This document shows positions 1-64,000 of a DNA stretch of 64,000 nucleotides, one piece after another. Made by a program: the position numbers and the translations under genes. Numbering within the stretch: the stretch's first letter is position 1; every line of letters begins with the position of its first letter. The stretch comes from Candidatus Saccharimonadota bacterium (GTDB lineage: Bacteria > Patescibacteriota > Saccharimonadia > Saccharimonadales > Saccharimonadaceae): NCBI GenBank assembly GCA_017512175.1, contig JAFWHA010000017.1, positions 1 through 64,000 of the forward strand, written 5' to 3'. Below the pieces are notes generated by a model that saw only the letters and a program-made list of their open reading frames with translations, made no database searches and was not told the DNA's origin.

Positions 1-691
1 CAGCAAACCCGTGGTACTTGCTGCTGTTGTCATGCGGGCGGACGTTCGTCGTGTTGAAGTGCAGGTGGTAAGCGTGGGTAGCAGTACTATGAGCAGTAGT
101 AGACCACCAGTTGCCGTTGCCGTTATTCTGGAAGGCACCCGCGAAGAAGTAGCCGGCGCGGGGAAGGGTAAATGGGAAAGCTTCTAGTGTCTGGTATTCG
201 GAAGTAGTATTGTGATTGGCAGGGCTAATGCCATAGGCACTGACTAAGGATCCCCAAGATTTCTGTGCAGAAGTAGAAGTACTATTAGTATAGTTAGTAG
301 GGAGTCTCCAGTGAGCTGGACAGATAGAGTTTGTAGCATCTCCGCTATCCGTAGTCATGCTAGATGTTCCACTTCCCGCAGTAGCAGCATACCAGTTGTA
401 ATACCAAGAATCATAAGTGCCACCATATGTAGTATTCCCATTCATAATACAAGCCGCATTAGTGTTACCATTCCCACATATAGCTCCAGTAGAAAACGTA
501 ATAGTATTTCCAGTAGTGTTATTAACTCCAGTATATGTCTTATTAGCCTGCAACTCAAACTTCAAGTTATCACTCATCCAACAATTCCCATCAGCCATCT
601 TTCTAACAGTGTAAGTTTTACCATCTCTAATGTCTGACAATGTGCTTTTTAAGACTATGGAAAATAAGGCTAAATTTGACTCCCACCATGT
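1..691 (-). pseudogene. FISUMP-domain coding segment, no N-terminus, runs off the left edge
   Basis: The minus strand is open from about 691 to the window edge and encodes a nearly complete Fibrobacter-succinogenes major paralogous (FISUMP) domain: DIRDGKTYTVRKMADGNCW at its start, a WYYNWYAATAGSG block, an ICPAHWRLPT block and a late GNGNWWSTTAHS block. The reading reaches ...SSKYHGFA, so only the closing VRC-type motif should lie outside the window. No signal peptide or stalk precedes the domain. The first ATG (598) lies inside it, only a TTG (640) lies near its start, and no ribosome site is visible. It sits directly downstream of the polA stop. Compared with the full-length protein at 47166-48944 it looks like a 5'-truncated relic or silent cassette. 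Read-through from polA cannot be excluded. Confidence 0.6.
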
Positions 692-723
692 CTAAACCTA
701 CAAAAACTTAATGTCGCAAAATA

Positions 724-3225
724 TTATAATTCTCCCCAGTTTTCTCCAGAAGTAACTTCTACGGCTAACTTAATTTTTAGCTCTGGAGCAATACCTTCCA
801 TAGTGGAAACTAAAATCTTGGATACTTCGTCGACTAATTTTTCGTCACACTCAACAATTAACGAATCATGAATTTGCAAAACCAGTTCGGCACCATCTGG
901 CAAAAGTGAATCCACTTTGATCATGGCGCGTTTCATTAAGTCCGCTTCTGTTCCCTGAATCGGCATGTTCATTGCTGCTCTTTCTGCACCTTGTCTAATC
1001 ATGAAATTTGGCGACTTGACGTCTGGAGTTGGGCGCCTGCGACCATAATATGTTTCTACATAGCCCTCTTCCCTTGCCTGTTTCAAAATTGCATCTAGAT
1101 ATTCACGAATTGGTTTTCTGACAGCAAAATAGTCTTCGATAAATTGCCTTGCTTCACTGACGAACATACCAGTTGCATCGGCTAAACCTTTTGCACTCAT
1201 GCCATACATTACGCCAAAATTAATAGTCTTTGCCGCTCTACGTTGGTCTTTCGTGATTTTATCCATTGGGATTCCGAATACATCAGAAGCGGTCTTAGTA
1301 TGAATATCTACACCGGAGTTAAAGTCGGAAATAAGCTTTTCATCACCAGATAAAACTGCAGCGAGACGGAGTTCGAATTGAGAATAATCTGCTGATACGA
1401 ATTTTCTACCTTTTGGAGCGACAAAGCCGGCGCGAATTCTTTTACCCTCGCCAGTGCGAACTGGAATATTCTGAAGATTTGGGTTAACAGAAGATAACCT
1501 ACCAGTAGCAGTCACATTCTGTGTAAAAGTCGTATGGATTTTGTCATTACTGTCTGCAAGCATAGGAAATGGAACAATGTAAGTATTCAAAAGCTTTGCG
1601 GCTTCGCGGTATTCTAAAATTTTATCAATGATAGCGTGCTGGCCTTTCAGTTTGTCAAGTTCCTTGGCACCAGTAGAATATCCTCTGGCAGTTTTCTTAA
1701 TGCCTTTGGTCGGCAAGCCAAGATTATTAAACAATACATCCGCTAGTTGATATGGTGAATTAATGTTAAACTCTTTGCCGGATAAGTCATATATCTCTTG
1801 CTCTAATTCTGCAACTTGTTCTCCAAACTCTTTTTGAAGCTCGGAAAAATAGCCTTTAGAAATTTTGACACCTTGTTTTTCCATTTTGTATAAAACTGGA
1901 ATAAGTGGCAAATCGTAATCGGTGTAGATAGTTAAAAGTTTAGGAATTTTTGACAGCTCAGCATATTGGCGCTTTGCCTCTTCTAAATTCTTAGCCTTTT
2001 CTTCTGCGGTTTCGTCAAATGCCAACATTCCCTGCCCATTGTCTTCAGCGACTACGCGCTTCAAAGGGTTGAGCAAAAATTCCGCCTGAGTTAAATCCCA
2101 AATTTTCTTGCCACTAAGAACTGCATCTGCAACTTTTGAATCTTGGTGCATGGATTTCTTGATGTCTTTTGCGATGAGGTAGTCGCTAAAATCAATTTCC
2201 ACTAAAGATGCTTGCTCAGATTTTTCTAGCGGCATATCCACATTCGGTTTCTCAAAACTTAGTCTAAACTCGCTCATTTTGTTCTGGTTGATTTTTTCAA
2301 TTTCTGATTTGAACTTTCTTAAAAGCGAATTGAATTCTAACATTTTAAGAGCTTGCTCTACTGCTGGAACGTTGATTACTAAATCAGGAACATCTGAAAG
2401 TTTAACTGGTGCATCGGTCATAATCTTAGCAAGTTCGTATGACATGAATGCTGAGTCGCGTCCGTCAATTAACTTCTTCTGTGTGGAGCCAGCAATGTCA
2501 TTAATATGGTCGTAAACCCCTTGCAAAGTACTGTAATCGTTTAGAAGTTTCACGGCTGTTTTTTCACCTACACCGGAAACACCCGGAATGTTATCAGATG
2601 TATCGCCTTTTAAGGCTTTTAAATCTAGGAATTGATTCTTTTTGATTCCATATTTTTCTTCTACTGCTGGAACATCCATTTCTTCAAGTTTGGAAAAACC
2701 TTTGAGTAACCTATACATTCTAGTATTATCATCTACGATTTGTAACATGTCTAAATCGGAAGATACAATTACCGTATCCCAGATACTTTTATTCTTATAT
2801 TCATCACTAGAAGTTAGGCCGTCTTTCTGGGCTTTTTCTACAAAATCAGTTTCTTCGTCAGCTTGAAAGGCCAGAGTTCCGATAATGTCATCAGCCTCAT
2901 AGTCATCACATTCTAGAAATCCCCAGCCGAGTGCAGAAATTAAATTCCTAAGTAGTGGAATCTGCGTGAAAAAATCTTCTGGTGGCTTAGTCCTGCCGGC
3001 CTTATAATCTGCATAAATAGCCTTGCGCTTAGAAATTGAAGTTTTGGCTTTGTCCCAAGCGACAACGACCTTAGTCGGCTGGAGTTCTTTGACGATTTCC
3101 ATAGCAATAACTGCAAAACCATAGACGCCGCCAGTAGGAGTACCATCAGAAGTTGATAGATTTCCCATAGCATAGTAACCGCGATAGAATACTGATTTTC
3201 CGTCTATAATTACTAACTTTTTCAT
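724..3225 (-). CDS. polA: DNA polymerase I (5'-nuclease plus polymerase, no proofreading motif seen)
   Basis: Family A repair and replication polymerase that fills gaps and removes Okazaki primers. Residues 1 to about 300 are the FEN-like 5' nuclease: acidic SSDLDML near 155 and the helix-three-turn-helix GDTSDNIPGVSGVGEKTA near 210. The polymerase domain fills roughly 440-833, with motif A DYSQFELRLAA, motif B RRAAKTINFGVMYG and motif C IHDSLIVEC. The segment between them (about 310-440) is short and lacks the DxE motif of a 3'-5' exonuclease, so proofreading is probably absent. At 833 aa it is shorter than the E. coli enzyme (928). The start follows an AGGAGA site by a normal spacing. It is the last gene of a tight minus-strand run with argS, orn, a small unknown gene and a P-loop kinase. 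Confidence 0.97.
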   Translation of the reverse strand: MKKLVIIDGKSVFYRGYYAMGNLSTSDGTPTGGVYGFAVIAMEIVKELQPTKVVVAWDKAKTSISKRKAIYADYKAGRTKPPEDFFTQIPLLRNLISALGWGFLECDDYEADDIIGTLAFQADEETDFVEKAQKDGLTSSDEYKNKSIWDTVIVSSDLDMLQIVDDNTRMYRLLKGFSKLEEMDVPAVEEKYGIKKNQFLDLKALKGDTSDNIPGVSGVGEKTAVKLLNDYSTLQGVYDHINDIAGSTQKKLIDGRDSAFMSYELAKIMTDAPVKLSDVPDLVINVPAVEQALKMLEFNSLLRKFKSEIEKINQNKMSEFRLSFEKPNVDMPLEKSEQASLVEIDFSDYLIAKDIKKSMHQDSKVADAVLSGKKIWDLTQAEFLLNPLKRVVAEDNGQGMLAFDETAEEKAKNLEEAKRQYAELSKIPKLLTIYTDYDLPLIPVLYKMEKQGVKISKGYFSELQKEFGEQVAELEQEIYDLSGKEFNINSPYQLADVLFNNLGLPTKGIKKTARGYSTGAKELDKLKGQHAIIDKILEYREAAKLLNTYIVPFPMLADSNDKIHTTFTQNVTATGRLSSVNPNLQNIPVRTGEGKRIRAGFVAPKGRKFVSADYSQFELRLAAVLSGDEKLISDFNSGVDIHTKTASDVFGIPMDKITKDQRRAAKTINFGVMYGMSAKGLADATGMFVSEARQFIEDYFAVRKPIREYLDAILKQAREEGYVETYYGRRRPTPDVKSPNFMIRQGAERAAMNMPIQGTEADLMKRAMIKVDSLLPDGAELVLQIHDSLIVECDEKLVDEVSKILVSTMEGIAPELKIKLAVEVTSGENWGEL

Positions 3226-3273
3226 GAATCTCCTTCCTAGATATTCCCTGCCAATTTATTATTCATTTTGAAA

Positions 3274-3906
3274 TTAGAACTCCACTTCATTCAAAATATC
3301 TTGTAATTTTTTCTCCATATCCGCTACTGAGCCATCGTTTAGAACATAGTAATCTGCAGCGGCGATTGGTCCGCCTTTTTCCAGATTTTCGATTTCGCTA
3401 CGGTCTCGTTCGATAATTTCTTCCGTATTAAAAGGACGATCTGGGCGAGCAGCTACACGTTTGTAACGCAATTTCTTTGGGACTACTATAGCAACAAAAG
3501 TTAGCATGCCTGGAAATTCGTGTTTTAGGGTCTTGTACTCGGTCCAAGAATAGACGCCGTCTAGAACGATGCGCTTCTGTCCAGCGCGCATTAAGTCGTG
3601 TACTTCGTCGATAACTTGGCGTACTACCCAATCGGTGCCTTCAGTTTTTCTGATTTCTTCTCGGAATTTTTTGTCGTTTTCTGGAGATTGAGGGATGCCA
3701 CGCTTGGCCATTTCTTTGTAAATCATACCCCCGAAATATACTTTAGGGTATCCTTTGGCAGTTAAATAATCTACCGCTACAGATTTGCCGCTGCCAGACA
3801 TGCCTACCACTGCGATAATTTTTACGTTTTTGTTCTCTCTGACTAAATCGGCTTCGGCTTTTACTTCTTTTTCGGACAGTACTTCGTTTTTAGTTTTTTC
3901 GCTCAT
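3274..3906 (-). CDS. P-loop nucleotide kinase resembling dephospho-CoA kinase
   Basis: A 210-aa protein with a Walker A motif GMSGSGKSVA near residue 35 and a kinase-like layout: VYFGGMIYKEMAKRG after the P-loop, a basic RYKRVAARPDRP lid-type stretch, and a C-terminal ADYYVLNDGS of the kind seen before the last helix in dephospho-CoA kinases. The first 27 residues are charged and probably disordered. The fold points to the CoaE/adenylate-kinase group, including the archaeal UPF0200 proteins; the substrate is not decided by sequence. It has an AAGGAG site. The gene lies 48 bp upstream of polA and 24 bp after a small unknown gene, which makes co-transcription likely. A role in salvage of CoA or nucleotide precursors is inference. 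Confidence 0.75.
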   Translation of the reverse strand: MSEKTKNEVLSEKEVKAEADLVRENKNVKIIAVVGMSGSGKSVAVDYLTAKGYPKVYFGGMIYKEMAKRGIPQSPENDKKFREEIRKTEGTDWVVRQVIDEVHDLMRAGQKRIVLDGVYSWTEYKTLKHEFPGMLTFVAIVVPKKLRYKRVAARPDRPFNTEEIIERDRSEIENLEKGGPIAAADYYVLNDGSVADMEKKLQDILNEVEF

Positions 3907-3930
3907 TTTATTTCTCCTTTTATCCTAGTT

Positions 3931-4278
3931 TTATGCTGTAATTTCCTTACTCATATTGAAACTTAGCCGGACTAAGTCGTTCAACTCATCTGTAGATAAT
4001 TGACCAGAATTGACAATTTCTACGCCGCCTTTACCAAAATATCTACTTTCCATCACGCTCTCGTATTTTTCGCGAAGTAAGTCTCTGAGTTTTGCATCCG
4101 TCCTGACTTCTAGTGTATTTTTGCGGAGGATGAGAAATGGCTTCATAGGCGAAGTTACGGAATTTTCTTCTGGCACTCTATAAATAATCACTTCTTCTGC
4201 ATCATTACCTTTGCCAAGCGTTGCTCTTTCCGTATGATAATCGCCGATTCCGCTGACTTTAGAAATATCAAAATCCAT
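3931..4278 (-). CDS. small hypothetical protein
   Basis: A 115-aa soluble protein with no signal peptide or membrane segment. I do not recognise the family. It opens MDFDISKVSGIGDYHTERA, has alternating charged and hydrophobic stretches typical of a small alpha/beta fold, and includes a basic-acidic helix around LRDLLREKYESVMESRYF. A TAGGAG ribosome site precedes the ATG. It lies 9 bp downstream of orn and 24 bp upstream of the kinase gene, so it belongs to the argS-polA run. No function can be assigned from sequence. Confidence 0.8.
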   Translation of the reverse strand: MDFDISKVSGIGDYHTERATLGKGNDAEEVIIYRVPEENSVTSPMKPFLILRKNTLEVRTDAKLRDLLREKYESVMESRYFGKGGVEIVNSGQLSTDELNDLVRLSFNMSKEITA

Positions 4279-4287
4279 AATCTTCTC

Positions 4288-4869
4288 CTATTTTAGATAC
4301 GTTAAGTACCACTTCATTTCTTCGATTGAGCCTTCAATATCGTCAAAAGCTCGGTGGAGTTCTCTCTTGACAAAATGCCTATCCATAGCACCTTCAAAAT
4401 ATACTTTCCAGGCACTGACGTCAAACAGTCTGTAGTGAAGTCGCTTTGCTAACTTTGGCATTTCTACATCAATAAATCTCTTATCCTGATGGATAGAGTT
4501 GCCGGCTAAAATAATCTTGCCTTTGCCTTTGTCATCATTCTTGATGCTCTGGGTTTCAAAGTTGTCATCGAGGAATTTAATTAGCTCGGTTTCGACTTCG
4601 GCAATAGTTTTACCATTTTCGTTCTGAGCAATTAAAGCATCCCGAGATTCGCTATTTTTGTCCCAAAACTCGCCGACCATACGTTCGTGCATGAAGCCTG
4701 AATCTACTTTTACCACAGCGGTATACTCTGCAATTTTATTAAATTCCCAATCTGTAGCGATGGCTGCGACTTCGATAATTTTATCCTTGCCTGGGATAAG
4801 ACCGGTCATTTCTAAATCTACCCAAAGCAGGGTGGCTTTTTTTGTAGGATTTTTTGCATCTTCCATCAT
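4288..4869 (-). CDS. orn: oligoribonuclease
   Basis: DEDDh-family 3'-5' exoribonuclease that degrades di- and short oligoribonucleotides, the last step of mRNA decay. The exo I motif WVDLEMTG is at about residues 15-22 and matches the WxDxExTGL signature of oligoribonucleases. A second acidic motif AGNSIHQDKRF sits near 120, and the C-terminal HRAFDDIEGSIEE supplies the His and final Asp. At 193 aa it is close to the usual 180-200. The AAGGAGAG site sits unusually close to the first ATG (4869); the second in-frame ATG (4866) has better spacing and may be the real start. It follows argS by 26 bp. Confidence 0.95.
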   Translation of the reverse strand: MMEDAKNPTKKATLLWVDLEMTGLIPGKDKIIEVAAIATDWEFNKIAEYTAVVKVDSGFMHERMVGEFWDKNSESRDALIAQNENGKTIAEVETELIKFLDDNFETQSIKNDDKGKGKIILAGNSIHQDKRFIDVEMPKLAKRLHYRLFDVSAWKVYFEGAMDRHFVKRELHRAFDDIEGSIEEMKWYLTYLK

Positions 4870-4895
4870 TCTCTCCTTTATATTTCTTCTGGTCT

Positions 4896-6734
4896 TTACA
4901 TCTCTTCCGGTATACTAATTCCGAGTAGCCCTAAGCCATGTTCCATGACGTTAAGGTAACCTTTAACAATATTTCTTCGTTCGAGCTCAAAATTACTACC
5001 GTTGACTTTAATTTTCTCGTAAAATCTGGAAAAGTTTTGCGCTAGATCGAATAAATAATTCGCAATTTTGTGCGGAGCCAATTCGGTAGTAGCTTCTCTT
5101 AATACGTCTTGATACTGGGCTAGTTGTTTGATGAGCTCCTTTTCTGCAGGTTGCAAAACCCAATTATCGTCTTGAGATGATTGAAAATTGTCGGGCTGGG
5201 CAGATTCCTGGCTAGAGTGAGCGGATTTTTCTTGTTGAACATAATGGGAATCGTGTTCTGCTGGGGATGGAATCTCGAAATTACCACTTAGAATTTTCTT
5301 GGCGCGGACAGCAGAATATTGCAAATAGACTCCGGAATTTCCAGTGGTAGAAACACTTTCTTTGATATCAAAATCAAAATCGCCGCCGATTTTGTATTTT
5401 AGGAGTGCGTACTTAATCGCGCCCATGGCCACTTTTTCATCTGGGACTAAGGCAAAAACTGCATTTAGTACATCTACAGCTTTGATGAAGTTGCCTTTTC
5501 TGGAGGACATCTTTTCGTTACCGGGAAGCTTGACATTGCCATGCGTGATATGTAAAGTTCTTTCGCTCAGCTCTGGAGCGTAAAGTGAGACTGATTTTAG
5601 AACTACTTTCATGTATTCGATAATGTCGTTTCCAGTAATGACTACAGATTTGTCAAAATGGTAGTCATCCCATTTAGTAAATAATAGTCCGACGTCTTTC
5701 GCTTCGTAGGTAGGTAGGCCTTCTTTATTAATAAACACTCGAGTATGCAAGCCGTATCTTTCGCCAACGAAGATTATAGCACCATCGCTTTCTTCGTATA
5801 CCGTCTGGGTGTGGGCTTGGACCTCTGCAAGACCTCGCCTTGCAACGGTAGATTCTGGATAGTAACGATCAAATTTTACTCCTAGCCGGGTGTAGAAATC
5901 GTCAAAATAACGGTATGATAACTCCCTGCCAGTCCAATATAGGTCTGCTAGGTCCGTATCTCTAATGTCGTTTTCGGCGATAGCATAGATAGATTTGTTC
6001 AGCTCGGTAATTTCCGCTTTGGCTTGACCATCATCTTCGTAGGCACGAGTTCCTTCAACATAATTCTTAGCGATAATTTCTACGCGCTTAGCAATTTCTG
6101 CGGGAGAAATAGTTTCGTCGCCATTGTCATCTCTCGGTCTCAAATCTTTTGCAGAGACCCCGTTCTTTTGCAGAGCGTAAATAGTCTTCGCGACATGGAG
6201 TCCGACATCACCACCGAAGTTTGCTCGGATAACTTTGCCGCCAGCGTTTTCTATTAATTTGGAAATACTATCTCCCATGATAGAGGTGTAGAGATGACCG
6301 ACATGAAGCACCTTGAATGGATTAGGATCAGAAAATTCACAGATAATAGTTTGTCTGTTATAATCGTCTAGTGATATATTTTCGGCAAAGTTAGTAGTTA
6401 ATTCGGCTAATTTATGCTTCCAATATTCATTTCGTGATATAAAATTCAGGAAACCTGGACCGGCAATTTCGATATCGAAGGGGAAAATAGTAGCAGTGTT
6501 GGTGATTTCCTGCTTCAGGCTGGTGGCGATTTCTCTAGGAGAGTAGGCCGATTCGTCCGGCTTAGTAATTCCCTGCGCTTTCAGAATGCCGGAAAGCTTC
6601 AAAGCGATATTCGAAGCATAGTCGGCATTAGCGTTCTCTGGAGCTAAAGTTACTTCGATATTTAGCGTGTCAGCTATTTCGGTACCAAAAAGATTGGCAA
6701 TTGCTTGTAAAACTCTATTTCTGATTTCTTCCAT
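4896..6734 (-). CDS. argS: arginyl-tRNA synthetase
   Basis: Class I synthetase charging tRNA-Arg. The N-terminal additional domain covers about residues 1-110, the HIGH-type motif is HVGH near 144, and the KMSKS-type loop reads KMSSR near 415. The C-terminal anticodon-binding domain ends in GISIPEEM. A polar Ser/Gln-rich insertion of roughly 30 residues (around HDSHYVQQEKSAHSSQ) precedes that domain, which makes the protein 612 aa. There is no ribosome site: a TAAAAT box (42-47 of the 6.7-kb hundred, i.e. 6742-6747) with an upstream TG lies seven bases before the ATG, so transcription should start at or next to the start codon. It heads the minus-strand run ending in polA. Confidence 0.96.
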   Translation of the reverse strand: MEEIRNRVLQAIANLFGTEIADTLNIEVTLAPENANADYASNIALKLSGILKAQGITKPDESAYSPREIATSLKQEITNTATIFPFDIEIAGPGFLNFISRNEYWKHKLAELTTNFAENISLDDYNRQTIICEFSDPNPFKVLHVGHLYTSIMGDSISKLIENAGGKVIRANFGGDVGLHVAKTIYALQKNGVSAKDLRPRDDNGDETISPAEIAKRVEIIAKNYVEGTRAYEDDGQAKAEITELNKSIYAIAENDIRDTDLADLYWTGRELSYRYFDDFYTRLGVKFDRYYPESTVARRGLAEVQAHTQTVYEESDGAIIFVGERYGLHTRVFINKEGLPTYEAKDVGLLFTKWDDYHFDKSVVITGNDIIEYMKVVLKSVSLYAPELSERTLHITHGNVKLPGNEKMSSRKGNFIKAVDVLNAVFALVPDEKVAMGAIKYALLKYKIGGDFDFDIKESVSTTGNSGVYLQYSAVRAKKILSGNFEIPSPAEHDSHYVQQEKSAHSSQESAQPDNFQSSQDDNWVLQPAEKELIKQLAQYQDVLREATTELAPHKIANYLFDLAQNFSRFYEKIKVNGSNFELERRNIVKGYLNVMEHGLGLLGISIPEEM

Positions 6735-6815
6735 TATCTATATTTTACCATAAAATACAGGAGTTTTCTCGTGCATGTATAAATATGGAAACAGAGTTTC
6801 TGTGGCTAAATATGA

Positions 6816-7379
6816 TTATTGTGCATTTTCGGGACGAGTATCTTGGAAAAAGACGGTGGAGACATCTATGGCATTGCCATTTTGCATGACAATGAAGTTC
6901 TTGTCGAAGCTGCTAAGGTTAGTAGTGGAATGGTTAGCGTTATCAGAAACTGTATATGAAGTACCGGCTTTGCAGAGATATTCTCTCTGGACTGTCGCTA
7001 AGTGTTCTTCCGTGTAGTCTGCTGCATCGTAAATGACAATGCAACCATTAGCGTCATCGGTGCGAGATTTGTCGATTTTGAATTTAGTATCTGGGAGGGT
7101 TTTGCTCCAGTCGATAACGGTCTGACCTTCCGAAGTAGTGCCGTTTTCTAGGTAGATGGTGTCACCATCATATTGAGAGATGATGAGAACATCGCCTGCG
7201 GCGTTAGTGTATGAGCCGTAAAAATCATCATAGGTGCGATTGTCTACTGGGACGTCTGTAGTTTCGCCAGTTTCTCCTTGATGGCTTCCTGCTATATTGA
7301 TAATCGTAATAGTGATAGCGGCAACTGCGGCAACTGCTAAGATGCCAACTAGCAACTTGATAATAAGATTCTTGTTCAT
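6816..7379 (-). CDS. hypothetical membrane-anchored extracytoplasmic protein
   Basis: A 187-aa protein with one N-terminal membrane segment (about residues 7-28: LIIKLLVGILAVAAVAAITI and onward) followed by a polar, Asp/Thr-rich region likely to face outside. There is no lipobox cysteine right after the segment, so an uncleaved anchor is more likely than a lipoprotein. The outer part has short repeats of GD/DG turns and looks beta-rich (YGSYTNAAGDVLIISQYDGD). A GGAGG site lies just upstream of the ATG. It is flanked by argS and a FISUMP relic. I do not recognise the family. Confidence 0.75.
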   Translation of the reverse strand: MNKNLIIKLLVGILAVAAVAAITITIINIAGSHQGETGETTDVPVDNRTYDDFYGSYTNAAGDVLIISQYDGDTIYLENGTTSEGQTVIDWSKTLPDTKFKIDKSRTDDANGCIVIYDAADYTEEHLATVQREYLCKAGTSYTVSDNANHSTTNLSSFDKNFIVMQNGNAIDVSTVFFQDTRPENAQ

Positions 7380-7518
7380 ATTTCCTCCGTTTACTATATT
7401 ATACCTTAGTTTGGTTACGGTTGGTAGGGTTTGTAGGGTTTGTAGGGTTTGCGATTTTTATTCTCTAGCGTTTTAAGATTTAGCGGTTTCCGTTTCTGAT
7501 TCTGGGGGGCGAGGAGGG

Positions 7519-7716
7519 TTAGATAGAGACGCAACGGATAGGTAACCCGAGATTCTTATTGTAATCGCTCTGAGGGTTGATACTGTTAGTACTAAAGTAC
7601 AAACCGTAAGTGTAACTAACATTACTAGCGTTTGGAGTAGTTGACCAGTAGTAGCCATAAGAATTATAGTGCAGACTGCCACTATAATAGTTCCCAGTCT
7701 CAATAAAATAAGAAAG
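7519..7716 (-). pseudogene. C-terminal FISUMP-domain relic
   Basis: Minus-strand reading from an in-frame stop at 7717-7719 to TAA at 7519 gives 65 residues: GNYYSGSLHYNSYGYYWSTT, then GLYFSTNSINP and a final LGLPIRCVSI. This is the closing part of a FISUMP domain; the full-length protein at 47166 ends GIPVRCLSI, with YYWGSTAV at the matching place. No start codon, signal peptide or upstream domain remains. It is best read as the 3' remnant of a decayed surface-protein gene between pyrG and a membrane protein. Confidence 0.75.
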
Positions 7717-7744
7717 TTATTTGAAGTATTTGCTCAAGGCGCGA

Positions 7745-9433
7745 CTATTTTAGACTCCTTATAAATTCGAAAAATAGCGGATGGACAGCTAGTGGTCTAG
7801 ATTTGAATTCTGGGTGGGCTTGAGTAGCTACGAAGAATTTGAGATTTGGAGATTCTACGAATTCTACTAATTTACCATCTGGAGAAGTGCCAGATACTTT
7901 GAGGCCGCCTTTTTCGATTTCTGGAAGATATTTCTGATTGACTTCGTAACGATGACGATGACGCTCTACGACACTATTTTTTCCGTAAATTTTTACGACT
8001 TTTGAGTTAGATTTAAGCTTGGCTTTGTAGTCTCCTAGCCTCATGGTGCCTCCGGTAGATTCTTTACCTTTTTGTCCTTCCATGATGTAAATTACATTAG
8101 CAAAATCTTTTGGCTTTTTAAAATCTTCATCACCTAGAAATTCTTCGGAGCCGGCACCAGTCAGACCACCGCGACGAGCTGCCGCCATGCAGGCTGCTTG
8201 GAGTCCGAGACAAAGTCCTAGATATGGCTTGTCGTTTTCTAAAGCGTACTCTGCGGCTTTTATTTTTCCTTCTACGCCGCGCAAGCCAAATCCACCTGGC
8301 ACAACGATACCGTCAACTAAATCTAGCAATTCGGAAGCTGAATAGTTCTTCTTGAGTGCGTTTTCTGATGCCTGCTCAGACTTATGGACTGGACTGAAAC
8401 GCTCTGAAACTTTGGCATCCGCAAGCTCCTCGGCGTTAATCCAAACAATGTCGAGATTGACTTCGTTCCACGCGGCGGCGGCTTTTAGGGCTTCTGTTAC
8501 ACAGATGTAAGTATCTTCGTTACCAACGTATTTGGCAACGAGACCGACTTTAACGGTACGGTCATAATTAGCATTCCTACGCTTAGAAAACTCTTCCCAT
8601 TTGGACATGTCTGGCTCGGAATCATCATCCATAAAATCATTTAGAATGTTTAGCACTCCAGATTTTAGGACGTTAAACGGAACGTCATAGACTGAAGAAA
8701 TATCTGGTAAATTCACTACCGCATCGGAGGAGATACCAGCAAAGCGAGCAATCTTTTCACAAATCGCTCTAGGGGCTGGCTTCTCAGTACGTACGCAGAC
8801 AATATCTGGCACAATGCCGAATCCTAGCAAATCGTGCAGGGCGTTCTGGGCGGGCTTAGTCTTTAATTCTTTAGAGGTGTTGAGCCATGGGACAAAAACT
8901 ACGGATAGATATAAACAATTGCGACGTCCGACGATGTTGGCAAAAGTCCTAATCGCTTCTAGAAAAGCTAAACCTTCGTAATCTCCGACTGTGCCACCGA
9001 TTTCTACAATGTGAACATCGGAGTCTGCAGAAGCTTTGGCAATTTTTTCCTGAACGAGCTCGGTAAAGTGCGGAACGAGCTGGACGGTCTTACCATGAAA
9101 GCCGCCGCTACGCTCTTTTTCGATTAGCTCTTTATAAATTCCGCCGGAAAGGGTGATGGAGTATTTGGATGTTTCGAAATCTAGAAATCTTTCGTAGTGT
9201 CCGAGATCGAGATCGGTTTCTACACCATCGTGAGTAACATAACATTCGCCATGTTCTACCGGATTGAGAAGCCCGGCATCAACGTTGAGATAAGGATCGC
9301 ACTTTTGCATGGTTACTTTGTAGCCTTTGGCTTTTAGGATTGCGCCCATAGAGGCGGCGGTAATTCCCTTACCAACACCAGATAAGACACCACCCGTCAC
9401 AAAGATATATTTACATTTTTTGTTTCTTACCAT
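7745..9433 (-). CDS. pyrG: CTP synthase
   Basis: Converts UTP to CTP with glutamine and ATP. The synthetase domain begins YIFVTGGVLSGVGKGITAAS, with the P-loop near residue 18, and contains KCDPYLNVDAGLLNP. The class I glutaminase domain in the C-terminal half has the nucleophile motif YLGLCLGLQ and the partner His-Glu in QAHPEFKSRP. A GTG 21 bp further upstream would add seven residues, but AGGAGG sits at ideal spacing before the ATG at 9433, so I use that start. A short insertion around SPVHKSEQASENALKK joins the two domains. It appears monocistronic between a FISUMP relic and an ABC permease. Confidence 0.97.
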   Translation of the reverse strand: MVRNKKCKYIFVTGGVLSGVGKGITAASMGAILKAKGYKVTMQKCDPYLNVDAGLLNPVEHGECYVTHDGVETDLDLGHYERFLDFETSKYSITLSGGIYKELIEKERSGGFHGKTVQLVPHFTELVQEKIAKASADSDVHIVEIGGTVGDYEGLAFLEAIRTFANIVGRRNCLYLSVVFVPWLNTSKELKTKPAQNALHDLLGFGIVPDIVCVRTEKPAPRAICEKIARFAGISSDAVVNLPDISSVYDVPFNVLKSGVLNILNDFMDDDSEPDMSKWEEFSKRRNANYDRTVKVGLVAKYVGNEDTYICVTEALKAAAAWNEVNLDIVWINAEELADAKVSERFSPVHKSEQASENALKKNYSASELLDLVDGIVVPGGFGLRGVEGKIKAAEYALENDKPYLGLCLGLQAACMAAARRGGLTGAGSEEFLGDEDFKKPKDFANVIYIMEGQKGKESTGGTMRLGDYKAKLKSNSKVVKIYGKNSVVERHRHRYEVNQKYLPEIEKGGLKVSGTSPDGKLVEFVESPNLKFFVATQAHPEFKSRPLAVHPLFFEFIRSLK

Positions 9434-9655
9434 GGCAAACCTCCTCTTGCCCACCGGTTATAATATTAACTTCTTATGTTAATTATAGCATGATGAAGAA
9501 AACCTAGTTAAATTATTTTGAAAATGCTAGTGAATATTAGTGAATGGTCACGAATGTTAGGAAATGCTAATGAATAGTCGTAGTTTTGGAGAAATGTTGA
9601 TATTCGCATTTCTTAGGGAAATGTTAATATCTGTAGCTTTAGATATATTTGAGAA
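9434..9655. repeat. non-coding spacer with degenerate 8-9 bp repeats
   Basis: The spacer upstream of pyrG contains several close variants of a short motif between about 9520 and 9630: GCTAGTGAAT, TTAGTGAAT, CACGAAT, TTAGGAAAT, GCTAATGAAT, and a later pair GAAATGTTGATAT/GAAATGTTAATAT. No gene is visible. The cluster could be a regulator binding array or a decayed repeat; I see no clear hairpin terminator. Confidence 0.4.
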
Positions 9656-10885
9656 TTATCTATAGTAGCGGAGTGATTCAATTGGATTCTTCTTGGCAGC
9701 TTTGATTGCTGGATACATGCCAAAGATGATACCAATACCGATACTGGTGCCAATGGAAACGAGAACTATTTCCATATTAATATATGGTGCGAAAGGAGTG
9801 ACTACAAAAATCAAGAAAGCAGCAACATAACCTAAAATGAGGCCCAAAATCCCGCCAGCTAAAGATAAGATTAGGGATTCAAATAAGAACTGCAAGAGAA
9901 TGTTAGTAGAGCTTGCACCTACGGCTTTTCTGATACCGATTTCCCTAGTTCTTTCGGCTACTGACACGAGCAGAATGTTCATGACGCCAATACCACCGAC
10001 CACTAAGGATACACAAGCTACAAGAGTAAGCATACCAGAAACGATTTGGAATAAGCCGCCTGCGGGATGAGAGATGTCTTCGCCTGATAAGATTTGGAAG
10101 TTCATATCACCGGATTTTTCTGAGGCTAGCATATCACTCATTTCTTGCATTAATTCTGGGACTACAGAAGTAGTGTTGGCTTTAACATTAATCTGTTGAA
10201 TCTGGAATGAGCCGCCAAGACCATAGAGATAGTCTGCCGATACTAACATGGAGTTGTCAAAATCTACATTGTCGAAGTTGATCGGATCCTCGACCTCTTC
10301 GAGCATACCTACTACGATAAATTTGTTATCTAGGAGATTGAAAGTTTTACCAATAGCTTCGGTAGTAGTGCCGAAAAGTTTGAGAGACAAGTCCTTTCCC
10401 ACTACTGCTGCGTTAGGCACTTTGTCGGAAAGGAAAGTTCCGCTTTTTAGCTGTAGGTTTTGAATCTTTGCTAGGTCTTGAGAAGTACCGACTACGCTGG
10501 CTGAGGGGACCGTTCTATCTTCTGCAGTGAGCGTAACTACGGACTGAGCAATTGGAGCGGAAGCTTTTGTCTCATCTAGGGCAGCGATAGCTTTCGCATC
10601 TAAAAGAGTGAGGTTGGAAGTTAGATATTGATTTGAAGCAGTTAAGCTTTCTACCATGTTCTCTATTGTATTGGAATGTTTGGCAGGGCGAACGACTATT
10701 AAATCTGCACCAAGATTTTTGACTTGCGTAGAGATAATATTATTAATACTACCTGCAAGCGACATAATCAAGATGATACTAGCAACGCCGATGCCAATTC
10801 CGAGACAGGTCAAGAAGCTACGAGTCCTGTTCTGCCTAATAGACTCTTTAGCTAAATTATAGTGTGTTCTGATAAGAAGGCTCAT
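9656..10885 (-). CDS. MacB/FtsX-type ABC transporter permease
   Basis: A 409-aa inner-membrane subunit of a type VII (MacB-like) ABC transporter. One membrane helix lies near residues 25-45 (CLGIGIGVASIILIMSLAG), followed by a periplasmic-type MacB domain of about 220 residues, then three helices in the FtsX domain (from about 280), including the conserved VVGGIGVMNILLVSVAERTREIGIRKA sequence region. It ends AIKAAKKNPIESLRYYR, typical of the family. Its ATG overlaps the stop of the upstream ATPase gene by four bases, so the two are translationally coupled. Such pairs export lipoproteins or peptides or act as mechanotransmitters; the cargo here is unknown. Confidence 0.92.
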   Translation of the reverse strand: MSLLIRTHYNLAKESIRQNRTRSFLTCLGIGIGVASIILIMSLAGSINNIISTQVKNLGADLIVVRPAKHSNTIENMVESLTASNQYLTSNLTLLDAKAIAALDETKASAPIAQSVVTLTAEDRTVPSASVVGTSQDLAKIQNLQLKSGTFLSDKVPNAAVVGKDLSLKLFGTTTEAIGKTFNLLDNKFIVVGMLEEVEDPINFDNVDFDNSMLVSADYLYGLGGSFQIQQINVKANTTSVVPELMQEMSDMLASEKSGDMNFQILSGEDISHPAGGLFQIVSGMLTLVACVSLVVGGIGVMNILLVSVAERTREIGIRKAVGASSTNILLQFLFESLILSLAGGILGLILGYVAAFLIFVVTPFAPYINMEIVLVSIGTSIGIGIIFGMYPAIKAAKKNPIESLRYYR

Positions 10886-12216
10886 TCGTTTTCTCCATAG
10901 GTTAATTTAGACTTCTTACTAGACTTTTTAGAATTTTTATGTGAAGTCTTATGCGTAGTCTTATGTGTGGTCTTATGTGTGGATTTGGAATCATTGTACG
11001 ACTTTTTGGACTTGTCAATAGCGCTGCTCGTGGCTCGACCTCTACCAGTAGCTTTCTTACGTGGGGAAGTTTTTAGCATGAGCTTTCTGGCTCTTGGGAC
11101 TGCTGGAATAGCTTCAGGAAAATCTACTTTTCCTGCCTCTGAGATGTCGATGGCTTCTTCATCAGTTGTCCTCATAGCAACACTGCCGACCGCTTTTAGG
11201 AATTCTTCTTCGGATATTTCTTCGCGATCTTCTTCTGTTTCATCTTCTAGCTCATCTTCTGGTTTAGAGTCTATCTGGGAATTTAGCCGAGTTGCGGTTT
11301 CGTCCGACTCGACCGCCTCTTGAGAATCGGTAATTGTCTCTACGTTTTCGTCAGATAAGATTGCTGATGAATCGTCGCTTTCGGTTTCGCGACCGTTTCC
11401 AGATAACGCTTCCTTGACTTCTTTTAATATTTGACGCTTTCTAAAATGCACCGAGACAGGTTGCGGCAAATCTCTATCTGCAACGGTTTTAATGTCAGTA
11501 TCTATCTGGCCATCAAGCATATTGATAACTCTAGTCGCATACGCCGTTAAAGCGGGGTTATGGGTAACCATAATAATAGTATTGCCCGCTTGATGGATTT
11601 CGCGTAATTCTTCCATGACGACATGAGATGATCTAGAGTCGAGATTCCCTGTCGGCTCGTCGGCAAGAATGATTTCGGGATTAGACACTAAGCTTCTAGC
11701 AATCGCTACGCGTTGTTGCTGTCCGCCGGATAATTGATAAGGCATGTAATATTCCCGTTCTTGAAGACGAAATCTTTCCAGAACTCTGTCTGCTTGAATT
11801 TCTCGATGCGTTTTAGTGTAGCCAGCATATACTAATGGCAAAGTGACATTTTCTAGGACAGTCAGTCTAGGAATTAAATTAAAATCTTGGAAAATTACTC
11901 CGATTTTCTTAGCCCTGAGTTTGGCTCTTTTTCTGCGGGAGACCTTATCTACAGATTCTCCATTTAACAGATACTCCCCTTCTGTAGGCTCGTCAAGAAG
12001 ACCGATAATGTTAAGCAGAGTGGTCTTTCCGCAGCCAGAAGGGCCCATAATCATAATAAATTCGCCTCGCTTTACTGTGAGGTCGAAATCTTTGAGCGCA
12101 TAGGATTCTGCATCACCATAGCCATAGCGTTTGGTGAGGCCTTTTAAGTCAATTATTACATCCTGTGGGCTCATCTTGCTTTTAGTGTATTCTTCTCTGT
12201 TGAAAATTGCAAGCAT
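10882..12216 (-). CDS. MacB-type ABC ATPase with a long charged C-terminal tail
   Basis: Residues about 20-245 form the nucleotide-binding domain: Walker [10 protein letters not shown], signature [15 protein letters not shown], Walker [14 protein letters not shown]-loop MVTHNP. The family normally ends near 230-250 aa; this protein continues to 444. The extra ~190 residues are first acidic ([20 protein letters not shown], then a Glu-rich [19 protein letters not shown]) and then strongly basic, ending with four tandem THK-type repeats and a Ser/Lys-rich run. Coupled by a 4-bp overlap to the permease. A TAAAAT box nine bases before the ATG suggests a near-leaderless message; a later ATG at [10 protein letters not shown] is an alternative start. 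Confidence 0.9.
10939..10986. repeat. four 12-bp tandem repeats in the ABC ATPase tail
   Basis: Four consecutive 12-bp units of the pattern ATGTGTGGTCTT (plus-strand spelling, small variations) encode the THKT repeats at the end of the ABC ATPase tail. The unit length of 12 keeps the reading frame when copy number changes, so length variation between strains is expected. Confidence 0.85.
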
Positions 12217-12312
12217 AAGCAGGAGATTTTAATATGTGATGTTCGTGGATGAATTGATGTCTGGTCTTCAAGACTTCTCAAAAGAGTTCATTTATGCTAT
12301 GATAAGAGAAGT

Positions 12313-12402
12313 GGAAGTGTGGCCGAGTGGTTTAAGGCGCACGCTTGGAAAGCGTGTGTGCGGGAAACCGTACCGGAGGTTCGAATCCTCTCGCTTCCGC
12401 CA
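12313..12402 (+). tRNA. tRNA-Ser(GGA), integration target
   Basis: A full serine tRNA with long variable arm: acceptor GGAAGTG/CGCTTCC, anticodon stem CACGC/GCGTG around loop TTGGAAA (anticodon GGA), T arm GGAGG-TTCGAAT-CCTCT, discriminator G and encoded CCA. From the anticodon arm onward (12343) the sequence is duplicated 7567 bp downstream at 19910, marking this gene as the attachment site of an integrative element. It is the intact copy. Confidence 0.97.
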
Positions 12403-12584
12403 AGTTGAGTAGAGCGACAGAAACACGAAGTGTTTCTAGCAGACTGAAGGAAATAAAAATCGAGAGCTTGCTCTCGTATTTTTATTGACTGAAGGATGCG
12501 TAGAGACGGAGTCTCTGTCGCTTGTGTTTGATTTGGCGGCTCTAAGCACAGAGGATATTGCAATTATCCTCTCGCTTCCGCCAA
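12343..12584 (+). repeat. attL: 242-bp direct repeat of the integrative element
   Basis: This stretch recurs at 19910-20151 at a constant offset of 7567 bp with only a handful of mismatches (five bases right after the tRNA CCA, plus two later single differences). It starts in the anticodon arm of tRNA-Ser(GGA), includes the tRNA 3' half and extends about 180 bp beyond it through a structured tail. Start within the anticodon arm is typical of tyrosine-integrase tRNA sites. The unusually long repeat shows that the element carries not only the tRNA 3' end but the whole tail. Confidence 0.9.
12403..12584 (+). ncRNA. structured tRNA-Ser trailer ending in a second tRNA 3'-end copy
   Basis: After the tRNA CCA come four hairpins: AGAAACAC/GTGTTTCT (12419-12437), CGAGAGC/GCTCTCG within A and T runs (12451-12487, also a plausible terminator), AGAGAC/GTCTCT (12502-12516) and GAGGATA/TATCCTC (12551-12571). 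The last is followed by TCGCTTCCGCCA, so 12566-12583 repeats the tRNA's own final 18 bases exactly 181 bp downstream. A diverged tail with matching hairpins and compensating base changes follows tRNA-Ser(CGA) at 39.5 kb. Whether it is a transcribed RNA or a small mobile element is open. Confidence 0.6.
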
Positions 12585-12620
12585 ATTACCCCTTATAAGG
12601 GAAATAATATGTATAAAAGA

Positions 12621-12641
12621 AACGACCTTTGATAGGTCGTT
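12621..12641 (-). terminator. hairpin downstream of the integrase
   Basis: AACGACC/GGTCGTT stem with a 7-nt loop lies 37 bp past the integrase stop. On the minus strand it is followed by a T-rich stretch, so it may end int transcription; it could also serve the tRNA side. Confidence 0.5.
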
Positions 12642-12648
12642 ATTTGTT

Positions 12649-12672
12649 GTTTTACATCAATTTTTACATCAA
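12649..12672. repeat. putative integrase arm-type site, left
   Basis: GTTTTACATCAATTTTTACATCAA contains two copies of TTTTACATCAA and is repeated exactly at 19812-19835, just inside the other end. Placement inside both attachment sites and beside int fits arm-binding sites used by lambda-type integrases with an N-terminal DNA-binding domain. Confidence 0.65.
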
Positions 12673-12677
12673 ATTTG

Positions 12678-13745
12678 TCAGAAATTCATTGTTTTTGTGT
12701 ATTTTTGTAGGGCTTCTCGTTTCTCTTCTACGGAACTATGTTGGTAAAACTGTAAAGTTGTAAGAGGGTTTTTGTGTCCTAGAATTTCCTGTGCTTCTTT
12801 AATGGTGAAATTACATTGCTTGAACATTGTTGCTGCAAAGTGTCTTAGGCTATGTAGCACGACAACAGGTAAGTTATTTTCCTTAATGATTCTTGAGAAC
12901 TCGTAATTGATGCTTCTTGGATTAATGAGCTTGTCATTGTCGGAGACGACTAGGCTATTTTTATTTGGGCTTGTATTGAGCTTTTCGAGAAGGGAGCGAA
13001 TATGTGGTAACATTGGTAGAGCTCTAGTACTTCCTGCTTTTGGTGTCGTCAAAATTGGTTCGTTTCCTGCAATTGTGTATTGTTTATTTATGCGGATGAT
13101 TTCTTGATCAAAGTCTATGTCATCCCAGGTAATTGGGATTGCTTCACCTCTACGAAGACCATAGGTAACATATAGAGTAAAAAATAATTCGTACTTATGG
13201 CCTTTGATGGCTTTTAGAAAAACATCGCACTCTTCTTTGGTCCAGACAGTGCGTTCTTTTGGTCTATAGGTTTCGAGCTGGACGTTTTTTACTAAGTTTG
13301 GCTTAACTAGATTTCTTACCTCAGCCTCTCGTAAGGCTCTAGAAAGTAGGTTTCGGACAATTTGAGTGGTTCTGATTGATCTTCCATCTTTGGTTAACTG
13401 GTTGATTAGCTGTTGAATCGTTTGGGTGTCTAAGGTAGAGAGCCTTTTGCTGCCAATGTAAGGAATAATATGCTTTTTGATAACCCCGGTATAGTTGCTT
13501 CTGGTTGTCGGCTGGAGCCTCTTTGCTTCTTTGACCCATTTTTGTAGATATGTGGTTACCGTCAAGTTAGATGCGACTAGGGGGTTTCCTAGCAGATTAT
13601 TTGAGATAGCTAGATCTCTCTTTTCTTTAGCCTCCTGTTTAGTCTTACCATATACGAACTGTCTTTTCTTTCCGAATTCGCTCGTATTTACATAGTACGA
13701 AGCTTGAAATAAACCATCTTTTCTTTTTGTAATTTTAGAAACCAT
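12678..13745 (-). CDS. int: tyrosine recombinase (integrase)
   Basis: A 355-aa lambda/Tn916-type integrase. The N-terminal arm-binding domain (KRKDGLFQASYYVNT, then FVYGKTKQEAKEKRDLA) spans about 1-55, the core-binding domain about 60-150, and the catalytic domain carries Arg in YGLRRGEAIPI, the HSLRHFAATMF box, His in ILGHKNP and the nucleophile Tyr in TLQFYQHSS. I choose the ATG at 13745 because a GAAGGAAG site lies just before it; a longer reading to 13778 would overlap the upstream gene more. It overlaps the excisionase gene by 11 bp. It presumably acts on the tRNA-Ser(GGA) site 300 bp away. Confidence 0.95.
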   Translation of the reverse strand: MVSKITKRKDGLFQASYYVNTSEFGKKRQFVYGKTKQEAKEKRDLAISNNLLGNPLVASNLTVTTYLQKWVKEAKRLQPTTRSNYTGVIKKHIIPYIGSKRLSTLDTQTIQQLINQLTKDGRSIRTTQIVRNLLSRALREAEVRNLVKPNLVKNVQLETYRPKERTVWTKEECDVFLKAIKGHKYELFFTLYVTYGLRRGEAIPITWDDIDFDQEIIRINKQYTIAGNEPILTTPKAGSTRALPMLPHIRSLLEKLNTSPNKNSLVVSDNDKLINPRSINYEFSRIIKENNLPVVVLHSLRHFAATMFKQCNFTIKEAQEILGHKNPLTTLQFYQHSSVEEKREALQKYTKTMNF

Positions 13746-13983
13746 ATTTGCTTCCTTCGTAGTGATCCATGGTGTCAATAAAATCTTTTAAAACTTGTCT
13801 CCTAATAAGGACCCTAGTACCAAGTTTTTGTGCTTGTAGCTTTCCGGAATTGATCAGATCATAAACTTTAGACCTGCTAACTCGTAAGATTTCCACGGTG
13901 TCTTTTATAGAATACAGCTTTAAGTTGTCTGAATCATACCGAATTTTCTCTTTTTCGTCCAGTTCATTTATAGTATTTTTCAT
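13735..13983 (-). CDS. excisionase-like helix-turn-helix protein
   Basis: An 82-aa protein with one MerR/excisionase-type HTH: YSIKDTVEILRVSRSKVYDLI then the GKLQAQKLGTRVLIRRQVLKD wing, the usual DNA-binding excisionase layout. It sits immediately upstream of, and overlaps, the integrase, the normal order for a recombination directionality factor. An AAGGAGA site precedes the ATG. It could also act as a repressor at the palindromes just upstream. Confidence 0.85.
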   Translation of the reverse strand: MKNTINELDEKEKIRYDSDNLKLYSIKDTVEILRVSRSKVYDLINSGKLQAQKLGTRVLIRRQVLKDFIDTMDHYEGSKYGF

Positions 13984-14119
13984 CTATTGTCTCCTTTTCA
14001 TTAATTAAGTTATTTTATAGATCTATATCTTTCCTTATAAAGGAATTTAAATCTATATAGGTTATCTATAATAAATATAGGTATCTATATTTATTAGATA
14101 ATCAATAAATGAAGATAGA
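13984..14119. promoter_or_regulatory. operator-rich spacer upstream of xis-int
   Basis: The 136-bp spacer holds an 11-bp perfect inverted repeat AATAAATATAG-gtat-CTATATTTATT (14070-14095), several ATCTATAT units and a TTCCTT/AAGGAA hairpin. Dense symmetric AT repeats before xis-int suggest regulator binding that controls excision. Confidence 0.5.
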
Positions 14120-14569
14120 TTAGTCAAAAGGAATGGATAAGTTGTCCGCGTCAAAGCTGTCTACGTCTTCATCCGTAGGCAGTATATCTTGTCCGTATTC
14201 CGCTTGATTCTGGGGGCTTTTTTCTGTTGAGGTGGGTATGATATCATACTCTGCCTCAAAAGGCTCGCTATCCACGTGTGATTGGCCTGTATCGCTATAT
14301 TTTTTGTAGGCCGAAAGACATGCGTTCCTGATTGCACCATAGAGTCCATTATTTTTCATGTATGGAAACTCCATGACCGGATGATATTTCCCTCTAGAGC
14401 AATAGCTTGGCGGGAATACGCTCAGCTTTTCCGGCTGTTCTGCTGAGTTTGATATTGCAAAGCTATTAATGAACACTAAATTGTTTATGTTGATGTTCGC
14501 GAAAGCCTTGATAGACGTTTTACCATCGTTTACGGCATAGATTTTTGCGGTAATTTTTAATTTAGGCAT
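14120..14569 (-). CDS. SpoVG-family-like protein
   Basis: A 149-aa protein whose first ~95 residues follow the SpoVG pattern: LKITAKIYAVNDGKTSIKAFA, the LVFINSFAI strand, then a pattern of FPPSYCSRGKYHPVMEF and a terminal helix with YGAIRNACLSAYKKY. SpoVG proteins are small nucleic-acid-binding regulators; versions on plasmids and integrative elements are common. The C-terminal ~50 residues are acidic and probably disordered. It overlaps the next upstream gene by 8 bp. Its role in the element is not known. Confidence 0.65.
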   Translation of the reverse strand: MPKLKITAKIYAVNDGKTSIKAFANININNLVFINSFAISNSAEQPEKLSVFPPSYCSRGKYHPVMEFPYMKNNGLYGAIRNACLSAYKKYSDTGQSHVDSEPFEAEYDIIPTSTEKSPQNQAEYGQDILPTDEDVDSFDADNLSIPFD

Positions 14570-14831
14570 TTAGAGCCTCCATAATTTCATTTTTTACTTT
14601 ATCTAGTTTTTTAAAAAAGGTTGTCTTTTGTAGTTCTAAGCTTTCTGTTTTATTAAGATCAAGAATTAATTGCTTAAGTTCTGCTTTTTCTAAAGTCTGG
14701 TAAATCGCTTCTACGGCCTGTTTGAGGTTACTATAAAAGCCAACTGTGGTCCATTGTTTTTCTCCTTTTCTTTTTCTGACGATGTAATTATAGCTATCCG
14801 ATGTGATTATATAGTCTCTAAATTTGATCAT
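14562..14831 (-). CDS. small element-encoded hypothetical protein
   Basis: An 89-aa protein with an N-terminal beta-hairpin-like half (IKFRDYIITSDSYNYIVRK, then GEKQWTTVGFYSNLKQAVEAI) and a helical second half. It resembles small phage and plasmid proteins of unknown function with a WxTVGYY-type centre. AGGAGG-like site upstream; stop overlaps the SpoVG-like gene by 8 bp. No function assigned. Confidence 0.7.
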   Translation of the reverse strand: MIKFRDYIITSDSYNYIVRKRKGEKQWTTVGFYSNLKQAVEAIYQTLEKAELKQLILDLNKTESLELQKTTFFKKLDKVKNEIMEALNA

Positions 14832-14972
14832 TTAACCTCCTTTTAAATTAATGTTGTTGCAATTGTGCTCTTTTATGAGATGGACTTCAACTGAAGAAAA
14901 AGTTCATTTACAGATAAAAAATAAGTCCATAATAAGTTCATCTATGGACTTAGGCGATTTTTGTAAAAATTA

Positions 14973-15662
14973 CTAAATTGATTGCGATATTTTGACGCGA
15001 TTTTTGTATTCTTCAGCTAGCTTAACAGTAGAATTCTTCATAATGAGAATGTCGTTTTCTAAGCCAAGTTCTTTTTTTAGTCTGTTGTTCATGTTGCGAC
15101 AAGTATCGTAAATGCTTTGTGTTTTTCTTTCGAGGGTACTGTTAGCAAGTATTTCGTTGCACGTGATTTCTAGGTCTGGGTTTTGGAACAGCTTTTTTAG
15201 GCATCTGTATGAAATGGCATCCTTTCGTGGTTTGTAGGTCTTATTTTTGTAGTGAAAGATGTTATTTGTAGGATCCAGTATGATCATCGGTTCCTTTTGA
15301 TTCTGGAGATAGTCTTGAACATTTTTGATAGTTTTTTGTATATCTAGACCATTTAGGTTGATCGCCAGACGCTTTTCTTCTGGCATGTAACTATATGGTG
15401 GATATAATTTTGTTTTCGTAAATAATTGTGCCCAATCTTTTTTGAAATCTAATTTATAGGTATAGTAGCCATCAATCTCGTCATCTAGACTGAGCGGATT
15501 TGCGATTTCGTAGTCTATGTCCAGAGTTTTTTTGAGAAAATTAAGTATATTACTGTCGATTAACCTTCTGACTTGTGGTGGTTGGTATTCTGGTAGCAAA
15601 AAGATTTCGTCATTTTTACTAATTTTATTGAGATAAGCCAAGAATAGGATAATTTTTTCCAT
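14973..15662 (-). CDS. element-encoded hypothetical protein, possible winged-helix C-terminus
   Basis: A 229-aa soluble, Lys/Asn-rich protein. The N-terminal half is of no recognised family. The last ~90 residues (YRCLKKLFQNPDLEITCNEIL then YDTCRNMNNRLKKELGLENDI) read like a winged-helix DNA-binding domain of the type fused to response regulators. It is transcribed away from the methylase gene, with a 330-bp structured spacer between. A role as regulator of the element is a guess from position and fold. Confidence 0.65.
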   Translation of the reverse strand: MEKIILFLAYLNKISKNDEIFLLPEYQPPQVRRLIDSNILNFLKKTLDIDYEIANPLSLDDEIDGYYTYKLDFKKDWAQLFTKTKLYPPYSYMPEEKRLAINLNGLDIQKTIKNVQDYLQNQKEPMIILDPTNNIFHYKNKTYKPRKDAISYRCLKKLFQNPDLEITCNEILANSTLERKTQSIYDTCRNMNNRLKKELGLENDILIMKNSTVKLAEEYKNRVKISQSI

Positions 15663-15990
15663 GGTTTTATTTTATCTGAAATAAAAGAGTATTGAAAGCA
15701 TAGGTTTTATGGCTGTTATTTACTAAGTTAGAAATAACTGATACAATTAAATTGTCTAAAACAATTTAATATCCGTGCTTAGGTTACGAAATCCGCACTT
15801 ATTTTAGTGTGATGTTCTGATTAAGGTAATATTCAGGGCATCTCGCGAAACAGTTAGGCCTTAATCGCCTAAGTGCGGAAAAACGTTTTAGACACCGTCG
15901 AGGTGTCCTGATTTTAAGATAGTTTGAGACATCTTGAGAGGTGTCTTTCTTCGTTGTTCGTGGCGCTAAGGGAAAGAAGGTGCCATAGCA
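15663..15990 (+). promoter_or_regulatory. structured leader before the methylase-nuclease genes
   Basis: No protein gene is visible. From 15754 to 15893 there is a nested RNA-type rod: GTCTAAAAC/GTTTTAGAC outside, CCGTGCTTAGG/CCTAAGTGCGG (complete with G-U pairs) inside, then GATTAAGG/CCTTAATC around a 32-nt loop. A second segment CCGCACTTA (15793-15801) can compete for the same partner. It is followed by GACACC/GGTGTC (15891-15907) and a second GGTGTC copy. The competing pairs suggest a conformational switch or attenuator controlling the methylase. Confidence 0.5.
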
Positions 15991-17172
15991 ATTTCAAAAT
16001 TTGCAAATGCTCAGAGGAAGAAAAACGATGAGTTCTATACGCAACTTAATGATATTAATGAGGAGCTAAAACATTACAAAAAACATTTTGAAGGTAAAAT
16101 AGTCTTTTGCAACTGTGACGATCCGTTTGAAAGCAATTTTTTTAGATATTTTGCCTTAAATTTTAATAAATTAAAACTTAAAAAGTTAATATGCACATGC
16201 TATGCTGGTTCTCCAATTTTGCAGACAGAGCTAAAAGTTTTACCCTTATTCGGAAAAAATGGTGAATATGAAAAATTGCCTTATCTTATAGAAATAACAG
16301 AGGTGCAGGATTTGAATGGCGATGGTGCAACAGATTTATCCGATATAGAGTTACTCCTAAAAAGTGATAAAAATGTTCTTTCAGCACTTGATGGTGATGG
16401 CGATTTTCGGTCCGAAGAGAGTATTGCATTTTTAAAAGAAGCGGACATTGTTGTTACTAATCCACCGTTTTCCTTGTTTAGAGAATATGTTGCTCAGCTT
16501 ATGGAATATGAGAAGAAGTTTTTGATTTTGAGCAATATAAATGCTATTACATATAAGGAAATATTTCCTTTAATAAAGAATAATAAGATTTGGTCAGGGT
16601 ATGGATTCAATATGTCAATGATTTATAAGACTCCTTACCCTAATCTTCTTGAGGCTAATCGACAATTTGTGATTGCTCATGGAAAGAATCCGGATGATGG
16701 TTTCGTTAAAGTCCCGGCTATATGCTGGTTTACAAATCTTGATATAGAGAAAAGACATGAAAAAGTTGACCTGATAAAGAAATATTCCGAAGAAGATTAT
16801 CCTAAGTATGATAATTACGATGCGATAGATGTTAGCAAAATAGCGGATATTCCATATGACTATGATGGGTATATGGGCGTACCAATTACCTTCCTGAATA
16901 AATATAATCCAGAACAATTTGAAATTATAGGATTATTACAATCAAGTACGGACGAAGAGGCTGGAATACCAAACTTGCGTTATTATAATGATTTCAAAGA
17001 AATGCGACAAGATATGACTTACACGGGGGCTTCTGGTGGGAAAGCTAATGGAAACCCCGTAGTGAAAGGAAAATCCGAGAAGGGCAATTTCCTGTTTAAT
17101 GAAAACACTAATGAGTATGTCCACTCTGTATATGCAAGGATTTTAATTAGGAGGAAGAAAAATGAAAATTGA
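15991..17172 (+). CDS. adenine-specific DNA methyltransferase, EcoRI family
   Basis: N6-adenine methylase. Conserved family blocks begin well upstream of any ATG: KKNDEFYTQLNDI (16018 on), KIVFCNCDDPFESNFFRYFA, CTCYAGSP, then ADIVVTNPPFSLF with the NPPF catalytic motif. In-frame coding is open from 15970; family members begin a few residues before the DEFYTQ block, which points to the ATT at 15991 (ISKFANAQRKKNDE) or the ATA at 15985, both after a GAAGG site. A TTG at 16219 would cut off conserved blocks. Either a non-standard start codon is used or the start has been lost. It overlaps the DUF262/HNH gene by 11 bp, as expected for a methylase protecting against that nuclease. Confidence 0.85.
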   Translation: MSKFANAQRKKNDEFYTQLNDINEELKHYKKHFEGKIVFCNCDDPFESNFFRYFALNFNKLKLKKLICTCYAGSPILQTELKVLPLFGKNGEYEKLPYLIEITEVQDLNGDGATDLSDIELLLKSDKNVLSALDGDGDFRSEESIAFLKEADIVVTNPPFSLFREYVAQLMEYEKKFLILSNINAITYKEIFPLIKNNKIWSGYGFNMSMIYKTPYPNLLEANRQFVIAHGKNPDDGFVKVPAICWFTNLDIEKRHEKVDLIKKYSEEDYPKYDNYDAIDVSKIADIPYDYDGYMGVPITFLNKYNPEQFEIIGLLQSSTDEEAGIPNLRYYNDFKEMRQDMTYTGASGGKANGNPVVKGKSEKGNFLFNENTNEYVHSVYARILIRRKKNEN

Positions 17173-18259
17173 GTTACATAAAATTACGGTTGGTGAAATT
17201 TTTAATGGCTATAAAGATAAAGGGGAAGATGGCGTTGTGGGCTATGGTGGAAAATTAGATATCCGTCCAAAGTTTCAGCGAGAGTTTGTCTATAAAGAAA
17301 AACAAAGAAATGCCGTTATCGACACGATTCGTAAGGGCTTCCCATTAAATGTAATGTATTGGGTAAAGAAAAAAGAAAAAGATGGGGAGCTTGAATACGA
17401 AATCTTAGATGGGCAGCAACGCACAATTTCTTTCTGTCAATATCTTGCGGGTGATTTTTCGATGGACAATAAATATTTCCATAGTTTAACTACTGACGAA
17501 AGAGAACAGATTGAGAGCTATGAGCTCCAAATTTATATTTGCGAGGGGACACCAAGTGAATGTCTGGCATGGTTTGAGATAATTAATATCGCTGGGGTAG
17601 AATTAATGCCGCAAGAACTTAAAAACGCTATTTATTCTGGCCCTTGGCTAACCGATGCGAAACATTATTTTTCTAAAACTGCTTGCCCAGCCTATAGGAT
17701 AGCGGAAAAATACATGAAAGGTAGTGCAATTCGTCAAGACTACTTGGAATCTGTTCTAAAGTGGATTTCTGGTGGAAAGATTGAGGAATATATGTCTGCG
17801 CATCAGAATGATGATAATGCGTCTGAGCTTTGGCAATATTTTCAAACGGTAATTTCTTGGGTCCAAACACTTTTTCCAGTTGAAAGAAGTAAAATAATGA
17901 AGGGCGTTGAGTGGGGGGAGTTATACAACAAGTATCACGTTAATTCCTATAATGCCCAGAAGTTGGAAGAACAGATTTCTCGCTTAATCATGGATGACGA
18001 CATCTCTAATAAGAGTGGTATTTATGAGTATCTTTTATCTGGAGAAGAAAAACACTTAAATATTCGTGTTTTTTCTGATAATATGAAAAATGAAGCATAT
18101 GAACGTCAACAGGGTATTTGCCCAATTTGCAAGAAGCACTATGAGCTTTATGAAATGGAAGCTGATCATATAACGCCGTGGAGTCGGGGAGGAAAGACGA
18201 ATGCAGAGAATTGTCAAATGCTTTGTAAAGAAGATAACAGGAGAAAAGGTAATAAGTAA
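17162..18259 (+). CDS. DUF262 / HNH endonuclease
   Basis: A 365-aa protein. The N-terminal DUF262 (GmrS-like, ParB-related) domain shows RPKFQREFVY near 38, followed by ILDGQQRTISFCQYL near 90, the conserved DGQQR box. The C-terminal end is an HNH nuclease with a CPIC...C zinc knuckle and EADHITPWSRGGKTNAENCQ. Such proteins act as NTP-dependent or modification-sensitive restriction enzymes. It begins after a GGAGG site inside the end of the methylase gene, so the two form a coupled restriction-modification type unit. Confidence 0.9.
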   Translation: MKIELHKITVGEIFNGYKDKGEDGVVGYGGKLDIRPKFQREFVYKEKQRNAVIDTIRKGFPLNVMYWVKKKEKDGELEYEILDGQQRTISFCQYLAGDFSMDNKYFHSLTTDEREQIESYELQIYICEGTPSECLAWFEIINIAGVELMPQELKNAIYSGPWLTDAKHYFSKTACPAYRIAEKYMKGSAIRQDYLESVLKWISGGKIEEYMSAHQNDDNASELWQYFQTVISWVQTLFPVERSKIMKGVEWGELYNKYHVNSYNAQKLEEQISRLIMDDDISNKSGIYEYLLSGEEKHLNIRVFSDNMKNEAYERQQGICPICKKHYELYEMEADHITPWSRGGKTNAENCQMLCKEDNRRKGNK

Positions 18260-18277
18260 CTTGCTTGTTAGCAAGAG

Positions 18278-18484
18278 ATGGGATACATAATGGAATATAC
18301 AACAGACTTCCAAAAAAAGCTACTAAAAGTCCTAGAGGATACTAATCCTAAGGCGTATAAAGCTTTTGTTAGTTTGCCAATGGAAATCGTGCTAGATCAA
18401 CTCCAAATGTGGGAAGAACAGTACGATACCGTAGAAGATGCTAAGGAAGCCATAGTTGCTTTTGCAAAGATTCTCACAGAATAA
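18278..18484 (+). CDS. small hypothetical protein
   Basis: A 68-aa acidic, helical protein (LPMEIVLDQLQMWEEQYDT) with no recognised family. A second in-frame ATG at 18290 (MEYTTDFQKK) is an equally possible start. It lies 18 bp after the nuclease gene and is probably co-transcribed; it may be an accessory or unrelated cargo gene. Confidence 0.55.
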   Translation: MGYIMEYTTDFQKKLLKVLEDTNPKAYKAFVSLPMEIVLDQLQMWEEQYDTVEDAKEAIVAFAKILTE

Positions 18485-18571
18485 TACTTTCAAAAGTAGA
18501 TTACTCTAGTAGGAGATGAAACACGATTAAAACAGGAAGAAAAATGTTAAAAAGGATTTGAAGGAAAGTTT

Positions 18572-18808
18572 ATGAATAGGAAAAATGATAAGCAGGCATG
18601 GGTTAGTGTCCCAGACTGGTTTGAGCAGATTAATGATATCGAGATTGAAAGTGCAATTTTTGCTTTACTTTTTAGCTGGAATTTTGATGGCCCAGAGAAA
18701 ATAGACAATCTTCGTGAATATCTAGAGCAAAGTTTTCCAGATATGACTAAGGATAAAATTGAGAAAGTTGCTAATCTCCTGATTGAACATAAGCTTGTGG
18801 TTGCATAG
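18572..18808 (+). CDS. small hypothetical protein
   Basis: A 78-aa acidic helical protein (VPDWFEQINDIEIESAIFAL, then LREYLEQSFPDMTKDKIEKV). An AAGGAAAG site precedes the ATG. It follows the previous small gene by about 90 bp and is followed by a hairpin terminator. No family recognised. Confidence 0.6.
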   Translation: MNRKNDKQAWVSVPDWFEQINDIEIESAIFALLFSWNFDGPEKIDNLREYLEQSFPDMTKDKIEKVANLLIEHKLVVA

Positions 18809-18820
18809 GATCTAGCTTGA

Positions 18821-18854
18821 AATCAAAAGCTACCTTTCGGGGTGGTTTTTGATT
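18821..18854 (+). terminator. Rho-independent terminator of the methylase-nuclease operon
   Basis: AATCAAAAGCTACC pairs with GGTGGTTTTTGATT across a short TTTCGG loop and ends in a T-rich stretch, 13 bp after the last small gene. Confidence 0.8.
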
Positions 18855-19039
18855 CCAGAACCATGACGTGGCTAAAATATGAGAAACTAACCAAATAAAA
18901 GTGGCAATTTCTCTGCGAGTTCTGATTTTGTCTTTGTGGAATCTATTGCATTACAATTGTCAAGCCAAATAATAAAGAGGGTGTCTTGTCCCTTCTAAAC
19001 CGTGCGATTTAAGGCGATATGAAGCGATTCTAGGGCTTT

Positions 19040-19624
19040 TTAGGCGTGGGACACTATTCTATCAAACATTTCTATCAGAGGCTTAATATTGTTTTGTTCT
19101 CTGCCGATTTGAGAAGCCTTGTCTAATTCGTCTCCGACAACGTCTTTCCAGTTGATGATATATCCTGCGTCTTTGGCTACTCTGCTCCAGAAAACCCTTT
19201 GAGTTCTGCCATTGCCCTCTCTAAATGGGTGAATAAAGTTTAGTTGTTCATAAAAGTAGGCAAGTTTATTGACGAATTCTTTTTGATCAAGACCTTTCAG
19301 ATAGTTTTCTTTTCGTAGTTCTTCAAAAACATATGTTGTGCCAGTGTCGAATTCGGTAAAAGACAAGAAGTACTCTTCACTTCCTTTTCTAATGTCTACA
19401 GTCCGTAGCTGTCCTGCCCAGTCATAGATTTTGCCAAATAGGGCCTTGTGAATTGTTTTAAGTTCGGAAAGATTATTGGTACGAGGAATGTTGGCCAGAG
19501 CGATTTGAGAGACACTAATGATGTCAGCCTCTGCTCGCTGTAGTTCTTTCCACGTCTTTGCACCAAGGAGATTACGAAGTATTCCTGTTTCTTGATCTAT
19601 GTAGGGATCAACAAAATCGGACAT
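19040..19624 (-). CDS. Fic-domain protein (toxin, probable AMP transferase)
   Basis: A 194-aa Fic/DOC protein. The catalytic motif HPFREGNGR is at residues 132-140 and matches the canonical HxFx(D/E)GNGRxxR, so transferase activity is expected. The flap region lies near RKGSEEYFL. These enzymes transfer AMP (or other phosphate groups) to target proteins and arrest growth. I take the ATG at 19624 because the upstream stretch in the same frame overlaps the antitoxin gene, which ends one base before this ATG. It is the last cargo gene before attR. Confidence 0.93.
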   Translation of the reverse strand: MSDFVDPYIDQETGILRNLLGAKTWKELQRAEADIISVSQIALANIPRTNNLSELKTIHKALFGKIYDWAGQLRTVDIRKGSEEYFLSFTEFDTGTTYVFEELRKENYLKGLDQKEFVNKLAYFYEQLNFIHPFREGNGRTQRVFWSRVAKDAGYIINWKDVVGDELDKASQIGREQNNIKPLIEMFDRIVSHA

Positions 19625-19625
19625 G

Positions 19626-19793
19626 CTAGACTCCGTATCTGGAATAGACTTGCTTGGCAGCTTCTTTGGCAGAGACTTTGCCAGCAACGTAGTCATCCAT
19701 AATTTCACGTGTATGAGAGGATACTTCGAGGCCTTCGAGTCTTTCGTTGGCGATGGCCTCGTCTACTTGTTTTTGTCTTTCTTCGGCTGTCAT
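19626..19793 (-). CDS. VbhA-type antitoxin
   Basis: A 55-aa protein: MTAEERQKQVDEAIANERLE, then GLEVSSHTREIMDDYVAGKV and a terminal KEAAKQVYSRYGV. The ANERLEGL...YVAGK pattern matches the VbhA-like antitoxins that block the ATP site of Fic proteins with an inhibitory helix. The stop TAG is one base from the Fic ATG, the usual antitoxin-first order. The family's inhibitory (S/T)xxxE motif reads NxxxEG here. This gene is short enough to be missed by length-filtered gene finders. Confidence 0.85.
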   Translation of the reverse strand: MTAEERQKQVDEAIANERLEGLEVSSHTREIMDDYVAGKVSAKEAAKQVYSRYGV

Positions 19794-19811
19794 ATTGATT
19801 ACATTATAGCA

Positions 19812-19835
19812 GTTTTACATCAATTTTTACATCAA
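19812..19835. repeat. putative integrase arm-type site, right
   Basis: Exact copy of the 24-bp repeat at 12649-12672 (two TTTTACATCAA units), 75 bp inside attR. The pair frames the element. Confidence 0.65.
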
Positions 19836-19909
19836 TTCTTGTGTGTACTTTAATGCACTATGTTGTTTGTAATATCTGTTATTAATGAATGCTTACCTGA
19901 GGCAAGCAT

Positions 19910-20151
19910 GCTTGGAAAGCGTGTGTGCGGGAAACCGTACCGGAGGTTCGAATCCTCTCGCTTCCGCCAGGTCCAGTAGAGCGACAGAAACACGAAGTGT
20001 TTCTAGCAGACTGAAGGAAATAAAAATCGAGAGCTTGCTCTCGTATTTTTATTGACTGAAGGATGCGTAGAGACGGAGTCTCTGTCGCTCGTGTTTGATT
20101 TGGCGGCTCTAAGCACCGAGGATATTGCAATTATCCTCTCGCTTCCGCCAA
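19910..20151 (+). repeat. attR: partial tRNA-Ser(GGA) plus trailer copy
   Basis: Copy of 12343-12584 beginning inside the anticodon arm (GCTTGGAAAGCG), so the tRNA 5' half is absent and this copy cannot make a tRNA. The following trailer keeps all four hairpins and the second 3'-end mimic. It is the displaced original chromosomal end of the integration site or the element's right end. Confidence 0.9.
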
Positions 20152-20404
20152 GTTTAATAAACTTAAAGAGCGGTAAAAAGAATCTATTGAAAAGCAAGGT
20201 ATAGCGACTTACGAAAAGCGTAGCACGCACGGCGTGATTAATACGGAATTGATGGATAGAGGTGAAGATGAAGTAGTCGGTGATGAAGTGGAGGATGCGT
20301 ATAGGAAGCTACATGAAAATAGCTAGATTTTTGAAGAATAGAGCGTGTACATTATTTTCTAGCCAAGTACTATTAGAACGTGTACTGTATGCTAGAATAG
20401 CAGT
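20152..20404 (+). other. spacer with a C-terminal gene remnant
   Basis: From about 20170 to 20325 one plus-strand frame reads KESIEKQGIATYEKRSTHGV, then INTELMDRGEDEVVGDEVED and ends AYRKLHENS at a TAG. It has no start or upstream body and looks like the 3' end of a gene cut off at the element boundary. I cannot name the family. A TGNTANNNT-type promoter may lie before the gene at 20405. Confidence 0.4.
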
Positions 20405-21277
20405 ATGAATAAGCTTAAAAAACTTTTTGGAAAAATCAATTTTACGTGGGAAAAAGTTATAATCCTAAGCGTGATTATGGGTGCTTGGACTGCGCTTATG
20501 GCGATGATTGCGCCGGAAGGCAGCTCGTTCAAAGATATTACAATATATCCAGAATGGTGGGTACTTCCTGCGATTATTATTATCGTAAATTCGAAAAAGC
20601 CGCTAGAGGCAGCCTTAAAAACTTTTGTATTTTTTCTAATATCACAACCTTTGGTCTATCTGATTCAAGTACCGTTTAATTCTATGGGGTGGGGGTTGTT
20701 CCAATATTATCCGTGTTGGCTTGTTGCTACGATACTGACTTTTCCGGGTGCGTATCTTGGGTGGTTTATTAAGAAAGATAAATGGTATTCGGCTTGTATC
20801 TTATCGGTGATGACTGGATTTTTGGCAGTTTCTGGAGTAATGTACCTAAAAGCGTTCTTCGAGAATCCCCCTGCCCATCTTCTGACGATTATTTACTGTT
20901 TTGCAAGCATAATTGTCTACATGTTTTTTATTCTTAAGAGCATAAAAACTCGCGTGATATTAGGAGTAATTACTGTTGGTGCGATGATTGTGGGCATTTT
21001 TGTTTCTGCAGGTGGTGAGCCATTTGAAGTGATTAGTAATACGGTGTTTACAGAAAATGACATTGTCTTTGTTGATGAGCCGAAAATAACGAACTGGAGT
21101 GGAAATGGCAGTGGCAAGGCTGAGATTTATAAAGCAAATGATTCCTGGGTGCTTAAAATCAGCGGCGTGAATGGAAATCAATATCATTTTACGATTGTAG
21201 ATGGCGAAAAAGAATATCAGTTCGAATATCAATTCGACAAAGACCAGAATACAGTAGTAGTAAAACTGGTGCAATAA
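20405..21277 (+). CDS. hypothetical polytopic membrane protein
   Basis: A 290-aa protein with about six membrane helices in residues 15-205 (starting VIILSVIMGAWTALMAMIA) and a C-terminal soluble domain of about 75 residues, probably outside, rich in beta strands (GNQYHFTIVDGEKEYQFEYQ). No catalytic motif seen. It is the first intact chromosomal gene after the integrative element. I do not recognise the family. Confidence 0.75.
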   Translation: MNKLKKLFGKINFTWEKVIILSVIMGAWTALMAMIAPEGSSFKDITIYPEWWVLPAIIIIVNSKKPLEAALKTFVFFLISQPLVYLIQVPFNSMGWGLFQYYPCWLVATILTFPGAYLGWFIKKDKWYSACILSVMTGFLAVSGVMYLKAFFENPPAHLLTIIYCFASIIVYMFFILKSIKTRVILGVITVGAMIVGIFVSAGGEPFEVISNTVFTENDIVFVDEPKITNWSGNGSGKAEIYKANDSWVLKISGVNGNQYHFTIVDGEKEYQFEYQFDKDQNTVVVKLVQ

Positions 21278-21311
21278 TCATTTTAGAAAATTCTAATGGT
21301 CTTCTAACTAA

Positions 21312-21385
21312 TAGTTGTCGTGTCTAGAATAAAAAATGCGGTTGTATTCTGATAATCTTTTAGCTGGTAGTTGTTGTGTCTAGAA
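21312..21385. repeat. imperfect 56-bp tandem duplication
   Basis: TAGTTGTCGTGTCTAGAA at 21312 and TAGTTGTTGTGTCTAGAA at 21368 are 56 bp apart with partial similarity between, in the spacer upstream of the surface-protein gene. A related TAGTTGTCTAGA string occurs in the inverted-repeat element at 28.8 kb. Confidence 0.5.
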
Positions 21386-21466
21386 AAAAGCGTGATTGTT
21401 TGTTGAAAAACTTGTCAATAATAATCATAAGCTTTATAATCAATACTAGAATTAGGAGGTTAATAT

Positions 21467-23485
21467 ATGAAAATAAACAGAAAAATATTTCGTAGTGTTT
21501 TTGGTGCCTTAGCGATAACGCTGTGTCCATTTGTAAATGTCAATGTGTCTGCGATCTCATTTCCGAGTGAGGCAGTAAGTAATGCCACTGTAGACACCAA
21601 TACTGAAAATATTTTAAACGAAAATATTTTGTCTACTAAAAATTTACTTAGCGTGAATAATATCAATACTACTAGCGAAGAAGATGAAGAGATATGCTCT
21701 GGCATTGATCTAAATGGAACAGCTTGTTATGATACGCTTTCTGATGCATTGTCTGCTATCGCTACATGGGATAGAACAGCACAAAACACAATTACACTTA
21801 TGAGCGACGTTGTGGATGAGACAACAAGTATGTACCAATTCGTGCAAAATGTAACGATAGACCTTAATGGGCATACGCTGACAACAGCTAGATCTTTTTA
21901 TGTATACGCAACGAATGTTAGTTTTACTGGCAATGGCGTCGTAAATTTTAGTAACACTATGCCAATAAACTTGCTCGGAAGCAAAAATGCGACATCGACA
22001 AATTACACAAATCTCACCGTGGATAGTGGGGTAACCATGCGCTCAACCGCGCCTTCTTATAGTTATTTAATTAGTCTAGCAAGTAATAATTATCTCGACT
22101 ATAAGTACGGAATCACCGTCAATTACAATGGTAAGCTTGAATCCGCAGAAGGTACAAAATGCCTTGCGTTCTTTGTGAATGGTAACTACAAAGATACTTC
22201 GCTTGTAATCAATATCGGAAGTACTGCAGTACTAAATGTTTTTTATGGCTTAGTGGCTTCTGGGTGGGCAACCGTTAACTTCTCTGGCGTAATTAACACT
22301 ACTGGAGCTGGTATCGAAATGAGAGCTGGCGAGTTGAATATTAACGGAGGCGGAATTACCGTGGCGGAAGACGTACAATATGAAGTCCATCCGAATGGTA
22401 GTGGAACAACGACCACGGGAGCAGCTGTTGCAATAGCACAACACACAACTCAATTGCCTATCGCTGTGACAATTTCTGGTGGCGAATTTAGAGCACAGGT
22501 GCCATTTAGCGAAGCTAATCCACAGGCAAATCCAGATGAAGCAATCGCAAAAACCTCTGCAACAATATCTGGAGGGACATTTGAAAGCTATGGAAATACA
22601 CCAGTTATAAGCGAAGATTACTCGGGCTTTATTACTGGCGGAAGATTCAACGGAGAAATCAATTCAGAGATGGTAGCTAATGACTATACTCTGTACAATA
22701 TTGGTGGCTACTATGAAGTTTTGCCAACGATTAAGACCGATACCAAAGATGAAGTGACTGATGACGAAACTAGCGATGCCAATATCGCAGCTTTGTCTGA
22801 AATGACTGATGAAGTAATGGCTCTAGTAATCAGTGAATTTGGTGCACTAGAAAACAATGAATATGAATTAAGCGACGGACTTAAAGTCCAAATTGAAGAT
22901 GCAGCGACTTTTGAGCAGGCAGTGAGAGAAGGAAAAACAATCACGACTGCCTTAACAGCTTCTGAAGAAGATGTTACGGATTCATTGTCTGACGAAGAAA
23001 AGGAATTGTTGCATGGGACAATGACAGAAGATGCAACAAAAGTCGGAATTTTTGACTACAGCATCACTATGACAACAAGTGACGGGACAGTCGTAGCGCG
23101 TATTGTAGAGATGCCTACGGAGCTTAGCTTATCTTTTGGACTCGCTGACATTGCTCCAGCCGAAGAAAATGTTGACAGGAATTATCATGTAGTACGAAGT
23201 CATAAGGGCTCTGCGGATGAATTAAATGTAGCTTTGAGTGAAGATGGAGAAAGACTTCAATTCGGCTCTGATAAGTTTTCAAATTTCCTGGTATTCTACG
23301 TGGAAACGGAAGCGGAAGATGAAAACATACTGGCTCCAAATGTACCAGATACTGGTGTCTTTACTGGAATAACGAATTTTGTACGCGACAATTTCTTTAC
23401 AGCTACACTACTGTTTGCGGTTTTGGCATACCTTTCGTGGCACTATTACCAGATTCATAAGGTGCGCAAAACGCGCAATTCTTAG
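21467..23485 (+). CDS. large surface protein with VPDTG anchoring signal
   Basis: A 672-aa secreted protein. Residues 1-29 are a signal peptide (basic start, then VFGALAITLCPFVNVNVSA). The middle (about 85-420) has repetitive G/N/T-rich strands with ISGGTFE and LNGHTLTT units typical of right-handed beta-helix repeats. An acidic alpha/beta segment follows. The C-terminus has VPDTG near residue 629, a hydrophobic helix (FTATLLFAVLAYLSWHYYQ) and a basic tail, matching LPxTG-like sortase signals. No sortase is in the window. An AGGAGG site precedes the ATG. Probably an adhesin or host-contact protein for an episymbiont; that role is inference. Confidence 0.8.
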   Translation: MKINRKIFRSVFGALAITLCPFVNVNVSAISFPSEAVSNATVDTNTENILNENILSTKNLLSVNNINTTSEEDEEICSGIDLNGTACYDTLSDALSAIATWDRTAQNTITLMSDVVDETTSMYQFVQNVTIDLNGHTLTTARSFYVYATNVSFTGNGVVNFSNTMPINLLGSKNATSTNYTNLTVDSGVTMRSTAPSYSYLISLASNNYLDYKYGITVNYNGKLESAEGTKCLAFFVNGNYKDTSLVINIGSTAVLNVFYGLVASGWATVNFSGVINTTGAGIEMRAGELNINGGGITVAEDVQYEVHPNGSGTTTTGAAVAIAQHTTQLPIAVTISGGEFRAQVPFSEANPQANPDEAIAKTSATISGGTFESYGNTPVISEDYSGFITGGRFNGEINSEMVANDYTLYNIGGYYEVLPTIKTDTKDEVTDDETSDANIAALSEMTDEVMALVISEFGALENNEYELSDGLKVQIEDAATFEQAVREGKTITTALTASEEDVTDSLSDEEKELLHGTMTEDATKVGIFDYSITMTTSDGTVVARIVEMPTELSLSFGLADIAPAEENVDRNYHVVRSHKGSADELNVALSEDGERLQFGSDKFSNFLVFYVETEAEDENILAPNVPDTGVFTGITNFVRDNFFTATLLFAVLAYLSWHYYQIHKVRKTRNS

Positions 23486-23491
23486 AACTGT

Positions 23492-23543
23492 GTTCAAATA
23501 AAATAACAGGCTCGTTTATCTGAGCCTGTTATTTTATTTGAAC
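23492..23543. terminator. bidirectional terminator
   Basis: A 22-bp perfect inverted repeat (GTTCAAATAAAATAACAGGC... arms, 8-nt loop GTTTATCT) with A/T runs on both sides. It lies between the convergent surface-protein gene and the membrane-protein gene at 23549 and can end transcription from both. Confidence 0.95.
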
Positions 23544-23548
23544 TAACT

Positions 23549-24529
23549 TTAATCGCTAGCTTCGAGTTTTTCGTGAAGCTCTTTGAACTTCTGAGACTTA
23601 CTGTCTAGCTCATCAAAGGATTCTTCGGTTGGCTTGTCTTGCTTACCTGATTCGATAAAGTTTCTAAGAACGCCAACTAGAACAAATGGGCGAATGAAAG
23701 CGGAATGAATAATACCCCACATTACGACACCGAAGATTCCGGCGCAAATAAGCGTAAGAGTAGAGACATTAGATACCCATTCTGGAACATTAGCGTCAAT
23801 ATTATTACCTTTTTCTATGATTTCTGCACTGAGGCTGGAGAACAAATCTGGAAAAGCTTGCATGACTAGCCAAGCAAGACCGAAGAAAATACCACCGACA
23901 ACTACAAATGAGAGCAGTCCGATGCCGAAGATACGACCGAGATTTTTAGCGAGGGTTTTGCCATGCTTGAAGAAGATAGCGGCACCTTCTAGTGTAGCTC
24001 GGCTAGCCTTTTCATCGCTACGATAGAATACCCAACCAAGACAGCAGTCGCAGAGATAATCAACAATGGTATTGATGACACTGGAAATTGTACCACCTAC
24101 TGCATTGCCACTATCACCGCCAATGGCCTTGCCTACAGCAGTGATGGCATTACCGATTTGTCTGAAAATGCCTTTGATAATTCCAGTTGCAGCAAAGTAT
24201 GCAGCGACAGTAGTAAAGCGTTCTTTGACTACTTTCTTACCCGCACCGATGACATCATCTGGCAATTTACCTTTAGAGACGGCTTCGGTCATCATGGCAA
24301 TTTGACCAGCCTTGCAGGTGTAGCTAACGTAGCGTAAGAGAAAAGAGATAAAAATACCGCCAACGATAGCGCCGATACCGAGTCCGAGCAAACCCATATT
24401 AGTGGTTTTGTCCAAGATGATAAACCCTAGTGTTGAGAAAATTACGAAAATTATAATCGCTAAGACATCCCAGCCTAGTTTGCGGATAGAAAATCCAAGC
24501 GTCTTTTTGTATATTTCTTTATTGTTCAT
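23549..24529 (-). CDS. hypothetical multi-pass membrane protein
   Basis: A 326-aa protein with five to six membrane helices and glycine-rich turns (GLLGLGIGAIVGGIFISFLL, FVVVGGIFFGLAWLVMQAF). The loop around KGKLPDDVIGAGKKVVKERF is conserved-looking and basic; the C-terminus is a charged coiled helix (ESFDELDSKSQKFKELHEK). Ribosome site AAGGGAAGGA region precedes the ATG. Family not recognised; it resembles large uncharacterised membrane proteins common in Patescibacteria. Confidence 0.75.
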   Translation of the reverse strand: MNNKEIYKKTLGFSIRKLGWDVLAIIIFVIFSTLGFIILDKTTNMGLLGLGIGAIVGGIFISFLLRYVSYTCKAGQIAMMTEAVSKGKLPDDVIGAGKKVVKERFTTVAAYFAATGIIKGIFRQIGNAITAVGKAIGGDSGNAVGGTISSVINTIVDYLCDCCLGWVFYRSDEKASRATLEGAAIFFKHGKTLAKNLGRIFGIGLLSFVVVGGIFFGLAWLVMQAFPDLFSSLSAEIIEKGNNIDANVPEWVSNVSTLTLICAGIFGVVMWGIIHSAFIRPFVLVGVLRNFIESGKQDKPTEESFDELDSKSQKFKELHEKLEASD

Positions 24530-24678
24530 TAAAGATAGTCCTTCCCTTTCTAGATTAAACTACTACCTGTATTATAACATGTACTCGACAATATTTCATT
24601 TTAATTAGACTGGCGCGACAATTGATTTATAGATCGTACTTAATTATAATTAGGTAAAATATTTGCAAGGGAGTAGTA

Positions 24679-25383
24679 ATGATTGAGATTCGTAATGTGG
24701 TCAAGAAATACGGCGATAAAATCGCGCTAAAGAATATCTCTTTTGAGGTTTCGGATGGGGAGATTTTTGCGTTTATTGGACATAACGGAGCTGGAAAAAC
24801 GACTCTGATTAAGGCGATTACTGGAATTCATGATTTTGATGAGGGCGAGATTTTGATTAATGGTAAGTCTATTAAAACTGATGCAATAGCCTGCAAATCT
24901 CAAATAGCCTATGTGCCAGATAATCCTGAGCTATATGAAAATATGCGGGCGATAGATTTTATTAATTTTATCTGTGATATGTATGACGTCTCGCAAGAAG
25001 TACGCGAGAAAAACATTAAAAAATACGCGAAAATTTTTGAAATCGAAGATAAACTTGCCGATACGATTGACTCGTTTTCTCATGGCATGAAACAAAAAGT
25101 AGCACTGATGGCGGCACTTGCACATGAGCCAAAAGTGCTAATTATGGACGAGCCGTTTGTAGGGCTTGACCCGAAAGCGGTGTTCGATATGAAAGAAATC
25201 ATGCGAGCGATGGCTAAAGATGGAAAGACAATTTTCTTCTCTACTCACATCTTAGATGTAGCAGAAAAACTGTGTACACGAGTTGCCATTATCAAAAAGG
25301 GGGAAATCTTAAAAGTCGGTAGTATGAAAGCCGTGAAGGGTGATAAATCGCTAGAAAAAATCTTCTTGGAGTTAGAGAAATAG
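24679..25383 (+). CDS. ABC transporter ATP-binding protein
   Basis: A 234-aa ABC-2 type ATPase: Walker A GHNGAGKTT near residue 35, signature FSHGMKQKVALMAAL, Walker B VLIMDEPFVGLD, and switch His in STHILDVAEKL. The signature Ser-His-Gly is typical of CcmA/NatA/BcrA-type exporters. It is followed 16 bp later by its permease gene. An AAGGGAG site precedes the ATG; a TAAAAT box lies 25 bp upstream. Substrate unknown. Confidence 0.95.
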   Translation: MIEIRNVVKKYGDKIALKNISFEVSDGEIFAFIGHNGAGKTTLIKAITGIHDFDEGEILINGKSIKTDAIACKSQIAYVPDNPELYENMRAIDFINFICDMYDVSQEVREKNIKKYAKIFEIEDKLADTIDSFSHGMKQKVALMAALAHEPKVLIMDEPFVGLDPKAVFDMKEIMRAMAKDGKTIFFSTHILDVAEKLCTRVAIIKKGEILKVGSMKAVKGDKSLEKIFLELEK

Positions 25384-25399
25384 GCAGCAATAGGAAGTT

Positions 25400-27028
25400 A
25401 TGATGGGAAAATTGGTTTCTTTACTTAAAGCATCAATGAGCGAAGGGATGAATCTCTTTGCACTTGGAAATAGAAACAAAAATGGCAAAAAAGCTAGTCC
25501 GGCACTTCCGATTGTGTTGGCGTTTTTCATTGCTTTTGCAATTTGGGGTTATGCGAATATGATTCTTGACTCCCTAGTGGAGGCGGGAATGGGCTTTGTG
25601 ATGTTGACACTAATTGTACTAGTCACAGCAATTCTGACTTTAGTGGAGGGCGTTTACAAATCAGGGAGCTTGCTATTTAACTGTAAAGATGATAATTTGA
25701 TGTTCTCTTTGCCAATCAAAAAATCTACGGTATTATTCGTTAGAATATTTAAGTTCTACTTGTTTGAGGTGCTCTATAATGCGATCTTCTTAGTACCAGC
25801 GATGATTGCTTATGCTATGCGAATAGAGGTGGATTTCACGTTTTATCTCGCCTCGGCTATAGCGATTTTGTTTTTGCCAGTAATACCTGTGGTGATTTCT
25901 TGCATTATTGGAGGACTAACATCTTCGGTTTCGTCGCATTTCAAGATGAAAAATTTGGTACAAATTATTGTTACGACGATTGTGCTTTTAGGAGTACTTT
26001 TTGTCGTTGGCAACCTTGATACTGCTTTGGCGAAAATTGCAGAGAATGCCACATCTATCAACGAAATAATTACCAAACTATACTATCCGGCTGGTGCTTA
26101 CATTAGCATGGTGACAGATTTTAACGTTCTAACAATGGTGGTGTTCATATTCGTTAATGTTAGCATTTTCGCGGTGACAGTGTTAATTTTAGGTAAGGTA
26201 TATTTTAAAATTAATTCACACGCAAAGACCGTGAAAACATCTATACATCATGGAGTGGTAAAAATCCAGAAAAGAAGTGTAGTGGTGGCGATTATAAGAA
26301 AAGAGCTTAAGAAGTTTATCGATACACCAGTCTTCGTAATCAATGCAGGGTTTGGACTTGTACTATTCGTAGTAGGAACAATAGTACTAAGCATTAATTT
26401 TGAGGGCCTTTCGGGGATGCTGAAAAATTACGGAGTGGAGGAGACGTTTGATCTTTCCGAAATGGTAAAACAATACGCACCAGCAATTTTGTTTGGGTTG
26501 CTCTGCATGGCAACACTAATGTCTTCTATTACGAGTTCAGTGATTTCGCTTGAAGGAAGAGCTTATAACATCTTAAAGAGTATCCCAGTAAAGCCCCTTA
26601 CTATCTTAATGAGTAAGGTTTTGGCGGCGGTAGTAGTGATGATGCCGTTCATCTTGCTCGGCGATATTATCATGTTTCTTAATTTTGAGTTTTCGATTCT
26701 TGAGATGGTGATGATTCTGTTCGCCTCAGTAATTTTGTCACTGGTAGCGGAGATGATTGGCATTGCTGTAAATTTGAAATATCCGAAAATGAATGCTAGC
26801 TCAGATGCAGAAGTCATAAAACAAAGTTCTTCGGCAATGGTGGCAACGTTTATTGGCATGGGGCTTACTATGGTGTCGGCATATTTACTGATTACTGCAA
26901 TGTCGAATGGTATGCCGATGGACCTTACGATTTTTGCTGGGGTTTTGGTGTACACGGTGATTTTAGTGATTTTGGCAGCTTATCTTAAAAAGGCTGGAAC
27001 GAAGAAATTTTTGGAAATTGAAGCGTAA
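25400..27028 (+). CDS. ABC-2 type transporter permease
   Basis: A 542-aa membrane protein with roughly twelve hydrophobic helices in two groups (residues 30-260 and 310-535), typical of the large Firmicute-type ABC-2 permeases that pair with a single ATPase. It contains CKDDNLMFSLPIKKSTVLFV, a conserved cytosolic element in this group. Start at 25400 follows AGGAAG; the next codon is also ATG. It is coupled to the upstream ATPase gene and converges on a regulator gene three bases past its stop. Confidence 0.9.
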   Translation: MMGKLVSLLKASMSEGMNLFALGNRNKNGKKASPALPIVLAFFIAFAIWGYANMILDSLVEAGMGFVMLTLIVLVTAILTLVEGVYKSGSLLFNCKDDNLMFSLPIKKSTVLFVRIFKFYLFEVLYNAIFLVPAMIAYAMRIEVDFTFYLASAIAILFLPVIPVVISCIIGGLTSSVSSHFKMKNLVQIIVTTIVLLGVLFVVGNLDTALAKIAENATSINEIITKLYYPAGAYISMVTDFNVLTMVVFIFVNVSIFAVTVLILGKVYFKINSHAKTVKTSIHHGVVKIQKRSVVVAIIRKELKKFIDTPVFVINAGFGLVLFVVGTIVLSINFEGLSGMLKNYGVEETFDLSEMVKQYAPAILFGLLCMATLMSSITSSVISLEGRAYNILKSIPVKPLTILMSKVLAAVVVMMPFILLGDIIMFLNFEFSILEMVMILFASVILSLVAEMIGIAVNLKYPKMNASSDAEVIKQSSSAMVATFIGMGLTMVSAYLLITAMSNGMPMDLTIFAGVLVYTVILVILAAYLKKAGTKKFLEIEA

Positions 27029-27030
27029 GA

Positions 27031-28062
27031 CTAATCGCGGCCAGTCTGATCTGAGAGAGCACGCTCAACCATCATTTTAACAGATTTATTCATATTAATC
27101 GGCTCTAATTCTATTTCTGGATGATGGATGCTAAAAACTCGGAATATTTCGTCAACGAATGCCTGGCCAACTATCTTAATACCTTTGAAATCAAAGATAA
27201 TTTTCCGATATTTTTCTAGGCCACTTAAAATCCGTTTTGCTTGAGAACGGGAAATCCAAACTTCGCCAGATTGGTAAAGCTTAACTGGTATCATGGTAGT
27301 GTCAAAAGAATAAGTTTCACGGTTTAAAGAGTATTTTTCAAAAAGGTGCATAAGAGATTTTTGAGTGGCTAGTTCGATTTCAAATTGGACTTTTGTCCCA
27401 AAAATTCTCTCAGATTCGTCTAGTAACTCAATTGCATAATCATCTATGACAGTATCTATAGTCAAACGATAATTAAAACTTGAAAGAGCAAATCTGTCTG
27501 CAATCTTTGAAGTCCAGAAGATTCCTTCTCCAGAATGCCATTTAGGTGCGGTGGTAACTTTTCCCTTGACCAACTCACCTATAGCCTCAATTTCGTCTTT
27601 GTACCCTTTTTTGCTCATCAGACTTCTAAAAACACCGATACCCTTGTCTTCCACAATAAATTTTACGGTGTCTTTTTCTCTCCAGACTTTGACGTAAGCA
27701 TAATTAGATTTGGAGTGGTCAATGGCATTATTTAACATCTCTGAGAAAGCAAAAAATAGGATATTTTCGGTATTCTCTGAAATATTGTCTGGCAGAGAAA
27801 TCTTAATAGCTTTCCAGATTTCTTCATCATGAATGGAGTTGAAGTCGAGGTTTTCTTCGTAATAGATTTCGGTCTCGGAGATTTTGTAAAAAATTTGGCG
27901 ACCAGATTTTCTCGATTCAAGCTTGTGAGACTTTTGTAGTTCGGACAAGCATTTGCTAATGTAGGTGCGATTCTTGGTAGCGATTTTCTGGACAATATCA
28001 GAAACGGAGAGCTCTTTTTTGCTATTTTTTAGCAATATGTATACTTTTTCTCTCGTATTCAT
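27031..28062 (-). CDS. winged-helix / HATPase / DUF4325 regulator
   Basis: A 343-aa cytosolic regulator. Residues 1-65 form a winged helix (REKVYILLKNSKKELSVSDI, then ATKNRTYISKCLSELQKSHK). A GHKL ATPase-like domain follows with ENILFFAFSEMLNNAIDHSK (N box) and VEDKGIGVF (G1 box). The last ~75 residues are a DUF4325 STAS-like domain (KIIFDFKGIKIVGQAFVDE). This combination suggests an anti-sigma/anti-anti-sigma-like logic fused to DNA binding. The start is taken at 28062, where an ideal promoter puts the +1 at the ATG; two operators overlap that promoter, implying autoregulation. Confidence 0.85.
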   Translation of the reverse strand: MNTREKVYILLKNSKKELSVSDIVQKIATKNRTYISKCLSELQKSHKLESRKSGRQIFYKISETEIYYEENLDFNSIHDEEIWKAIKISLPDNISENTENILFFAFSEMLNNAIDHSKSNYAYVKVWREKDTVKFIVEDKGIGVFRSLMSKKGYKDEIEAIGELVKGKVTTAPKWHSGEGIFWTSKIADRFALSSFNYRLTIDTVIDDYAIELLDESERIFGTKVQFEIELATQKSLMHLFEKYSLNRETYSFDTTMIPVKLYQSGEVWISRSQAKRILSGLEKYRKIIFDFKGIKIVGQAFVDEIFRVFSIHHPEIELEPINMNKSVKMMVERALSDQTGRD

Positions 28063-28120
28063 GTACACATATTAGCAAATATGTATACATTTGTCAATAC
28101 ATATTGAGCGATATGTATAC
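28031..28120 (-). promoter_or_regulatory. leaderless promoter with two palindromic operators
   Basis: Minus strand: -35 TTGACA (28092-28097), 17-bp spacer, -10 TAATAT (28069-28074), then six bases to the ATG at 28062. Two imperfect palindromes of the form GTATACATAT-N6-ATATGTATAC cover 28063-28088 (over the -10) and 28095-28120 (upstream of and touching the -35). A further half-site GTATACATATTGCT lies inside the gene (28031-28044). This layout fits autorepression by the encoded winged-helix protein. Confidence 0.8.
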
Positions 28121-28206
28121 TTTTTAGTTACTAATCTAATTATAGCCTGCTCCTGGCTGATAATCTCCAGATGAAATATCTTCGGGTTTGACTTTTGGAG
28201 CTAGGT

Positions 28207-28752
28207 CTATATTTCGGAAGATGAGCCGTTCTCAGCTTCCGCTAACATTGCTGCTGCTTCTGCGTCAGAAGAAGCTGACTGATTTTCTAGACCACCGATG
28301 CCAGTATCTCCTTCTGAAGAAGGAGTAGACGGAGGAATTGGAGATAGGGGAGTTGGAGTTTCTGGCGCTTCTGACGGCGGAGTAGATGGGGGAGTTGGAG
28401 TTTCTGGCCAATATTGCTGACTTTCTGGAGTTTCATTAACTCCTGCAGTATCGACTTCTGGAATTTGTTCTTCACCTGCTTGGACTACTCTTGCTCCATC
28501 ATTCTCAGCTGATACTTGCTCGAAACTTTTAGTCTCTTCAATCTGGGTAGGATTACGCTCTGCCCAATGGTTAGACATAGTTTTCCCTTTTAATTTATTG
28601 GCGCCAGCGACCCTTGGTGCGTCGTCTTTATTAGTGCCAGTGACTATTGCTCTGTCACCATTGAATGCAGGAGCGTTTTTCATGGCCTCTTGCCAGTTAA
28701 TTCCGCTATCAGAGTTGGCGCTTTCGTGATTATTTTTTAATGTTTCACTCAT
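28207..28752 (-). CDS. hypothetical Pro/Ser/Thr/Glu-rich protein
   Basis: A 181-aa hydrophilic, disordered protein. The N-terminal part contains INWQEAMKNAPAFNGDRAIV and MSNHWAERNPTQIEET; the second half is proline-rich with TPPSTPPSEAPETPTP-type repeats, ending in an Ala/Glu-rich stretch. No membrane segment or signal. After the TAG at 28207 the next frame continues as DLAPKVKPEDISSGDYQPGA and stops, which reads like a natural C-terminus, so a one-base frameshift near 28215 may have shortened the protein. Similar in composition to the protein at 51430. Confidence 0.65.
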   Translation of the reverse strand: MSETLKNNHESANSDSGINWQEAMKNAPAFNGDRAIVTGTNKDDAPRVAGANKLKGKTMSNHWAERNPTQIEETKSFEQVSAENDGARVVQAGEEQIPEVDTAGVNETPESQQYWPETPTPPSTPPSEAPETPTPLSPIPPSTPSSEGDTGIGGLENQSASSDAEAAAMLAEAENGSSSEI

Positions 28753-28774
28753 TTTCCTCCTTTATAGGACTATG

Positions 28775-28918
28775 CTATCCATAAAAATGGACAACCGTTA
28801 GTTAATAGTTGTCTAGACTATATCAGGAATTCATCCCGAATAACGGTTGCCCATTTTTGGGATGAAATAATTCCTGATAACAGTCTAGACGATTTTATTA
28901 TAGCACACAGACATACTC
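28775..28918. mobile_element. MITE-like interleaved inverted-repeat element
   Basis: Two inverted repeats are interleaved: A (28783-28800) pairs with A' (28841-28858) at 17 of 18 positions; B (28811-28837: GTCTAGAC, TATCAGGAATT, CATCCC blocks) pairs with B' (28859-28890). The order A-B-A'-B' allows two alternative hairpins or a pseudoknot. The 144-bp unit is flanked by the 10-bp direct repeat TAGGACTATG (28765-28774 and 28919-28928), as expected for a target duplication. It contains no gene and lies between two divergent genes. Confidence 0.5.
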
Positions 28919-28960
28919 TAGGACTATGTTTTTATGGTAGAATAGAAAAAAGGAGTAATT

Positions 28961-29395
28961 ATGGCGGAAATAATTGATATACAAAACGACAAAGTTAAAA
29001 TTGGGCAGGATGATGGCTCGGTGATAACAGTGCCAATTTCAGCGATTAAGTTTGAAAATCCAAAAATTGGGGATAAGGTAAAGGTTTATAAAGACGGAAA
29101 GAGCTATATCGTGAATAAAGCTGCTGGGACTTTTTCCTCTGAAGATTTGATTGGCGATCACAAAGTAAACAAACACTTATTTGTCTGGGCATTTACTTTC
29201 TTCCTTGGTGGATTTGGCGTAGATAGATTCATTCGTGGGCAGATTGGCTTGGGCGTTTGTAAATTATTATTCTCTTGGGTAACTCTTGGAATTTGGCCAC
29301 TAGTAGATTTCATTATTGCATTAGTTAAAGCTTACGGATCTGACAACAATAGTGAGATGTTAGAATTCGATGAAAACGGAAACTACATGGAATAA
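28961..29395 (+). CDS. TM2-domain protein
   Basis: A 144-aa protein. Residues 1-60 form a small beta-barrel-like domain (DIQNDKVKIGQDDGSVITVP, KIGDKVKVYKDGKSYIV) resembling S1/KOW-type folds. Residues 68-130 are a TM2 domain: two helices with FFLGGFGVDRFIRGQIGLGV and LGIWPLVDFI, the standard G-x-D-R-F-Y-like signature. GGAG site before the ATG. TM2 proteins are widespread and mostly uncharacterised. Confidence 0.85.
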   Translation: MAEIIDIQNDKVKIGQDDGSVITVPISAIKFENPKIGDKVKVYKDGKSYIVNKAAGTFSSEDLIGDHKVNKHLFVWAFTFFLGGFGVDRFIRGQIGLGVCKLLFSWVTLGIWPLVDFIIALVKAYGSDNNSEMLEFDENGNYME

Positions 29396-29461
29396 TACCG
29401 TTTAGTATCTTCGTTGATTAAATATGTGACAGAATTTTGGTAATTTAAGATTGGAGTAATT

Positions 29462-29836
29462 ATGGCATCAGTTTTTTCTAAGATAATCGCGGGAGAGATT
29501 CCTTGTTATAAGATTTATGAAGATGACAAGACTTTGGCATTTCTCGATATCGCACCAGAGACTCCTGGACATACTTTAGTAGTGCCAAAGGCGGAAGTTG
29601 ACAAAGTCTATGAGCTTTCTGATGAGGACTACATAGCTCTATGGGAAACAGTGAAAAAAGTAGCGGCGCACATGGAAAAAGTGCTAGGTGCAAGGACGTT
29701 AATGAAAGTGATTGGAACAGATGTGCCACATGCGCATGTACATTTAATGCCTCATGATTCAACTTGGACTCACGGAAGGCAAGTGAAGATGTCTGAAGAT
29801 GAGATGAAGGCTATGCAAGAGAAGCTGAAGTTTTAG
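29462..29836 (+). CDS. HIT-family nucleotide hydrolase
   Basis: A 124-aa histidine-triad protein of the HinT group: FSKIIAGEIPCYKIYEDDKT at the start, FLDIAPETPGHTLVVPK in the middle and the active-site triad HAHVHLMPH at about residues 90-98. These enzymes hydrolyse nucleoside phosphoramidates and adenylates. GGAG site precedes the ATG. It lies upstream of valS in the same orientation. Confidence 0.93.
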   Translation: MASVFSKIIAGEIPCYKIYEDDKTLAFLDIAPETPGHTLVVPKAEVDKVYELSDEDYIALWETVKKVAAHMEKVLGARTLMKVIGTDVPHAHVHLMPHDSTWTHGRQVKMSEDEMKAMQEKLKF

Positions 29837-29930
29837 GACGGAAATTTAGCATAGGAGCTGTGCGGGGAAGCTAAAGTTCTAGGATTAGTTTTGTGTGTTA
29901 TAATAGAGAAAAGGGTAATTGGAGATTTTG

Positions 29931-32663
29931 ATGAAATTTACGACTTCTTATGAGCCAGGGGAATTTGAGCCAGATATTTATGCTGCTTGGGAAGCGGCAG
30001 ATGAGTTTTTGCCTGGTGGCAAAGTAGGAGGAGATGGTAAATTATTCGATGAAGATCCAGACAATAATCCGAAAACTTATTCTATCGTGATGCCACCACC
30101 GAATGCTAATGGCAATCTCCACATTGGACATGGTCTTACTATCGCGATTGAGGATTCCTTGACTAGGTATCATAGACTACGTGGAGAAATGACTTGGTAT
30201 ATACCTGGTGCGGATCATGCAGGATTTGAAACTTGGGTAGTTTACGAGAGGGTGCTCGAGGCTAATAAACATACACGCTTCGAATACTCGCGTGACGAGC
30301 TATATGCACAGGTTTGGGACTTCGTGCAAGAGCAGCGTGGAAATATGGAGCTTCAGGTGCGGGCGCTGGGAGCTTCTTGTTCTTGGAAAGATTTGACTTT
30401 CACATTAGATGAAAACGTAGTGCGCAGAGTCTATGCGACTTTTGAAAAAATGTGGAATGATGGGATGATCTATAGAGGCGAAAAGCTAGTAAACTACTGC
30501 ACTAAGCATCAAACCGCATTCGCAGATATCGAAGTAGAGCACAAAGAAGAAAAAGGTAAACTTTGGGATATTGCTTATCCGTATGATGGTGGCGAAATCG
30601 TAGTATCTACTACCCGTCCAGAGACGCTTTTTGGCGACGTGGCGGTAGCAGTAAACCCGGAAGATACTCGTTATAAAAAAATGATTGGCAAAACTGTGCG
30701 TCTGCCACTAACAGATAGAAATATACCCGTAATCGCAGACGAGCACGCTGATCCTGAATATGGTACTGGCGCAGTAAAAATCACTCCGGCGCACGATAAT
30801 GATGACTTTGAGGTAGGCGAAAGACATAATTTGCCTCGAATTCAGGTAATTGGCTTCGATGGAAAAATGTTACCGATTTGTGGAGAAGAATATGCCGGAC
30901 TTGACACTGCCGAATGTCGCAAAAAAGTCTTGCATGACTTAAAAGAGGCAGGACTTCTACGCGGCGAAAAGAAGATCGTGCACGCAGTAGCGCATTGTTA
31001 TAAATGCGACACAGTAATAGAGCCGATGCTAAAAGAGCAGTGGTTTATTGACGTTAAGAAGCTAGCGAAGATAGCAATAGAACATCTAGAAGCGGGAGAA
31101 ATTGAGTTCTTCCCTGCTTCCAAGAAGCAAGTACTAATCAACTACTTGAAGGGCTTGAAAGATTGGAATATCTCTAGACAGATTCCTTGGGGGATTGCGA
31201 TTCCGATGTTTCGCAAAGTAGACAGCGATGAATGGATTTTTGATTCAAGAACGAATCTATCCGAGATTGAGATTGGTGGCGTGAGATATGTGAGAGATGA
31301 AGATACTTTTGACACTTGGTTTTCTTCTTCTCATTGGCCAATCGTCTGTACTAACTGGGAGGAGGGCGTAGTCAACCCTTATTATCCGCTAAACGTGATG
31401 GAAACAGGTGCGGACATATTGTTTGCTTGGGTGGCACGAATGATTATGATGGGGCTATATGTTACTGGCGAAGTACCGTTCAAGCAAGTGTACCTACATG
31501 GCTTAGTGCTAGATGCGCACGGACAGAAAATGAGTAAGTCTAAGGGGAATGTGATTAACCCGATGGATTTAGTGGCCAAATACGGATCCGATGCGTTTAG
31601 GTTGGGTATTCTGAGAGGTCGTTCTGCTGGCATGAATCAAGCTTTCTCTGAACAATCGGCAGTAGCTGGTCGTAATTTATGCAATAAATTATGGAATGTG
31701 TCAAGGTTTATTCAAGAGATAGTCGATAATGAAGCTTCTGCTCCAGAAGACGCTACAGATGAGCAGACCGTTTCTTCTGGAACGCCTTCGTCCGCGAAAA
31801 GTAAAGGGCTGAAGCCCGTTGACTTTTCGCTGGGACTCCGGGATATTGTTCCAGAAGAAAGGTCCGACTCATCCACTTATACTACTGATAATATGGGTGA
31901 AGATTGGATATGCAGAGAAATCAACGAAGCTAGGTGGCAAGTTGAAAAGCAGATGAAAAACTATCGTTTTTCCGAAGCGGTGGAGACATTACATAGCTTA
32001 ATCTGGGATAAATACGCAGACTGGTTCATTGAGAGCCAAAAGCTTTACAAGAATACTGGTCTACTAATGACGACACTTGAGGCAATTTTAAAAATGCTAC
32101 ATCCTTTTGCGCCGTTCGTGACGGAAGCGATTTGGCAGAATCTATCTTGGACTGATGGGCTTTTAATTTCTGCAAATTGGCCGTCTGACTTTAAATTTGA
32201 CCCTATGAGCGCTGAAGAATTTGAAAAGCTTATGAATATCGTATCCCACACTAGAAGCACCTTACAGGGCCTCTCAGAAGCTTACAAAGGCTTTTCTCGT
32301 GCGGATACTACCCTACTTTATGGCGACGATACACTTATTGATGACAATTCCCTTCTAGTGCAATATCTAACCCGCGTGAAATCTGTGATCTCTGCTGAAG
32401 GCGAGCCAAGAGGACTAAGACTAGCGGTGGCAAATAGTGAAGTCTACTTAGATGTTTCTTCTGAAGTAGTTTCCGCCTATGCCGATAGTTTGGAGAAAAA
32501 GATTCTGAAAGTTGGTGCAGAACTGGATAGCCTAAATATGCGAATGATGAATCCGAATTATGTTGACAAAGCTCCAGCGGAGTTGGTTAAAGAGACTCAA
32601 GATTTAATCGCAGAGAAACAAGGGTTAATCGAGCGTTTGAAGGCTGAAAGGGCGGCGATTTAA
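29931..32663 (+). CDS. valS: valyl-tRNA synthetase with an in-frame hairpin-element insertion
   Basis: Class I synthetase of 910 aa: PPPNANGNLHIGHGL (HIGH) near 40, the editing domain with STTRPETLFGDVAVAVNP, and KMSKSKGNVINP near 530. An ATG at 29931 follows GGAG at good spacing; an upstream TTG would add four residues. Around residues 614-643 a 30-codon insertion (31771-31860) forms a nested hairpin and encodes AKSKGLKPVDFSLGLRDIV; the same element occurs between genes at 60.8 kb. The insertion lies between the catalytic and anticodon-binding domains, in a linker that seems to tolerate it. The C-terminal helix pair is the usual ValS coiled coil. Confidence 0.96.
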   Translation: MKFTTSYEPGEFEPDIYAAWEAADEFLPGGKVGGDGKLFDEDPDNNPKTYSIVMPPPNANGNLHIGHGLTIAIEDSLTRYHRLRGEMTWYIPGADHAGFETWVVYERVLEANKHTRFEYSRDELYAQVWDFVQEQRGNMELQVRALGASCSWKDLTFTLDENVVRRVYATFEKMWNDGMIYRGEKLVNYCTKHQTAFADIEVEHKEEKGKLWDIAYPYDGGEIVVSTTRPETLFGDVAVAVNPEDTRYKKMIGKTVRLPLTDRNIPVIADEHADPEYGTGAVKITPAHDNDDFEVGERHNLPRIQVIGFDGKMLPICGEEYAGLDTAECRKKVLHDLKEAGLLRGEKKIVHAVAHCYKCDTVIEPMLKEQWFIDVKKLAKIAIEHLEAGEIEFFPASKKQVLINYLKGLKDWNISRQIPWGIAIPMFRKVDSDEWIFDSRTNLSEIEIGGVRYVRDEDTFDTWFSSSHWPIVCTNWEEGVVNPYYPLNVMETGADILFAWVARMIMMGLYVTGEVPFKQVYLHGLVLDAHGQKMSKSKGNVINPMDLVAKYGSDAFRLGILRGRSAGMNQAFSEQSAVAGRNLCNKLWNVSRFIQEIVDNEASAPEDATDEQTVSSGTPSSAKSKGLKPVDFSLGLRDIVPEERSDSSTYTTDNMGEDWICREINEARWQVEKQMKNYRFSEAVETLHSLIWDKYADWFIESQKLYKNTGLLMTTLEAILKMLHPFAPFVTEAIWQNLSWTDGLLISANWPSDFKFDPMSAEEFEKLMNIVSHTRSTLQGLSEAYKGFSRADTTLLYGDDTLIDDNSLLVQYLTRVKSVISAEGEPRGLRLAVANSEVYLDVSSEVVSAYADSLEKKILKVGAELDSLNMRMMNPNYVDKAPAELVKETQDLIAEKQGLIERLKAERAAI
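31771..31860. repeat. hairpin repeat element, copy 1 (inside valS)
   Basis: Outer stem TTTCTTCTGGAAC/GTTCCAGAAGAAA, inner stem GCGAAAAGT/ACTTTTCGC, apical stem GGGCT/AGCCC. The 64-65 nt between the outer arms match the copy at 60820-60882 position by position: GCCTTCG, AAAAGTAAA, GTTGACTTTT and CGGGATATTG are identical and the stem bases change in pairs. Length 90 bp, a multiple of three, so valS stays in frame. Confidence 0.8.
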
Positions 32664-32679
32664 ACTTTGTTTTCAGAGG

Positions 32680-32708
32680 AAAAAGTCCCCATGTCTGGGG
32701 ACTTTTTT
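32680..32708 (+). terminator. valS terminator
   Basis: AAAAAGTCCCC-ATGTCT-GGGGACTTTTTT hairpin with T run, 17 bp after the valS stop. The A run gives it some activity toward the convergent purE gene as well. Confidence 0.95.
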
Positions 32709-32787
32709 GGAGGTGATTTTTATGAACTTTTGGAAATAGCTTTTTGGACAGTTGGACTTTTTGGTAACGGACTGGTTCTTTGGACGG

Positions 32788-33315
32788 TTAGACTTTCCGA
32801 AAATGATCCGAGCTATGGTTTTCTGCGTACTGCATATGGATCTGCTCGTTTACTTCAAGGCTCTTTTTGGCGAGATTTTCGTAGTAACGTTCAAGCTCCA
32901 GAGCTAGGTCCGAGACTTGAGTGGCGATAATGCGAATAGCTAAAAGCCCAGCGTTCTTAGCGGCATCAATGCCGACCGTAGCAACAGGGACACCTGGTGG
33001 CATCTCAGTCATAGAATAGAGAGCCTCTTTGCCACTTAAAGGCGTGCCGCCCAGAGGTAAGCCAATTACTGGAACGACTGTACCACTGGCTATAACACCT
33101 GGTAGCGCAGCAGATTTTCCTGCTGCGGCAATAATGACAAGGGTGTGCCCGCTATCGTTGATTTTCTTAACAAAATGCTTTAGTCCATCAGGCGCGCGAT
33201 GAGCAGAGATACAGTAAACGCCTACCTCGATATTGAACTCCCGTAAAATTTGGATGGCGGGCTCCACTTTCTGTGCGTCTGAAGTGCTACCCATAATTAC
33301 AACTACCTGTTCCAT
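32788..33315 (-). CDS. purE: PurE-family carboxylase/mutase
   Basis: A 175-aa protein of the AIR carboxylase / N5-CAIR mutase family: MGSTSDAQKVEPAIQILREF at the start and SAHRAPDGL near 45, both diagnostic. The second site reads IIAAAGKSAALPGVI instead of the class I pattern AGAGGAAHLPGM, so the usual His is replaced; this resembles class II (AIR carboxylase) sequences more, which work without PurK. AAGGAGGG site before the ATG. No other purine gene is nearby. A promoter (TTGCAA, 17 bp, TAAAAT) and a possible stem TTGAGTA/TACTCAA lie upstream. Confidence 0.85.
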   Translation of the reverse strand: MEQVVVIMGSTSDAQKVEPAIQILREFNIEVGVYCISAHRAPDGLKHFVKKINDSGHTLVIIAAAGKSAALPGVIASGTVVPVIGLPLGGTPLSGKEALYSMTEMPPGVPVATVGIDAAKNAGLLAIRIIATQVSDLALELERYYENLAKKSLEVNEQIHMQYAENHSSDHFRKV

Positions 33316-33344
33316 TTTTATACCCTCCTTAATGTACTAAATCT

Positions 33345-33460
33345 TTGAGTAAAGCCCCTCTAGAGAATGAAATTACTAATTCCCTGTTGTAAGTTTCAGA
33401 GTGGCCTACTCAATTCGACTTCTAGAACTATAGATATTTTAACATCTTTATAGAAAAATT
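33345..33460 (-). promoter_or_regulatory. purE promoter and possible leader hairpin
   Basis: On the minus strand TTGCAA and TAAAAT are separated by 17 bp around 33435-33460. The leader that follows is closed by TTGAGTA (33407-33413) pairing with TACTCAA (33345-33351), just before the AAGGAGGG site of purE, and contains a smaller GAATTAGTAATTTC hairpin. It could be a regulatory leader; I cannot match it to a known riboswitch. Confidence 0.45.
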
Positions 33461-33482
33461 GCAATTAACAGGTACTGGTATG

Positions 33483-33726
33483 AAAAAACAGGGTGTTGTT
33501 CCCTGTCCTGGTGTTTTAAAAATTAGAATTCAAAATATTGTCCCACCTATATTTTCTGTGAAACTACTTGCGCTTTTTTAACTTTTAAAGCATTAGCATT
33601 GACATTTGCTAATTTTAAGTATAAACAATAAACGGTCGGATGCCGGATGCTAAAACTTTGCTGGTACAATTATCCTCCAAACTCTAATTCGTCCAATATT
33701 ATGCATTCATGCTTTGGATAATTGAT
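33483..33726 (-). ncRNA. candidate small RNA, about 244 nt
   Basis: Minus strand: -35 TTGACT (33756-33761), 17-bp spacer, -10 TAAAAT (33733-33738), predicted start near 33726, and a terminator ACAGGG/CCCTGT followed by six T at the lower end. There is no ORF. The 5' end folds through CAATTATCC/GGATAATTG (33716-33724 with 33667-33675). A separate promoter serves purE downstream. The rest of the 33316-33927 spacer shows no gene. It does not show RNase P, tmRNA or SRP RNA signatures. Confidence 0.6.
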
Positions 33727-33927
33727 GCTCTCATTTTAGCATGAGCGGGTTGCCAAGTCAATGGGTTGTAAATATATTGAGAAAAGTTATTTACTAGCGT
33801 TTACACATTTTGGGTAAAACTACTCCGGCTTTAAATTTGTTTTATCCGCTTATCACTCTGGTTATCCTATACTGTTGCCAATTTTTCTTCTAATCTGGGC
33901 TAATGATATTTGTGCTAAAATGTAGAT

Positions 33928-34131
33928 ATGGCGTATATCCGAAAATTCACGACTGGCTCTGGCGCAACTGGGGTGCAAGTATGCTACAAAGAGCATGGGA
34001 AGGTGGTGAAAACTGTACATGTGGGCTCGGCCACAACGGAGAAGGGAATTAAAAAATTACTCCGCGAAGCGCAGGGAATTATAGATGAGGGGAAGAATAC
34101 CTTGTTTAATATAGACAGATTTTCTGACTAG
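33928..34131 (+). pseudogene. N-terminal fragment of an IS1634-like transposase
   Basis: A 67-aa ORF: MAYIRKFTTGSGATGVQVCY, KEHGKVVKTVHVGSATTEKG and a C-terminal helix. This matches the N-terminal domain found on IS4/IS1634-group transposases (xGATAVQI...HxGSA), but the DDE catalytic domain is absent. A TGCTAAAAT box with six bases to the ATG provides a leaderless promoter, so the fragment may still be expressed, perhaps as a small DNA-binding protein. No terminal repeats are visible. Confidence 0.6.
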
Positions 34132-34141
34132 GTGAGTAGCG

Positions 34142-35431
34142 CTAGCAGATAGAAGAACGTGGACTAATATCTAGTTTATAGGGATCGGTCGGCTTAACAC
34201 CGCTAGCGATTTCGTAAAAAGCAGCGATTGCTACCATGGCGGCATTGTCGCCGGAGAATTGTGGCTCAGGAAAGAAAACTTTTACACCGTTTTTGGTGGA
34301 AAACTTTTGAGATTTCCACCGGAGATGCTGGTTGGCGGATACTCCACCGGCGATGACGATACTTTTCACATCAGCATGGCTATCTAGGGCCAGTTGGAGT
34401 TTTTCAAGTAAAATATCTACTGCAGTATCTTGAAATGACGCAGAGAAATCTGCTTTCTGTTGAGGAGAAAGCAACCCTGCTAGCTCGTGAGAAGGGAAAG
34501 AAATGGGTTTTCCTAACTCTTTTTGCACAGCGCGCAATACGGCTGTTTTTAGACCGGAAAAAGAAAAATCGAGGTAGTTTACCTTTGGATGAGGAAAACG
34601 GTATTTACGCGCGTTTCCGGGCCTTATACGGGCATTTTTTGATTCTGGTTGTGATTTTTCTGAATTTGCTAGTGTATTTTTTGAGCTCACTAACACATTT
34701 CCTGAATTTGCTGGTAAAATGCCTTTTGCCGCGTTCGCAATAGATGGGCCGCCAGGGTAGGGAAGACCTAGAATTTTTGCAACTTTGTCAAAACATTCGC
34801 CGATAGCATCATCCAGGGTAGTACCGATGATGTCAAAATGATTGTGTTTATCCATGTAGATAATTTGGGTGTGACCTCCAGAGATAACTAGGGCTAGTAG
34901 AGGGAATAAAGGTAGTGATGATGGTAATATATTTTCCTTAGCTTCTGTTTCAAAGTCGGCAGAGAAAGATGCACCACTGTTATTTAAATTAGCTCTTTCT
35001 TGCAACCATGTGGCGTAGATATGAGATTTTAAGTGGTGAATAGCATAAAGAGGCTTGTCGTGTAAAATAGCTAGAGTCCTAGCAGTAAGGGTACCTATTA
35101 AGAGAGAGCCTAGTAGGCCTGGTGTATGAGTAACGGCGATAGCATCAATTTTATCCCAATCATCTCTCTGACCGGACGAAGTTTTCTTAATGTAACCGGC
35201 ATCTTTCATGGCACGATGGATTACTGGGAGAATAGCTTCGAGATGATTCCTAGCTGCTACTTCTGGAATGACACCGCCATATTCTTTGAAAATATCAATC
35301 TGAGAGACAACTACATTCGACAAAAGTTTCGGAGCGAGCAACTCGCCGTTTTCCGCCTTCATGAAAGGATCACCCTCGATAATAGCGGCGGCGGTTTCAT
35401 CACAAGAAGACTCAATAGCGAGAATATTCAT
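34142..35431 (-). CDS. tsaD: tRNA threonylcarbamoyladenosine synthase subunit TsaD
   Basis: Kae1/TsaD family enzyme for the t6A37 modification of ANN-decoding tRNAs. Metal ligands are in the HHLKSHIYATWLQ block, with LLALVISGGHTQI, GLPYPGGPSIA and LDFSFSGLKTAVL as signatures, and VIAGGVSANQHLR near 360. At 429 aa it is about 90 residues longer than usual because of two low-complexity insertions, one before LLALVISGG and one (residues about 237-268) after GGPSIANAAKG; the latter is bounded by GGCATTTT/AAAATGCC. A TATAAT box preceded by TG lies exactly six bases before the ATG with no ribosome site: leaderless. Confidence 0.95.
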   Translation of the reverse strand: MNILAIESSCDETAAAIIEGDPFMKAENGELLAPKLLSNVVVSQIDIFKEYGGVIPEVAARNHLEAILPVIHRAMKDAGYIKKTSSGQRDDWDKIDAIAVTHTPGLLGSLLIGTLTARTLAILHDKPLYAIHHLKSHIYATWLQERANLNNSGASFSADFETEAKENILPSSLPLFPLLALVISGGHTQIIYMDKHNHFDIIGTTLDDAIGECFDKVAKILGLPYPGGPSIANAAKGILPANSGNVLVSSKNTLANSEKSQPESKNARIRPGNARKYRFPHPKVNYLDFSFSGLKTAVLRAVQKELGKPISFPSHELAGLLSPQQKADFSASFQDTAVDILLEKLQLALDSHADVKSIVIAGGVSANQHLRWKSQKFSTKNGVKVFFPEPQFSGDNAAMVAIAAFYEIASGVKPTDPYKLDISPRSSIC

Positions 35432-35467
35432 AAAAATATTATACCATAATTTTTAAAAATATAAAAA

Positions 35468-35486
35468 GGGCTAGCTGAGCTAGCCC
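35468..35486 (-). terminator. terminator of the 35495 gene
   Basis: GGGCTAGC-TCA-GCTAGCCC hairpin followed by TTTTTAT on the minus strand, directly after the stop of the membrane-protein gene. Confidence 0.9.
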
Positions 35487-35494
35487 TAAAATGG

Positions 35495-36295
35495 TTAAAA
35501 TGAGTCAAAAGCGCCGAGTTTTTTCAATGCAGCTTGGTATTTATCGTAAATACGCGCATGCTTCGTGTCAATAATCTCAACACGTTTTTTCCGTAACATT
35601 TTTATGCTTATGGCATCAAGAATTTTTTCGTTGTTAAGAAGTTTGTCATATTTGCTTATGACAATGTTGGCTCCTTTTGAACAAGTAAAGTTACAGTTCA
35701 ATTCGTCATACGCTAGAGAAAAACCGCCTGAGAGTAGTTCAAGCAAAGAATGTTTAACACCATTAATCTTAATGAATTTAATAGCGCTAATAAAAGGAAC
35801 GAAGAATACAATCAAGGCGCATACTGGCAAAAGGATTACCAAAGGCAAACGGACATACCATTTAAGCATATAGCTCCGTGTAGCAGGATTTAAAAAATAC
35901 GACCTAGAATCGTAATCGTCACTGTTTGACAATTCATAGGCAATTTTCGTGCCCATAGCAAAAGAGACAAATTCGACTTTCGTATACCTATGGTTTTGGA
36001 TATGCGACAAAACCTGCGCAGCGATGTATTTTTCGCTGAAAATTGTTGGACATCCGTAATTTACATAATAGACGTTTCCAGGTAGTTTTCTGGCACACGT
36101 TTGGAATTCTTCCATCTTTGGCGAGAGAAGTCCCGGCAAAATGTAGGTTGCGAAGTTCCTCCCTCCAGCGGATTTGAGCGAATGTATATCTACTGTGCCG
36201 TTCATAGCACAGACATCCCTTATGAATATGCCACAGATAGAGACATAGCAGATAATAGCACACATTGCAATTACTTCAAAAATTGGTTGAGTCAT
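35495..36295 (-). CDS. membrane protein with a degenerate alpha/beta-hydrolase-like domain
   Basis: A 266-aa protein. An N-terminal membrane helix (about 5-26) is followed by a soluble stretch containing VYYVNYGCP and VEFVSFAMGTKIAYEL, which resembles the nucleophile elbow GxSxG of alpha/beta hydrolases but has Ala where Ser is expected, so hydrolase activity is doubtful. A second hydrophobic segment (LPLVILLPVCALIVFFVPFI) interrupts the fold. The C-terminus has a plausible late His (DTKHARIYDKY). GGGGGTG site before the ATG. Identification is tentative. Confidence 0.55.
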   Translation of the reverse strand: MTQPIFEVIAMCAIICYVSICGIFIRDVCAMNGTVDIHSLKSAGGRNFATYILPGLLSPKMEEFQTCARKLPGNVYYVNYGCPTIFSEKYIAAQVLSHIQNHRYTKVEFVSFAMGTKIAYELSNSDDYDSRSYFLNPATRSYMLKWYVRLPLVILLPVCALIVFFVPFISAIKFIKINGVKHSLLELLSGGFSLAYDELNCNFTCSKGANIVISKYDKLLNNEKILDAISIKMLRKKRVEIIDTKHARIYDKYQAALKKLGAFDSF

Positions 36296-36371
36296 GTTTT
36301 CACCCCCTTAGATGACATTTAGTTGACAAAGTTATTTCTGAAAGACTTAATTTAACCATTTTTAAAAGAAC

Positions 36372-36397
36372 TGGCTCTACTGCAAGAGCCTTGTTTA
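36372..36397. terminator. possible hairpin between divergent genes
   Basis: GGCTCT-ACTGCA-AGAGCC followed by TTGTTT on the plus strand, in the spacer between divergent genes. Could end antisense or upstream transcripts; weak T run. Confidence 0.4.
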
Positions 36398-36481
36398 TAT
36401 TATACAATTTTTCTATAAAAATGCAATAATATTTAGTGTGATATAATGGTTCTAAGTAAAAATACAAGTGTGGAGAAATGT

Positions 36482-36997
36482 ATGGGTAAGATATTAGTGG
36501 TTTATTATTCTAGGGGTGATGAGAACTACAACGTAGGAACAATAACGGTAGGGAATACTGAGCTTCTGGCGAAGGAAATTGTAGCAAAGACTGGCGCAGA
36601 TGAGTTTAAGATTGAGCCGAAAGTACCATATCCAGCCAGTTATCAAGAATCAGTAGAGAAAGCAACTGAGGAACTGACTGCTCAAGCTAGACCGGAATAT
36701 ATTGGTGATATAGATATTAGTGAATATGATACTATCTTCTTAGGATATCCAATCTGGTGGGGAGATTTGCCGATGGTGGTGTATAGCTTCTTAGAAAAAC
36801 ACGACTTCACAGGGAAAACAGTTATTCCGTTTAATACTCACGAAGGCTCTGGGAATGCCGGAACATATGAGAAGCTAAAGGAGAAACTGTCAAATGCAAA
36901 TGTGATTGGCGAAGGATTTAATATGACAGGCGTAAAGTCTAGGAAAGATGAGGGGATACAGGAACTTGATGCTTGGCTTAAAACTCTCAATATTTAG
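36482..36997 (+). CDS. flavodoxin
   Basis: A 171-aa flavodoxin-like protein: MGKILVVYYSRGDENYNVGT begins the FMN phosphate loop (longer than the classic TxTGxT), YDTIFLGYPIWWGDLPMVVY carries the aromatic FMN-stacking residues, and FNTHEGSGNAGTYEKL is typical of the short flavodoxin_4 group. Start at the ATG at 36482 follows GGAG; an upstream ATG at 36446 has no site. It lies 10 bp before the metal transporter operon and may share its promoter (TGATATAAT about 40 bp upstream). Electron-transfer partner unknown. Confidence 0.9.
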   Translation: MGKILVVYYSRGDENYNVGTITVGNTELLAKEIVAKTGADEFKIEPKVPYPASYQESVEKATEELTAQARPEYIGDIDISEYDTIFLGYPIWWGDLPMVVYSFLEKHDFTGKTVIPFNTHEGSGNAGTYEKLKEKLSNANVIGEGFNMTGVKSRKDEGIQELDAWLKTLNI

Positions 36998-37007
36998 GGG
37001 ACATTCA

Positions 37008-38003
37008 ATGAGAACTAGAATTATAAAGATACTTTGCGGATTATTGCTGTTAGCGGTGGTAGTCGGTCTCTTTGTATTCTGTGTAAGTAGACTCGTAACG
37101 AATAAGAAATCGGCAGGAATTATTGCAACGAATTTTGTAGGATATGATTTTGCACGAGCTGTAACTGGTGATTCTAGTGATGTAACGATGCTGATAAAGC
37201 CTGGTGCGGAAGCTCATGATTTTGAGCCATCTCCTGAAGACATCATTAGGATTAAAAATTCTGATTTGTTCATCTACGTAGGGGGTGAATCTGAAAAATG
37301 GGTAGAAGAGCTTTTAAAAGATAACGAGATTCCGGAGGAGAAGACTTTACGTTTGATGGACTTCGTTGAGCTAAAAGAGGAGGAAGTTGTGGATGGGATG
37401 GAAGACGTAGAAGAACACGAGGCTGATGAGGACAGTGACCACGAGAGTGCTAATCACGGAAAGGATGCTGAGAATGAATATGACGAGCACGTCTGGACTA
37501 GTCCAGCCAATGCTATCAAAATCATAAATGGCATTAAGGATAAATTGTCTAAGATTAATCCTGAAAATGCCGAGAGTTATACGGCTAATGCTCAGAAATA
37601 TGTGGCGGTACTTTCGGAAATTGACCGAGAGTTGCGAGATATCATAGCAGAGAGCAATAAAAAAGAATTACTATTTGGAGATAGGTTTCCGTTTAGGTAT
37701 TTTGTCGATGAATATGGGTTAGCTTATTCTGCGGCGTTTCCAGGTTGCTCCGAACAGACAGAGGCAAGCAGTAACACTATCGCATTTTTGATTAATAAAG
37801 CAAAAGAGGCTGGCATTAAAACTATTTTAAAAATAGAATTAACTTCTGATAAATTAGCGGAGGCTATTGCTGATGAGGTCGGCGGAAAAGTCTTGGTACT
37901 AAATGCGGCACATAATATTTCTCAAGAAGATTTTGACAGGGGCGTAACTTATGCAGATATAATGAAGAAAAACATCGAAGTATTAAAAGAAGCGCTGGAG
38001 TAA
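37008..38003 (+). CDS. zinc/manganese ABC transporter substrate-binding protein
   Basis: A 331-aa cluster A-I (ZnuA/TroA) binding protein. An N-terminal membrane helix (CGLLLLAVVVGLFVFCVS) anchors or exports it. The first metal His lies in KPGAEAHDFEPSPEDI; a His/Asp/Glu-rich loop (EEHEADEDSDHESANHGKD) precedes EYDEHVWTSP with the second His; the last ligand region is PGCSEQTEAS. The acidic His loop is typical of zinc binders. First gene of a three-gene ABC operon with the ATPase 2 bp downstream. Confidence 0.9.
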   Translation: MRTRIIKILCGLLLLAVVVGLFVFCVSRLVTNKKSAGIIATNFVGYDFARAVTGDSSDVTMLIKPGAEAHDFEPSPEDIIRIKNSDLFIYVGGESEKWVEELLKDNEIPEEKTLRLMDFVELKEEEVVDGMEDVEEHEADEDSDHESANHGKDAENEYDEHVWTSPANAIKIINGIKDKLSKINPENAESYTANAQKYVAVLSEIDRELRDIIAESNKKELLFGDRFPFRYFVDEYGLAYSAAFPGCSEQTEASSNTIAFLINKAKEAGIKTILKIELTSDKLAEAIADEVGGKVLVLNAAHNISQEDFDRGVTYADIMKKNIEVLKEALE

Positions 38004-38005
38004 AG

Positions 38006-38698
38006 ATGAAGCGTGATATGACAGAAGATGCAATCAAAGTTCAAGGGCTAACGGTGGCTTATGGCAAGAATGTTGTCATACAATCTGCTAGTTTTGAAAT
38101 CTCGAAGCATGATTTTGTCTGTATAGTAGGCGCAAACGGATCTGGAAAGAGTACCTTAGTCAGGGCACTTCTAGGCTTAATTCCGATAAACTCTGGCAGA
38201 ATTAGATTTGGAAAGGGAATTGAAAAAAATACTATTGGGTTTTTGCCACAAGAGACACGAACAGAACAAGATTTTCCGGCAACCGTTTTTGAGATTGTAC
38301 TATCTGGTACGCTTGGAAGATTAGGAATGAAGGCTTTTTATAGAAAAGAGGATAAGGAGCGCGCGAAACGCGCATTAGAGGAGCTAGGAATCGCCAAATT
38401 GAAAGATGAAAGCTATACGAAACTGTCTGGGGGGCAAAGGCAGAAAGTTTTACTGGCTAGGGCGCTAGTAGCGACTTCGGAACTTTTAATTCTGGATGAG
38501 CCGTCTAATAATTTAGACCATAAATCTCGCAAGGAATTTTACAAAACTTTGGCTCGCTTGAATGAACGTGGGCTTACAGTACTGATGATAACGCACGACC
38601 TTGATGTCGAAGATTTGATTGGCAATAAAGTACTTGCAATTAAAAATGGTGAAATTTCTTGCGAATATACTGATGACTACATAAGGAGCTTTAGATGA
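38006..38698 (+). CDS. metal ABC transporter ATPase
   Basis: A 230-aa ATPase of the ZnuC/TroB type: Walker A GANGSGKST near 42, signature LSGGQRQKVLLARAL, Walker B LLILDEPSNNLD and H-loop MITHDLDVEDL. It overlaps the permease gene by four bases and follows the binding protein by 2 bp, so the three form one importer operon for zinc or manganese. Confidence 0.92.
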   Translation: MKRDMTEDAIKVQGLTVAYGKNVVIQSASFEISKHDFVCIVGANGSGKSTLVRALLGLIPINSGRIRFGKGIEKNTIGFLPQETRTEQDFPATVFEIVLSGTLGRLGMKAFYRKEDKERAKRALEELGIAKLKDESYTKLSGGQRQKVLLARALVATSELLILDEPSNNLDHKSRKEFYKTLARLNERGLTVLMITHDLDVEDLIGNKVLAIKNGEISCEYTDDYIRSFR

Positions 38699-39507
38699 AC
38701 TGGATAGTAGAAATGTTTTCTTATACATTCATGCAAAGAGCGGTCATAGTTGGAGTTTTGATTTCTGCTTGCGCTGCACTACTGGGTGTGTCTTTAGTGC
38801 TTCGCAAAAATTCAATGATTGGCGATGGTCTTTCACATACGGCTTTTTCTGCTTTCGCCGTCGCATTAGTGTTAGGGCTCACCCCTATTTATTTTGCGAT
38901 ACCAGTAGTGATAATAGCGTCATTTGTAGTTTTACGCCTAAGCAAGAGTCGGAAGTCTAACGGAGATGCAGCAATTGCTCTACTTTCTGCAAGCAGTCTA
39001 GCGATTGGAGTAATGGCGATTTCCGTAGTCAAGGGAGTGAATATTGATCTTAACAGCTATCTTTTCGGGAGTATTCTTTCTGTTGGATGGAGTGATGTTT
39101 GGCTAAGCATAGTTATGACAATTTTAGTTGTAGGCCTTTACGTCTTTGCTCATAACCGCATTTTTGCAATTACATTTGATGAGGAGTTTGCAAAATCTAC
39201 AGGAGTTAGAACTGGTTACTACGATATCATTTTTGCAATTATCTGCTCTGTAGTGATAGTGCTAGGTATGAGATTGCTTGGCGCGTTGCTGATTTCTTCT
39301 CTCATTATTTTTCCGACTATTATTTCTATGCAGTTTTCTAAATCGTTTAAGGTTTTGGTAATTTGGTCAGTAGTTATTTCGATAATTAACTTTATGCTTG
39401 GGCTAATAATTTCTTATTTGGTTGCGACACCAACAGGAGCGACGGTAGTGATTGTAAATTTGATAGTATTATTAGTCACGAAAATAGTGCGTAAGCTGGT
39501 GGCGTGA
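38695..39507 (+). CDS. metal ABC transporter permease
   Basis: A 270-aa ABC-3 family permease with eight to nine helices. Family sequence VLRKNSMIGDGLSHTAFSAF near 35-55 contains the conserved GDGLSH, and RLLGALLISSLIIFPTIIS near 195 is the second signature. It starts within the ATPase stop (4-bp overlap) and ends three bases before the trailer of tRNA-Ser(CGA). Confidence 0.92.
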   Translation: MNWIVEMFSYTFMQRAVIVGVLISACAALLGVSLVLRKNSMIGDGLSHTAFSAFAVALVLGLTPIYFAIPVVIIASFVVLRLSKSRKSNGDAAIALLSASSLAIGVMAISVVKGVNIDLNSYLFGSILSVGWSDVWLSIVMTILVVGLYVFAHNRIFAITFDEEFAKSTGVRTGYYDIIFAIICSVVIVLGMRLLGALLISSLIIFPTIISMQFSKSFKVLVIWSVVISIINFMLGLIISYLVATPTGATVVIVNLIVLLVTKIVRKLVA

Positions 39508-39510
39508 ATT

Positions 39511-39692
39511 TGGCGGAAGCGAGAGGAAAATTACAATATCCTCTGTGCTTAGAGCCGTCAGATTATCATCAGAGCAAAGAGACTCCATCTCTACGCATCC
39601 TTCATCCAATAAAAATATGAGAGCAAGCTCTCATATTTCTTATTTCTTCAATCTGTAGAAAGGCTACGCCTTTCTTTGTTGCTTTCAAAACC
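39511..39692 (-). ncRNA. structured trailer of tRNA-Ser(CGA)
   Basis: Minus-strand tail after the tRNA CCA. Hairpins AGAAAGGC/GCCTTTCT (39657-39675), TGAGAGC/GCTCTCA in A/T runs (terminator-like), AGAGAT/GTCTCT and GAGGATA with a near complement, ending in TCCTCTCGCTTCCGCCA. The 17-base 3'-end copy lies 182 bp from the tRNA's own. Same order and spacing as the trailer of tRNA-Ser(GGA), with paired substitutions in the first two stems. Confidence 0.6.
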
Positions 39693-39782
39693 TGGCGGAA
39701 GCGAGAGGATTCGAACCTCCGAGACGGTCACCCGCCCACACGATTTCGAGTCGTGCGCCTTCAACCACTCGGCCACGCTTCC
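39693..39782 (-). tRNA. tRNA-Ser(CGA)
   Basis: Serine tRNA with acceptor GGAAGCG/CGCTTCC, anticodon stem CACGA/TCGTG around CTCGAAA (anticodon CGA), long variable arm, T arm GGAGG-TTCGAAT-CCTCT and encoded CCA. Convergent with the metal-transport operon. Confidence 0.97.
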
Positions 39783-39826
39783 ATCTGTAATTATATCATA
39801 CCCCTTAAAAAATACGAAGTAATGCG

Positions 39827-41374
39827 TCAGCTTTCACCCCAAGTATAAATATATCGCTTTACGATTGGCATGAGTGATAGATACTTTTCCCACATACTTT
39901 CATAGCCATCGTTTCTGCCATCTGGGACTCCATAGCCTCCGGTCATAGTCTGGTATTCAAAGAGTGGCGTGCAAACATCTCCAGTTGAAACCCATTCAGA
40001 TTTAAGGCCAGTCGAAGTAATTGTCGCGTTTACTTCTATGCCGCCAACCCAAGCTTTCATATAATCACCATGACCGACTTCGAACATAGAATAACGTAAA
40101 CTGTCATCCATAGAAGGGAATTGTCTTACTGTGACTTCGCCATACATGTCTGTGTGCATCGTATAATGGTCGAGTTGTTTGCGGAAATTTGGAGCCATAT
40201 CACCGTCGATATCAATGCTTTCTGGTGGATGCTTAAGTGTAGATAACACTCCAAAATTCAGAATAGGCTCTGCGGATACTTCTTTATAATAGTCTGAGTT
40301 CATTTTGTTCTCGGCGATTAATTGCCTGTATTCTTCTTTGGAGTTAAACCTTTTGGCGGTGCCAGCCAAGAAGAAGCTGGTGTTTACTCCTGAAATTTCG
40401 TGCAGACCTCTGGCAGAAATTTCGTTTAAAGTTTTCTGAATTTTGAGCGGTAAAGTTAGACTTTCTTCATTTCTACCTACTCCGTACCAGGCTATTTCGC
40501 CATTGCCACCGACATAGTCGGCTAAAAGCCTCCACATCCCTTGAGAGTTGCTACGATAATAGCCACGCACCTTGACGGTGTTATTGATTTTGACATAAGC
40601 AATTGCAGCTTCGTGGACATCAGCTTTAAAAACTTTTGAGAAAGCAATTTTTACTCCACCAATTTCTATTTCAAAACGAGGCATTAGGCCGACTTCTGCC
40701 AGAAGAAATGGTGTTAGCATATAAATCTGTCCGTTTTGAAGCCAACCATCACCAGAAATCTCGCTTTTTTCGAGATAATCTTTGGTCAACCTTTCAGCAT
40801 CTTGATCGAGTTTCCACTCTTCTGCTTGGCGTTTTAGTTCCTCTATTTGCCTATAATATTCTTCTTTTTTACCATAAATATCTAAGCAAAAATCCCCCAT
40901 AGCTTTAACGTACTCTTGGTATTTAGCATCTGGATTGCTACGTTTAATTGCTTCTAGAAAATCTTCTTTGGCGGACAGAAAGCTGGCGGGATTAGGGTAT
41001 TTATCTAGGAAATCCTTGATGGTTTCTGGCTTAATCTGCTCAAAATTATCAAAGCCTAGACCAGCCATGTAAGCTAAAATACGTTTTTCATGATTATCAT
41101 CAGTAATTTTAGGCAAAACTGCTTCTGAGCCTTCTAATTCGTATGGGCCTTTAATGCTAGCGATTATGTTAGCAAAATCTGATTTACCGATTTGCCCAGT
41201 GGAGACCATGCGGTAAAATCTGATGCGTTCGTCTTCTGTAACTTTGATTTCTGGATGACCAAGCACAGCATAGTCGTGTTCAACCAAGGCTTTCACCAGT
41301 TTATCCTGTTGACGTGCCGTTATGTCTATTTTTTTCTGCATTTCGTTTTGAGGATGATTCGCACTGTCATTCAT
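39827..41374 (-). CDS. large hypothetical cytosolic protein
   Basis: A 515-aa soluble protein with no signal, membrane helix or known motif. The N-terminal ~230 residues are helical and charged, including a coiled-coil-like YYRQIEELKRQAEEWKLDQD. The C-terminal ~280 residues are mixed alpha/beta (GVKIAFSKVFKADVHEAAIA, GNGEIAWYGVGRNEESL), with repeated Gly and aromatic residues. It lies three bases before the small membrane protein gene at 41378 in the same orientation (upstream), so the pair is probably co-transcribed. Family not recognised. Confidence 0.75.
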   Translation of the reverse strand: MNDSANHPQNEMQKKIDITARQQDKLVKALVEHDYAVLGHPEIKVTEDERIRFYRMVSTGQIGKSDFANIIASIKGPYELEGSEAVLPKITDDNHEKRILAYMAGLGFDNFEQIKPETIKDFLDKYPNPASFLSAKEDFLEAIKRSNPDAKYQEYVKAMGDFCLDIYGKKEEYYRQIEELKRQAEEWKLDQDAERLTKDYLEKSEISGDGWLQNGQIYMLTPFLLAEVGLMPRFEIEIGGVKIAFSKVFKADVHEAAIAYVKINNTVKVRGYYRSNSQGMWRLLADYVGGNGEIAWYGVGRNEESLTLPLKIQKTLNEISARGLHEISGVNTSFFLAGTAKRFNSKEEYRQLIAENKMNSDYYKEVSAEPILNFGVLSTLKHPPESIDIDGDMAPNFRKQLDHYTMHTDMYGEVTVRQFPSMDDSLRYSMFEVGHGDYMKAWVGGIEVNATITSTGLKSEWVSTGDVCTPLFEYQTMTGGYGVPDGRNDGYESMWEKYLSLMPIVKRYIYTWGES

Positions 41375-41377
41375 GTT

Positions 41378-41881
41378 TTATGCCCAACCCCAAATCTTGA
41401 ATAAATCCGTCAAAAAGTGTGGCATAACAGCATTGCCGATAGTGCTCAAAAATTGAGCTGGAAGATCGCTCATGACCGATCCGTAAATAAAATGCCAAAG
41501 AAAGATAAACCCAAGAAAGCCAAACATGAAGGCAAGCGTGCGATTAGCGCCTTGTTGATTAGAATATGCTCTTTGAATCAATGATGTAACGGCACCAGTA
41601 AGTAGAATCGCACCATTAATAACATCAACTACGCTGGCGCCAAAATAAGATATTAGCATGGAAAGCCCTAACCAAAATAGCGCAGCATAGAAAAGAATAG
41701 TCGCAAGACGGCTGAGCCATTTTCCTCCTTGAACATCCAAAACCATGATGCCGCCTACACGCCCGATGAAACCGAGCAAGCCAGCAATTGCCACTAAAAT
41801 TATAAGTATAACCATGATAGGCTCACCGATTTGGAACACCAAATTAGCATCTAGGGGATTGACGACATAAGCGTTTTGCAT
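41378..41881 (-). CDS. hypothetical membrane protein
   Basis: A 167-aa protein with four membrane helices (MVILIILVAIAGLLGFIG first; VDVINGAILLTGAVTSLIQ in the middle) and short loops. The start is placed at 41881 because TGCTATAAT lies exactly six bases before that ATG and no ribosome site exists; an upstream ATG would precede the promoter box. Upstream partner of the large unknown protein at 39827. Confidence 0.75.
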   Translation of the reverse strand: MQNAYVVNPLDANLVFQIGEPIMVILIILVAIAGLLGFIGRVGGIMVLDVQGGKWLSRLATILFYAALFWLGLSMLISYFGASVVDVINGAILLTGAVTSLIQRAYSNQQGANRTLAFMFGFLGFIFLWHFIYGSVMSDLPAQFLSTIGNAVMPHFLTDLFKIWGWA

Positions 41882-42026
41882 GTTTTTATTATAGCACATT
41901 ATTAAGAGCTTTGCATCAGTGCTGACTGCTAAAAGTCGTCTGGACTAGCATGGGTTAAAGCTAACTTGAATTAATGAAATGGTGGTGGAATGTGCGAAAG
42001 AATTGCGCTAAATATGTTATATTGCT

Positions 42027-42512
42027 TTATTTCTTGAGTGCAGAAAATTTTCTTAGAATTAGCCAGTATATTCCCGCAAAACCTAGCGCGAAAAGTAACC
42101 CTGCTACTACATCCGTAACCCAGTGCATATTGGCAAGCACGCGCCCAACAGAAACACCCGCTATTAGCACGAGCATTAGCAAATATATTACGGTGAGAAA
42201 GATTTTGTTTTTGACATACTTCGGCAAAATGACTGCAACGCAAAAGAAAATTGTTGCGGTTACCATCGTGTGCGTAGAAGGGAATGACGGCTCGCCAGAG
42301 CCGTTTGGTCTAGTGTTGACAACGATTAGCTTGTCAAATACAAAATAAACGATAGCCATGAGCGCAAGTGGGATAGGCATAAAGAGAAGTGGCTTGTCAA
42401 CTTTCTTTAGAGATTTGCGAGAAATCCATTGGTATAGGCCTAAAATTACGAATATTAGAAGCACTAGAAAAGCGATTACTAAAATGATGTTTGTGATTTT
42501 GTTCCAATCCAT
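42027..42512 (-). CDS. PAP2-family membrane phosphatase
   Basis: A 161-aa membrane phosphatase of the PAP2 superfamily with five helices. The three catalytic motifs are visible: KLIVVNTRPNGSG (KxxxxxxRP), PSFPSTHT (PSGH type with Thr for Gly) and GRVLANMHWVTDVVAG (SRxxxxxHxxxD type with Gly for Ser). Likely acts on undecaprenyl pyrophosphate or other lipid phosphates. The substitutions in motifs 2 and 3 are mild. Monocistronic. Confidence 0.88.
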   Translation of the reverse strand: MDWNKITNIILVIAFLVLLIFVILGLYQWISRKSLKKVDKPLLFMPIPLALMAIVYFVFDKLIVVNTRPNGSGEPSFPSTHTMVTATIFFCVAVILPKYVKNKIFLTVIYLLMLVLIAGVSVGRVLANMHWVTDVVAGLLFALGFAGIYWLILRKFSALKK

Positions 42513-42576
42513 GTTTTAAATTATATCGCAAAGTACACATATCGCCAAACCACCTCTCATAAGATATAATGTAGAT

Positions 42577-42702
42577 ATGTGGTTTTGGCTGTCTTTTCTT
42601 CTGCTTGGCATGGTCATCATTCTTACTATCAAGAATGCGAGGGGGTTTGCTTCGATATTTATGACGAAGCTTACGAAAAGGGTTATTACTACGGGTGGTT
42701 AG
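42577..42702 (+). CDS. 41-aa single-pass membrane peptide, leaderless
   Basis: ATG at 42577 opens MWFWLSFLLLGMVIILTIKN followed by a basic tail (ARGFASIFMTKLTKRVITTG). One hydrophobic helix plus positive C-terminus. A TATAAT box (42565-42570) lies exactly six bases before the ATG, the same layout as other leaderless genes in this window, which supports expression. No homologue recognised. Confidence 0.5.
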   Translation: MWFWLSFLLLGMVIILTIKNARGFASIFMTKLTKRVITTGG

Positions 42703-42735
42703 AGTACAGGGGAGAATACATATAAAATATTCCGG

Positions 42736-42768
42736 AAATAAAAATAGCCCTAAAGGGCATTTTTATTT
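42736..42768 (-). terminator. tRNA-Arg terminator
   Basis: AAATAAAAATAGCCC-TAAA-GGGCATTTTTATTT hairpin just past the tRNA 3' end on the minus strand. Confidence 0.9.
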
Positions 42769-42772
42769 CTTG

Positions 42773-42849
42773 TGGTACACCCGACAGGATTCGAACCTAC
42801 GACCTTTTGCTCCGCAAGCAAACGCTCTATCCAGCTGAGCTACGGGTGC
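42773..42849 (-). tRNA. tRNA-Arg(GCG)
   Basis: Cloverleaf with acceptor GCACCCG/CGGGTGT, D arm GCTCAGCTGGATAGAGC, anticodon stem TTTGC/GCAAA around TTGCGGA (anticodon GCG), T arm GTAGG-TTCGAAT-CCTGT, discriminator A and encoded CCA. GCG reads CGC; most bacteria use ACG deaminated by TadA for this box, so a genomically encoded G34 is unusual. The spacer to 43044 holds an ATCTCTGGCC/GGGCTAGAGAT hairpin and a TGCTATACT promoter. Confidence 0.95.
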
Positions 42850-43044
42850 ATACCTATTGGTTACATCTCTGGCCTTTAGGGCTAGAGATGACATATGTGG
42901 ATATAAAGAAGCGCAAGTAAAGCACTCCTTTTTACATCCACCTAGAAAATTAAATGAGCATCACATATAGTGACATCTATATTTTAACACATTTTTAAAA
43001 AATGTGCTATACTAAAGTTATTAGAAACGAGTTAATAATAGATT

Positions 43045-43800
43045 ATGGAAAAGAGCAAGAATTCGGGGAATACAAAGAAGACCAAAACTAGAAAAATCAA
43101 GGCCAAGTTACTTAGCACTTACTATGGTAATCCTATTAAAGACATGAAACTTGTCTGTGTTACTGGTACTACTGGCAAGATTGAAGTCGCGAACTACGTC
43201 CATGAAATTTTGAAGGCTACAGGACAGCCAGTTGCGATTTTGGCGTCAGATGATCAGATCAAGATGGGAGCTTTGCATAAATTTCTTTCAACTGCTTGGA
43301 AAGCTGGGGCAAACTATGTGGTTGTAACTGCACCTGCTAAATCTCTTGAGAAAGATGTATTCTTAGATTTGCCAGTGCATGTCGCGGCAATCACTAACTA
43401 TGTTCCGGCATCACTTAGCGATGAAAAGCCGGCAGACTATGCTATGGCTGAATCTACGCTTTTTAATATGAATCCTGATTATGTCGTGTTAAATCGTGAC
43501 GATGCAAATTATCCTGATTTTGCAGATTTTGCTGGTAGAGAAGGAACTCTTACCTATGGTTCCGATCGTTTTTCGAATATCCAAATTGTTCGCAGTAAGC
43601 TCTACAAGAAGGGAGCTGAAGCTGAGCTTGCAATTGGTAATACTAGTTTTACCGTTGCAACTTTCCTAACTGGTGAGCCAGTAGTATCCTATATGGCTGC
43701 TGCGGCTGCAATTGCGGATGCACTCCACATCACTCCAGAAAAAATTGCTGAAGGTATCGGTAATTACGACCCTGAAGGATTGACTACTCCCGAAATCTAA
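43045..43800 (+). CDS. truncated MurE-like paralogue with degenerate P-loop
   Basis: A 251-aa protein matching the central ATPase domain of Mur ligases: KLVCVTGTTGKIEVANYVHE replaces the functional GTNGKTT with GTTGKIE, losing the Thr needed for Mg/ATP. It continues through HVAAITNYVPASL, DYVVLNRDDANYPDF and LTYGSDRFSNI, which align with MurE, then stops before the C-terminal ligase domain. The lysine-rich first 25 residues are unlike MurE. It lies beside and convergent with true murE. Probably not a ligase; a regulatory or MurT-like partner role is possible. No ribosome site is evident. Confidence 0.75.
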   Translation: MEKSKNSGNTKKTKTRKIKAKLLSTYYGNPIKDMKLVCVTGTTGKIEVANYVHEILKATGQPVAILASDDQIKMGALHKFLSTAWKAGANYVVVTAPAKSLEKDVFLDLPVHVAAITNYVPASLSDEKPADYAMAESTLFNMNPDYVVLNRDDANYPDFADFAGREGTLTYGSDRFSNIQIVRSKLYKKGAEAELAIGNTSFTVATFLTGEPVVSYMAAAAAIADALHITPEKIAEGIGNYDPEGLTTPEI

Positions 43801-43900
43801 CCAAGTTAGATTCAGTGATTCTGAGGCTTTATAGAATTAATCAAAACTTAGTTAGTTTTGTCTTTGAATGAGCTTAAGTAGAGCTGGAAGAGTTTGAAGT

Positions 43901-45259
43901 TTAGTTGATTTTGTTTTTGATTGCTTTTTGAGCGACTTTGAGGTCTTCGAATGGATGCGGACCGTCATCGCGCAAAATAGTTTTTTCGTGGCCTTTACCT
44001 AAAATTAGCACTACATCACCAGCTTTTGCTAAAGAGACGGCTTTAAAGATAGCATCTTCTCGATCTGGAATCATTAAAATTTGGTCTGTGGACATTTTAC
44101 TGCTAAGACAACCCTCACGGAATTCTTCCATGATATCTAATGGGTTTTCGTCTCTTGAATCATCTTCAGTAATAATACAGACATCACTGTATTTGCCAGC
44201 GATTTCGCCACGTTCTTTACGAGTACTTTCGTCACGTCTGCCGGCACCACCAAATAGGGAAATGATGCGGCCAGTTTTTTGAGATGGCTTAATAGACTCA
44301 AAGACCTTAAGAAAAGCATCTGGAGTATGAGCATAGTCAACAATTACTTCGAATTTTTGACCGAGCGCTAAACGATTCATGCGACCTTCTACTTCGGTTA
44401 AGGCAAAAATTCCTTTAGCTATTTCTGTATTAGTTAAGCCTAGCCTTCGACCAACAGCAAGAGTAGCAAGAGAGTTGTAGACATTGAATTCGCCTGGTAG
44501 CTGTGTCTCTATTATTATATCACCACATGAATATTTTACACCAGATGCTTCGAGTTTTATTCTGGAAGCTCGCAGATTCGCTTGAGATTTTATACCGTAT
44601 GTGATATATTCACGAGGAGAAATTGCCTCAATAAATTGCTTTGCAGATTTATCATCTGCGTTGATAATGCCGTACTTAGCTTTGGAGAAAAGTTTGCATT
44701 TGGCAGAAACGTAGTTAGCAAAGGTCTTATGGTAGTCTAAATGTTCGTGAGTGACATTAGTCATCACTGCAATTTCTATAGGGATACCAAGTGTTCTAAA
44801 CTGCGTAAGTGCATGAGATGTTACTTCTAGTACAAGAAACTCTGCGCCGGAGTCTGCGATTTTTTTCATGCGACGATTTAGCGTAAACGAATCTGCGGTA
44901 GTCATGTGTTCTACTTGCCTAACGATACCATCTTCTACACGAAGATCGGAGGTTTTGCCACCAGAGCCTCTCGCGGCATTGTCTTTTGGAATTAATCCCT
45001 TATCGCTTATGAGGTCTTTTTTGGTTAGGCCTGGAACTCCCCAACCCACAGTAGTCATGACACCAGCTTTATGGCCAGATTCATTTAGCATCTTATAAAT
45101 CATGAAACAAGTAGTGGTTTTACCGTTAGTGCCTGTTACACCGATAACTCGCATTTTTTTGCCGGGAAAGCCGTATTTTGCACCTGCAACTGCTGCTTGC
45201 ACAAAATGGTACGGAAGTACTAGTTTATTATATCCAGGGATGACATCTCTAATATTCAT
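43901..45259 (-). CDS. murE: UDP-MurNAc-tripeptide synthetase
   Basis: Mur ligase adding the third residue to the peptidoglycan stem peptide. P-loop VTGTNGKTTTCF near 42, THEHLDYHKTF near 170 with the carbamylated-Lys region after it, DYAHTPDAFLKVFESI near 310 and GGAGRRDESTRKERG near 345. The specificity loop reads EDDSRDENP in place of the DNPR of diaminopimelate-adding enzymes, so the third residue (DAP or Lys) cannot be settled. 452 aa, slightly short at the N-terminus. Transcribed from a leaderless promoter inside a palindrome shared with the divergent peptidase gene. Confidence 0.93.
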   Translation of the reverse strand: MNIRDVIPGYNKLVLPYHFVQAAVAGAKYGFPGKKMRVIGVTGTNGKTTTCFMIYKMLNESGHKAGVMTTVGWGVPGLTKKDLISDKGLIPKDNAARGSGGKTSDLRVEDGIVRQVEHMTTADSFTLNRRMKKIADSGAEFLVLEVTSHALTQFRTLGIPIEIAVMTNVTHEHLDYHKTFANYVSAKCKLFSKAKYGIINADDKSAKQFIEAISPREYITYGIKSQANLRASRIKLEASGVKYSCGDIIIETQLPGEFNVYNSLATLAVGRRLGLTNTEIAKGIFALTEVEGRMNRLALGQKFEVIVDYAHTPDAFLKVFESIKPSQKTGRIISLFGGAGRRDESTRKERGEIAGKYSDVCIITEDDSRDENPLDIMEEFREGCLSSKMSTDQILMIPDREDAIFKAVSLAKAGDVVLILGKGHEKTILRDDGPHPFEDLKVAQKAIKNKIN

Positions 45260-45296
45260 AAGATTATTATAACACTGATGTTATAATAATCTTATG
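45257..45296. promoter_or_regulatory. palindromic divergent leaderless promoter pair
   Basis: Arms of 17 bp (CATAAGATTATTATAAC and its exact complement) flank the 6-bp loop ACTGAT. Each arm contains a start codon at its outer end and TGTTATAAT (extended -10) six bases inside it: minus TATAAT 45266-45271 for murE (ATG 45259), plus TATAAT 45282-45287 for the peptidase gene (ATG 45294). Both polymerases must bind the same 40 bp, so the two promoters should exclude each other. Confidence 0.8.
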
Positions 45297-46244
45297 AGAA
45301 TACGCACAAAAGGAACGGAAATGAAGCCGGCTAATGACGTGAAGAATCGCGTACATCATTCAAGGCAAAAAAGTATAATTATAATACTCAGTTGCCTATT
45401 AATGATAGTTGTCATACTAATTATTATATTTTTAGCTGCTTACTCGAACACGAAAAATGAGGGGTCTGCATCTTCTGAAAGCAAAGATAATGTTTCTGAG
45501 CAAGAAGATGTTACTCCTGTAGAGCAAAAGGAGGAAACGAATAGTACGCAACCAGAAATAGTAGTGGGAAATGTTCCGGTAGGTGGTAATTGCTCTACGG
45601 CGCTGGGAAAATTAATGGTAATAAATGCGAATTATAATGTTGATAATACTTTTATTGCTAACCGCAGAAACCAGTTAGTCGATCTTGCTGCTATGTATGG
45701 AATTGAGGAAGCTAATTCTTGGAACGGGATACCAATGCTTGATGCAGAAGCGGCAAAACATTTGCACGAAATGCTTTCGGCCTATACAACAGAAAATCCT
45801 GGGCATGTCATGCGCACCATGTCATGTTTCAGAAGTATAGGAACATCTTGTGGCCGTCTATGCGCAGCTACTGGAACTTCTGACCATCATACTGGATATA
45901 CTTGTGATTTAATCGACACGTCTTATGGTAACACTCTCGACACAGAATATTATAATAGCCATCCTGACTGGCAATGGCTAAAAGCAAATTCTTATAAATA
46001 CGGATTTATCGATCGTTATCCAGTGGAATGGGCGGGAAGCTCAATGGATGAGCCGCTGAATGTTGACGAGAATGGTACGACTGGATATTACGAAACTTGG
46101 CATTATCGATACGTGGGTGTACCAGTGGCTACTGAAATTGCTATGGGAAAATATAATAATGGGGATTATGATTCACTGGAGCATTACTTGAAAGCGATTG
46201 GATATCTTGATGACCTTAAAAAAGGGACTTGCAAATTCGAATAG
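45294..46244 (+). CDS. VanY-type D,D-carboxypeptidase (M15B)
   Basis: A 316-aa membrane-anchored peptidase. One helix near residues 27-49 (IIIILSCLLMIVVILIIIFL), then an acidic linker, then the M15 domain: TGTSDHHTGYTCDLID supplies the zinc His and Asp (SxHxxGxAxD type) and GYYETWHYRYVG supplies the Glu and second zinc His. Trims peptidoglycan stem peptides. The promoter places +1 at the ATG at 45294, but AAGGA before the ATG at 45321 (MKPANDVKN) supports that start as an alternative. Divergent to murE, another cell-wall gene. Confidence 0.9.
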   Translation: MRIRTKGTEMKPANDVKNRVHHSRQKSIIIILSCLLMIVVILIIIFLAAYSNTKNEGSASSESKDNVSEQEDVTPVEQKEETNSTQPEIVVGNVPVGGNCSTALGKLMVINANYNVDNTFIANRRNQLVDLAAMYGIEEANSWNGIPMLDAEAAKHLHEMLSAYTTENPGHVMRTMSCFRSIGTSCGRLCAATGTSDHHTGYTCDLIDTSYGNTLDTEYYNSHPDWQWLKANSYKYGFIDRYPVEWAGSSMDEPLNVDENGTTGYYETWHYRYVGVPVATEIAMGKYNNGDYDSLEHYLKAIGYLDDLKKGTCKFE

Positions 46245-46427
46245 TTTATCGTGGATTAACAAAAAAACTAGGTAGAGTATTTTAGAATTTAATCGCGAGC
46301 TAGCAAAAAGTCAGTTACTGGCTAGATAGAATCGTGAAACAGTAGTTCGTGGAACTAATTGACCATTAGTATTGGTTTTGATAAAATTTTCTTTGTACCG
46401 AAAGTTGTTCTTTAGAAAGGAGGAAAT

Positions 46428-47114
46428 ATGCCAGGAATATTATTGCATGCGTATTTTGCGGATGAAGTCATAAAGGCTGCTCCGAAGAGCCATTTGGTAG
46501 CAAATGATAGCTCATACCAGCAAAGATTCATGATGGGAAATCTGATACCGGATCTTGGTAACGATAAGAATCGCACCCACTGTCGGTATCGGTTACCTTA
46601 TCCCGTTGGAATCCTTCTGCCTGATTTGTATGAGGCGACGCATAGATGGCCGCTCATTACATCACCACAAGATGCAATTAGAGCTGGAGTGCTAGCGCAT
46701 CTATACCTTGACTACTGGTTTCTGAAGGACTTCGTTATTCCACGTTTTAGCTGGGAGTGGAATACTATTTCTCTTAATAGCGAGCCTCATTATCACAATT
46801 GGACACGCAAGGAGTTCTTTGGGAAGACTGGGCTATATCGTTGCTATGGGGAATTAAATTGTATAATTATCCAGAAGCAACTAGTCGACATTTTGGCTCT
46901 TAACCGTATTCCGGCGGAATTGCCACTTACTGGTATTTCTGATTTTGACGATCGGAAAGAAAGAAGCTGGCGGGAGGAGTTAAATAGCTATCTTATTAAT
47001 CCATATTTCGTGGAGAAGCCAATTTTTGACATCGACGATATCTGCACTTTCTTTCAGGAAAAAGCGAGAGATTTTGCAAAGATATTTGAGGCTCCTTCGA
47101 CACTTTCTCTTTGA
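46428..47114 (+). CDS. hypothetical protein with a Zn-phospholipase-C-like pattern
   Basis: A 228-aa protein. The order PGILLHAYFADEV, then FMMGNLIPDLGNDK, a later H and AGVLAHLYLDYWFLKDFV resembles the spacing of His/Asp ligands in the zinc-dependent phospholipase C family (uncharacterised bacterial branch). There is no signal peptide. A very strong AAAGGAGG site precedes the ATG and a terminator follows. Assignment to that superfamily is tentative. Confidence 0.55.
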   Translation: MPGILLHAYFADEVIKAAPKSHLVANDSSYQQRFMMGNLIPDLGNDKNRTHCRYRLPYPVGILLPDLYEATHRWPLITSPQDAIRAGVLAHLYLDYWFLKDFVIPRFSWEWNTISLNSEPHYHNWTRKEFFGKTGLYRCYGELNCIIIQKQLVDILALNRIPAELPLTGISDFDDRKERSWREELNSYLINPYFVEKPIFDIDDICTFFQEKARDFAKIFEAPSTLSL

Positions 47115-47118
47115 GGTT

Positions 47119-47147
47119 AAAATCCCCTTTTTGTAAGGGGATTTTTT
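47119..47147. terminator. terminator between convergent genes
   Basis: AAAATCCCC/GGGGATTTT hairpin with T run after the 46428 gene; symmetric A/T runs allow use by the convergent FISUMP gene. Confidence 0.92.
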
Positions 47148-47165
47148 CTTGTGCGATATGTTACC

Positions 47166-48944
47166 TTAGATAGAGAGACAACGAACTGGGATGCCAGTAC
47201 TTTTATGCTCATTACTATTTGAATCTACAACGGAAGATGTAAAGTAAATACGCGATGCGTCGAAGTCGCTTACCGCCGTACTGCCCCAATAATAGCCTAC
47301 AGTAGTTTGTCCAGTAGTGCTTGAGCCATATCTACCTCCTGCTAATACAAGATTAACTGGATCGCCTACCAAGGCTGTCATAGTGGCGTTATATGTATCT
47401 GTCAAAACTCGCCAATCACCACTAGCGCCCCCTGCTGGCATTTTCCATCCTTTTGGACATACTGAGCTAGATGTGCTCCCAGAGGTTTTAGCAAAAGTAC
47501 CTGTTCCAGCAGTTGCTGCATACCAATTATAATATGTACCGTAATTAACGTTGCCAGAATATAATACCATGGATTTATTGACGCAATTGGCGGCAGCATC
47601 TTGGCACCAACCGCTCGTAGTAGATGCTGTAAGCGTAAAGTTTGATGAGACATTTGAGTCCGCGCTGGTGAGGGTTTTAGACCCTACAAGTCTCAAATTT
47701 TGCACCATCCAACAGTGGCCATCAGCTAGCTTTCTCACTGTGTAGGAATTATTGTCTCTAACGTCATATAATGTAGCCTGCGGGACATTAGTAACGACGT
47801 TTCCACCTTCATCCTTAGCTACTGGAGTAGTGGTTTCGCTACATATGCTAGGAGTCATTTGTTGCATCTGGGAAATAGTGGTCATTTTGTTGACATACTC
47901 ATATGCTAAGCCATTTGGGATAGTGTAAGTCTTATCATACTTAGGAATAACTACTGTAACATCGTAAGACCTAGCAATAGCTGGCTTCTCTGGTAAAGTG
48001 CAAGTTACAGCTAATACTTCATCTTCATAGTCTATAATAGGATTAGTGCAAGCGTTAGTATTTGGAGTGTTTTCTGTGCTATTATCTGGCCCGATAGAAA
48101 CACTAACTTCGCCTGGATCGCCGATAGAGAAGAGGCTAGTAACTACTCTTACCGTATCTCCGCCAGCAAAGTTAGAAGTAGTGCTTGGCGTAATAGTAGC
48201 TTCACTAGTAGTATTCGCTTCGGAATAAGCCGTATAAAGTACTCGGCCGATATAAGTACCAGATGGGAGATTAGAATTCGCTAAAACTCCATAGTAAATA
48301 TCTGCTTTAGAATTTTCTTGATCTTTTTCTGTCTCTGCTTGATTCGTAGATTTAATTAAGACCGGAGAAGTACTTAACGGGATATGAGAATAGCCTGCAT
48401 TATTACTGCTATCCATGTTATATCCCCAAGAATTGAGCGATAGTCTAGCAGGATTACTTGGGGTACCAGAAGTAGGCTTAATGAAGTACTCCGACGAGGA
48501 GTCATCATTTAGGTAGAGAGCATTGCCTGGTCTAGTTTTCCCAGATACTGCAGGATAATCTTCCGCTTGATCTGAGGAAAGATATAGATGATACCCTAAC
48601 GGAGAGTTAGTTAATACGTTTAGGTTGTTGACTCCTAATCCATAAGCACCATTAGGCGTAGGTGCGATATCTACATCTACTTCGCCATTATTTATTATTC
48701 CAAGATAATAGCCTTTTGCGGTAGCTATAGTCTGAAAAGGATTAATTAAATTGACGGAAAAAGAAGAATTATCTGATGTGGCCATAGCTGGTGGATTCCC
48801 AAATGATAAAGCCGCTATTGAACAAAAGGCTATGGATAGTAAGATATATAATAGAGGTATAACGCTAGCCCAAAAAACATTATTTTTGGCATGAGTATTA
48901 ACTATCTTGCCTTTAGTTACATTGTTTAGTTGTTTACTTAGCAT
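47166..48944 (-). CDS. surface protein with C-terminal FISUMP domain
   Basis: A 592-aa exported protein. An N-terminal membrane/signal segment (VFWASVIPLLYILLSIAFCS) is followed by a large beta-rich stalk (residues about 50-380) with Ser/Thr/Asn-rich strands, and a FISUMP domain from about 385: LYDVRDNNSYTVRKLADGHC, NYGTYYNWYAATAGTG, VCPKGWKMPAGG, GYYWGSTAVS and the closing GIPVRCLSI. These domains are abundant in Saccharibacteria and Bacteroidetes and are thought to act at the surface; ligand unknown. No sortase motif. Upstream on the same strand lies a promoter with a rod-shaped leader or RNA. Confidence 0.85.
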   Translation of the reverse strand: MLSKQLNNVTKGKIVNTHAKNNVFWASVIPLLYILLSIAFCSIAALSFGNPPAMATSDNSSFSVNLINPFQTIATAKGYYLGIINNGEVDVDIAPTPNGAYGLGVNNLNVLTNSPLGYHLYLSSDQAEDYPAVSGKTRPGNALYLNDDSSSEYFIKPTSGTPSNPARLSLNSWGYNMDSSNNAGYSHIPLSTSPVLIKSTNQAETEKDQENSKADIYYGVLANSNLPSGTYIGRVLYTAYSEANTTSEATITPSTTSNFAGGDTVRVVTSLFSIGDPGEVSVSIGPDNSTENTPNTNACTNPIIDYEDEVLAVTCTLPEKPAIARSYDVTVVIPKYDKTYTIPNGLAYEYVNKMTTISQMQQMTPSICSETTTPVAKDEGGNVVTNVPQATLYDVRDNNSYTVRKLADGHCWMVQNLRLVGSKTLTSADSNVSSNFTLTASTTSGWCQDAAANCVNKSMVLYSGNVNYGTYYNWYAATAGTGTFAKTSGSTSSSVCPKGWKMPAGGASGDWRVLTDTYNATMTALVGDPVNLVLAGGRYGSSTTGQTTVGYYWGSTAVSDFDASRIYFTSSVVDSNSNEHKSTGIPVRCLSI

Positions 48945-48999
48945 TAAACCTCCATTAGATATTCTGGAGCGTCGTTTTTAAATAAATTGCAATTACGCA

Positions 49000-49122
49000 A
49001 AAAGGCGCTACGAGTTGGAATATCTACGAAGTCCCCGAAGGAGACTACCGCAAATGGACTCATAACGCCCAAAATGCACAGTAGTAAAATTCCTTCGAAT
49101 TTTTGACTTCATAGATATTCCA
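49000..49122 (-). ncRNA. rod-shaped RNA or leader upstream of the FISUMP gene
   Basis: Minus strand: extended -10 TGCTAAAAT (TAAAAT at 49129-49134), predicted start near 49122, then GGAATATCTATGAAGTC (49105-49121) pairing with GACTTCGTAGATATTCC (49017-49033) over 17 positions with one wobble, and an inner stem CGAAGGA/TCCTTCG (49036-49042 with 49091-49097). A T5 run follows the structure. It ends about 55 bp before the FISUMP ATG, so it is either a small RNA of 6S-like shape or a 5' leader of that gene. No GGAA-loop typical of SRP RNA. Confidence 0.5.
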
Positions 49123-49210
49123 CTATCTATTTTAGCATAAACTTTTATTAAATTCGTGAATTTTATAAAAATATTATTATACTGTCTAAAATTGCAGCCA
49201 CGCAACCAAA

Positions 49211-49253
49211 TTAGCACTCTCTGCTTGACAGTGCTAATTTAGAGTGCTACAAT
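49211..49253 (+). promoter_or_regulatory. CIRCE operator and groES-groEL promoter
   Basis: TTAGCACTC-N9-CAGTGCTAA (49211-49237) matches the HrcA-binding CIRCE element with one change. The -35 TTGACA (49225-49230) lies inside it and the -10 TACAAT (49248-49253) follows after 17 bp. HrcA repression of the chaperonin operon is expected; hrcA itself is not in the window. The ~95-nt leader folds into AATTTTTAGCA/TGCTAAAAATT and GGTTG/CAACC stems. Confidence 0.92.
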
Positions 49254-49351
49254 GGGAATTAACAGGTTGAGTTTACGTAAAAGCATGAATTTTTAGCAAA
49301 GCATAAGCTAGACTGCTAAAAATTAGCCCAACCATAAAAGAGAGGAGTAAA

Positions 49352-49606
49352 ATGGCACTAAAACCACTTCGCGACAAAATTGTCGCAATCAAAGAGGAGC
49401 CCATCAAAAAGACCAATTCTGGTATTTTGCTAGGGGAAGCTAAGGAATCACCCGCCTATGCTACAGTCGAAGCTGTTGGTCCGGAAGTTAAGACTATCAA
49501 AAAAGGCGATAAAATTGTCTTCAAGGAATTTTCCACTACTAATATCAAGGTGGACGATAAAGATTATATCATCGTTGCAGAAGAAGATGTTCTAGCAACA
49601 TTGTAA
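49352..49606 (+). CDS. groES: co-chaperonin GroES
   Basis: An 84-aa subunit that caps GroEL. LKPLRDKIVAIKEEPIKKTN begins the beta-barrel, with the mobile loop KKTNSGILLGEAKESP near 20-35 and GDKIVFKEFSTTNIKVDDKD later. Shorter than the usual 95 aa because the roof loop is reduced. GAGAGGAG site. First gene of the CIRCE-controlled operon; groEL follows by about 70 bp. Confidence 0.95.
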   Translation: MALKPLRDKIVAIKEEPIKKTNSGILLGEAKESPAYATVEAVGPEVKTIKKGDKIVFKEFSTTNIKVDDKDYIIVAEEDVLATL

Positions 49607-49677
49607 ATTAATAATAGTTCGTGCATGGTGCGCTAATTGACCAGCGGATATGTACAAGTTATTTACGAAAGGAAAAT

Positions 49678-51297
49678 ATGAAAAAGATTTTTTACGAAGA
49701 GGATGCAAGAGAGAAAATCTTAAGCGGCGCGAAACAGTTACATGATGCTGTGAAAGTTACTTACGGCCCTAAAGGTAAAAATGTAGTAATTGAAAAAAGT
49801 TATGGTGGACCAACAATTACCCATGATGGAGTAACCGTTGCTGAAGCAGTAGATTTAGGCGCTACTGATGATAATCTTGGTGAACAAATTGGTGCAAAGC
49901 TTATTAAATCTGCTGCGCAAAAACTTAATAAAGTAGCTGGCGATGGAACGACGACCGTTACCGTACTGACTTATAATATCCTAAAAGAGGCCAATAAGCT
50001 GATTGCTGCTGGCGTTAACCCAATGGAGCTAAGGAAGGGAATCGAGAAAGCTGGCGCGGAAATAGTCAAAGGAATTGACAAAACTGCAGAGAAGATTGAT
50101 GGAAATAGCGAAAAAGTTGCAGAGGTTGCTACTATTTCTGCTGGCGATGCCGAAATCGGCAAATTAATTGCTGATGTAATTAGTAAAATTGGTAAAGATG
50201 GTGTTGTTACCGTAGAAGCCGGTCAAGGCCTAGAAATGGAGCAGGAAATTGTCGAAGGCTTTAGTTATGACAAGGGTTACTCGTCTCCATTCTTCGTGAC
50301 TGACGTCAATCGTCAAGAGGCCGTCTTTGACAAGCCTGTCATTCTCGTTACCGATAAGAAAATTAGTGCAGCAAATGATATTTTGCCGCTGCTAGAGCAA
50401 TGCGCAAATGCTGGCAAAAAAGATTTGGTTATTATTGCAGAAGAAGTGGAGGGAGAGGCGCTTTCACTACTCGTATTGAATAAACTAAAAGGCGTATTTA
50501 ATACATTAGTGCTCAAAGCCCCTTCATTCGGTGACCGTCGCAAGGAAATCATGGAAGATATCGCGATTTTGACTGATGCAACTTTGGTTTCTGAAGACAA
50601 GGGTATGAAGCTTGAAGAATCTGGGCTAGAAGTATTAGGATCTGCTGGTAAAGTAATCGCAACAAAAGATGAAACTACTGTCATCAAAGGTGCTGGCTCT
50701 CCAGCTGAAGTTAAGGCTAGGATTGGACTGATTAACTCTCAGGCTGAACTTGCTACTTCCGATTATGAGCGCGGGGAACTTGAAAAGCGTGCAGCGGCAC
50801 TTTCTGGAAAAGTCGCGGTGATTAAGGTGGGTGGCGCAACTGAGACTGAGATTGATGAGAAAAAATTCCGCGTAGATGATGCGGTGGCGGCTACTAAGGC
50901 AGCCTTGTCTGAAGGAATTGTACCTGGTGGTGGAGTTACTTTGCTCAATCTCGCGGACACTATTAAGTCGGATGATCCGGGTAGCGTGATTGTCAAAAAT
51001 GCTTTGAAGGCGCCGTTTGTCACTATCATGGAAAATGCTGGACTTAATGCGCAGGCACTACTCGCAGAAGTAGAAAATAGCAAGACAGGACAGGGAATTA
51101 ATGTGATGGAGCCAGAAAAAGGCTTGATCGATTTGAAGAAATCTGGAATTATTGATCCGGCTCGCGTTACACGTGAAGCAGTCCAAAATGCTATTAGTAT
51201 CGCTGCTACTACTATTACTATGGGCGCACTGATTGTGGATGTTCCAGAAAAAGAGCCGGCAGCGCCTGCTGGTGGCGATATGGGCGGAATGTATTAA
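49678..51297 (+). CDS. groEL: chaperonin GroEL
   Basis: A 539-aa chaperonin. Signatures: KVTYGPKGKNVVIEKSYGGP near 35, the DGTTT ATP site in VAGDGTTTVTVL near 85, and the apical domain with VDLGATDDNLGEQIGAKL before it. The C-terminus AAPAGGDMGGMY is the standard Gly-Met tail. Start at the ATG at 49678 follows AAAGGAAA; a longer upstream reading has no support. Folds proteins with GroES in the cytosol. Confidence 0.98.
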   Translation: MKKIFYEEDAREKILSGAKQLHDAVKVTYGPKGKNVVIEKSYGGPTITHDGVTVAEAVDLGATDDNLGEQIGAKLIKSAAQKLNKVAGDGTTTVTVLTYNILKEANKLIAAGVNPMELRKGIEKAGAEIVKGIDKTAEKIDGNSEKVAEVATISAGDAEIGKLIADVISKIGKDGVVTVEAGQGLEMEQEIVEGFSYDKGYSSPFFVTDVNRQEAVFDKPVILVTDKKISAANDILPLLEQCANAGKKDLVIIAEEVEGEALSLLVLNKLKGVFNTLVLKAPSFGDRRKEIMEDIAILTDATLVSEDKGMKLEESGLEVLGSAGKVIATKDETTVIKGAGSPAEVKARIGLINSQAELATSDYERGELEKRAAALSGKVAVIKVGGATETEIDEKKFRVDDAVAATKAALSEGIVPGGGVTLLNLADTIKSDDPGSVIVKNALKAPFVTIMENAGLNAQALLAEVENSKTGQGINVMEPEKGLIDLKKSGIIDPARVTREAVQNAISIAATTITMGALIVDVPEKEPAAPAGGDMGGMY

Positions 51298-51350
51298 TAC
51301 AGGCGGAACGCGCTAATATGGGCGAAACGCGCTAGCACTGCTATTCCTTC

Positions 51351-51378
51351 AAAAATCTCCCTTTAACGGGAGATTTTT
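51351..51378 (+). terminator. groESL terminator
   Basis: AAAAATCTCCC-TTTAAC-GGGAGATTTTT hairpin, about 50 bp after groEL. A short GGCGGAACGCGCTAA repeat lies between. Confidence 0.93.
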
Positions 51379-51429
51379 GTGTGGTAAATCTGTGAGGCAA
51401 ATTCAATTTTGAACTGTTCTATGGCAGGG

Positions 51430-52143
51430 CTATTTTAGCGTGTCGATAGCTTTCATCAGTTCAATTAGCGATTCTGCTTTCTTATTTTCGTCGGTAATTT
51501 GGGATGCTTGCTTATAAGCTCCAGATACTAGAGCCTTGTCATGCAAAGTTTCCATAGCATCCTTGTAGATTTCGAACTTGGATTCTGGATCGCTCTGGAC
51601 TTTGTCCATGAGTGGAATCAAATCTTTCAAAACATTCTCTCGAATCTTCGCAATATCGCCGTCTTCACTAAGAATCTGCTCGGCGCTAGGAGTAGATGAG
51701 TCTGCAGGGGATTCAACATTGACTGGAATAGTTTGAGATGTAGAAGATTCTTGGGCTGGTGGCATAGCATTGGCGTGGTCTGGAGTGTTTGTAGCGCTGT
51801 CAGGCGTATGGGCTTCTGGAGTCTCTGGAGCTTCTGGAGATGGATTTGTCCCTGCAGCTTCAGAGTTTGGAGTAGGGGAAGAAGTAGCATTAGATGTGTC
51901 GGTTGGAGTGGCAGCTTCGATATTAGGTACTACATCACCACCGAACGGTGCAGGCATAGGTGGAACTCCGGCGCCATCAGTTGGAGGCATAGGAGGAACG
52001 CCTAACTGGTCTTGAATTGATGAAAAACCATTCGCGCCTTCCGCGTTAGATGATTCGGTTTTTGCAGGAGCGTCTGAAGATGCCCCGCCGCCGTTATTCG
52101 CTAAATCTATTGCTTTTTGTAAATCGTTGGTTTGACTAAACAT
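51430..52143 (-). CDS. hypothetical Pro/Ala/Thr-rich protein with helical C-terminus
   Basis: A 237-aa protein. Residues 1-150 are low complexity (GVPPMPAPFGGD, PSPEAPETPEAHTPDS) and disordered; residues about 150-237 are helical (IAKIRENVLKDLIPLMDKVQ, then SESKFEIYKDAMETL). No signal or membrane helix. Composition recalls the protein at 28207. Function unknown; the pattern suits a cytosolic scaffold or adaptor, which is only a guess. Confidence 0.7.
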   Translation of the reverse strand: MFSQTNDLQKAIDLANNGGGASSDAPAKTESSNAEGANGFSSIQDQLGVPPMPPTDGAGVPPMPAPFGGDVVPNIEAATPTDTSNATSSPTPNSEAAGTNPSPEAPETPEAHTPDSATNTPDHANAMPPAQESSTSQTIPVNVESPADSSTPSAEQILSEDGDIAKIRENVLKDLIPLMDKVQSDPESKFEIYKDAMETLHDKALVSGAYKQASQITDENKKAESLIELMKAIDTLK

Positions 52144-52234
52144 GAAGCCACCCTTTTTTCCTGATTATTGCCTTTTTAATATAACACTTATGGTTAGTAT
52201 ATCACAGCTTTTTCACTAATGCAAATAAAATTGT

Positions 52235-52699
52235 TTAAATTCTGAGCAGGCGAACGATTTTGTCGATAACGTCAAGTTTTACTTCTTCCATTGGAAGTTT
52301 GGCGCCAAAAGCATCAACAATTTCTTCGCCTTGTTGTTCTGGGAAATATACCCAGACTCTACCGGAAAAACGTTTTCTAGGAGTAAGGACAATTGCATAG
52401 TGTCCACCATCATTAATTACTCCGAAAGATTTATATTCTTCAAAATTGTACGTGCGTTTGTTTTCTTTGAGACCTTTAGAATTCAGAGAATATTTAAGCA
52501 TTCTAGGTGGACGAACGGAATAAACAATTAGCGCAATGACGGAAACAACGATTAGAGCTGCAAAAGTCCACCACTTAATTAAAACTGTCAAAGCCGTAGC
52601 AGCAAGTCCGATAATAATGAGTGCAATATACCATCCGATATTCTTGTCTCTAGAAATGTATTCCTCAGCTTCCCAAGAAATATTGCCGTTTTTATCCAT
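52235..52699 (-). CDS. hypothetical two-helix membrane protein
   Basis: A 154-aa protein with two membrane helices near residues 24-65 (NIGWYIALIIIGLAATALTV, WWTFAALIVVSVIALIVYSV) and a cytosolic C-terminal domain of about 85 residues (KYSLNSKGLKENKRTYNFEE, GAKLPMEEVKLDVIDKIVRL). TGCTATAAT lies six bases before the ATG at 52699, which I prefer over the in-frame ATG at 52705 that would start before the expected +1. Confidence 0.75.
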   Translation of the reverse strand: MDKNGNISWEAEEYISRDKNIGWYIALIIIGLAATALTVLIKWWTFAALIVVSVIALIVYSVRPPRMLKYSLNSKGLKENKRTYNFEEYKSFGVINDGGHYAIVLTPRKRFSGRVWVYFPEQQGEEIVDAFGAKLPMEEVKLDVIDKIVRLLRI

Positions 52700-52802
52700 A
52701 AACATATTATAGCATACTTTTATTTAGAAATGGGAAGGGAGATTTGCAAGCTCCTTGTATAAGATAAAAAAGTAGAGAGCAAGCTCTCTCTTTTTTATCT
52801 TA

Positions 52803-52895
52803 TGGCGGAGGGTGGGAGATTCGAACTCCCGCTCCAGGTTTCCCCAGACTAACGATTTAGCAAACCGTCCCCTTCAGCCACTTGGGTAACCCTCC
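52803..52895 (-). tRNA. tRNA-Ser(GCT)
   Basis: Serine tRNA: acceptor GGAGGGT/ACCCTCC, anticodon stem ACGGT/ATCGT around TTGCTAA (anticodon GCT), long variable arm, T arm GGGAG-TTCGAAT-CTCCC, encoded CCA. Downstream (52755-52800) is a GAGAGAGC/GCTCTCT hairpin in A/T runs, a terminator of the same type as in the other serine tRNA trailers, but no second 3'-end copy follows. Confidence 0.97.
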
Positions 52896-53039
52896 ATTCT
52901 TTTTAGTTTAGCATACTTTCCGAGAATATGCCACCCTGGAGATAGAGTGGCATAGATTCATTGGCACGGACTAATCATACTACTTGTAAGAGCGGCTACT
53001 GCACCATATCTATTCAAAGTAGCTAGAGCTAGAAGCTGA

Positions 53040-53471
53040 TTATTTTTTAGCTTTTCTAGCGGCAACGCTTTTCTTGGCGGCTTCAGCTTTTTTAGCAAGC
53101 CTCTCGGCAGACTCTTTAGCTTTTCTATTCATGGTATTCATAGCTTTCATGACAAGGAACAAAGAGAGTGCGATAACTACGAAATTTACGACGTTTTGGA
53201 TGAAGTTGCCGTAAGCGATAACTGCTGCAGTGTTGCCACCGAAGAAATTAGGAATAGTAATTTTGAGATCAGTGAAATCTACACCGCCTAAGAGTAGGCC
53301 GATTACTGGCATTACAATATCATTTACAACGGAATTGACGATTGCGGAGAATGCAGTACCGATGACCACACCAATGGCCAAGTCCATAATACTGCCTTGA
53401 CTGATAAACTCTCTAAATTCTTTGATAAAACCATTTTCTTTTTTCTCTGGCTGATTCTTTTCTGTTGCCAT
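53040..53471 (-). CDS. mscL: large-conductance mechanosensitive channel
   Basis: A 143-aa channel that opens under membrane tension to relieve osmotic shock. GFIKEFREFISQGSIMDLAI contains the N-terminal amphipathic helix and start of TM1; VIGTAFSAIVNSVVNDIVMP is the pore helix with the conserved GxxxxxxV pattern; TM2 is NFIQNVVNFVVIALSLFLVM and the C-terminus is a Lys/Ala-rich bundle. GAAGGGA site. Monocistronic. Confidence 0.96.
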   Translation of the reverse strand: MATEKNQPEKKENGFIKEFREFISQGSIMDLAIGVVIGTAFSAIVNSVVNDIVMPVIGLLLGGVDFTDLKITIPNFFGGNTAAVIAYGNFIQNVVNFVVIALSLFLVMKAMNTMNRKAKESAERLAKKAEAAKKSVAARKAKK

Positions 53472-53578
53472 ATTTTCCCTTCAATTAACTTTTGTCTGCA
53501 TTTTAACACAAAAGGGCTTTCTTCTCAAGCTTGAACATAATCATGAGATAGTAATCTAAGAATATTTATCTGAGGATG

Positions 53579-54214
53579 CTATCGAGCTTCAAAATCGTCG
53601 AATTGCCCGTGAAGCTGTTCAAGGTTATTCATTGAAGTGGTAAGAATATTCTTTAGGTTGTCCTTATTGGTCTTGCCATAAGTTTCTTGTTCAAGGGAAA
53701 TCAGCATAGCAATCTGATAGGCAAGCTCCCTTGCATAAACTCTATCTAATATAGCATTGAGGCGGCCGTTTTCTAGTTCAGTGTTCATTTCTGTGCTCCA
53801 AGCCACTTCGTCTTCTTCGGTCTTTTCTTTATTAGGCTTGGAATTTTTGACGCCGAAATCTTCCTTAAGTGAAGTACCAATAGCATAATTAGTCTCCGTC
53901 AAAACCGCTTTTAGAGAATTGCCCATAGAGCGTAGTTCTGAAGATTTTACTTTTTTGTTATAATCTTGAATGCTCTTGATGATATTGGCAGTGCGAAGAT
54001 TAATCATGTCAACATAATCTATCTCTTTGTTTTTGTCTCCACTAGAAAGCAATATTCCAAAAATCATGACTACAAAAACCGCGATTATGCCACCTAAGAT
54101 TAGTTTCTTAGTAGTAGAGGGTAAATTACTGATGGTGCCAAGAATGCCTTTTTTGACAGGTTTGCCAGTACGAGTATCGGCGGCAATCTTTTCGAGGTAG
54201 TCTTTATTGTTCAT
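53579..54214 (-). CDS. hypothetical membrane-anchored protein
   Basis: A 211-aa protein with a cytosolic N-terminus, one helix at about 37-58 (LILGGIIAVFVVMIFGILLS) and an extracytoplasmic helical domain (INLRTANIIKSIQDYNKKVK, AILDRVYARELAYQIAMLIS). TGCTATAAT sits six bases before the ATG with no ribosome site. Family not recognised. Confidence 0.75.
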   Translation of the reverse strand: MNNKDYLEKIAADTRTGKPVKKGILGTISNLPSTTKKLILGGIIAVFVVMIFGILLSSGDKNKEIDYVDMINLRTANIIKSIQDYNKKVKSSELRSMGNSLKAVLTETNYAIGTSLKEDFGVKNSKPNKEKTEEDEVAWSTEMNTELENGRLNAILDRVYARELAYQIAMLISLEQETYGKTNKDNLKNILTTSMNNLEQLHGQFDDFEAR

Positions 54215-54381
54215 GCTTTTATTATAGCACAGCTTTAGAGGCTAGTTGAATTATATTATTTTAGAGGCTAATTTAACTATGTCATATCTAGCGACGTATA
54301 AAAAAACATTAATCTATATTATATATGGTTATTATTTGGGAAAGTTAAGTTGGTTATAATCTTATCTGTTATAATGGAGAT

Positions 54382-55998
54382 ATGAATGATGCCAAAGAGG
54401 AGATTAAGTCTAGGCTGGCTATTGAGGATGTTGTTGGTGAGTATATCGAACTGAAACGTGCTGGTAGAAATTTTAAAGGACGCAGCCCTTGGGGAGTAGA
54501 TAAGACCCCAAGTTTTATAGTTTCTCCTGAAAAGGGGATTTGGCATGATTTTTCTGCAGGGAAGGGCGGGGATGTTTTTAGTTTCATTATGGAAGTGGAT
54601 GGTATAACTTTCCGAGAAGCTTTAGAAAAATTGGCGGCGAAAGCGGGAGTAACTTTGGAAAAATACAAAGGGGGCGATTCTAAAGTTGCAAAGAAGAAGG
54701 CTAGGGCGCGGGAGGCGTTGGAGCTTGCTACTAAATACTATCAGCTATGCTTAACTAAGAATAGACCAGTACTAGATTATGTCTTCTATAAACGTAATCT
54801 CAACAAAAAAACTGTAAAAAATTTCCGAATTGGTTATTCGCCAAAAGAAGGATACGCATTAAAGAAAGTTCTAAAAAAACGTGGATATACCGAAGATGAG
54901 CTGGAGGTAGCAGGGCTGCTTAATCAATACGGTGGAGATCTTTTTCGGGGGAGGATGATGGTGCCGTTTATTAATACTGACGGAACAGTAATTGGCTATA
55001 CAGCGAGAGTGCTAAATGGTGGTGAGCCGAAGTATTTGAACACTCCAGAAACTTTGCTGTTCAATAAATCACGTTTTATTTTTGGGTTGTACCAAGCAAA
55101 GGAAGCGATTCGGAAGACAAATTATGTAGTGATAGTAGAGGGAAATATGGATGTAATTTCTTCCCATCAAGCTGGAGTAAGCCAAGCAGTGGCAACATCT
55201 GGTACGGCCATGACTGAGCAGCACTTAAAAATTCTTTCACATTTAACTGAGGATGTGCGACTGGCTTACGACGGAGATGATGCTGGAATTCGAGCGACGG
55301 AAAGGGCAATCAATCTGGCAGGAAATTTAGGAATTAATTTATCGGTAATTTCTGATTATCATGGAGCAAAAGACCCTGACGAGCTAATCCAAAAAAGCGC
55401 CGACCTTTGGAAAAAAGCAGTTGAAAGTCCTAAACCGGCGGTAGATTGGCTGCTCGATAAATACGAAGAACGACTTAACCTAAACTCTGCTAATGGGAAG
55501 AAAGAGTATTCTGACGTAGCAATTAGGTTAATCTCATATTTAAAAGACCCAGTCGTGGTAAAACATTATGAGCAACTAGTAGCAAAACGCCTAGATGTTT
55601 CGGTAGAAGATTTAAGAAATAAAAAACTGCCGTCTGGTCCAGCTCATCGTTTGAAGCCAATTTCTAAAAATGGCTATGAGGTCGGACACGCAAAAGTATT
55701 AGAGGATAGTTTACTATCTATCATGCTTTTCGGAGGAGATGCTGGAGCAGGTATTGACTTAGAGATTCCAGAAGATGAAACTCGACTCGACGAATTATCT
55801 TTGATTTTTGAAACCAAATTTAAGAATTTTAGCAAGAAAGAGCTGAAAGATGCGACAGCTGAAATGCTTAAAAAATATCATAAAGCGCGCAACCAAGAAA
55901 AAATCGCTGAGCTTTCAAAAGAAGCAGAAAAATATGAAGATGATGAAGAAAAATTTAACGATATAATGCGAGAAATTGAAAGGTTACAGAAAGGTTGA
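54382..55998 (+). CDS. dnaG: DNA primase lacking the zinc ligands
   Basis: Synthesises RNA primers at the replication fork. The N-terminal region aligns with the zinc-binding domain (LKRAGRNFKGRSPWGVDKTP then GIWHDFSAGKGGDVFSFIM), but the four Cys/His ligands of the usual CPFHxEKTPSF...CFGCG pattern are replaced by Ser, Val/Gly, Asp and Ala. The TOPRIM core is intact: VIVEGNMDVIS near 250 and LAYDGDDAGIRA near 300. 538 aa, ending in a helical region. TGTTATAAT lies six bases before the ATG (leaderless). Followed by rpoD, as in the classical macromolecular synthesis operon. Confidence 0.95.
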   Translation: MNDAKEEIKSRLAIEDVVGEYIELKRAGRNFKGRSPWGVDKTPSFIVSPEKGIWHDFSAGKGGDVFSFIMEVDGITFREALEKLAAKAGVTLEKYKGGDSKVAKKKARAREALELATKYYQLCLTKNRPVLDYVFYKRNLNKKTVKNFRIGYSPKEGYALKKVLKKRGYTEDELEVAGLLNQYGGDLFRGRMMVPFINTDGTVIGYTARVLNGGEPKYLNTPETLLFNKSRFIFGLYQAKEAIRKTNYVVIVEGNMDVISSHQAGVSQAVATSGTAMTEQHLKILSHLTEDVRLAYDGDDAGIRATERAINLAGNLGINLSVISDYHGAKDPDELIQKSADLWKKAVESPKPAVDWLLDKYEERLNLNSANGKKEYSDVAIRLISYLKDPVVVKHYEQLVAKRLDVSVEDLRNKKLPSGPAHRLKPISKNGYEVGHAKVLEDSLLSIMLFGGDAGAGIDLEIPEDETRLDELSLIFETKFKNFSKKELKDATAEMLKKYHKARNQEKIAELSKEAEKYEDDEEKFNDIMREIERLQKG

Positions 55999-56063
55999 TA
56001 ACAGTAGGCAATAAAAGAGTGCAAAAAAGAGCGATATTCTGGGGATGAAAGGTTTTGGAAGGG

Positions 56064-56092
56064 TTGATATTTTAGCAGACCTAAGGTATAAT
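56064..56092 (+). promoter_or_regulatory. rpoD promoter
   Basis: TTGATA (56064-56069), 17-bp spacer, TATAAT (56087-56092), then eight bases to the rpoD ATG. The expected leader is one or two bases long. Confidence 0.8.
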
Positions 56093-56100
56093 TTTGGGAA

Positions 56101-57069
56101 ATGGAACAAGACAAAGAAGAAACATTAGGTGTGTCCGCCATTGAGCCGGAAGAGCCAGGAACAATGGACCTCGCCGAGGAAGAGGAACTCTCTGATGAGG
56201 AGCTAGAAATTACTGTAGATAATGTTGATGCTTTTGCAGACGACTCAGTAAGATTATATCTACGTGAAATTGGCAAAATTCCTTTGCTTTCTCAAGATGA
56301 GGAATTGGAGCTCGCTCGAAAAATTGTCAAAGGTGACAAAAAAGCTAAGGATAAAATGGTAGAAGCGAATATGCGCCTGGTAGTTTCGATTGCGAAGCGT
56401 TATTCTGGACGTGGGCTTGATCTCCTAGATTTAATCCAGGAAGGAAATACTGGTTTGCTAAGAGCGGTAGAGAAATTCGACCCAGACAAGGGCTTTAAGT
56501 TTTCTACTTATGCAACTTGGTGGATTCGTCAAGCAATTACTCGTGCGATTGCCGACCAGGCTCGTACTATCCGTATCCCAGTGCACATGGTAGAAACGAT
56601 TAATAAAGTCTTGCGAGCGACACGCAAGTTGACTCAAGAATTAAACCGTGAGCCGACAATTGAAGAAATCGCTGAAGAAATGGATATGGAGCCAGAAAAA
56701 GTCGAATATGTAATGAAGATTAAGCAAGATATCGCTAGCCTTGATCAAAGCGTGGGGCGTGATGGTGATGATGAAGATTCAGTGCTAGGTGATTTCGTAG
56801 AAGACGAGGAGCGAATTTCTCCGGAAGATTCTGCTGCGAATCAGCTTCTAAAGGAGCAGCTCGCGGAAATTATTAGCACTCTTTCTGAGCGTGAACAAAA
56901 AATTATTAAACTTAGATTCGGTATTGGTGGAGGAAGGTCGCACACTTTGGAAGAAGTGGGCGCAGAATTTTCTGTAACACGTGAACGTATCCGTCAGATT
57001 GAAGCGAAGGCTCTGTCTAAGTTGCGCAAGCATAAAGATACGAAGAAGTTACACGAGTATTTAAGATAG
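56101..57069 (+). CDS. rpoD: primary sigma factor RpoD
   Basis: A 322-aa sigma-70. Region 1.2 begins [20 protein letters not shown]; region 2 has [20 protein letters not shown] and [20 protein letters not shown]; region 3 [12 protein letters not shown]; region 4 ends with [20 protein letters not shown] and an HTH tail. Region 1.1 is an acidic stub of about 45 residues. It reads the TTGACA/TATAAT promoters seen across this window. Near-leaderless promoter of its own, 100 bp after dnaG. Confidence 0.97.
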
Positions 57070-57086
57070 CCTAAAAAGGAGGAGGG

Positions 57087-57815
57087 ATGAAAAAGAAAAT
57101 ATTTAGCGTAGTTATGATATTGACAATGGTGGCTAGTTTCTTAGCACCATTTTTGACTTTAAATAATGCTTTTGCGGTCGACCTTGAATATTATTGTACT
57201 GGGACATTGCATGGACATTACCGAGATGGAATTTGTACGGTGCCAGATTCCTACGCACAGAAGTGTGCTGAAGATGGTGGCCAATATAATGGCTCTGGTG
57301 GGTGTATTTATAGATTAAGTCCTAGTGAGGATTCTAGCTCGTATAATGATGGCACAGAAGACCATGGCACAAATAGCTCAACTTATGATACCAGCAATGA
57401 TAGTAGTCAAAATAGTCGTCAGTCTGGCTCTAGTACCTCGGAAAGTTCAAACGCAACGACTGTAGGTGAGTTGTCTACTCCGGAAAATTTATACAATAAA
57501 AAACCATGTGGAGAAGGGCAAGTTTATACAAGCATACTCGGAGGCGAAGGCTGTCAAGATGTAGGTGAGCAAGGGGAGGGAATTTTTAAGATTTTGAACA
57601 TTGTGCTTACTGTACTAACCTACGGCGTAGGTATCGCGGGAACATTAGGAATCGTGATTTCTGGGGTACAGTATCTAACCGCGAGGGATAACGAAGCGCA
57701 GTTAGTGAAAGCTAAGAGCAGATTAATTAATATCGTGATTGGTTTGGCAGCTTATGCAGTGATGTGGGGATTCTTGCAGTGGATTATTCCTGGCGGAATT
57801 TTGAACGGCAATTAG
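57087..57815 (+). CDS. secreted protein with C-terminal VirB2-like helices
   Basis: A 242-aa protein: signal peptide 1-31 (SVVMILTMVASFLAPFLTLN), a Cys-containing middle (YCTGTLHGHYRDGICTVPDS), a Ser/Asn-rich linker, then two helices GIFKILNIVLTVLTYGVGIA and a second ending LAAYAVMWGFLQWIIPGG. The helix-loop-helix with SGVQYLTARDNEAQLVKAK between matches the other VirB2-like proteins here. AGGAGG site, 17 bp after rpoD. Possibly a modified pilin or surface subunit. Confidence 0.75.
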   Translation: MKKKIFSVVMILTMVASFLAPFLTLNNAFAVDLEYYCTGTLHGHYRDGICTVPDSYAQKCAEDGGQYNGSGGCIYRLSPSEDSSSYNDGTEDHGTNSSTYDTSNDSSQNSRQSGSSTSESSNATTVGELSTPENLYNKKPCGEGQVYTSILGGEGCQDVGEQGEGIFKILNIVLTVLTYGVGIAGTLGIVISGVQYLTARDNEAQLVKAKSRLINIVIGLAAYAVMWGFLQWIIPGGILNGN

Positions 57816-57818
57816 AAA

Positions 57819-58865
57819 ATGCAAAGATTAATAATCGTTTATAATCCTCATTCTTCCAAACACACCAGGATAGAGCAGGAGGTAGTTGCTCCAGCTAGGG
57901 AACTTAAAGGTTTTTCTATCGGTAGATTCGAAGTAAAGAAGGCACCTTTAGATGAGAATGCGAAGAGACTGGCGAGAGTATTACTAGATGGAGATTTAGT
58001 AGTAGCGGCTGGAGGAGATGGAACTGGCTCGATGGCGCTAAACGGAATTATTGAATCTGGAAAAGATGTCGTACTGGCAGTACTGGGGTACGGGAATTTT
58101 AACGATTTTTCGAGGACGCTGGGATATAAAAAGCTGGAAGAAATCGTAGCTGATTATAAATCATCTCAGGCGAGTGGAAACAAAGTCAAAAATGTATCCT
58201 ATAGAGATGCTCGCCATGCGAAACCAAGTCCTTCTCATATCCAAGAACTATATCCGTTGGAGGCTCTAGTGGATGGAGAACATTATCGCTACTCGGCTTG
58301 TTATTTTACGGTAGGGATGTTTGCCGAGAGTACGGAGATTTTTGACAAGGAAAAATTGCGAAAGACCTTAAAATCCGGAAAAAAGAGTTTGGCATTTTCG
58401 ATACTACAACTTGCGAAATGGTATTTTAGAAATCGGCACCGAGAGTTTTTGCCTAGACTAATGATGGTTGATGGGAAAAAGATTAAAGAAAATGATACAG
58501 CAGAACTTTCGGGTGCGGAGGAGCTGGAATATACAAAATTGAACACTAAGAAGCAGATTTCTGATCTAATTTTTGTGAATGGGAAAACGGTCGCGAAAGT
58601 GATACGAGGTGGAGAATGGTGGAAAGACAAACGCGATTTCTGGTTTGCAAGCGGAAGGCTGACGAGTTTTCCGAGACTGATTGCTTTTATGGTAAAGAGC
58701 ATCTTTCATAGGATGCCAGGAAAAGTTTCTTTTAGCGATGTGACAGCTAAGTTTGATGGGGAACAAGAAATAGAGATTCAGGGGGAGGGGGAATATAGAA
58801 AAGTTACAGCCTCGACGTTGACCGTGAGAAAATCAGATAAAGCTGTTAGAGTAATGAAAAAATAA
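57819..58865 (+). CDS. diacylglycerol kinase-family lipid kinase
   Basis: A 348-aa protein with the DAGK catalytic fold: LIIVYNPHSSKHTRIEQEVV at the start, the nucleotide-binding VVAAGGDGTGSMALNGII near 70, and LGYGNFNDFSRTLG in place of the usual GTxNDFAR. The second domain is beta-rich. Members phosphorylate diacylglycerol, undecaprenol or sphingoid lipids; the substrate cannot be told. Starts three bases after the preceding gene's stop, so co-transcribed. Confidence 0.88.
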   Translation: MQRLIIVYNPHSSKHTRIEQEVVAPARELKGFSIGRFEVKKAPLDENAKRLARVLLDGDLVVAAGGDGTGSMALNGIIESGKDVVLAVLGYGNFNDFSRTLGYKKLEEIVADYKSSQASGNKVKNVSYRDARHAKPSPSHIQELYPLEALVDGEHYRYSACYFTVGMFAESTEIFDKEKLRKTLKSGKKSLAFSILQLAKWYFRNRHREFLPRLMMVDGKKIKENDTAELSGAEELEYTKLNTKKQISDLIFVNGKTVAKVIRGGEWWKDKRDFWFASGRLTSFPRLIAFMVKSIFHRMPGKVSFSDVTAKFDGEQEIEIQGEGEYRKVTASTLTVRKSDKAVRVMKK

Positions 58866-59036
58866 AGTAGTAATAGCTAGTGTGGCAACTAATAAATAAA
58901 AGTTATGAATGATAGCAATATGCCTACTGAAATTACTCTACAGATTAAGATTTAGAACAGACTTAGTAGAATCTAACTCTTTACGGTTTTTTAATTTTTT
59001 TGTATAATATTTATAAATAACTGCGAGAAATATCAA

Positions 59037-59477
59037 ATGAATAAAATCATTAAAACATCTGTTCAAATTCTGACTGGAGTTGCTGCTATAGCGACACTAA
59101 CTGCGGGTAGGGCAATGGCTATTTCAGTGCAGCAGGGAGCTGAAGCGGCCAGAGCTGAAGGAATGCCAAGAGAGCTGATTGGACCGAATGGAGTATTTAC
59201 TCAGATTACTAATACCGTATTATATATAGTGGGTATTATTTCTGTGATTATGTTAATCTATGGCGGTCTTCGTTATGTGATTTCTGGTGGAGATAGTAAG
59301 AAAGTAACTGATGCAAAAAATACTATCCTTTATGCGATTATTGGTTTAATCGTGTCTATCTTAGCATTTGCGATTGTCAACTTCGTGATTAACGCTATTA
59401 CTGGCGAAAGTAATTCTGCGGCGAACGTAAATCCGGAACAGAGTCAGGAAAGTTCTCAAGAACAGCAGAGTCAGTAA
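59037..59477 (+). CDS. VirB2/TrbC-like pilin-type protein
   Basis: A 146-aa protein: signal peptide 1-28 (SVQILTGVAAIATLTAGRAM), a short polar segment, then two helices NTVLYIVGIISVIMLIYGGL and YAIIGLIVSILAFAIVNFVI joined by RYVISGGDSKKVTDAKNTI. This helix-SGGDxKKVxxAKNTI-helix pattern is shared by five to six other genes here and is that of VirB2/TrbC-family pilins. Gln/Ser-rich tail. A TGTATAAT promoter lies about 30 bp upstream; converges on comF. Confidence 0.8.
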   Translation: MNKIIKTSVQILTGVAAIATLTAGRAMAISVQQGAEAARAEGMPRELIGPNGVFTQITNTVLYIVGIISVIMLIYGGLRYVISGGDSKKVTDAKNTILYAIIGLIVSILAFAIVNFVINAITGESNSAANVNPEQSQESSQEQQSQ

Positions 59478-59478
59478 A

Positions 59479-60165
59479 TCATCTAGGCGTAAGAATCACA
59501 GCTGAGGCGATATTAGTCGCCCCAGCTTTTTTCAGGACAGAAATAGCTGCTTCCATAGATGCACCAGTAGTCCAGACGTCATCAAGAAGAAGATAAGTCG
59601 ACTGAGGGTGAAGGAGCCATTTTTCTGAGATTTGGTAGGCGGAAGCAGCCTGAAGCTTCCTAGTCTTTTCGTCGGCGCCAACTTGAACGGTGTTTTTGTT
59701 TCGTACTAGAGCTTGTTCGACCTTCCATTTCCTAATCAAACTAAGTTCTTTGGCAATGAGGAGCATATGATCAAAACCGCGCTCTCTAATATGCTTTGGG
59801 ATAGTAGGGAGGGGAATGATGGAAACATCATAGCTGTCTGATTCAGAGGGGAAATCTTCTGGAATGGCTAGGTTTAGCAGCTCTGCTAGAGCGCTAGCAG
59901 CAGCCCTTATGGAATGGTACTTATATTCTTCCACTAGGTCTTTCATTAAGCCTTCGCGATAAAATGCAGAATAAACCGGAGTCTTACAGCAGCAACTGGA
60001 AATTGGTTTCTTGCATCTAGCACACATTTTTAAAATTGACTTGCTGTTGTATTTTTTACAACGTTCACACATGATATTTCCGAGAGCACCACAACCCCTA
60101 CAAGAGTGGGGAGCGATTAGGTCTAAAATGCTTATTCTTGTTGTAATTTTTACATCAAAACCCAT
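59479..60165 (-). CDS. comF: ComF-family phosphoribosyltransferase-like competence protein
   Basis: A 228-aa protein with an N-terminal zinc-ribbon region (HSCRGCGALGNIMCERCKK, then CARCKKPISSCCCKTP) and a C-terminal PRTase domain (IPLPTIPKHIRERGFDHM and the PRPP loop YLLLDDVWTTGAS). ComF proteins act in DNA uptake, probably with the helicase/ATPase ComFA. The start at 60165 (MGFDVKITT) follows a TGGTAAAAT box by ten bases; a longer reading from 60213 would begin upstream of it. Divergent to hsp20 with overlapping promoters. Confidence 0.92.
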   Translation of the reverse strand: MGFDVKITTRISILDLIAPHSCRGCGALGNIMCERCKKYNSKSILKMCARCKKPISSCCCKTPVYSAFYREGLMKDLVEEYKYHSIRAAASALAELLNLAIPEDFPSESDSYDVSIIPLPTIPKHIRERGFDHMLLIAKELSLIRKWKVEQALVRNKNTVQVGADEKTRKLQAASAYQISEKWLLHPQSTYLLLDDVWTTGASMEAAISVLKKAGATNIASAVILTPR

Positions 60166-60172
60166 ATTTCTC

Positions 60173-60201
60173 TTGATTTTACCAAAAAAACGATTTATAA
60201 T
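60173..60201 (+). promoter_or_regulatory. hsp20 promoter overlapping the comF promoter
   Basis: Plus strand TTGATT (60173-60178), 17 bp, TATAAT (60196-60201) for hsp20. The comF -10 (TAAAAT on the minus strand, 60176-60181) overlaps the hsp20 -35, so the two should compete. Confidence 0.75.
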
Positions 60202-60231
60202 AAAGCATAACAATAACTATGTGGAGGTACA

Positions 60232-60720
60232 ATGGCTCGTAACAACAACGACGACATGCTGATGGAAGACGAATTAGCCGCCGCCTTTTTGGACGACAGC
60301 AATCCTGCTGCACCTGCTACGGAAGAACCTGCAGATGTAGTCGAGGAAGCACCATCAGACGATGATGGGTGGGACAACGCCGACGAATTTCCAGGACAGC
60401 TCGCTGTAGATGTCTACGAAACCGCCGACAAATTAGTAGTAAAGGCTCGCACGGCTGGCATTTCTAAGTCAGACCTTGATGTGAGCATATCTGATAACAT
60501 TTTGACCATCTCTGGCGTCTTATCTGGTGGTGAAGATGAACATACCACTCGTTGGCACATCCAAGAGTGTTATTGGGGTGAGTTTTCTCGTACTATTGCA
60601 TTGCCAGTACAAGTTAGAGAAGACGAGAACAGCGTAAAAGCTGAGCTTAAAGACGGTGTACTTACTATTACTTTTGAGAAGGAAAAGGTAGAAGCACCAA
60701 AGAAAATCCAGATTCAATAA
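60232..60720 (+). CDS. small heat-shock protein (Hsp20)
   Basis: A 162-aa alpha-crystallin-domain chaperone. The N-terminal 55 residues are acidic and disordered (AAPATEEPADVVEEAPSDDD). The crystallin domain runs from GQLAVDVYETADKLVVKART through ISDNILTISGVLSGG to LKDGVLTITFEKEK, with the A-x-x-x-D-G-V-L-x-I signature. The C-terminal KKIQIQ is the I-x-I anchor. TGGAGG site. Holds unfolded proteins; no CIRCE is seen here. Confidence 0.93.
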   Translation: MARNNNDDMLMEDELAAAFLDDSNPAAPATEEPADVVEEAPSDDDGWDNADEFPGQLAVDVYETADKLVVKARTAGISKSDLDVSISDNILTISGVLSGGEDEHTTRWHIQECYWGEFSRTIALPVQVREDENSVKAELKDGVLTITFEKEKVEAPKKIQIQ

Positions 60721-60740
60721 TCTGGTATTCACCTAGAATT

Positions 60741-60772
60741 AAATCCCCCTCGAGACTTCGAGGGGGATTTTT
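60741..60772 (+). terminator. hsp20 terminator
   Basis: AAATCCCCCTCGA-GACT-TCGAGGGGGATTTTT hairpin about 20 bp after the stop. Confidence 0.95.
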
Positions 60773-60791
60773 GATAACGCGTGAAACTGTG

Positions 60792-60910
60792 TGCCAGTAA
60801 TACCTAACCTTATAGGACAGCCTTCGCGCGCCAAAAGTAAAGTCCTAAAGGACGTTGACTTTTGGCTGGCGCTACGGGATATTGTCCTATAAGGTTAGGT
60901 ATTACTGGCA
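60792..60910. repeat. hairpin repeat element, copy 2 (intergenic)
   Basis: A 28-bp perfect outer stem (TGCCAGTAATACCTAACCTT... arms 60792-60819 and 60883-60910) encloses the same core as the insertion in valS: GCCTTCG, stem GCCAAAAGT/ACTTTTGGC, apical stem GTCC/GGAC, CGGGATATTG. Read in the valS frame it encodes AKSKVLKDVDFWLALRDIV. The outer arms are unrelated to those in valS, so each copy has its own flanking inverted repeat. No gene is visible in 60773-60985. Confidence 0.8.
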
Positions 60911-60985
60911 TAGACTAGTACTAAAGGGAAATTACACCTTGCAAAAAGATATCATAGTATAGGCTAGGTGGCTTAATTAAAAGTC

Positions 60986-61396
60986 CTACTTTGTTCCGCC
61001 CCAGATATTGCTTAAGACGAAGTTGACGATAGCGAAAGCGAGAAGCGCGACTACGAGGCCGATAACTCCGTACAAAATGGTGTTTTTGGCTTTTTGAACT
61101 TTAGATGCATCGCCATTAGACGTAGTGTAGGTAACACCGCCGATAATAATCATAATAACAGCTACGATGCCTAAGACGGAAAGAGCAACGTTAATAATGA
61201 TTTGAATCATTGGCATAAGGCCTTTGCCTTGTTCATCCTGCTTAACATTGCATTCTGCGAGTGTATTAGCGGACCCACGAATTGAGCCGGTGGGACATGA
61301 TACTGCTAGAGTTGGTTGAGCAACTGTAGCTGCCATCATGAAGACGGAGACTAAGCCAGCCGCCACGACTGCAAGTGTCTTTTTTATTTTGTTCAT
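60986..61396 (-). CDS. VirB2/TrbC-like pilin-type protein
   Basis: A 136-aa paralogue: signal peptide 1-31 (TLAVVAAGLVSVFMMAATVA), a Cys pair region (VSCPTGSIRGSANTLAECNV), then two helices with GGVTYTTSNGDASKVQKAKN between and YGVIGLVVALLAFAIVNFVL at the end. AAGGAGA site. Last of the minus-strand series 63195 to 60986, separated from the next by a terminator. Confidence 0.8.
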   Translation of the reverse strand: MNKIKKTLAVVAAGLVSVFMMAATVAQPTLAVSCPTGSIRGSANTLAECNVKQDEQGKGLMPMIQIIINVALSVLGIVAVIMIIIGGVTYTTSNGDASKVQKAKNTILYGVIGLVVALLAFAIVNFVLSNIWGGTK

Positions 61397-61508
61397 AAAA
61401 TCTCCTTAAAAAACTTAATTATTCTCATTATACCACATAACGGGGATATTGAAAGAATTTTAGTGAGGCCTTTGTAGGCTGAAGTTTCGCTCTAGCATTC
61501 GCACATAC

Positions 61509-61541
61509 AAAAAGCCCACCTCTTAGTATGGTGGGCTTTTA
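61509..61541 (-). terminator. terminator after the 61554 gene
   Basis: AAAAGCCCACC/GGTGGGCTTTT hairpin followed by T residues on the minus strand. Confidence 0.9.
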
Positions 61542-61553
61542 GATTATCTATTC

Positions 61554-61946
61554 CTATGAAGCGTTGAAGACGTTGGTTAGGATGAAGTTGACGATAGCGA
61601 AAGCGAGAAGCGCAATCACAAGACCAACTACACCATACATGATAGTGTTCTTTGCCTTCGTGACCTTGGCAGCATCACCAGAGGAAGTAGTATATTGAAT
61701 ACCACCCATGATGATCATAACAACGGCTACGAAACCAATAACACCGAGAGCGACGTTAATGATAAGGTTAAGAATGGACATAAGATCGCGGTCATCACCA
61801 GTAGCTGCCTGCTGTGCGGCAGAGCCTGTATACCTATTTGCTGGAGTTTCTGCGTTTACGGAAGGAGCTACCAAAGCGGATACTGCAAGTGTAGAAACTG
61901 CTGCTACTCCCATAGTTGCCATTTTGATTTTTTCTGCAATCTTCAT
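61554..61946 (-). CDS. VirB2/TrbC-like pilin-type protein
   Basis: A 130-aa paralogue: signal peptide 1-32 ending in NAE, short polar segment with GDDRDLMSI, then helix ILNLIINVALGVIGFVAVVM, loop GGIQYTTSSGDAAKVTKAKN and helix YGVVGLVIALLAFAIVNFIL. Very close to the 60986 protein over the second half. No cysteine pair in the polar segment. Confidence 0.8.
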   Translation of the reverse strand: MKIAEKIKMATMGVAAVSTLAVSALVAPSVNAETPANRYTGSAAQQAATGDDRDLMSILNLIINVALGVIGFVAVVMIIMGGIQYTTSSGDAAKVTKAKNTIMYGVVGLVIALLAFAIVNFILTNVFNAS

Positions 61947-62022
61947 AGAATATTTTTTCCCTTTAGATTATTTTAATCTTATTATACCACAAATTAAACT
62001 GCCTACAAGAGTTTTTTAATAA

Positions 62023-62451
62023 TTAATTAGTGCCACCAGAAGAGAATATTCCGCCCAAGACAAAGTTTACGATAGCGAAAGCTAAAACAGCGATAACTAG
62101 ACCTATCAGAGAATAGATAATCATATTCCTAGCGGCTTGAATCTTGCCAGGATCGCCATTACTGACGATGTATCTCTGGCCAGCTACTACAATCATGCCT
62201 ATAGCAATAATGCCAACGATTGAAATTACGACATTAATTAAGATTTGGATAACTTCTGGAGCTTGTTTGCTTTGGTTACAACCAAGAGCGGCTTTTTCTT
62301 GCTCGTCAGCATTAGCACAGGCTTCTCTGGTTAAGGCGTTTTCTGCAAAAGTGGGTTGGATAGAAAATACGTTTAGGAAGGAGCCAATGAGCAAAGCTGG
62401 GACGAACAACATTGCCGTAAATAGTTTTGCGAATTTGTTTACTGTTATCAT
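62023..62451 (-). CDS. VirB2/TrbC-like pilin-type protein
   Basis: A 142-aa paralogue: signal peptide 1-36, segment ACANADEQEKAALGCNQSKQ with a Cys pair, helix VIQILINVVISIVGIIAIGM, loop AGQRYIVSNGDPGKIQAARN and helix YSLIGLVIAVLAFAIVNFVL. Its ATG overlaps the stop of the 62448 gene by four bases, so the two are translationally coupled. Confidence 0.8.
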   Translation of the reverse strand: MITVNKFAKLFTAMLFVPALLIGSFLNVFSIQPTFAENALTREACANADEQEKAALGCNQSKQAPEVIQILINVVISIVGIIAIGMIVVAGQRYIVSNGDPGKIQAARNMIIYSLIGLVIAVLAFAIVNFVLGGIFSSGGTN

Positions 62452-62750
62452 TTTGTTGCTTCTCCTATTGCTCCAAAGACAAAGTTTACGATAGCGAAAG
62501 CTAGAGCGACAATCACTAACCCAATAATAGCATAGGCGATAATCTGGCTGGCTTGTTTAGTTTTGTCAGGCTGGCCTTGAGAAGTAAGATACTTAACAGC
62601 ACCATAAACTATCACGCCAACTGCAACAATACCGCCAGCGGCGAGTACCCAATTGATAATGTTGGTAAGACCGGTGGAAGTAGTGTCGCCTTTTGGTAAT
62701 TTGTCTAGGGCGGTAAGTTCGCCGGCTGCAAGTATTTCTAATATTTTCAT
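62448..62750 (-). CDS. short VirB2/TrbC-like protein without signal peptide
   Basis: A 100-aa paralogue that lacks the hydrophobic signal of its neighbours: MKILEILAAGELTALDKLPK leads into helix TNIINWVLAAGGIVAVGVIV, loop GAVKYLTSQGQPDKTKQASQ and helix YAIIGLVIVALAFAIVNFVF. It overlaps the downstream paralogue by 4 bp and follows the 62758 gene by 7 bp. Confidence 0.78.
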   Translation of the reverse strand: MKILEILAAGELTALDKLPKGDTTSTGLTNIINWVLAAGGIVAVGVIVYGAVKYLTSQGQPDKTKQASQIIAYAIIGLVIVALAFAIVNFVFGAIGEATK

Positions 62751-62757
62751 CCGTCTC

Positions 62758-63195
62758 CTAACTTATTGATAATACTGACGATATTGTGTTCATAATTACT
62801 CCGGCAAGAACGGCAATTAAGAGGCCTACTATCGCAGCGATAAGGGTCTTCTTGCCTTTTTCTGCACGGTCTGGTTGTCCTCTAGAAAACATATAAAGAT
62901 ACCCGCCCCAAGCGACCATAGCTACAGCAACGTAGCCGATTAATACGGAAATATCAAAGAGAATATTTAGGACTATCTTCCAAATCCAAGTGGCAAGTCC
63001 ACTGCCATCTTCTCCAACATCTGCAGGTTTGAGTTGGCCACCTTCACACATACCATGATACCAAGCTCTGAGGCCGAAGAATGAGCCCTCGCCACAATCA
63101 TCGGCGTATGCTGCTTGTGGCTTTGCGAGACTTAGGCTAGTAAGTCCGGCAAGCATCGTAATGATTATCAAAAGGTTTGCAAAAAACTTCTTCAT
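62758..63195 (-). CDS. VirB2/TrbC-like protein with Cys-containing segment
   Basis: A 145-aa protein: signal peptide 1-31 (LLIIITMLAGLTSLSLAKPQ), segment DDCGEGSFFGLRAWYHGMCE with two Cys, helix WIWKIVLNILFDISVLIGYV, loop GGYLYMFSRGQPDRAEKGKK and helix IVGLLIAVLAGVIMNTISSV. It heads the minus-strand run of paralogues; a TATCAT box six bases before the ATG hints at a leaderless start. Confidence 0.78.
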   Translation of the reverse strand: MKKFFANLLIIITMLAGLTSLSLAKPQAAYADDCGEGSFFGLRAWYHGMCEGGQLKPADVGEDGSGLATWIWKIVLNILFDISVLIGYVAVAMVAWGGYLYMFSRGQPDRAEKGKKTLIAAIVGLLIAVLAGVIMNTISSVLSIS

Positions 63196-63336
63196 ACTTC
63201 TATGATATCATATTTTAAATTTTTTTGGCTAGCAAAGCTTAGCTTGAACTAAGCCGTTCCGAAGCTGGGCTATGCATGACATATTTTTAAACGTTAGCAT
63301 AATTTGGACGTTTTGGCAAAAATATAGTTGTTGTTA

Positions 63337-63365
63337 TTGACTATTTTGCTTATGTGTGCTATAAT
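63337..63365 (+). promoter_or_regulatory. promoter of the VirB6-like gene
   Basis: TTGACT (63337-63342), 17 bp, TATAAT (63360-63365) with upstream TG. The ~45-nt leader contains a GTAC-rich hairpin and no clear ribosome site. Confidence 0.85.
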
Positions 63366-63415
63366 TAGAAGGTGAAGTACTCTTGTACGTGGGTACAAAA
63401 ACAGGTTAAATCATT

Positions 63416-64000
63416 ATGAGTTTATTTAAGTCGCTAAGAAAACGCTTAAAAACGCCTCTTTTTGGGGTAATTTTGGTAGCTTTCATGGCGATTTTTTCTA
63501 TATTTTCTACCCCTGTTATGACCGCCAATGTTTATGCTGAGCCAGCAGAAGCCGTGGCAACATCTGACGAAACCTGTTATGATCAAGTCGGAGCAATTGG
63601 CTGGTTAATCTGTCCAACTACAGGGGTGCTAGGGAAGGCTATTGACTCGATTTATGGTATTATTGAAGATTTAATTACCGTACAGCCAATGATAAACAAC
63701 GAATCTTCACCAATTTATCAAGTGTGGCAGATTATGAGAGACGTTACGAACATTGTGTTCGTAATCGTGCTGCTCGTGATTATTTATTCGCAAATTACAG
63801 GGATAGGGATTGCTAATTACGGAATCAAAAAGGCTCTGCCGAAGCTGATTATTTCTGCAGTATTAGTAAACTTGTCCTTCGTGATTTGTGCAATAGCAGT
63901 AGATGCAAGCAACATTATCGGTGCTAACCTCAGAGGAATTTTTGAGGGGATTGAGACTAACGCGGTAAATAGCGGTGGACTGGGTAGCGCTGCACAAGTG
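63416..64000 (+). CDS. VirB6/TrbL-like membrane protein, 5' part
   Basis: The first 195 codons of a larger gene that runs off the right edge. A basic start (MSLFKSLRKRLKTPLFGVIL) leads into a signal-type helix, a segment with two Cys (CYDQVGAIGWLICPTTGVLG), then helices around VTNIVFVIVLLVIIYSQITG and KLIISAVLVNLSFVICAIAV. The pattern and its place beside the VirB2-like cluster fit the polytopic VirB6/TrbL component of type IV secretion systems. Identification from the N-terminal part only. Confidence 0.65.
   Translation, partial: MSLFKSLRKRLKTPLFGVILVAFMAIFSIFSTPVMTANVYAEPAEAVATSDETCYDQVGAIGWLICPTTGVLGKAIDSIYGIIEDLITVQPMINNESSPIYQVWQIMRDVTNIVFVIVLLVIIYSQITGIGIANYGIKKALPKLIISAVLVNLSFVICAIAVDASNIIGANLRGIFEGIETNAVNSGGLGSAAQV

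Follow-up and report, generated by a model that had tools for sequence, protein, structure and literature searches.

Palindromic elements that sit in frame within protein genes are known chiefly from Rickettsia. The element described here was found in Saccharibacteria, which are tiny symbiotic bacteria. Rickettsia palindromic elements (RPEs) are palindromes of ~100-150 bp that come in several families per lineage, insert in frame in protein genes and inhabit reduced genomes (PMC10969869, PMC3733652), and the Saccharibacteria element resembles them in these respects. It also has traits of the REP/RAYT system, namely palindromes conserved in structure, an intergenic bias and some intragenic copies (PMC3733652), and of MITEs, which carry terminal inverted repeats, measure 70-300 bp, are non-coding and occur in multiple copies. 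Long inverted repeats in coding frames are likewise found in mitochondria of Nematomorpha (PMC6649704), and PARCELs are palindromic DNA coding for peptides (PMC2996958). The initial annotation called the element apparently undescribed; in a literature coverage that is incomplete, we found no paper describing palindromic elements in Saccharibacteria.

The window, which is the whole stretch of 64,000 nucleotides that was analysed, contains two copies of the element (Table 1). Copy 1 lies in valS, an uninterrupted 914-aa ORF that was identified by NF004349 (875 bits) and TIGR00422 (801 bits). It separates Pfam domain PF00133 (residues 47-565) from the anticodon-binding domain PF08264 (residues 662-779), in agreement with the earlier placement of a hairpin inside the valS frame between the catalytic part and the anticodon-binding domain. 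The nested hairpin had been drawn at 31771-31860; its fold stands out from shuffles (z = -7.2), while the palindrome itself is wider: it comprises 116 nt (31758-31873) in frame, and its nested core of 64 nt lies between two 26-nt arms. In an alignment with Thermus ValRS (1gax), residues 593 and 630 of the Thermus protein bound the unaligned region into which the insert falls. An AlphaFold model of ValS (two sequences) reached a mean pLDDT of 34 and was not used.

Copy 2 (60792-60910) is intergenic, between convergent genes. Across 74 nt, the cores of the two copies share 79.7% identity (E 4.8e-11), and the chance expectation of the shared core pattern in the window is 0.00. The match at 60.8 kb reported by the initial annotation thus holds, and direct reading of the sequence bears out both the paired differences of stem bases (GCG/CGC versus GCC/GGC; GGGCT/AGCCC versus GTCC/GGAC) and the translation of both copies, in the same frame, to AKSKxLKxVDFxLxLRDIV. 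Their common fold consists of the outer arms, a GCC/GGG stem, an inner stem, an AAA/GTTG internal loop and a GNNC-TNAA-GNNC tip. No further convincing copies were found in the source genome, which is 72% complete.

Table 1 Features of the two element copies in the window, and loci of other palindrome families.
Feature	Position	Strand	Description
valS (valyl-tRNA synthetase)	29919..32663	+	Host gene of copy 1; uninterrupted 914-aa frame
Copy 1 left arm, 26 nt	31758..31783	+	Inverted repeat, 81% complementary; arm length 26 in family statistics
Copy 1 conserved core	31784..31847	+	Fold; covariance model R1 92.7 bits, E 3.9e-19
Copy 1 core GCC	31784-31786	+	GCC/GGG stem with GGG 31840-31842; fold
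Copy 1 core inner stem	31790-31802 with 31822-31836	+	Fold
Copy 1 core apical GGGC-TGAA-GCCC	31806-31817	+	Fold
Copy 1 core internal loop AAA/GTTG	within 31784..31847	+	Fold
Copy 1 right arm, 26 nt	31848..31873	+	Inverted repeat
Terminator-like hairpin of Hsp20-like gene	60741..60770	+	Copy 2 lies just downstream of the hairpin
Copy 2 left arm, 28 nt, perfect	60792..60819	+	Inverted repeat, 100% complementary
Copy 2 conserved core	60820..60882	+	R1 105.3 bits, E 3.4e-22; fold z -13.8 versus shuffles
Copy 2 right arm	60883..60910	+	Inverted repeat
Other-family loci	L031-L059, L197-L210 (ValS); L043, L201, L202, L208; L163; L101		Linker, editing loop, N-terminus, UvrB, RlmD-like

The covariance model R1 was built from 12 copies, and a covariance model search of 174 genomes of the genus gave ~80 copies in 15 genomes, the carriers being incomplete MAGs. 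Copy numbers were 16-17 in genome G116, ~25 or more in G134, ~12 in G181, ~9 in G180 and three each in G111 and G036, with single copies elsewhere. The family is patchy among related species, and most species of the genus are without copies. An order-wide covariance search (295 genomes, 143 genera) returned matches in this genus only. Scanning 84,980 species genomes (one genome per GTDB r220 species) for the exact core pattern added 10 true copies, every one from a Candidatus Saccharibacteria MAG of gut or rumen origin and five from a single genome; matches in Stahlbacteria, Companilactobacillus, Dehalococcoidia and viral contigs differ in fold and were rejected. Both-side changes affect 29 of the 42 pairs; they number 104 cells, where shuffles give 35.3, and the covariation score was 0.532 compared with at most 0.209 when partners were slid. 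The core does, then, occur elsewhere with strong covariation, which the initial annotation had named as a check.

Six weak model matches (L185-L190, E 1e-7 to 1e-5) were set aside as long hairpins beside tRNA genes that do not belong to the family of the valS copy. These hairpins lie directly 3' of the tRNA genes, and in those of the L185/L186 type the outer stem pairs with the tRNA's own 3' half, for example in tRNA-Asp and tRNA-Ile. The window has three tRNA-Ser genes (12339-12587, 19906-20154 and 39507-39800), each followed by a conserved stretch of ~180 nt that is 83-97% identical between loci and forms a long hairpin, as folded for the first locus.

The second check, absence of the segment from some ValS relatives, was borne out as well. 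The insertion is absent in G032, G033 and G111; G032, which has the closest ValS, reads VDNEPSTVAATNDNMGEDW at the insertion place, its linker being 42-43 residues shorter and the flanks 80-82% identical in nucleotides. At the Hsp20 site G032 has a terminator-like hairpin and no element. One G116 copy fills a gap of 146 nt, where most relatives have ~25-60 nt, and an 'empty' site in G057 resembles the remnant of a lost element. The intergenic site at 4425-4577 of L121 holds palindromes of at least three families in different species (L213, L214, L216, L217, L239).

The family is multi-copy and patchy, and some of its sites are empty in relatives; copies favour neither strand and show no target-site duplication, their arms end sharply, and arms and inner stem carry paired changes. 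In our reading it is mobile but non-autonomous, a short palindromic element of the RPE/REP kind whose observed range is a single genus of Saccharibacteria; we put the probability of this reading at roughly 0.7. That the element moves as a folded single strand is a more tentative proposal, to which we give somewhat under an even chance. Recognition would act on the core in a folded, single-stranded form, either ssDNA or RNA, and an enzyme acting in trans would copy the element to new sites; after insertion, template switching between the arms would re-match mutated arms and could flip the core. The valS copy probably persisted since an insert of this length leaves the frame intact and additional residues are tolerated in the linker that joins the two ValS domains. 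No autonomous partner was found, and the 3' halves that were checked lie in ordinary or damaged copies. The Y1 transposase PF01797 is present in eight of 170 genomes, none of them multi-copy, the MAGs being incomplete; reverse transcriptase, found in 92 of 166 genomes and absent from G036, does not track copy number. With no association with copies, both were rejected as movers.

The element unit measures ~116 nt (~141 nt in one genome) and consists of two 26-nt arms, whose sequence is nearly unconstrained, and a core of 63-66 nt, or ~90 nt in G134 (64 nt in G116), with loop residues conserved on one strand. Next to the core the arms pair at 0.9-1.0; pairing is still 0.55 at position 26 but drops to the background value of 0.34 at position 27, which gives the element a defined end. 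In G116, arm positions 20-26 match the opposite arm at 0.95 in cis and at 0.52 between copies (shuffled 0.47), and cores are 0.83 identical between copies. In G180 and G181, full 26-nt arms recur at different sites. Arms thus move along with the element, and their outer part can vary if pairing is kept. Such copy-specific distal arms are only partly explained. An inverted duplication of the target site was considered as their source and is not supported, since the empty site in G187 lacks the distal arm.

Template switching is known to cause arm homogenisation and spacer inversion (PMC8604942, PMC8794818). In orthologous copies of G103 and G191 (L180:3999-4106 and L181:3997-4104) the core is inverted, being 64/66 identical in inverted orientation versus 43/66 directly; an inversion of this kind is a recognised mark of template switching. 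Since the process can itself produce paired changes, arm covariation alone is no proof of a selected RNA, and paired changes in such arms need not signify a functional RNA.

One alternative would be that arms stay at the site and the core is the mobile unit: existing hairpins would exchange cores through gene conversion, or cores would home into the loops of hairpins. At one orthologous site of G180 and G181 (L145:3005-3110 and L139:2997-3100) the arms are 24/26 identical on each side, but the cores only 48/65, each core being nearer to copies of its own genome (61/65 and 59/61). Cores are also typical of their genome, as their lengths in G134 and G116 show, whereas distal arms are copy-specific, and one in-frame palindrome (L197) has a second one in its apical loop. 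However, the recurrence of whole arms at different G180/G181 sites means that arms travel too, arms at the ValS site are no more similar across core families than they are to arms from other sites (6.9 versus 6.9), so that resident ValS arms common to different core families were rejected, and new sites would require a source of arms. We consider exchange of cores alone unlikely. A modular system, in which structure-recognised core cassettes would be exchanged between arms matched by template switching, and several core families unrelated to one another would land in frame, again and again, in essential genes, ValS above all, is likewise a doubtful proposition.

Within the family, only the valS copy, one of 75, lies fully inside a gene, defined as an ORF that spans the copy and extends 30 codons or more beyond it at each end; by simple ORF calling the remainder are intergenic, in gaps that are tandem (40), divergent (17) or convergent (13). 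Of the 40 tandem cases, 18 share the strand of the genes and 22 are opposite, which amounts to no strand bias. A functional structured RNA, or a regulatory or terminator hairpin fixed at intergenic places, would fit the loop residues conserved on one strand, the G-U pairs, the strong fold and the persistence of some orthologous copies between species. This explanation is nevertheless improbable given the indifference to the strand of neighbours, the spread over all three types of gap and a coding frame, and the absence from most species of the genus; Rfam 15 at gathering thresholds, moreover, gave no match except tRNAs.

A classical MITE, mobilised by a DDE transposase through recognition of its terminal inverted repeats, is improbable too. 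Terminal inverted repeats of 26 nt with a sharp end, a length of 110-145 nt, the lack of coding capacity and the intergenic bias would all suit it. However, no target-site duplication was detected (cis 1.92 versus trans 1.75), no autonomous copy was seen among the 3' halves checked, and the terminal sequence differs between copies with conservation internal, although a DDE transposase needs a defined end. An ordinary ValS protein insertion with an incidental DNA palindrome, for which the hypervariable linker of the genus might speak, is refuted by the same structure in ~75 non-coding copies, by the z of -7.2 and by the absence of the segment from relatives.

Of 71 copies, 46 keep the +0 frame open across the core, compared with ~22% per frame by chance. 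A conserved peptide as the purpose of the element was rejected, as the whole element is open in only 16 copies and is not a conserved coding domain. Peptides from AKSKGLKPVDFSLGLRDIV, if detected in a carrier, would prove translation.

The initial annotation had proposed an RPE-like palindromic element able to enter coding genes. The RPE-analogous interpretation is supported, and its mode of movement is what we infer; the ability to enter coding genes rests, for this family, on a single copy, because the family is almost wholly intergenic. Repeated entry into coding genes is seen in other palindrome families of the same genus. In ~30 of ~50 ValS genes read, a sample weighted to the best protein matches and therefore not random, the linker at the same place is strongly palindromic and in frame (z about -4 to -12), the cores being nearly all of other families. 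ValS ranges from 869 to 1022 aa in the genus. A second hotspot is the loop of the ValS editing domain, with long inserts in ~10 of some 40 genes read, and a third site is the ValS N-terminus (locus L056 of G055). In-frame palindromes also occur in UvrB of G134, where the insert divides the TIGR00631 match (1005 bits), and G208 has one in an RlmD-like gene (TIGR00479, 165.7 bits, below the cut-off). The marker CCCGTNACGACGGG of these other families, many of which have a CGAC-type tip, is carried by 131 of the 170 genomes searched in the genus but is absent from the window's genome; controls gave zero hits. In the ValS linker of G140 (L197), a second palindrome is nested in the apical loop of the in-frame one.

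Compared with the known systems, the Saccharibacteria element is, like RPEs, a short, dispersed and repeated palindrome (~80 copies) with an in-frame insertion absent from relatives (window valS against G032, G033 and G111). It differs in its low share of copies inside genes and in belonging to a different phylum, and it has copy-specific distal arms and core inversion, which may be further differences. Among genomes representing each GTDB r220 species, none from Rickettsia has the exact core pattern, a result compatible with a distant relation. The element is far longer than REPs of 20-40 bp, no GTAG/CGTC-type tag was noticed, and the multi-copy genomes have no Y1 (HUH) gene. It departs from MITEs in its unconserved ends and the missing target-site duplication, and no related IS was found among the 3' halves checked. 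In Nematomorpha both arms encode conserved protein parts, in contrast to an inserted repeated element (PMC6649704), and PARCELs are tandem 25-residue protein repeats rather than single interspersed elements (PMC2996958). The Saccharibacteria element works like RPEs and REPs, a likeness that does not itself show relation by descent. Several families exist in a different phylum with tiny genomes, and ~170 related genomes allow insertion, loss, arm repair and protein tolerance to be compared. The same essential enzyme is struck again and again: unrelated palindromes have hit valS repeatedly in sister species, much as in Rickettsia.

Follow-up and report, generated by a model that had tools for sequence, protein, structure and literature searches.

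The locus

The window, that is, the whole stretch of 64,000 nucleotides analysed, comes from a genome of 612 kb (72% complete) and carries a long hairpin at 60792-60910, placed between a small heat-shock gene and a convergent gene of the T4SS-pilin family. A second copy of the element lies in valS. The features are as follows:

29919..32663, + strand, valS (valyl-tRNA synthetase), frame open through the inserted copy
31758..31873, + strand, second copy of the element, in valS, read in frame (arms 31758-31783 / 31848-31873)
60232..60720, + strand, hsp20, left neighbour of the element
60741..60770, + strand, terminator-like hairpin of hsp20 itself (13-bp perfect stem, 4-nt loop)
60792..60819, + strand, left outer arm, 28 nt, perfect inverted repeat; its final A is the junction with the core
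60820..60882, + strand, conserved core GCCTTCG..AAAAGTAAAG-hairpin-GTTGACTTTT..CGGGATATT
60825-60841 / 60855-60871, inner helix within the core
60842..60853, + strand, terminal hairpin GTCC-TAAA-GGAC, the stem bases of which covary among copies
60855..60883, + strand, promoter-like TTGACT-17-GATATT, predicted from the sequence
60883..60910, + strand, right outer arm, perfect inverted repeat
60986..61396, - strand, T4SS-pilin family gene, right neighbour of the element

A repeat search of the 64-kb window recovered the outer arms as complementary at every one of 28 positions (100%) and separated by 63 nt; the chance expectation for such a repeat is about 5e-10 per 64 kb. Folded as RNA, the hairpin reaches -80.1 kcal/mol (z -12.9; no shuffle was equally good), and the fold is stable on both strands of the element. 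An earlier note on this DNA had pointed out the perfect 28-bp stem, the position between convergent genes and the core held in common with valS, and each of these observations was borne out, the two cores being 80% identical. Its further statement that the arms bear no relation to those of the valS copy goes too far: the inner ~10 nt follow a common pattern, CTTnTnGGnnC, and free variation is confined to the outer part. The valS arms are 26 nt each and 81% complementary.

The segment of valS holding the copy (31720-31900) encodes a loop between the catalytic and the anticodon-binding domains which is very variable in length and sequence across the genus. Around the intergenic copy lie seven short ORFs of similar architecture (57087-63195); the one tested matched T4SS_pilin (PF18895), and the group looks like a pilin-like gene array surrounding the element.

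A repeat family of gut Saccharibacteria

Small palindromic repeats are known from many bacteria, and the genomes of Saccharibacteria are very small; in a literature search, a small palindromic repeat in this group was not reported, and the family is a small mobile repeat undescribed so far. Its first members, about a dozen true copies, were gathered with a pattern derived from the core; among the matches listed, copies with the full hairpin were all from Saccharibacteria, the other matches being mostly due to chance, and, likewise among the matches listed, the carriers with named records were Candidatus Saccharibacteria of ruminant guts. A covariance model with 14 copies as input matched 15 of the 174 genomes of the genus strongly (E<1e-8), and strong matches occurred in one of 61 genera of the taxonomic family. 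In total, about 85 copies are scattered through gut Saccharibacteria, with strong copies distributed unevenly: 37 in genome G109, 16 in G071, 10 in G102, 9 in G100, 3 in G036 and 2 in the genome of the window. An Rfam scan of the window returned tRNAs only, the element matching no family at gathering score. Collections of phages, plasmids and viral contigs contained zero matches to the element, and carriage by phage or plasmid was dropped as an explanation.

Both partners have changed, with pairing retained, in 18 of the 31 base pairs predicted from the aligned copies. The most conserved letters are AAAGTAAAG, GTTGAC and the CGGGATATTG region; the parts conserved are core positions that are unpaired and mismatched (AAAG/GTTG and the ATATT bulge) and the innermost bases of the arms. 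Most of the G109 copies (L155-L175) have about 24 additional nt in the terminal hairpin and make up a subfamily peculiar to that genome. One of the G071 copies is adjoined by a truncated half-copy (CTTTTTGCGAACGCAGGCAATCCAGAAACAA..., locus L178, about 986-1040), which suggests either nested insertion or decay through deletion. Weak model matches in G012 and G098 (L138, L139) were left out of the family; they read AAATAAAG-hairpin-TTTATTT, lie beside tRNA genes and are terminator-like, resembling the tip of the element.

Occupied and empty sites

The nearest relatives have no counterpart of the hairpin at 60792-60910 in this position. In the closest one, G032, the hsp20-pilin spacer is short and contains neither the element nor arm-like sequence, and valS has a loop shorter by about 42 residues. 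The cleanest case is found at L178 of G071, which has three copies that relatives lack: 116 nt at 6322-6437 stand against 3 nt (ATA) in G111, the stop codon on one side and the TGCTATAAT box on the other being shared by both genomes. G105, G136, G025, G057, G048 and others have empty sites for the remaining two L178 copies; so do G005, G070 and others for L208 of G100, and G142 for L198b of G102. The species with empty sites are 75-85% identical to the occupied ones, with junctions that are not base-exact, and most matches of the search for joined flanks were one-sided because two candidates were scored per genome.

At several loci both the core and the two arms are absent from the empty site, which implies that the element arrives whole and that its inverted repeat is not built from the target. 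This goes against the earlier note, which had proposed that the repeat is made at each site by foldback repair or by duplication of one flank, and had suggested comparing occupied and empty sites; in that comparison, run on species 75-85% identical, neither arm pre-exists. No target-site duplication and no TA end is visible in the 16 copies of G071 and the empty sites, the latter being from diverged species.

Ownership and paired drift of the arms

In G071 the fraction of Watson-Crick pairs is 0.75-1.00 over positions 1-26 and drops to 0.12 at position 27. At positions 18-26 the letters differ widely among the copies with pairing retained; nevertheless, a residual consensus is present there (z 7.0 in G071, 10.3 in G109, against letters shuffled inside each copy) which is gone at positions 27-40 (z 1.4 and -0.1, respectively). 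That consensus and pairing stop at the same place is expected if the arms are drifting element sequence, and, judged from the aligned copies, the arms are to be regarded as belonging to the element and as drifting; they are unlike each other between copies because they drift while remaining paired. In G102 the same outer arms occur at different loci: those of L198 and L201 are 100% alike and those of L198 and L199 94%, with differing loci and cores. Copies with outer arms in common were one of the outcomes that the earlier note had named as refuting its proposal. What stands of the earlier proposal is a shared mobile core present at many sites, each with a long inverted repeat of its own; the new creation of that repeat at each site does not.

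Paired change can be followed at single loci. Where G036 (L192) and G153 (L135) share a locus with clearly homologous coding flanks, the arms are 70% alike, and each arm pair has a single mismatch. In G071, 90 double changes were counted in the arms vs 18 mismatches; 40 of the 90 are of the transversion type and hence hard to attain via G-U intermediates, a figure that small indels not recognised could inflate. At a locus shared by G139 and G122 the core is inverted and the arms are retained, and at another (L205 of G100, L200 of G102) the arms are 96% alike but the cores only 74%; replacement of a core between retained arms suggests gene conversion between copies. Whether selection acts on RNA or on DNA was approached through wobble mismatches, counted by strand: per copy the ratio was 33 vs 13 (p 0.005), and after de-duplication 39 vs 28 (p 0.22). 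The acting strand is not significant by this count, and its assignment was dropped, significance being lost once duplicate events were removed.

Proposed mode of mobility

The element is probably a non-autonomous, MITE-like palindrome of roughly 116-120 bp which enters a site whole, multiplies, and then lets its arms drift in pairs, with a shape-reading enzyme supplied in trans. As the empty sites show, it inserts as a complete unit consisting of both ~26-bp arms and the core; the counts given above show that it multiplies inside a genome to as many as 37 copies, which with few exceptions lie in intergenic positions. Comparison of the copies shows that, once inserted, the element changes its outer arms fast with pairing kept. 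Two causes of this drift may be envisaged: template switching of DNA polymerase, which we infer from the sequences to copy changes from one arm to the other and at times to invert the core, and selection for the folded hairpin. It has been described that template switching homogenises the arms of inverted repeats and inverts the spacer (PMC8604942), and that it maintains hairpins (PMC8794818).

The trans-acting enzyme would read the folded shape and conserved bases of the core, not a fixed terminal sequence. Conservation of the core mismatches and of the innermost arm bases makes shape plus core bases the presumed target, and recognition by shape is plausible since the terminal letters are free and pairing and the unpaired core letters are kept. 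It is conceivable, if somewhat doubtful, that the ends themselves are read as shape, so that the terminal ~10 bp could have any sequence as long as they pair and a folded strand of one polarity (DNA or RNA) would be moved by the putative enzyme. If true, this rule of arms as shape would distinguish the element from MITEs and, in function, bring it closer to integron attC sites, where the likeness is recognition by shape and a functional analogy only; an undescribed mobilisation enzyme would also be implied.

Two enzyme families were searched for an autonomous partner (PF01797, PF00078), and none was found among them. Y1 transposases (PF01797) are present in 8 of 170 genomes of the genus, none of which is an element carrier; RAYT/Y1 transposase as the mobiliser was rejected, PF01797 and the element never co-occurring. 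Reverse transcriptases (PF00078, RVT_1) are common in the genus and unrelated to carriage of the element: G036 has its three copies with no match to RVT_1, on which ground this candidate was discarded as well, and many element-free genomes have RVT_1. Reverse-transcriptase domains were noted in G000 on contigs C11 (143477-143935) and C12 (35411-36103).

Placement and alternative explanations

Only the valS copy, of about 75 examined, lies in a long conserved gene; the others are nearly all intergenic, most of them no more than about 100 nt away from a gene end. For the copies L130, L172, L181, L183 and L187, a tRNA gene is found at a distance of about 100 nt or less. The neighbouring genes are arranged ++ in 14 cases, -- in 20, convergently in 14 and divergently in 12; orientation to genes is random, so that convergent gene ends are not preferred. 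The suggestion in the earlier note that the hairpin acts as a stop or processing signal for its two convergent neighbours found no support: besides the random orientation, hsp20 has the hairpin of its own at 60741-60770, and a terminator scan of the element gave no terminator-like call. Such a role between convergent genes was rejected, as neither orientation nor context is biased. The copy at 60792-60910, lying between hsp20 and the pilin gene, is most probably a neutral passenger.

A broader possibility is that the repeat is a structured RNA, or an RNA signal acting in cis as a processing site, stabiliser of mRNA or attenuator, which spread through its usefulness. The strong covariation, the fold stable on both strands and the closeness of most copies to gene ends would fit, as would the effects of ERIC and Correia elements on mRNA stability (PMC2229807, PMC10969869). 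Nevertheless we consider this unlikely, given the random orientation to genes, the patchy occurrence in 15 of 174 genomes at sites differing between them, the locus with the inverted core and the missing Rfam match.

Still less probable is that the core inserts alone and that one flank is copied across by foldback or template switching, the outer stem being made from the target. The outer ~9 nt of the G071 arms are nearly unrelated among copies, yet 81-100% Watson-Crick paired at positions 18-25, and the pairing of the second L178 copy extends into both flanking gene ends, as this scenario would have it. It fails to explain why the empty sites have neither arm, why the residual consensus across sites halts exactly where pairing halts, and why complete arms are common to some copies at different loci; derivation of the arms from the target is very unlikely. 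The least probable reading, that of a portable promoter (TTGACT-16/17-GAnAnT) driving the gene downstream of the core, can appeal to the recurrence, in 69 of 77 copies, of the spacing and of A2 and T6 in the second hexamer, to a TATAAT (-10-like) directly downstream of several copies and to the promoters carried by Correia elements (PMC10969869), but hardly survives a weak second hexamer (1 match found vs a mean of 0.7 by chance in the region), copies facing either way and a convergent downstream gene in the window.

Comparison with known palindromic elements

The mobile palindrome favoured here resembles in its working the MITE-like palindromes covered by two reviews, PMC2229807 and PMC10969869 (RPE, ERIC, Correia, YPAL), in size, dispersion, preference for intergenic sites, an occasional insertion in frame within a gene, inversion and promoter-like sequence, its behaviour being closest, as far as published descriptions allow, to the Rickettsia palindromic elements, ERIC and Correia. 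As in a MITE, a short non-coding unit of about 116-120 bp is found at multiple non-homologous sites, up to 37 per genome, and relatives have empty sites lacking the whole unit; the inverted repeats are present, but their terminal bases differ between copies, unlike the sequence-conserved terminal repeats usual for a MITE and shared there with an autonomous element.

The Rickettsia elements are dispersed long stem-loops of 100-150 bp, some of which reside in frame inside protein genes (PMC2229807). The element, compared with RPEs by description only, is likewise palindromic, within that size range and present in valS; it differs in that RPEs are frequent inside genes, a habit which the present family shows in one of about 75 copies, that in valS, and in that its outer arms vary freely while paired. 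ERIC and Correia/NEMIS are near-palindromic, mostly intergenic, multi-copy repeats of 107-155 bp, absent at empty sites; for Correia, inversion and the presence of promoter-like sequence have been described (PMC10969869). Size, intergenic bias, near-palindromy, multiple copies and empty sites are shared by the element; however, the terminal inverted repeats of ERIC and Correia/NEMIS are sequence-conserved, end in TA and come with duplication of the target (PMC2229807), whereas its terminal bases are free and neither a TA end nor a duplication was found. REPs moved by RAYT are also intergenic palindromes multiplied in trans, but measure 20-40 bp and depend on Y1 enzymes, and no PF01797 was found in the element carriers searched. 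Template-switch (quasipalindrome) mutation makes the arms of an inverted repeat alike and turns the spacer round (PMC8604942, PMC8794818), in agreement with the drifting arms and the inverted core seen here; it is a mutation process, however, and not an element family.

The family supplies natural occupied and empty sites, orthologous arms that change together, and inverted as well as swapped cores, and the respective shares of selection and template switching in keeping perfect stems as their sequence changes can be tested directly with it.

The YPAL/RU-2 repeat of Yersinia is a palindromic mobile repeat of about 168 bp which has no TA end and targets sites near dyad symmetry (PMC2229807); it makes target duplications of 3-26 bp, unlike the element, for which none was seen. 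At L178 (2470-2640) a copy lies between convergent genes, its arms providing the stop codons of both; the two flanking gene ends read TGGAGAG(C/T)TGAG, by which the inverted repeat is lengthened to 34 nt, and, judged from this copy, it is possible that sites with dyad symmetry are favoured for insertion.
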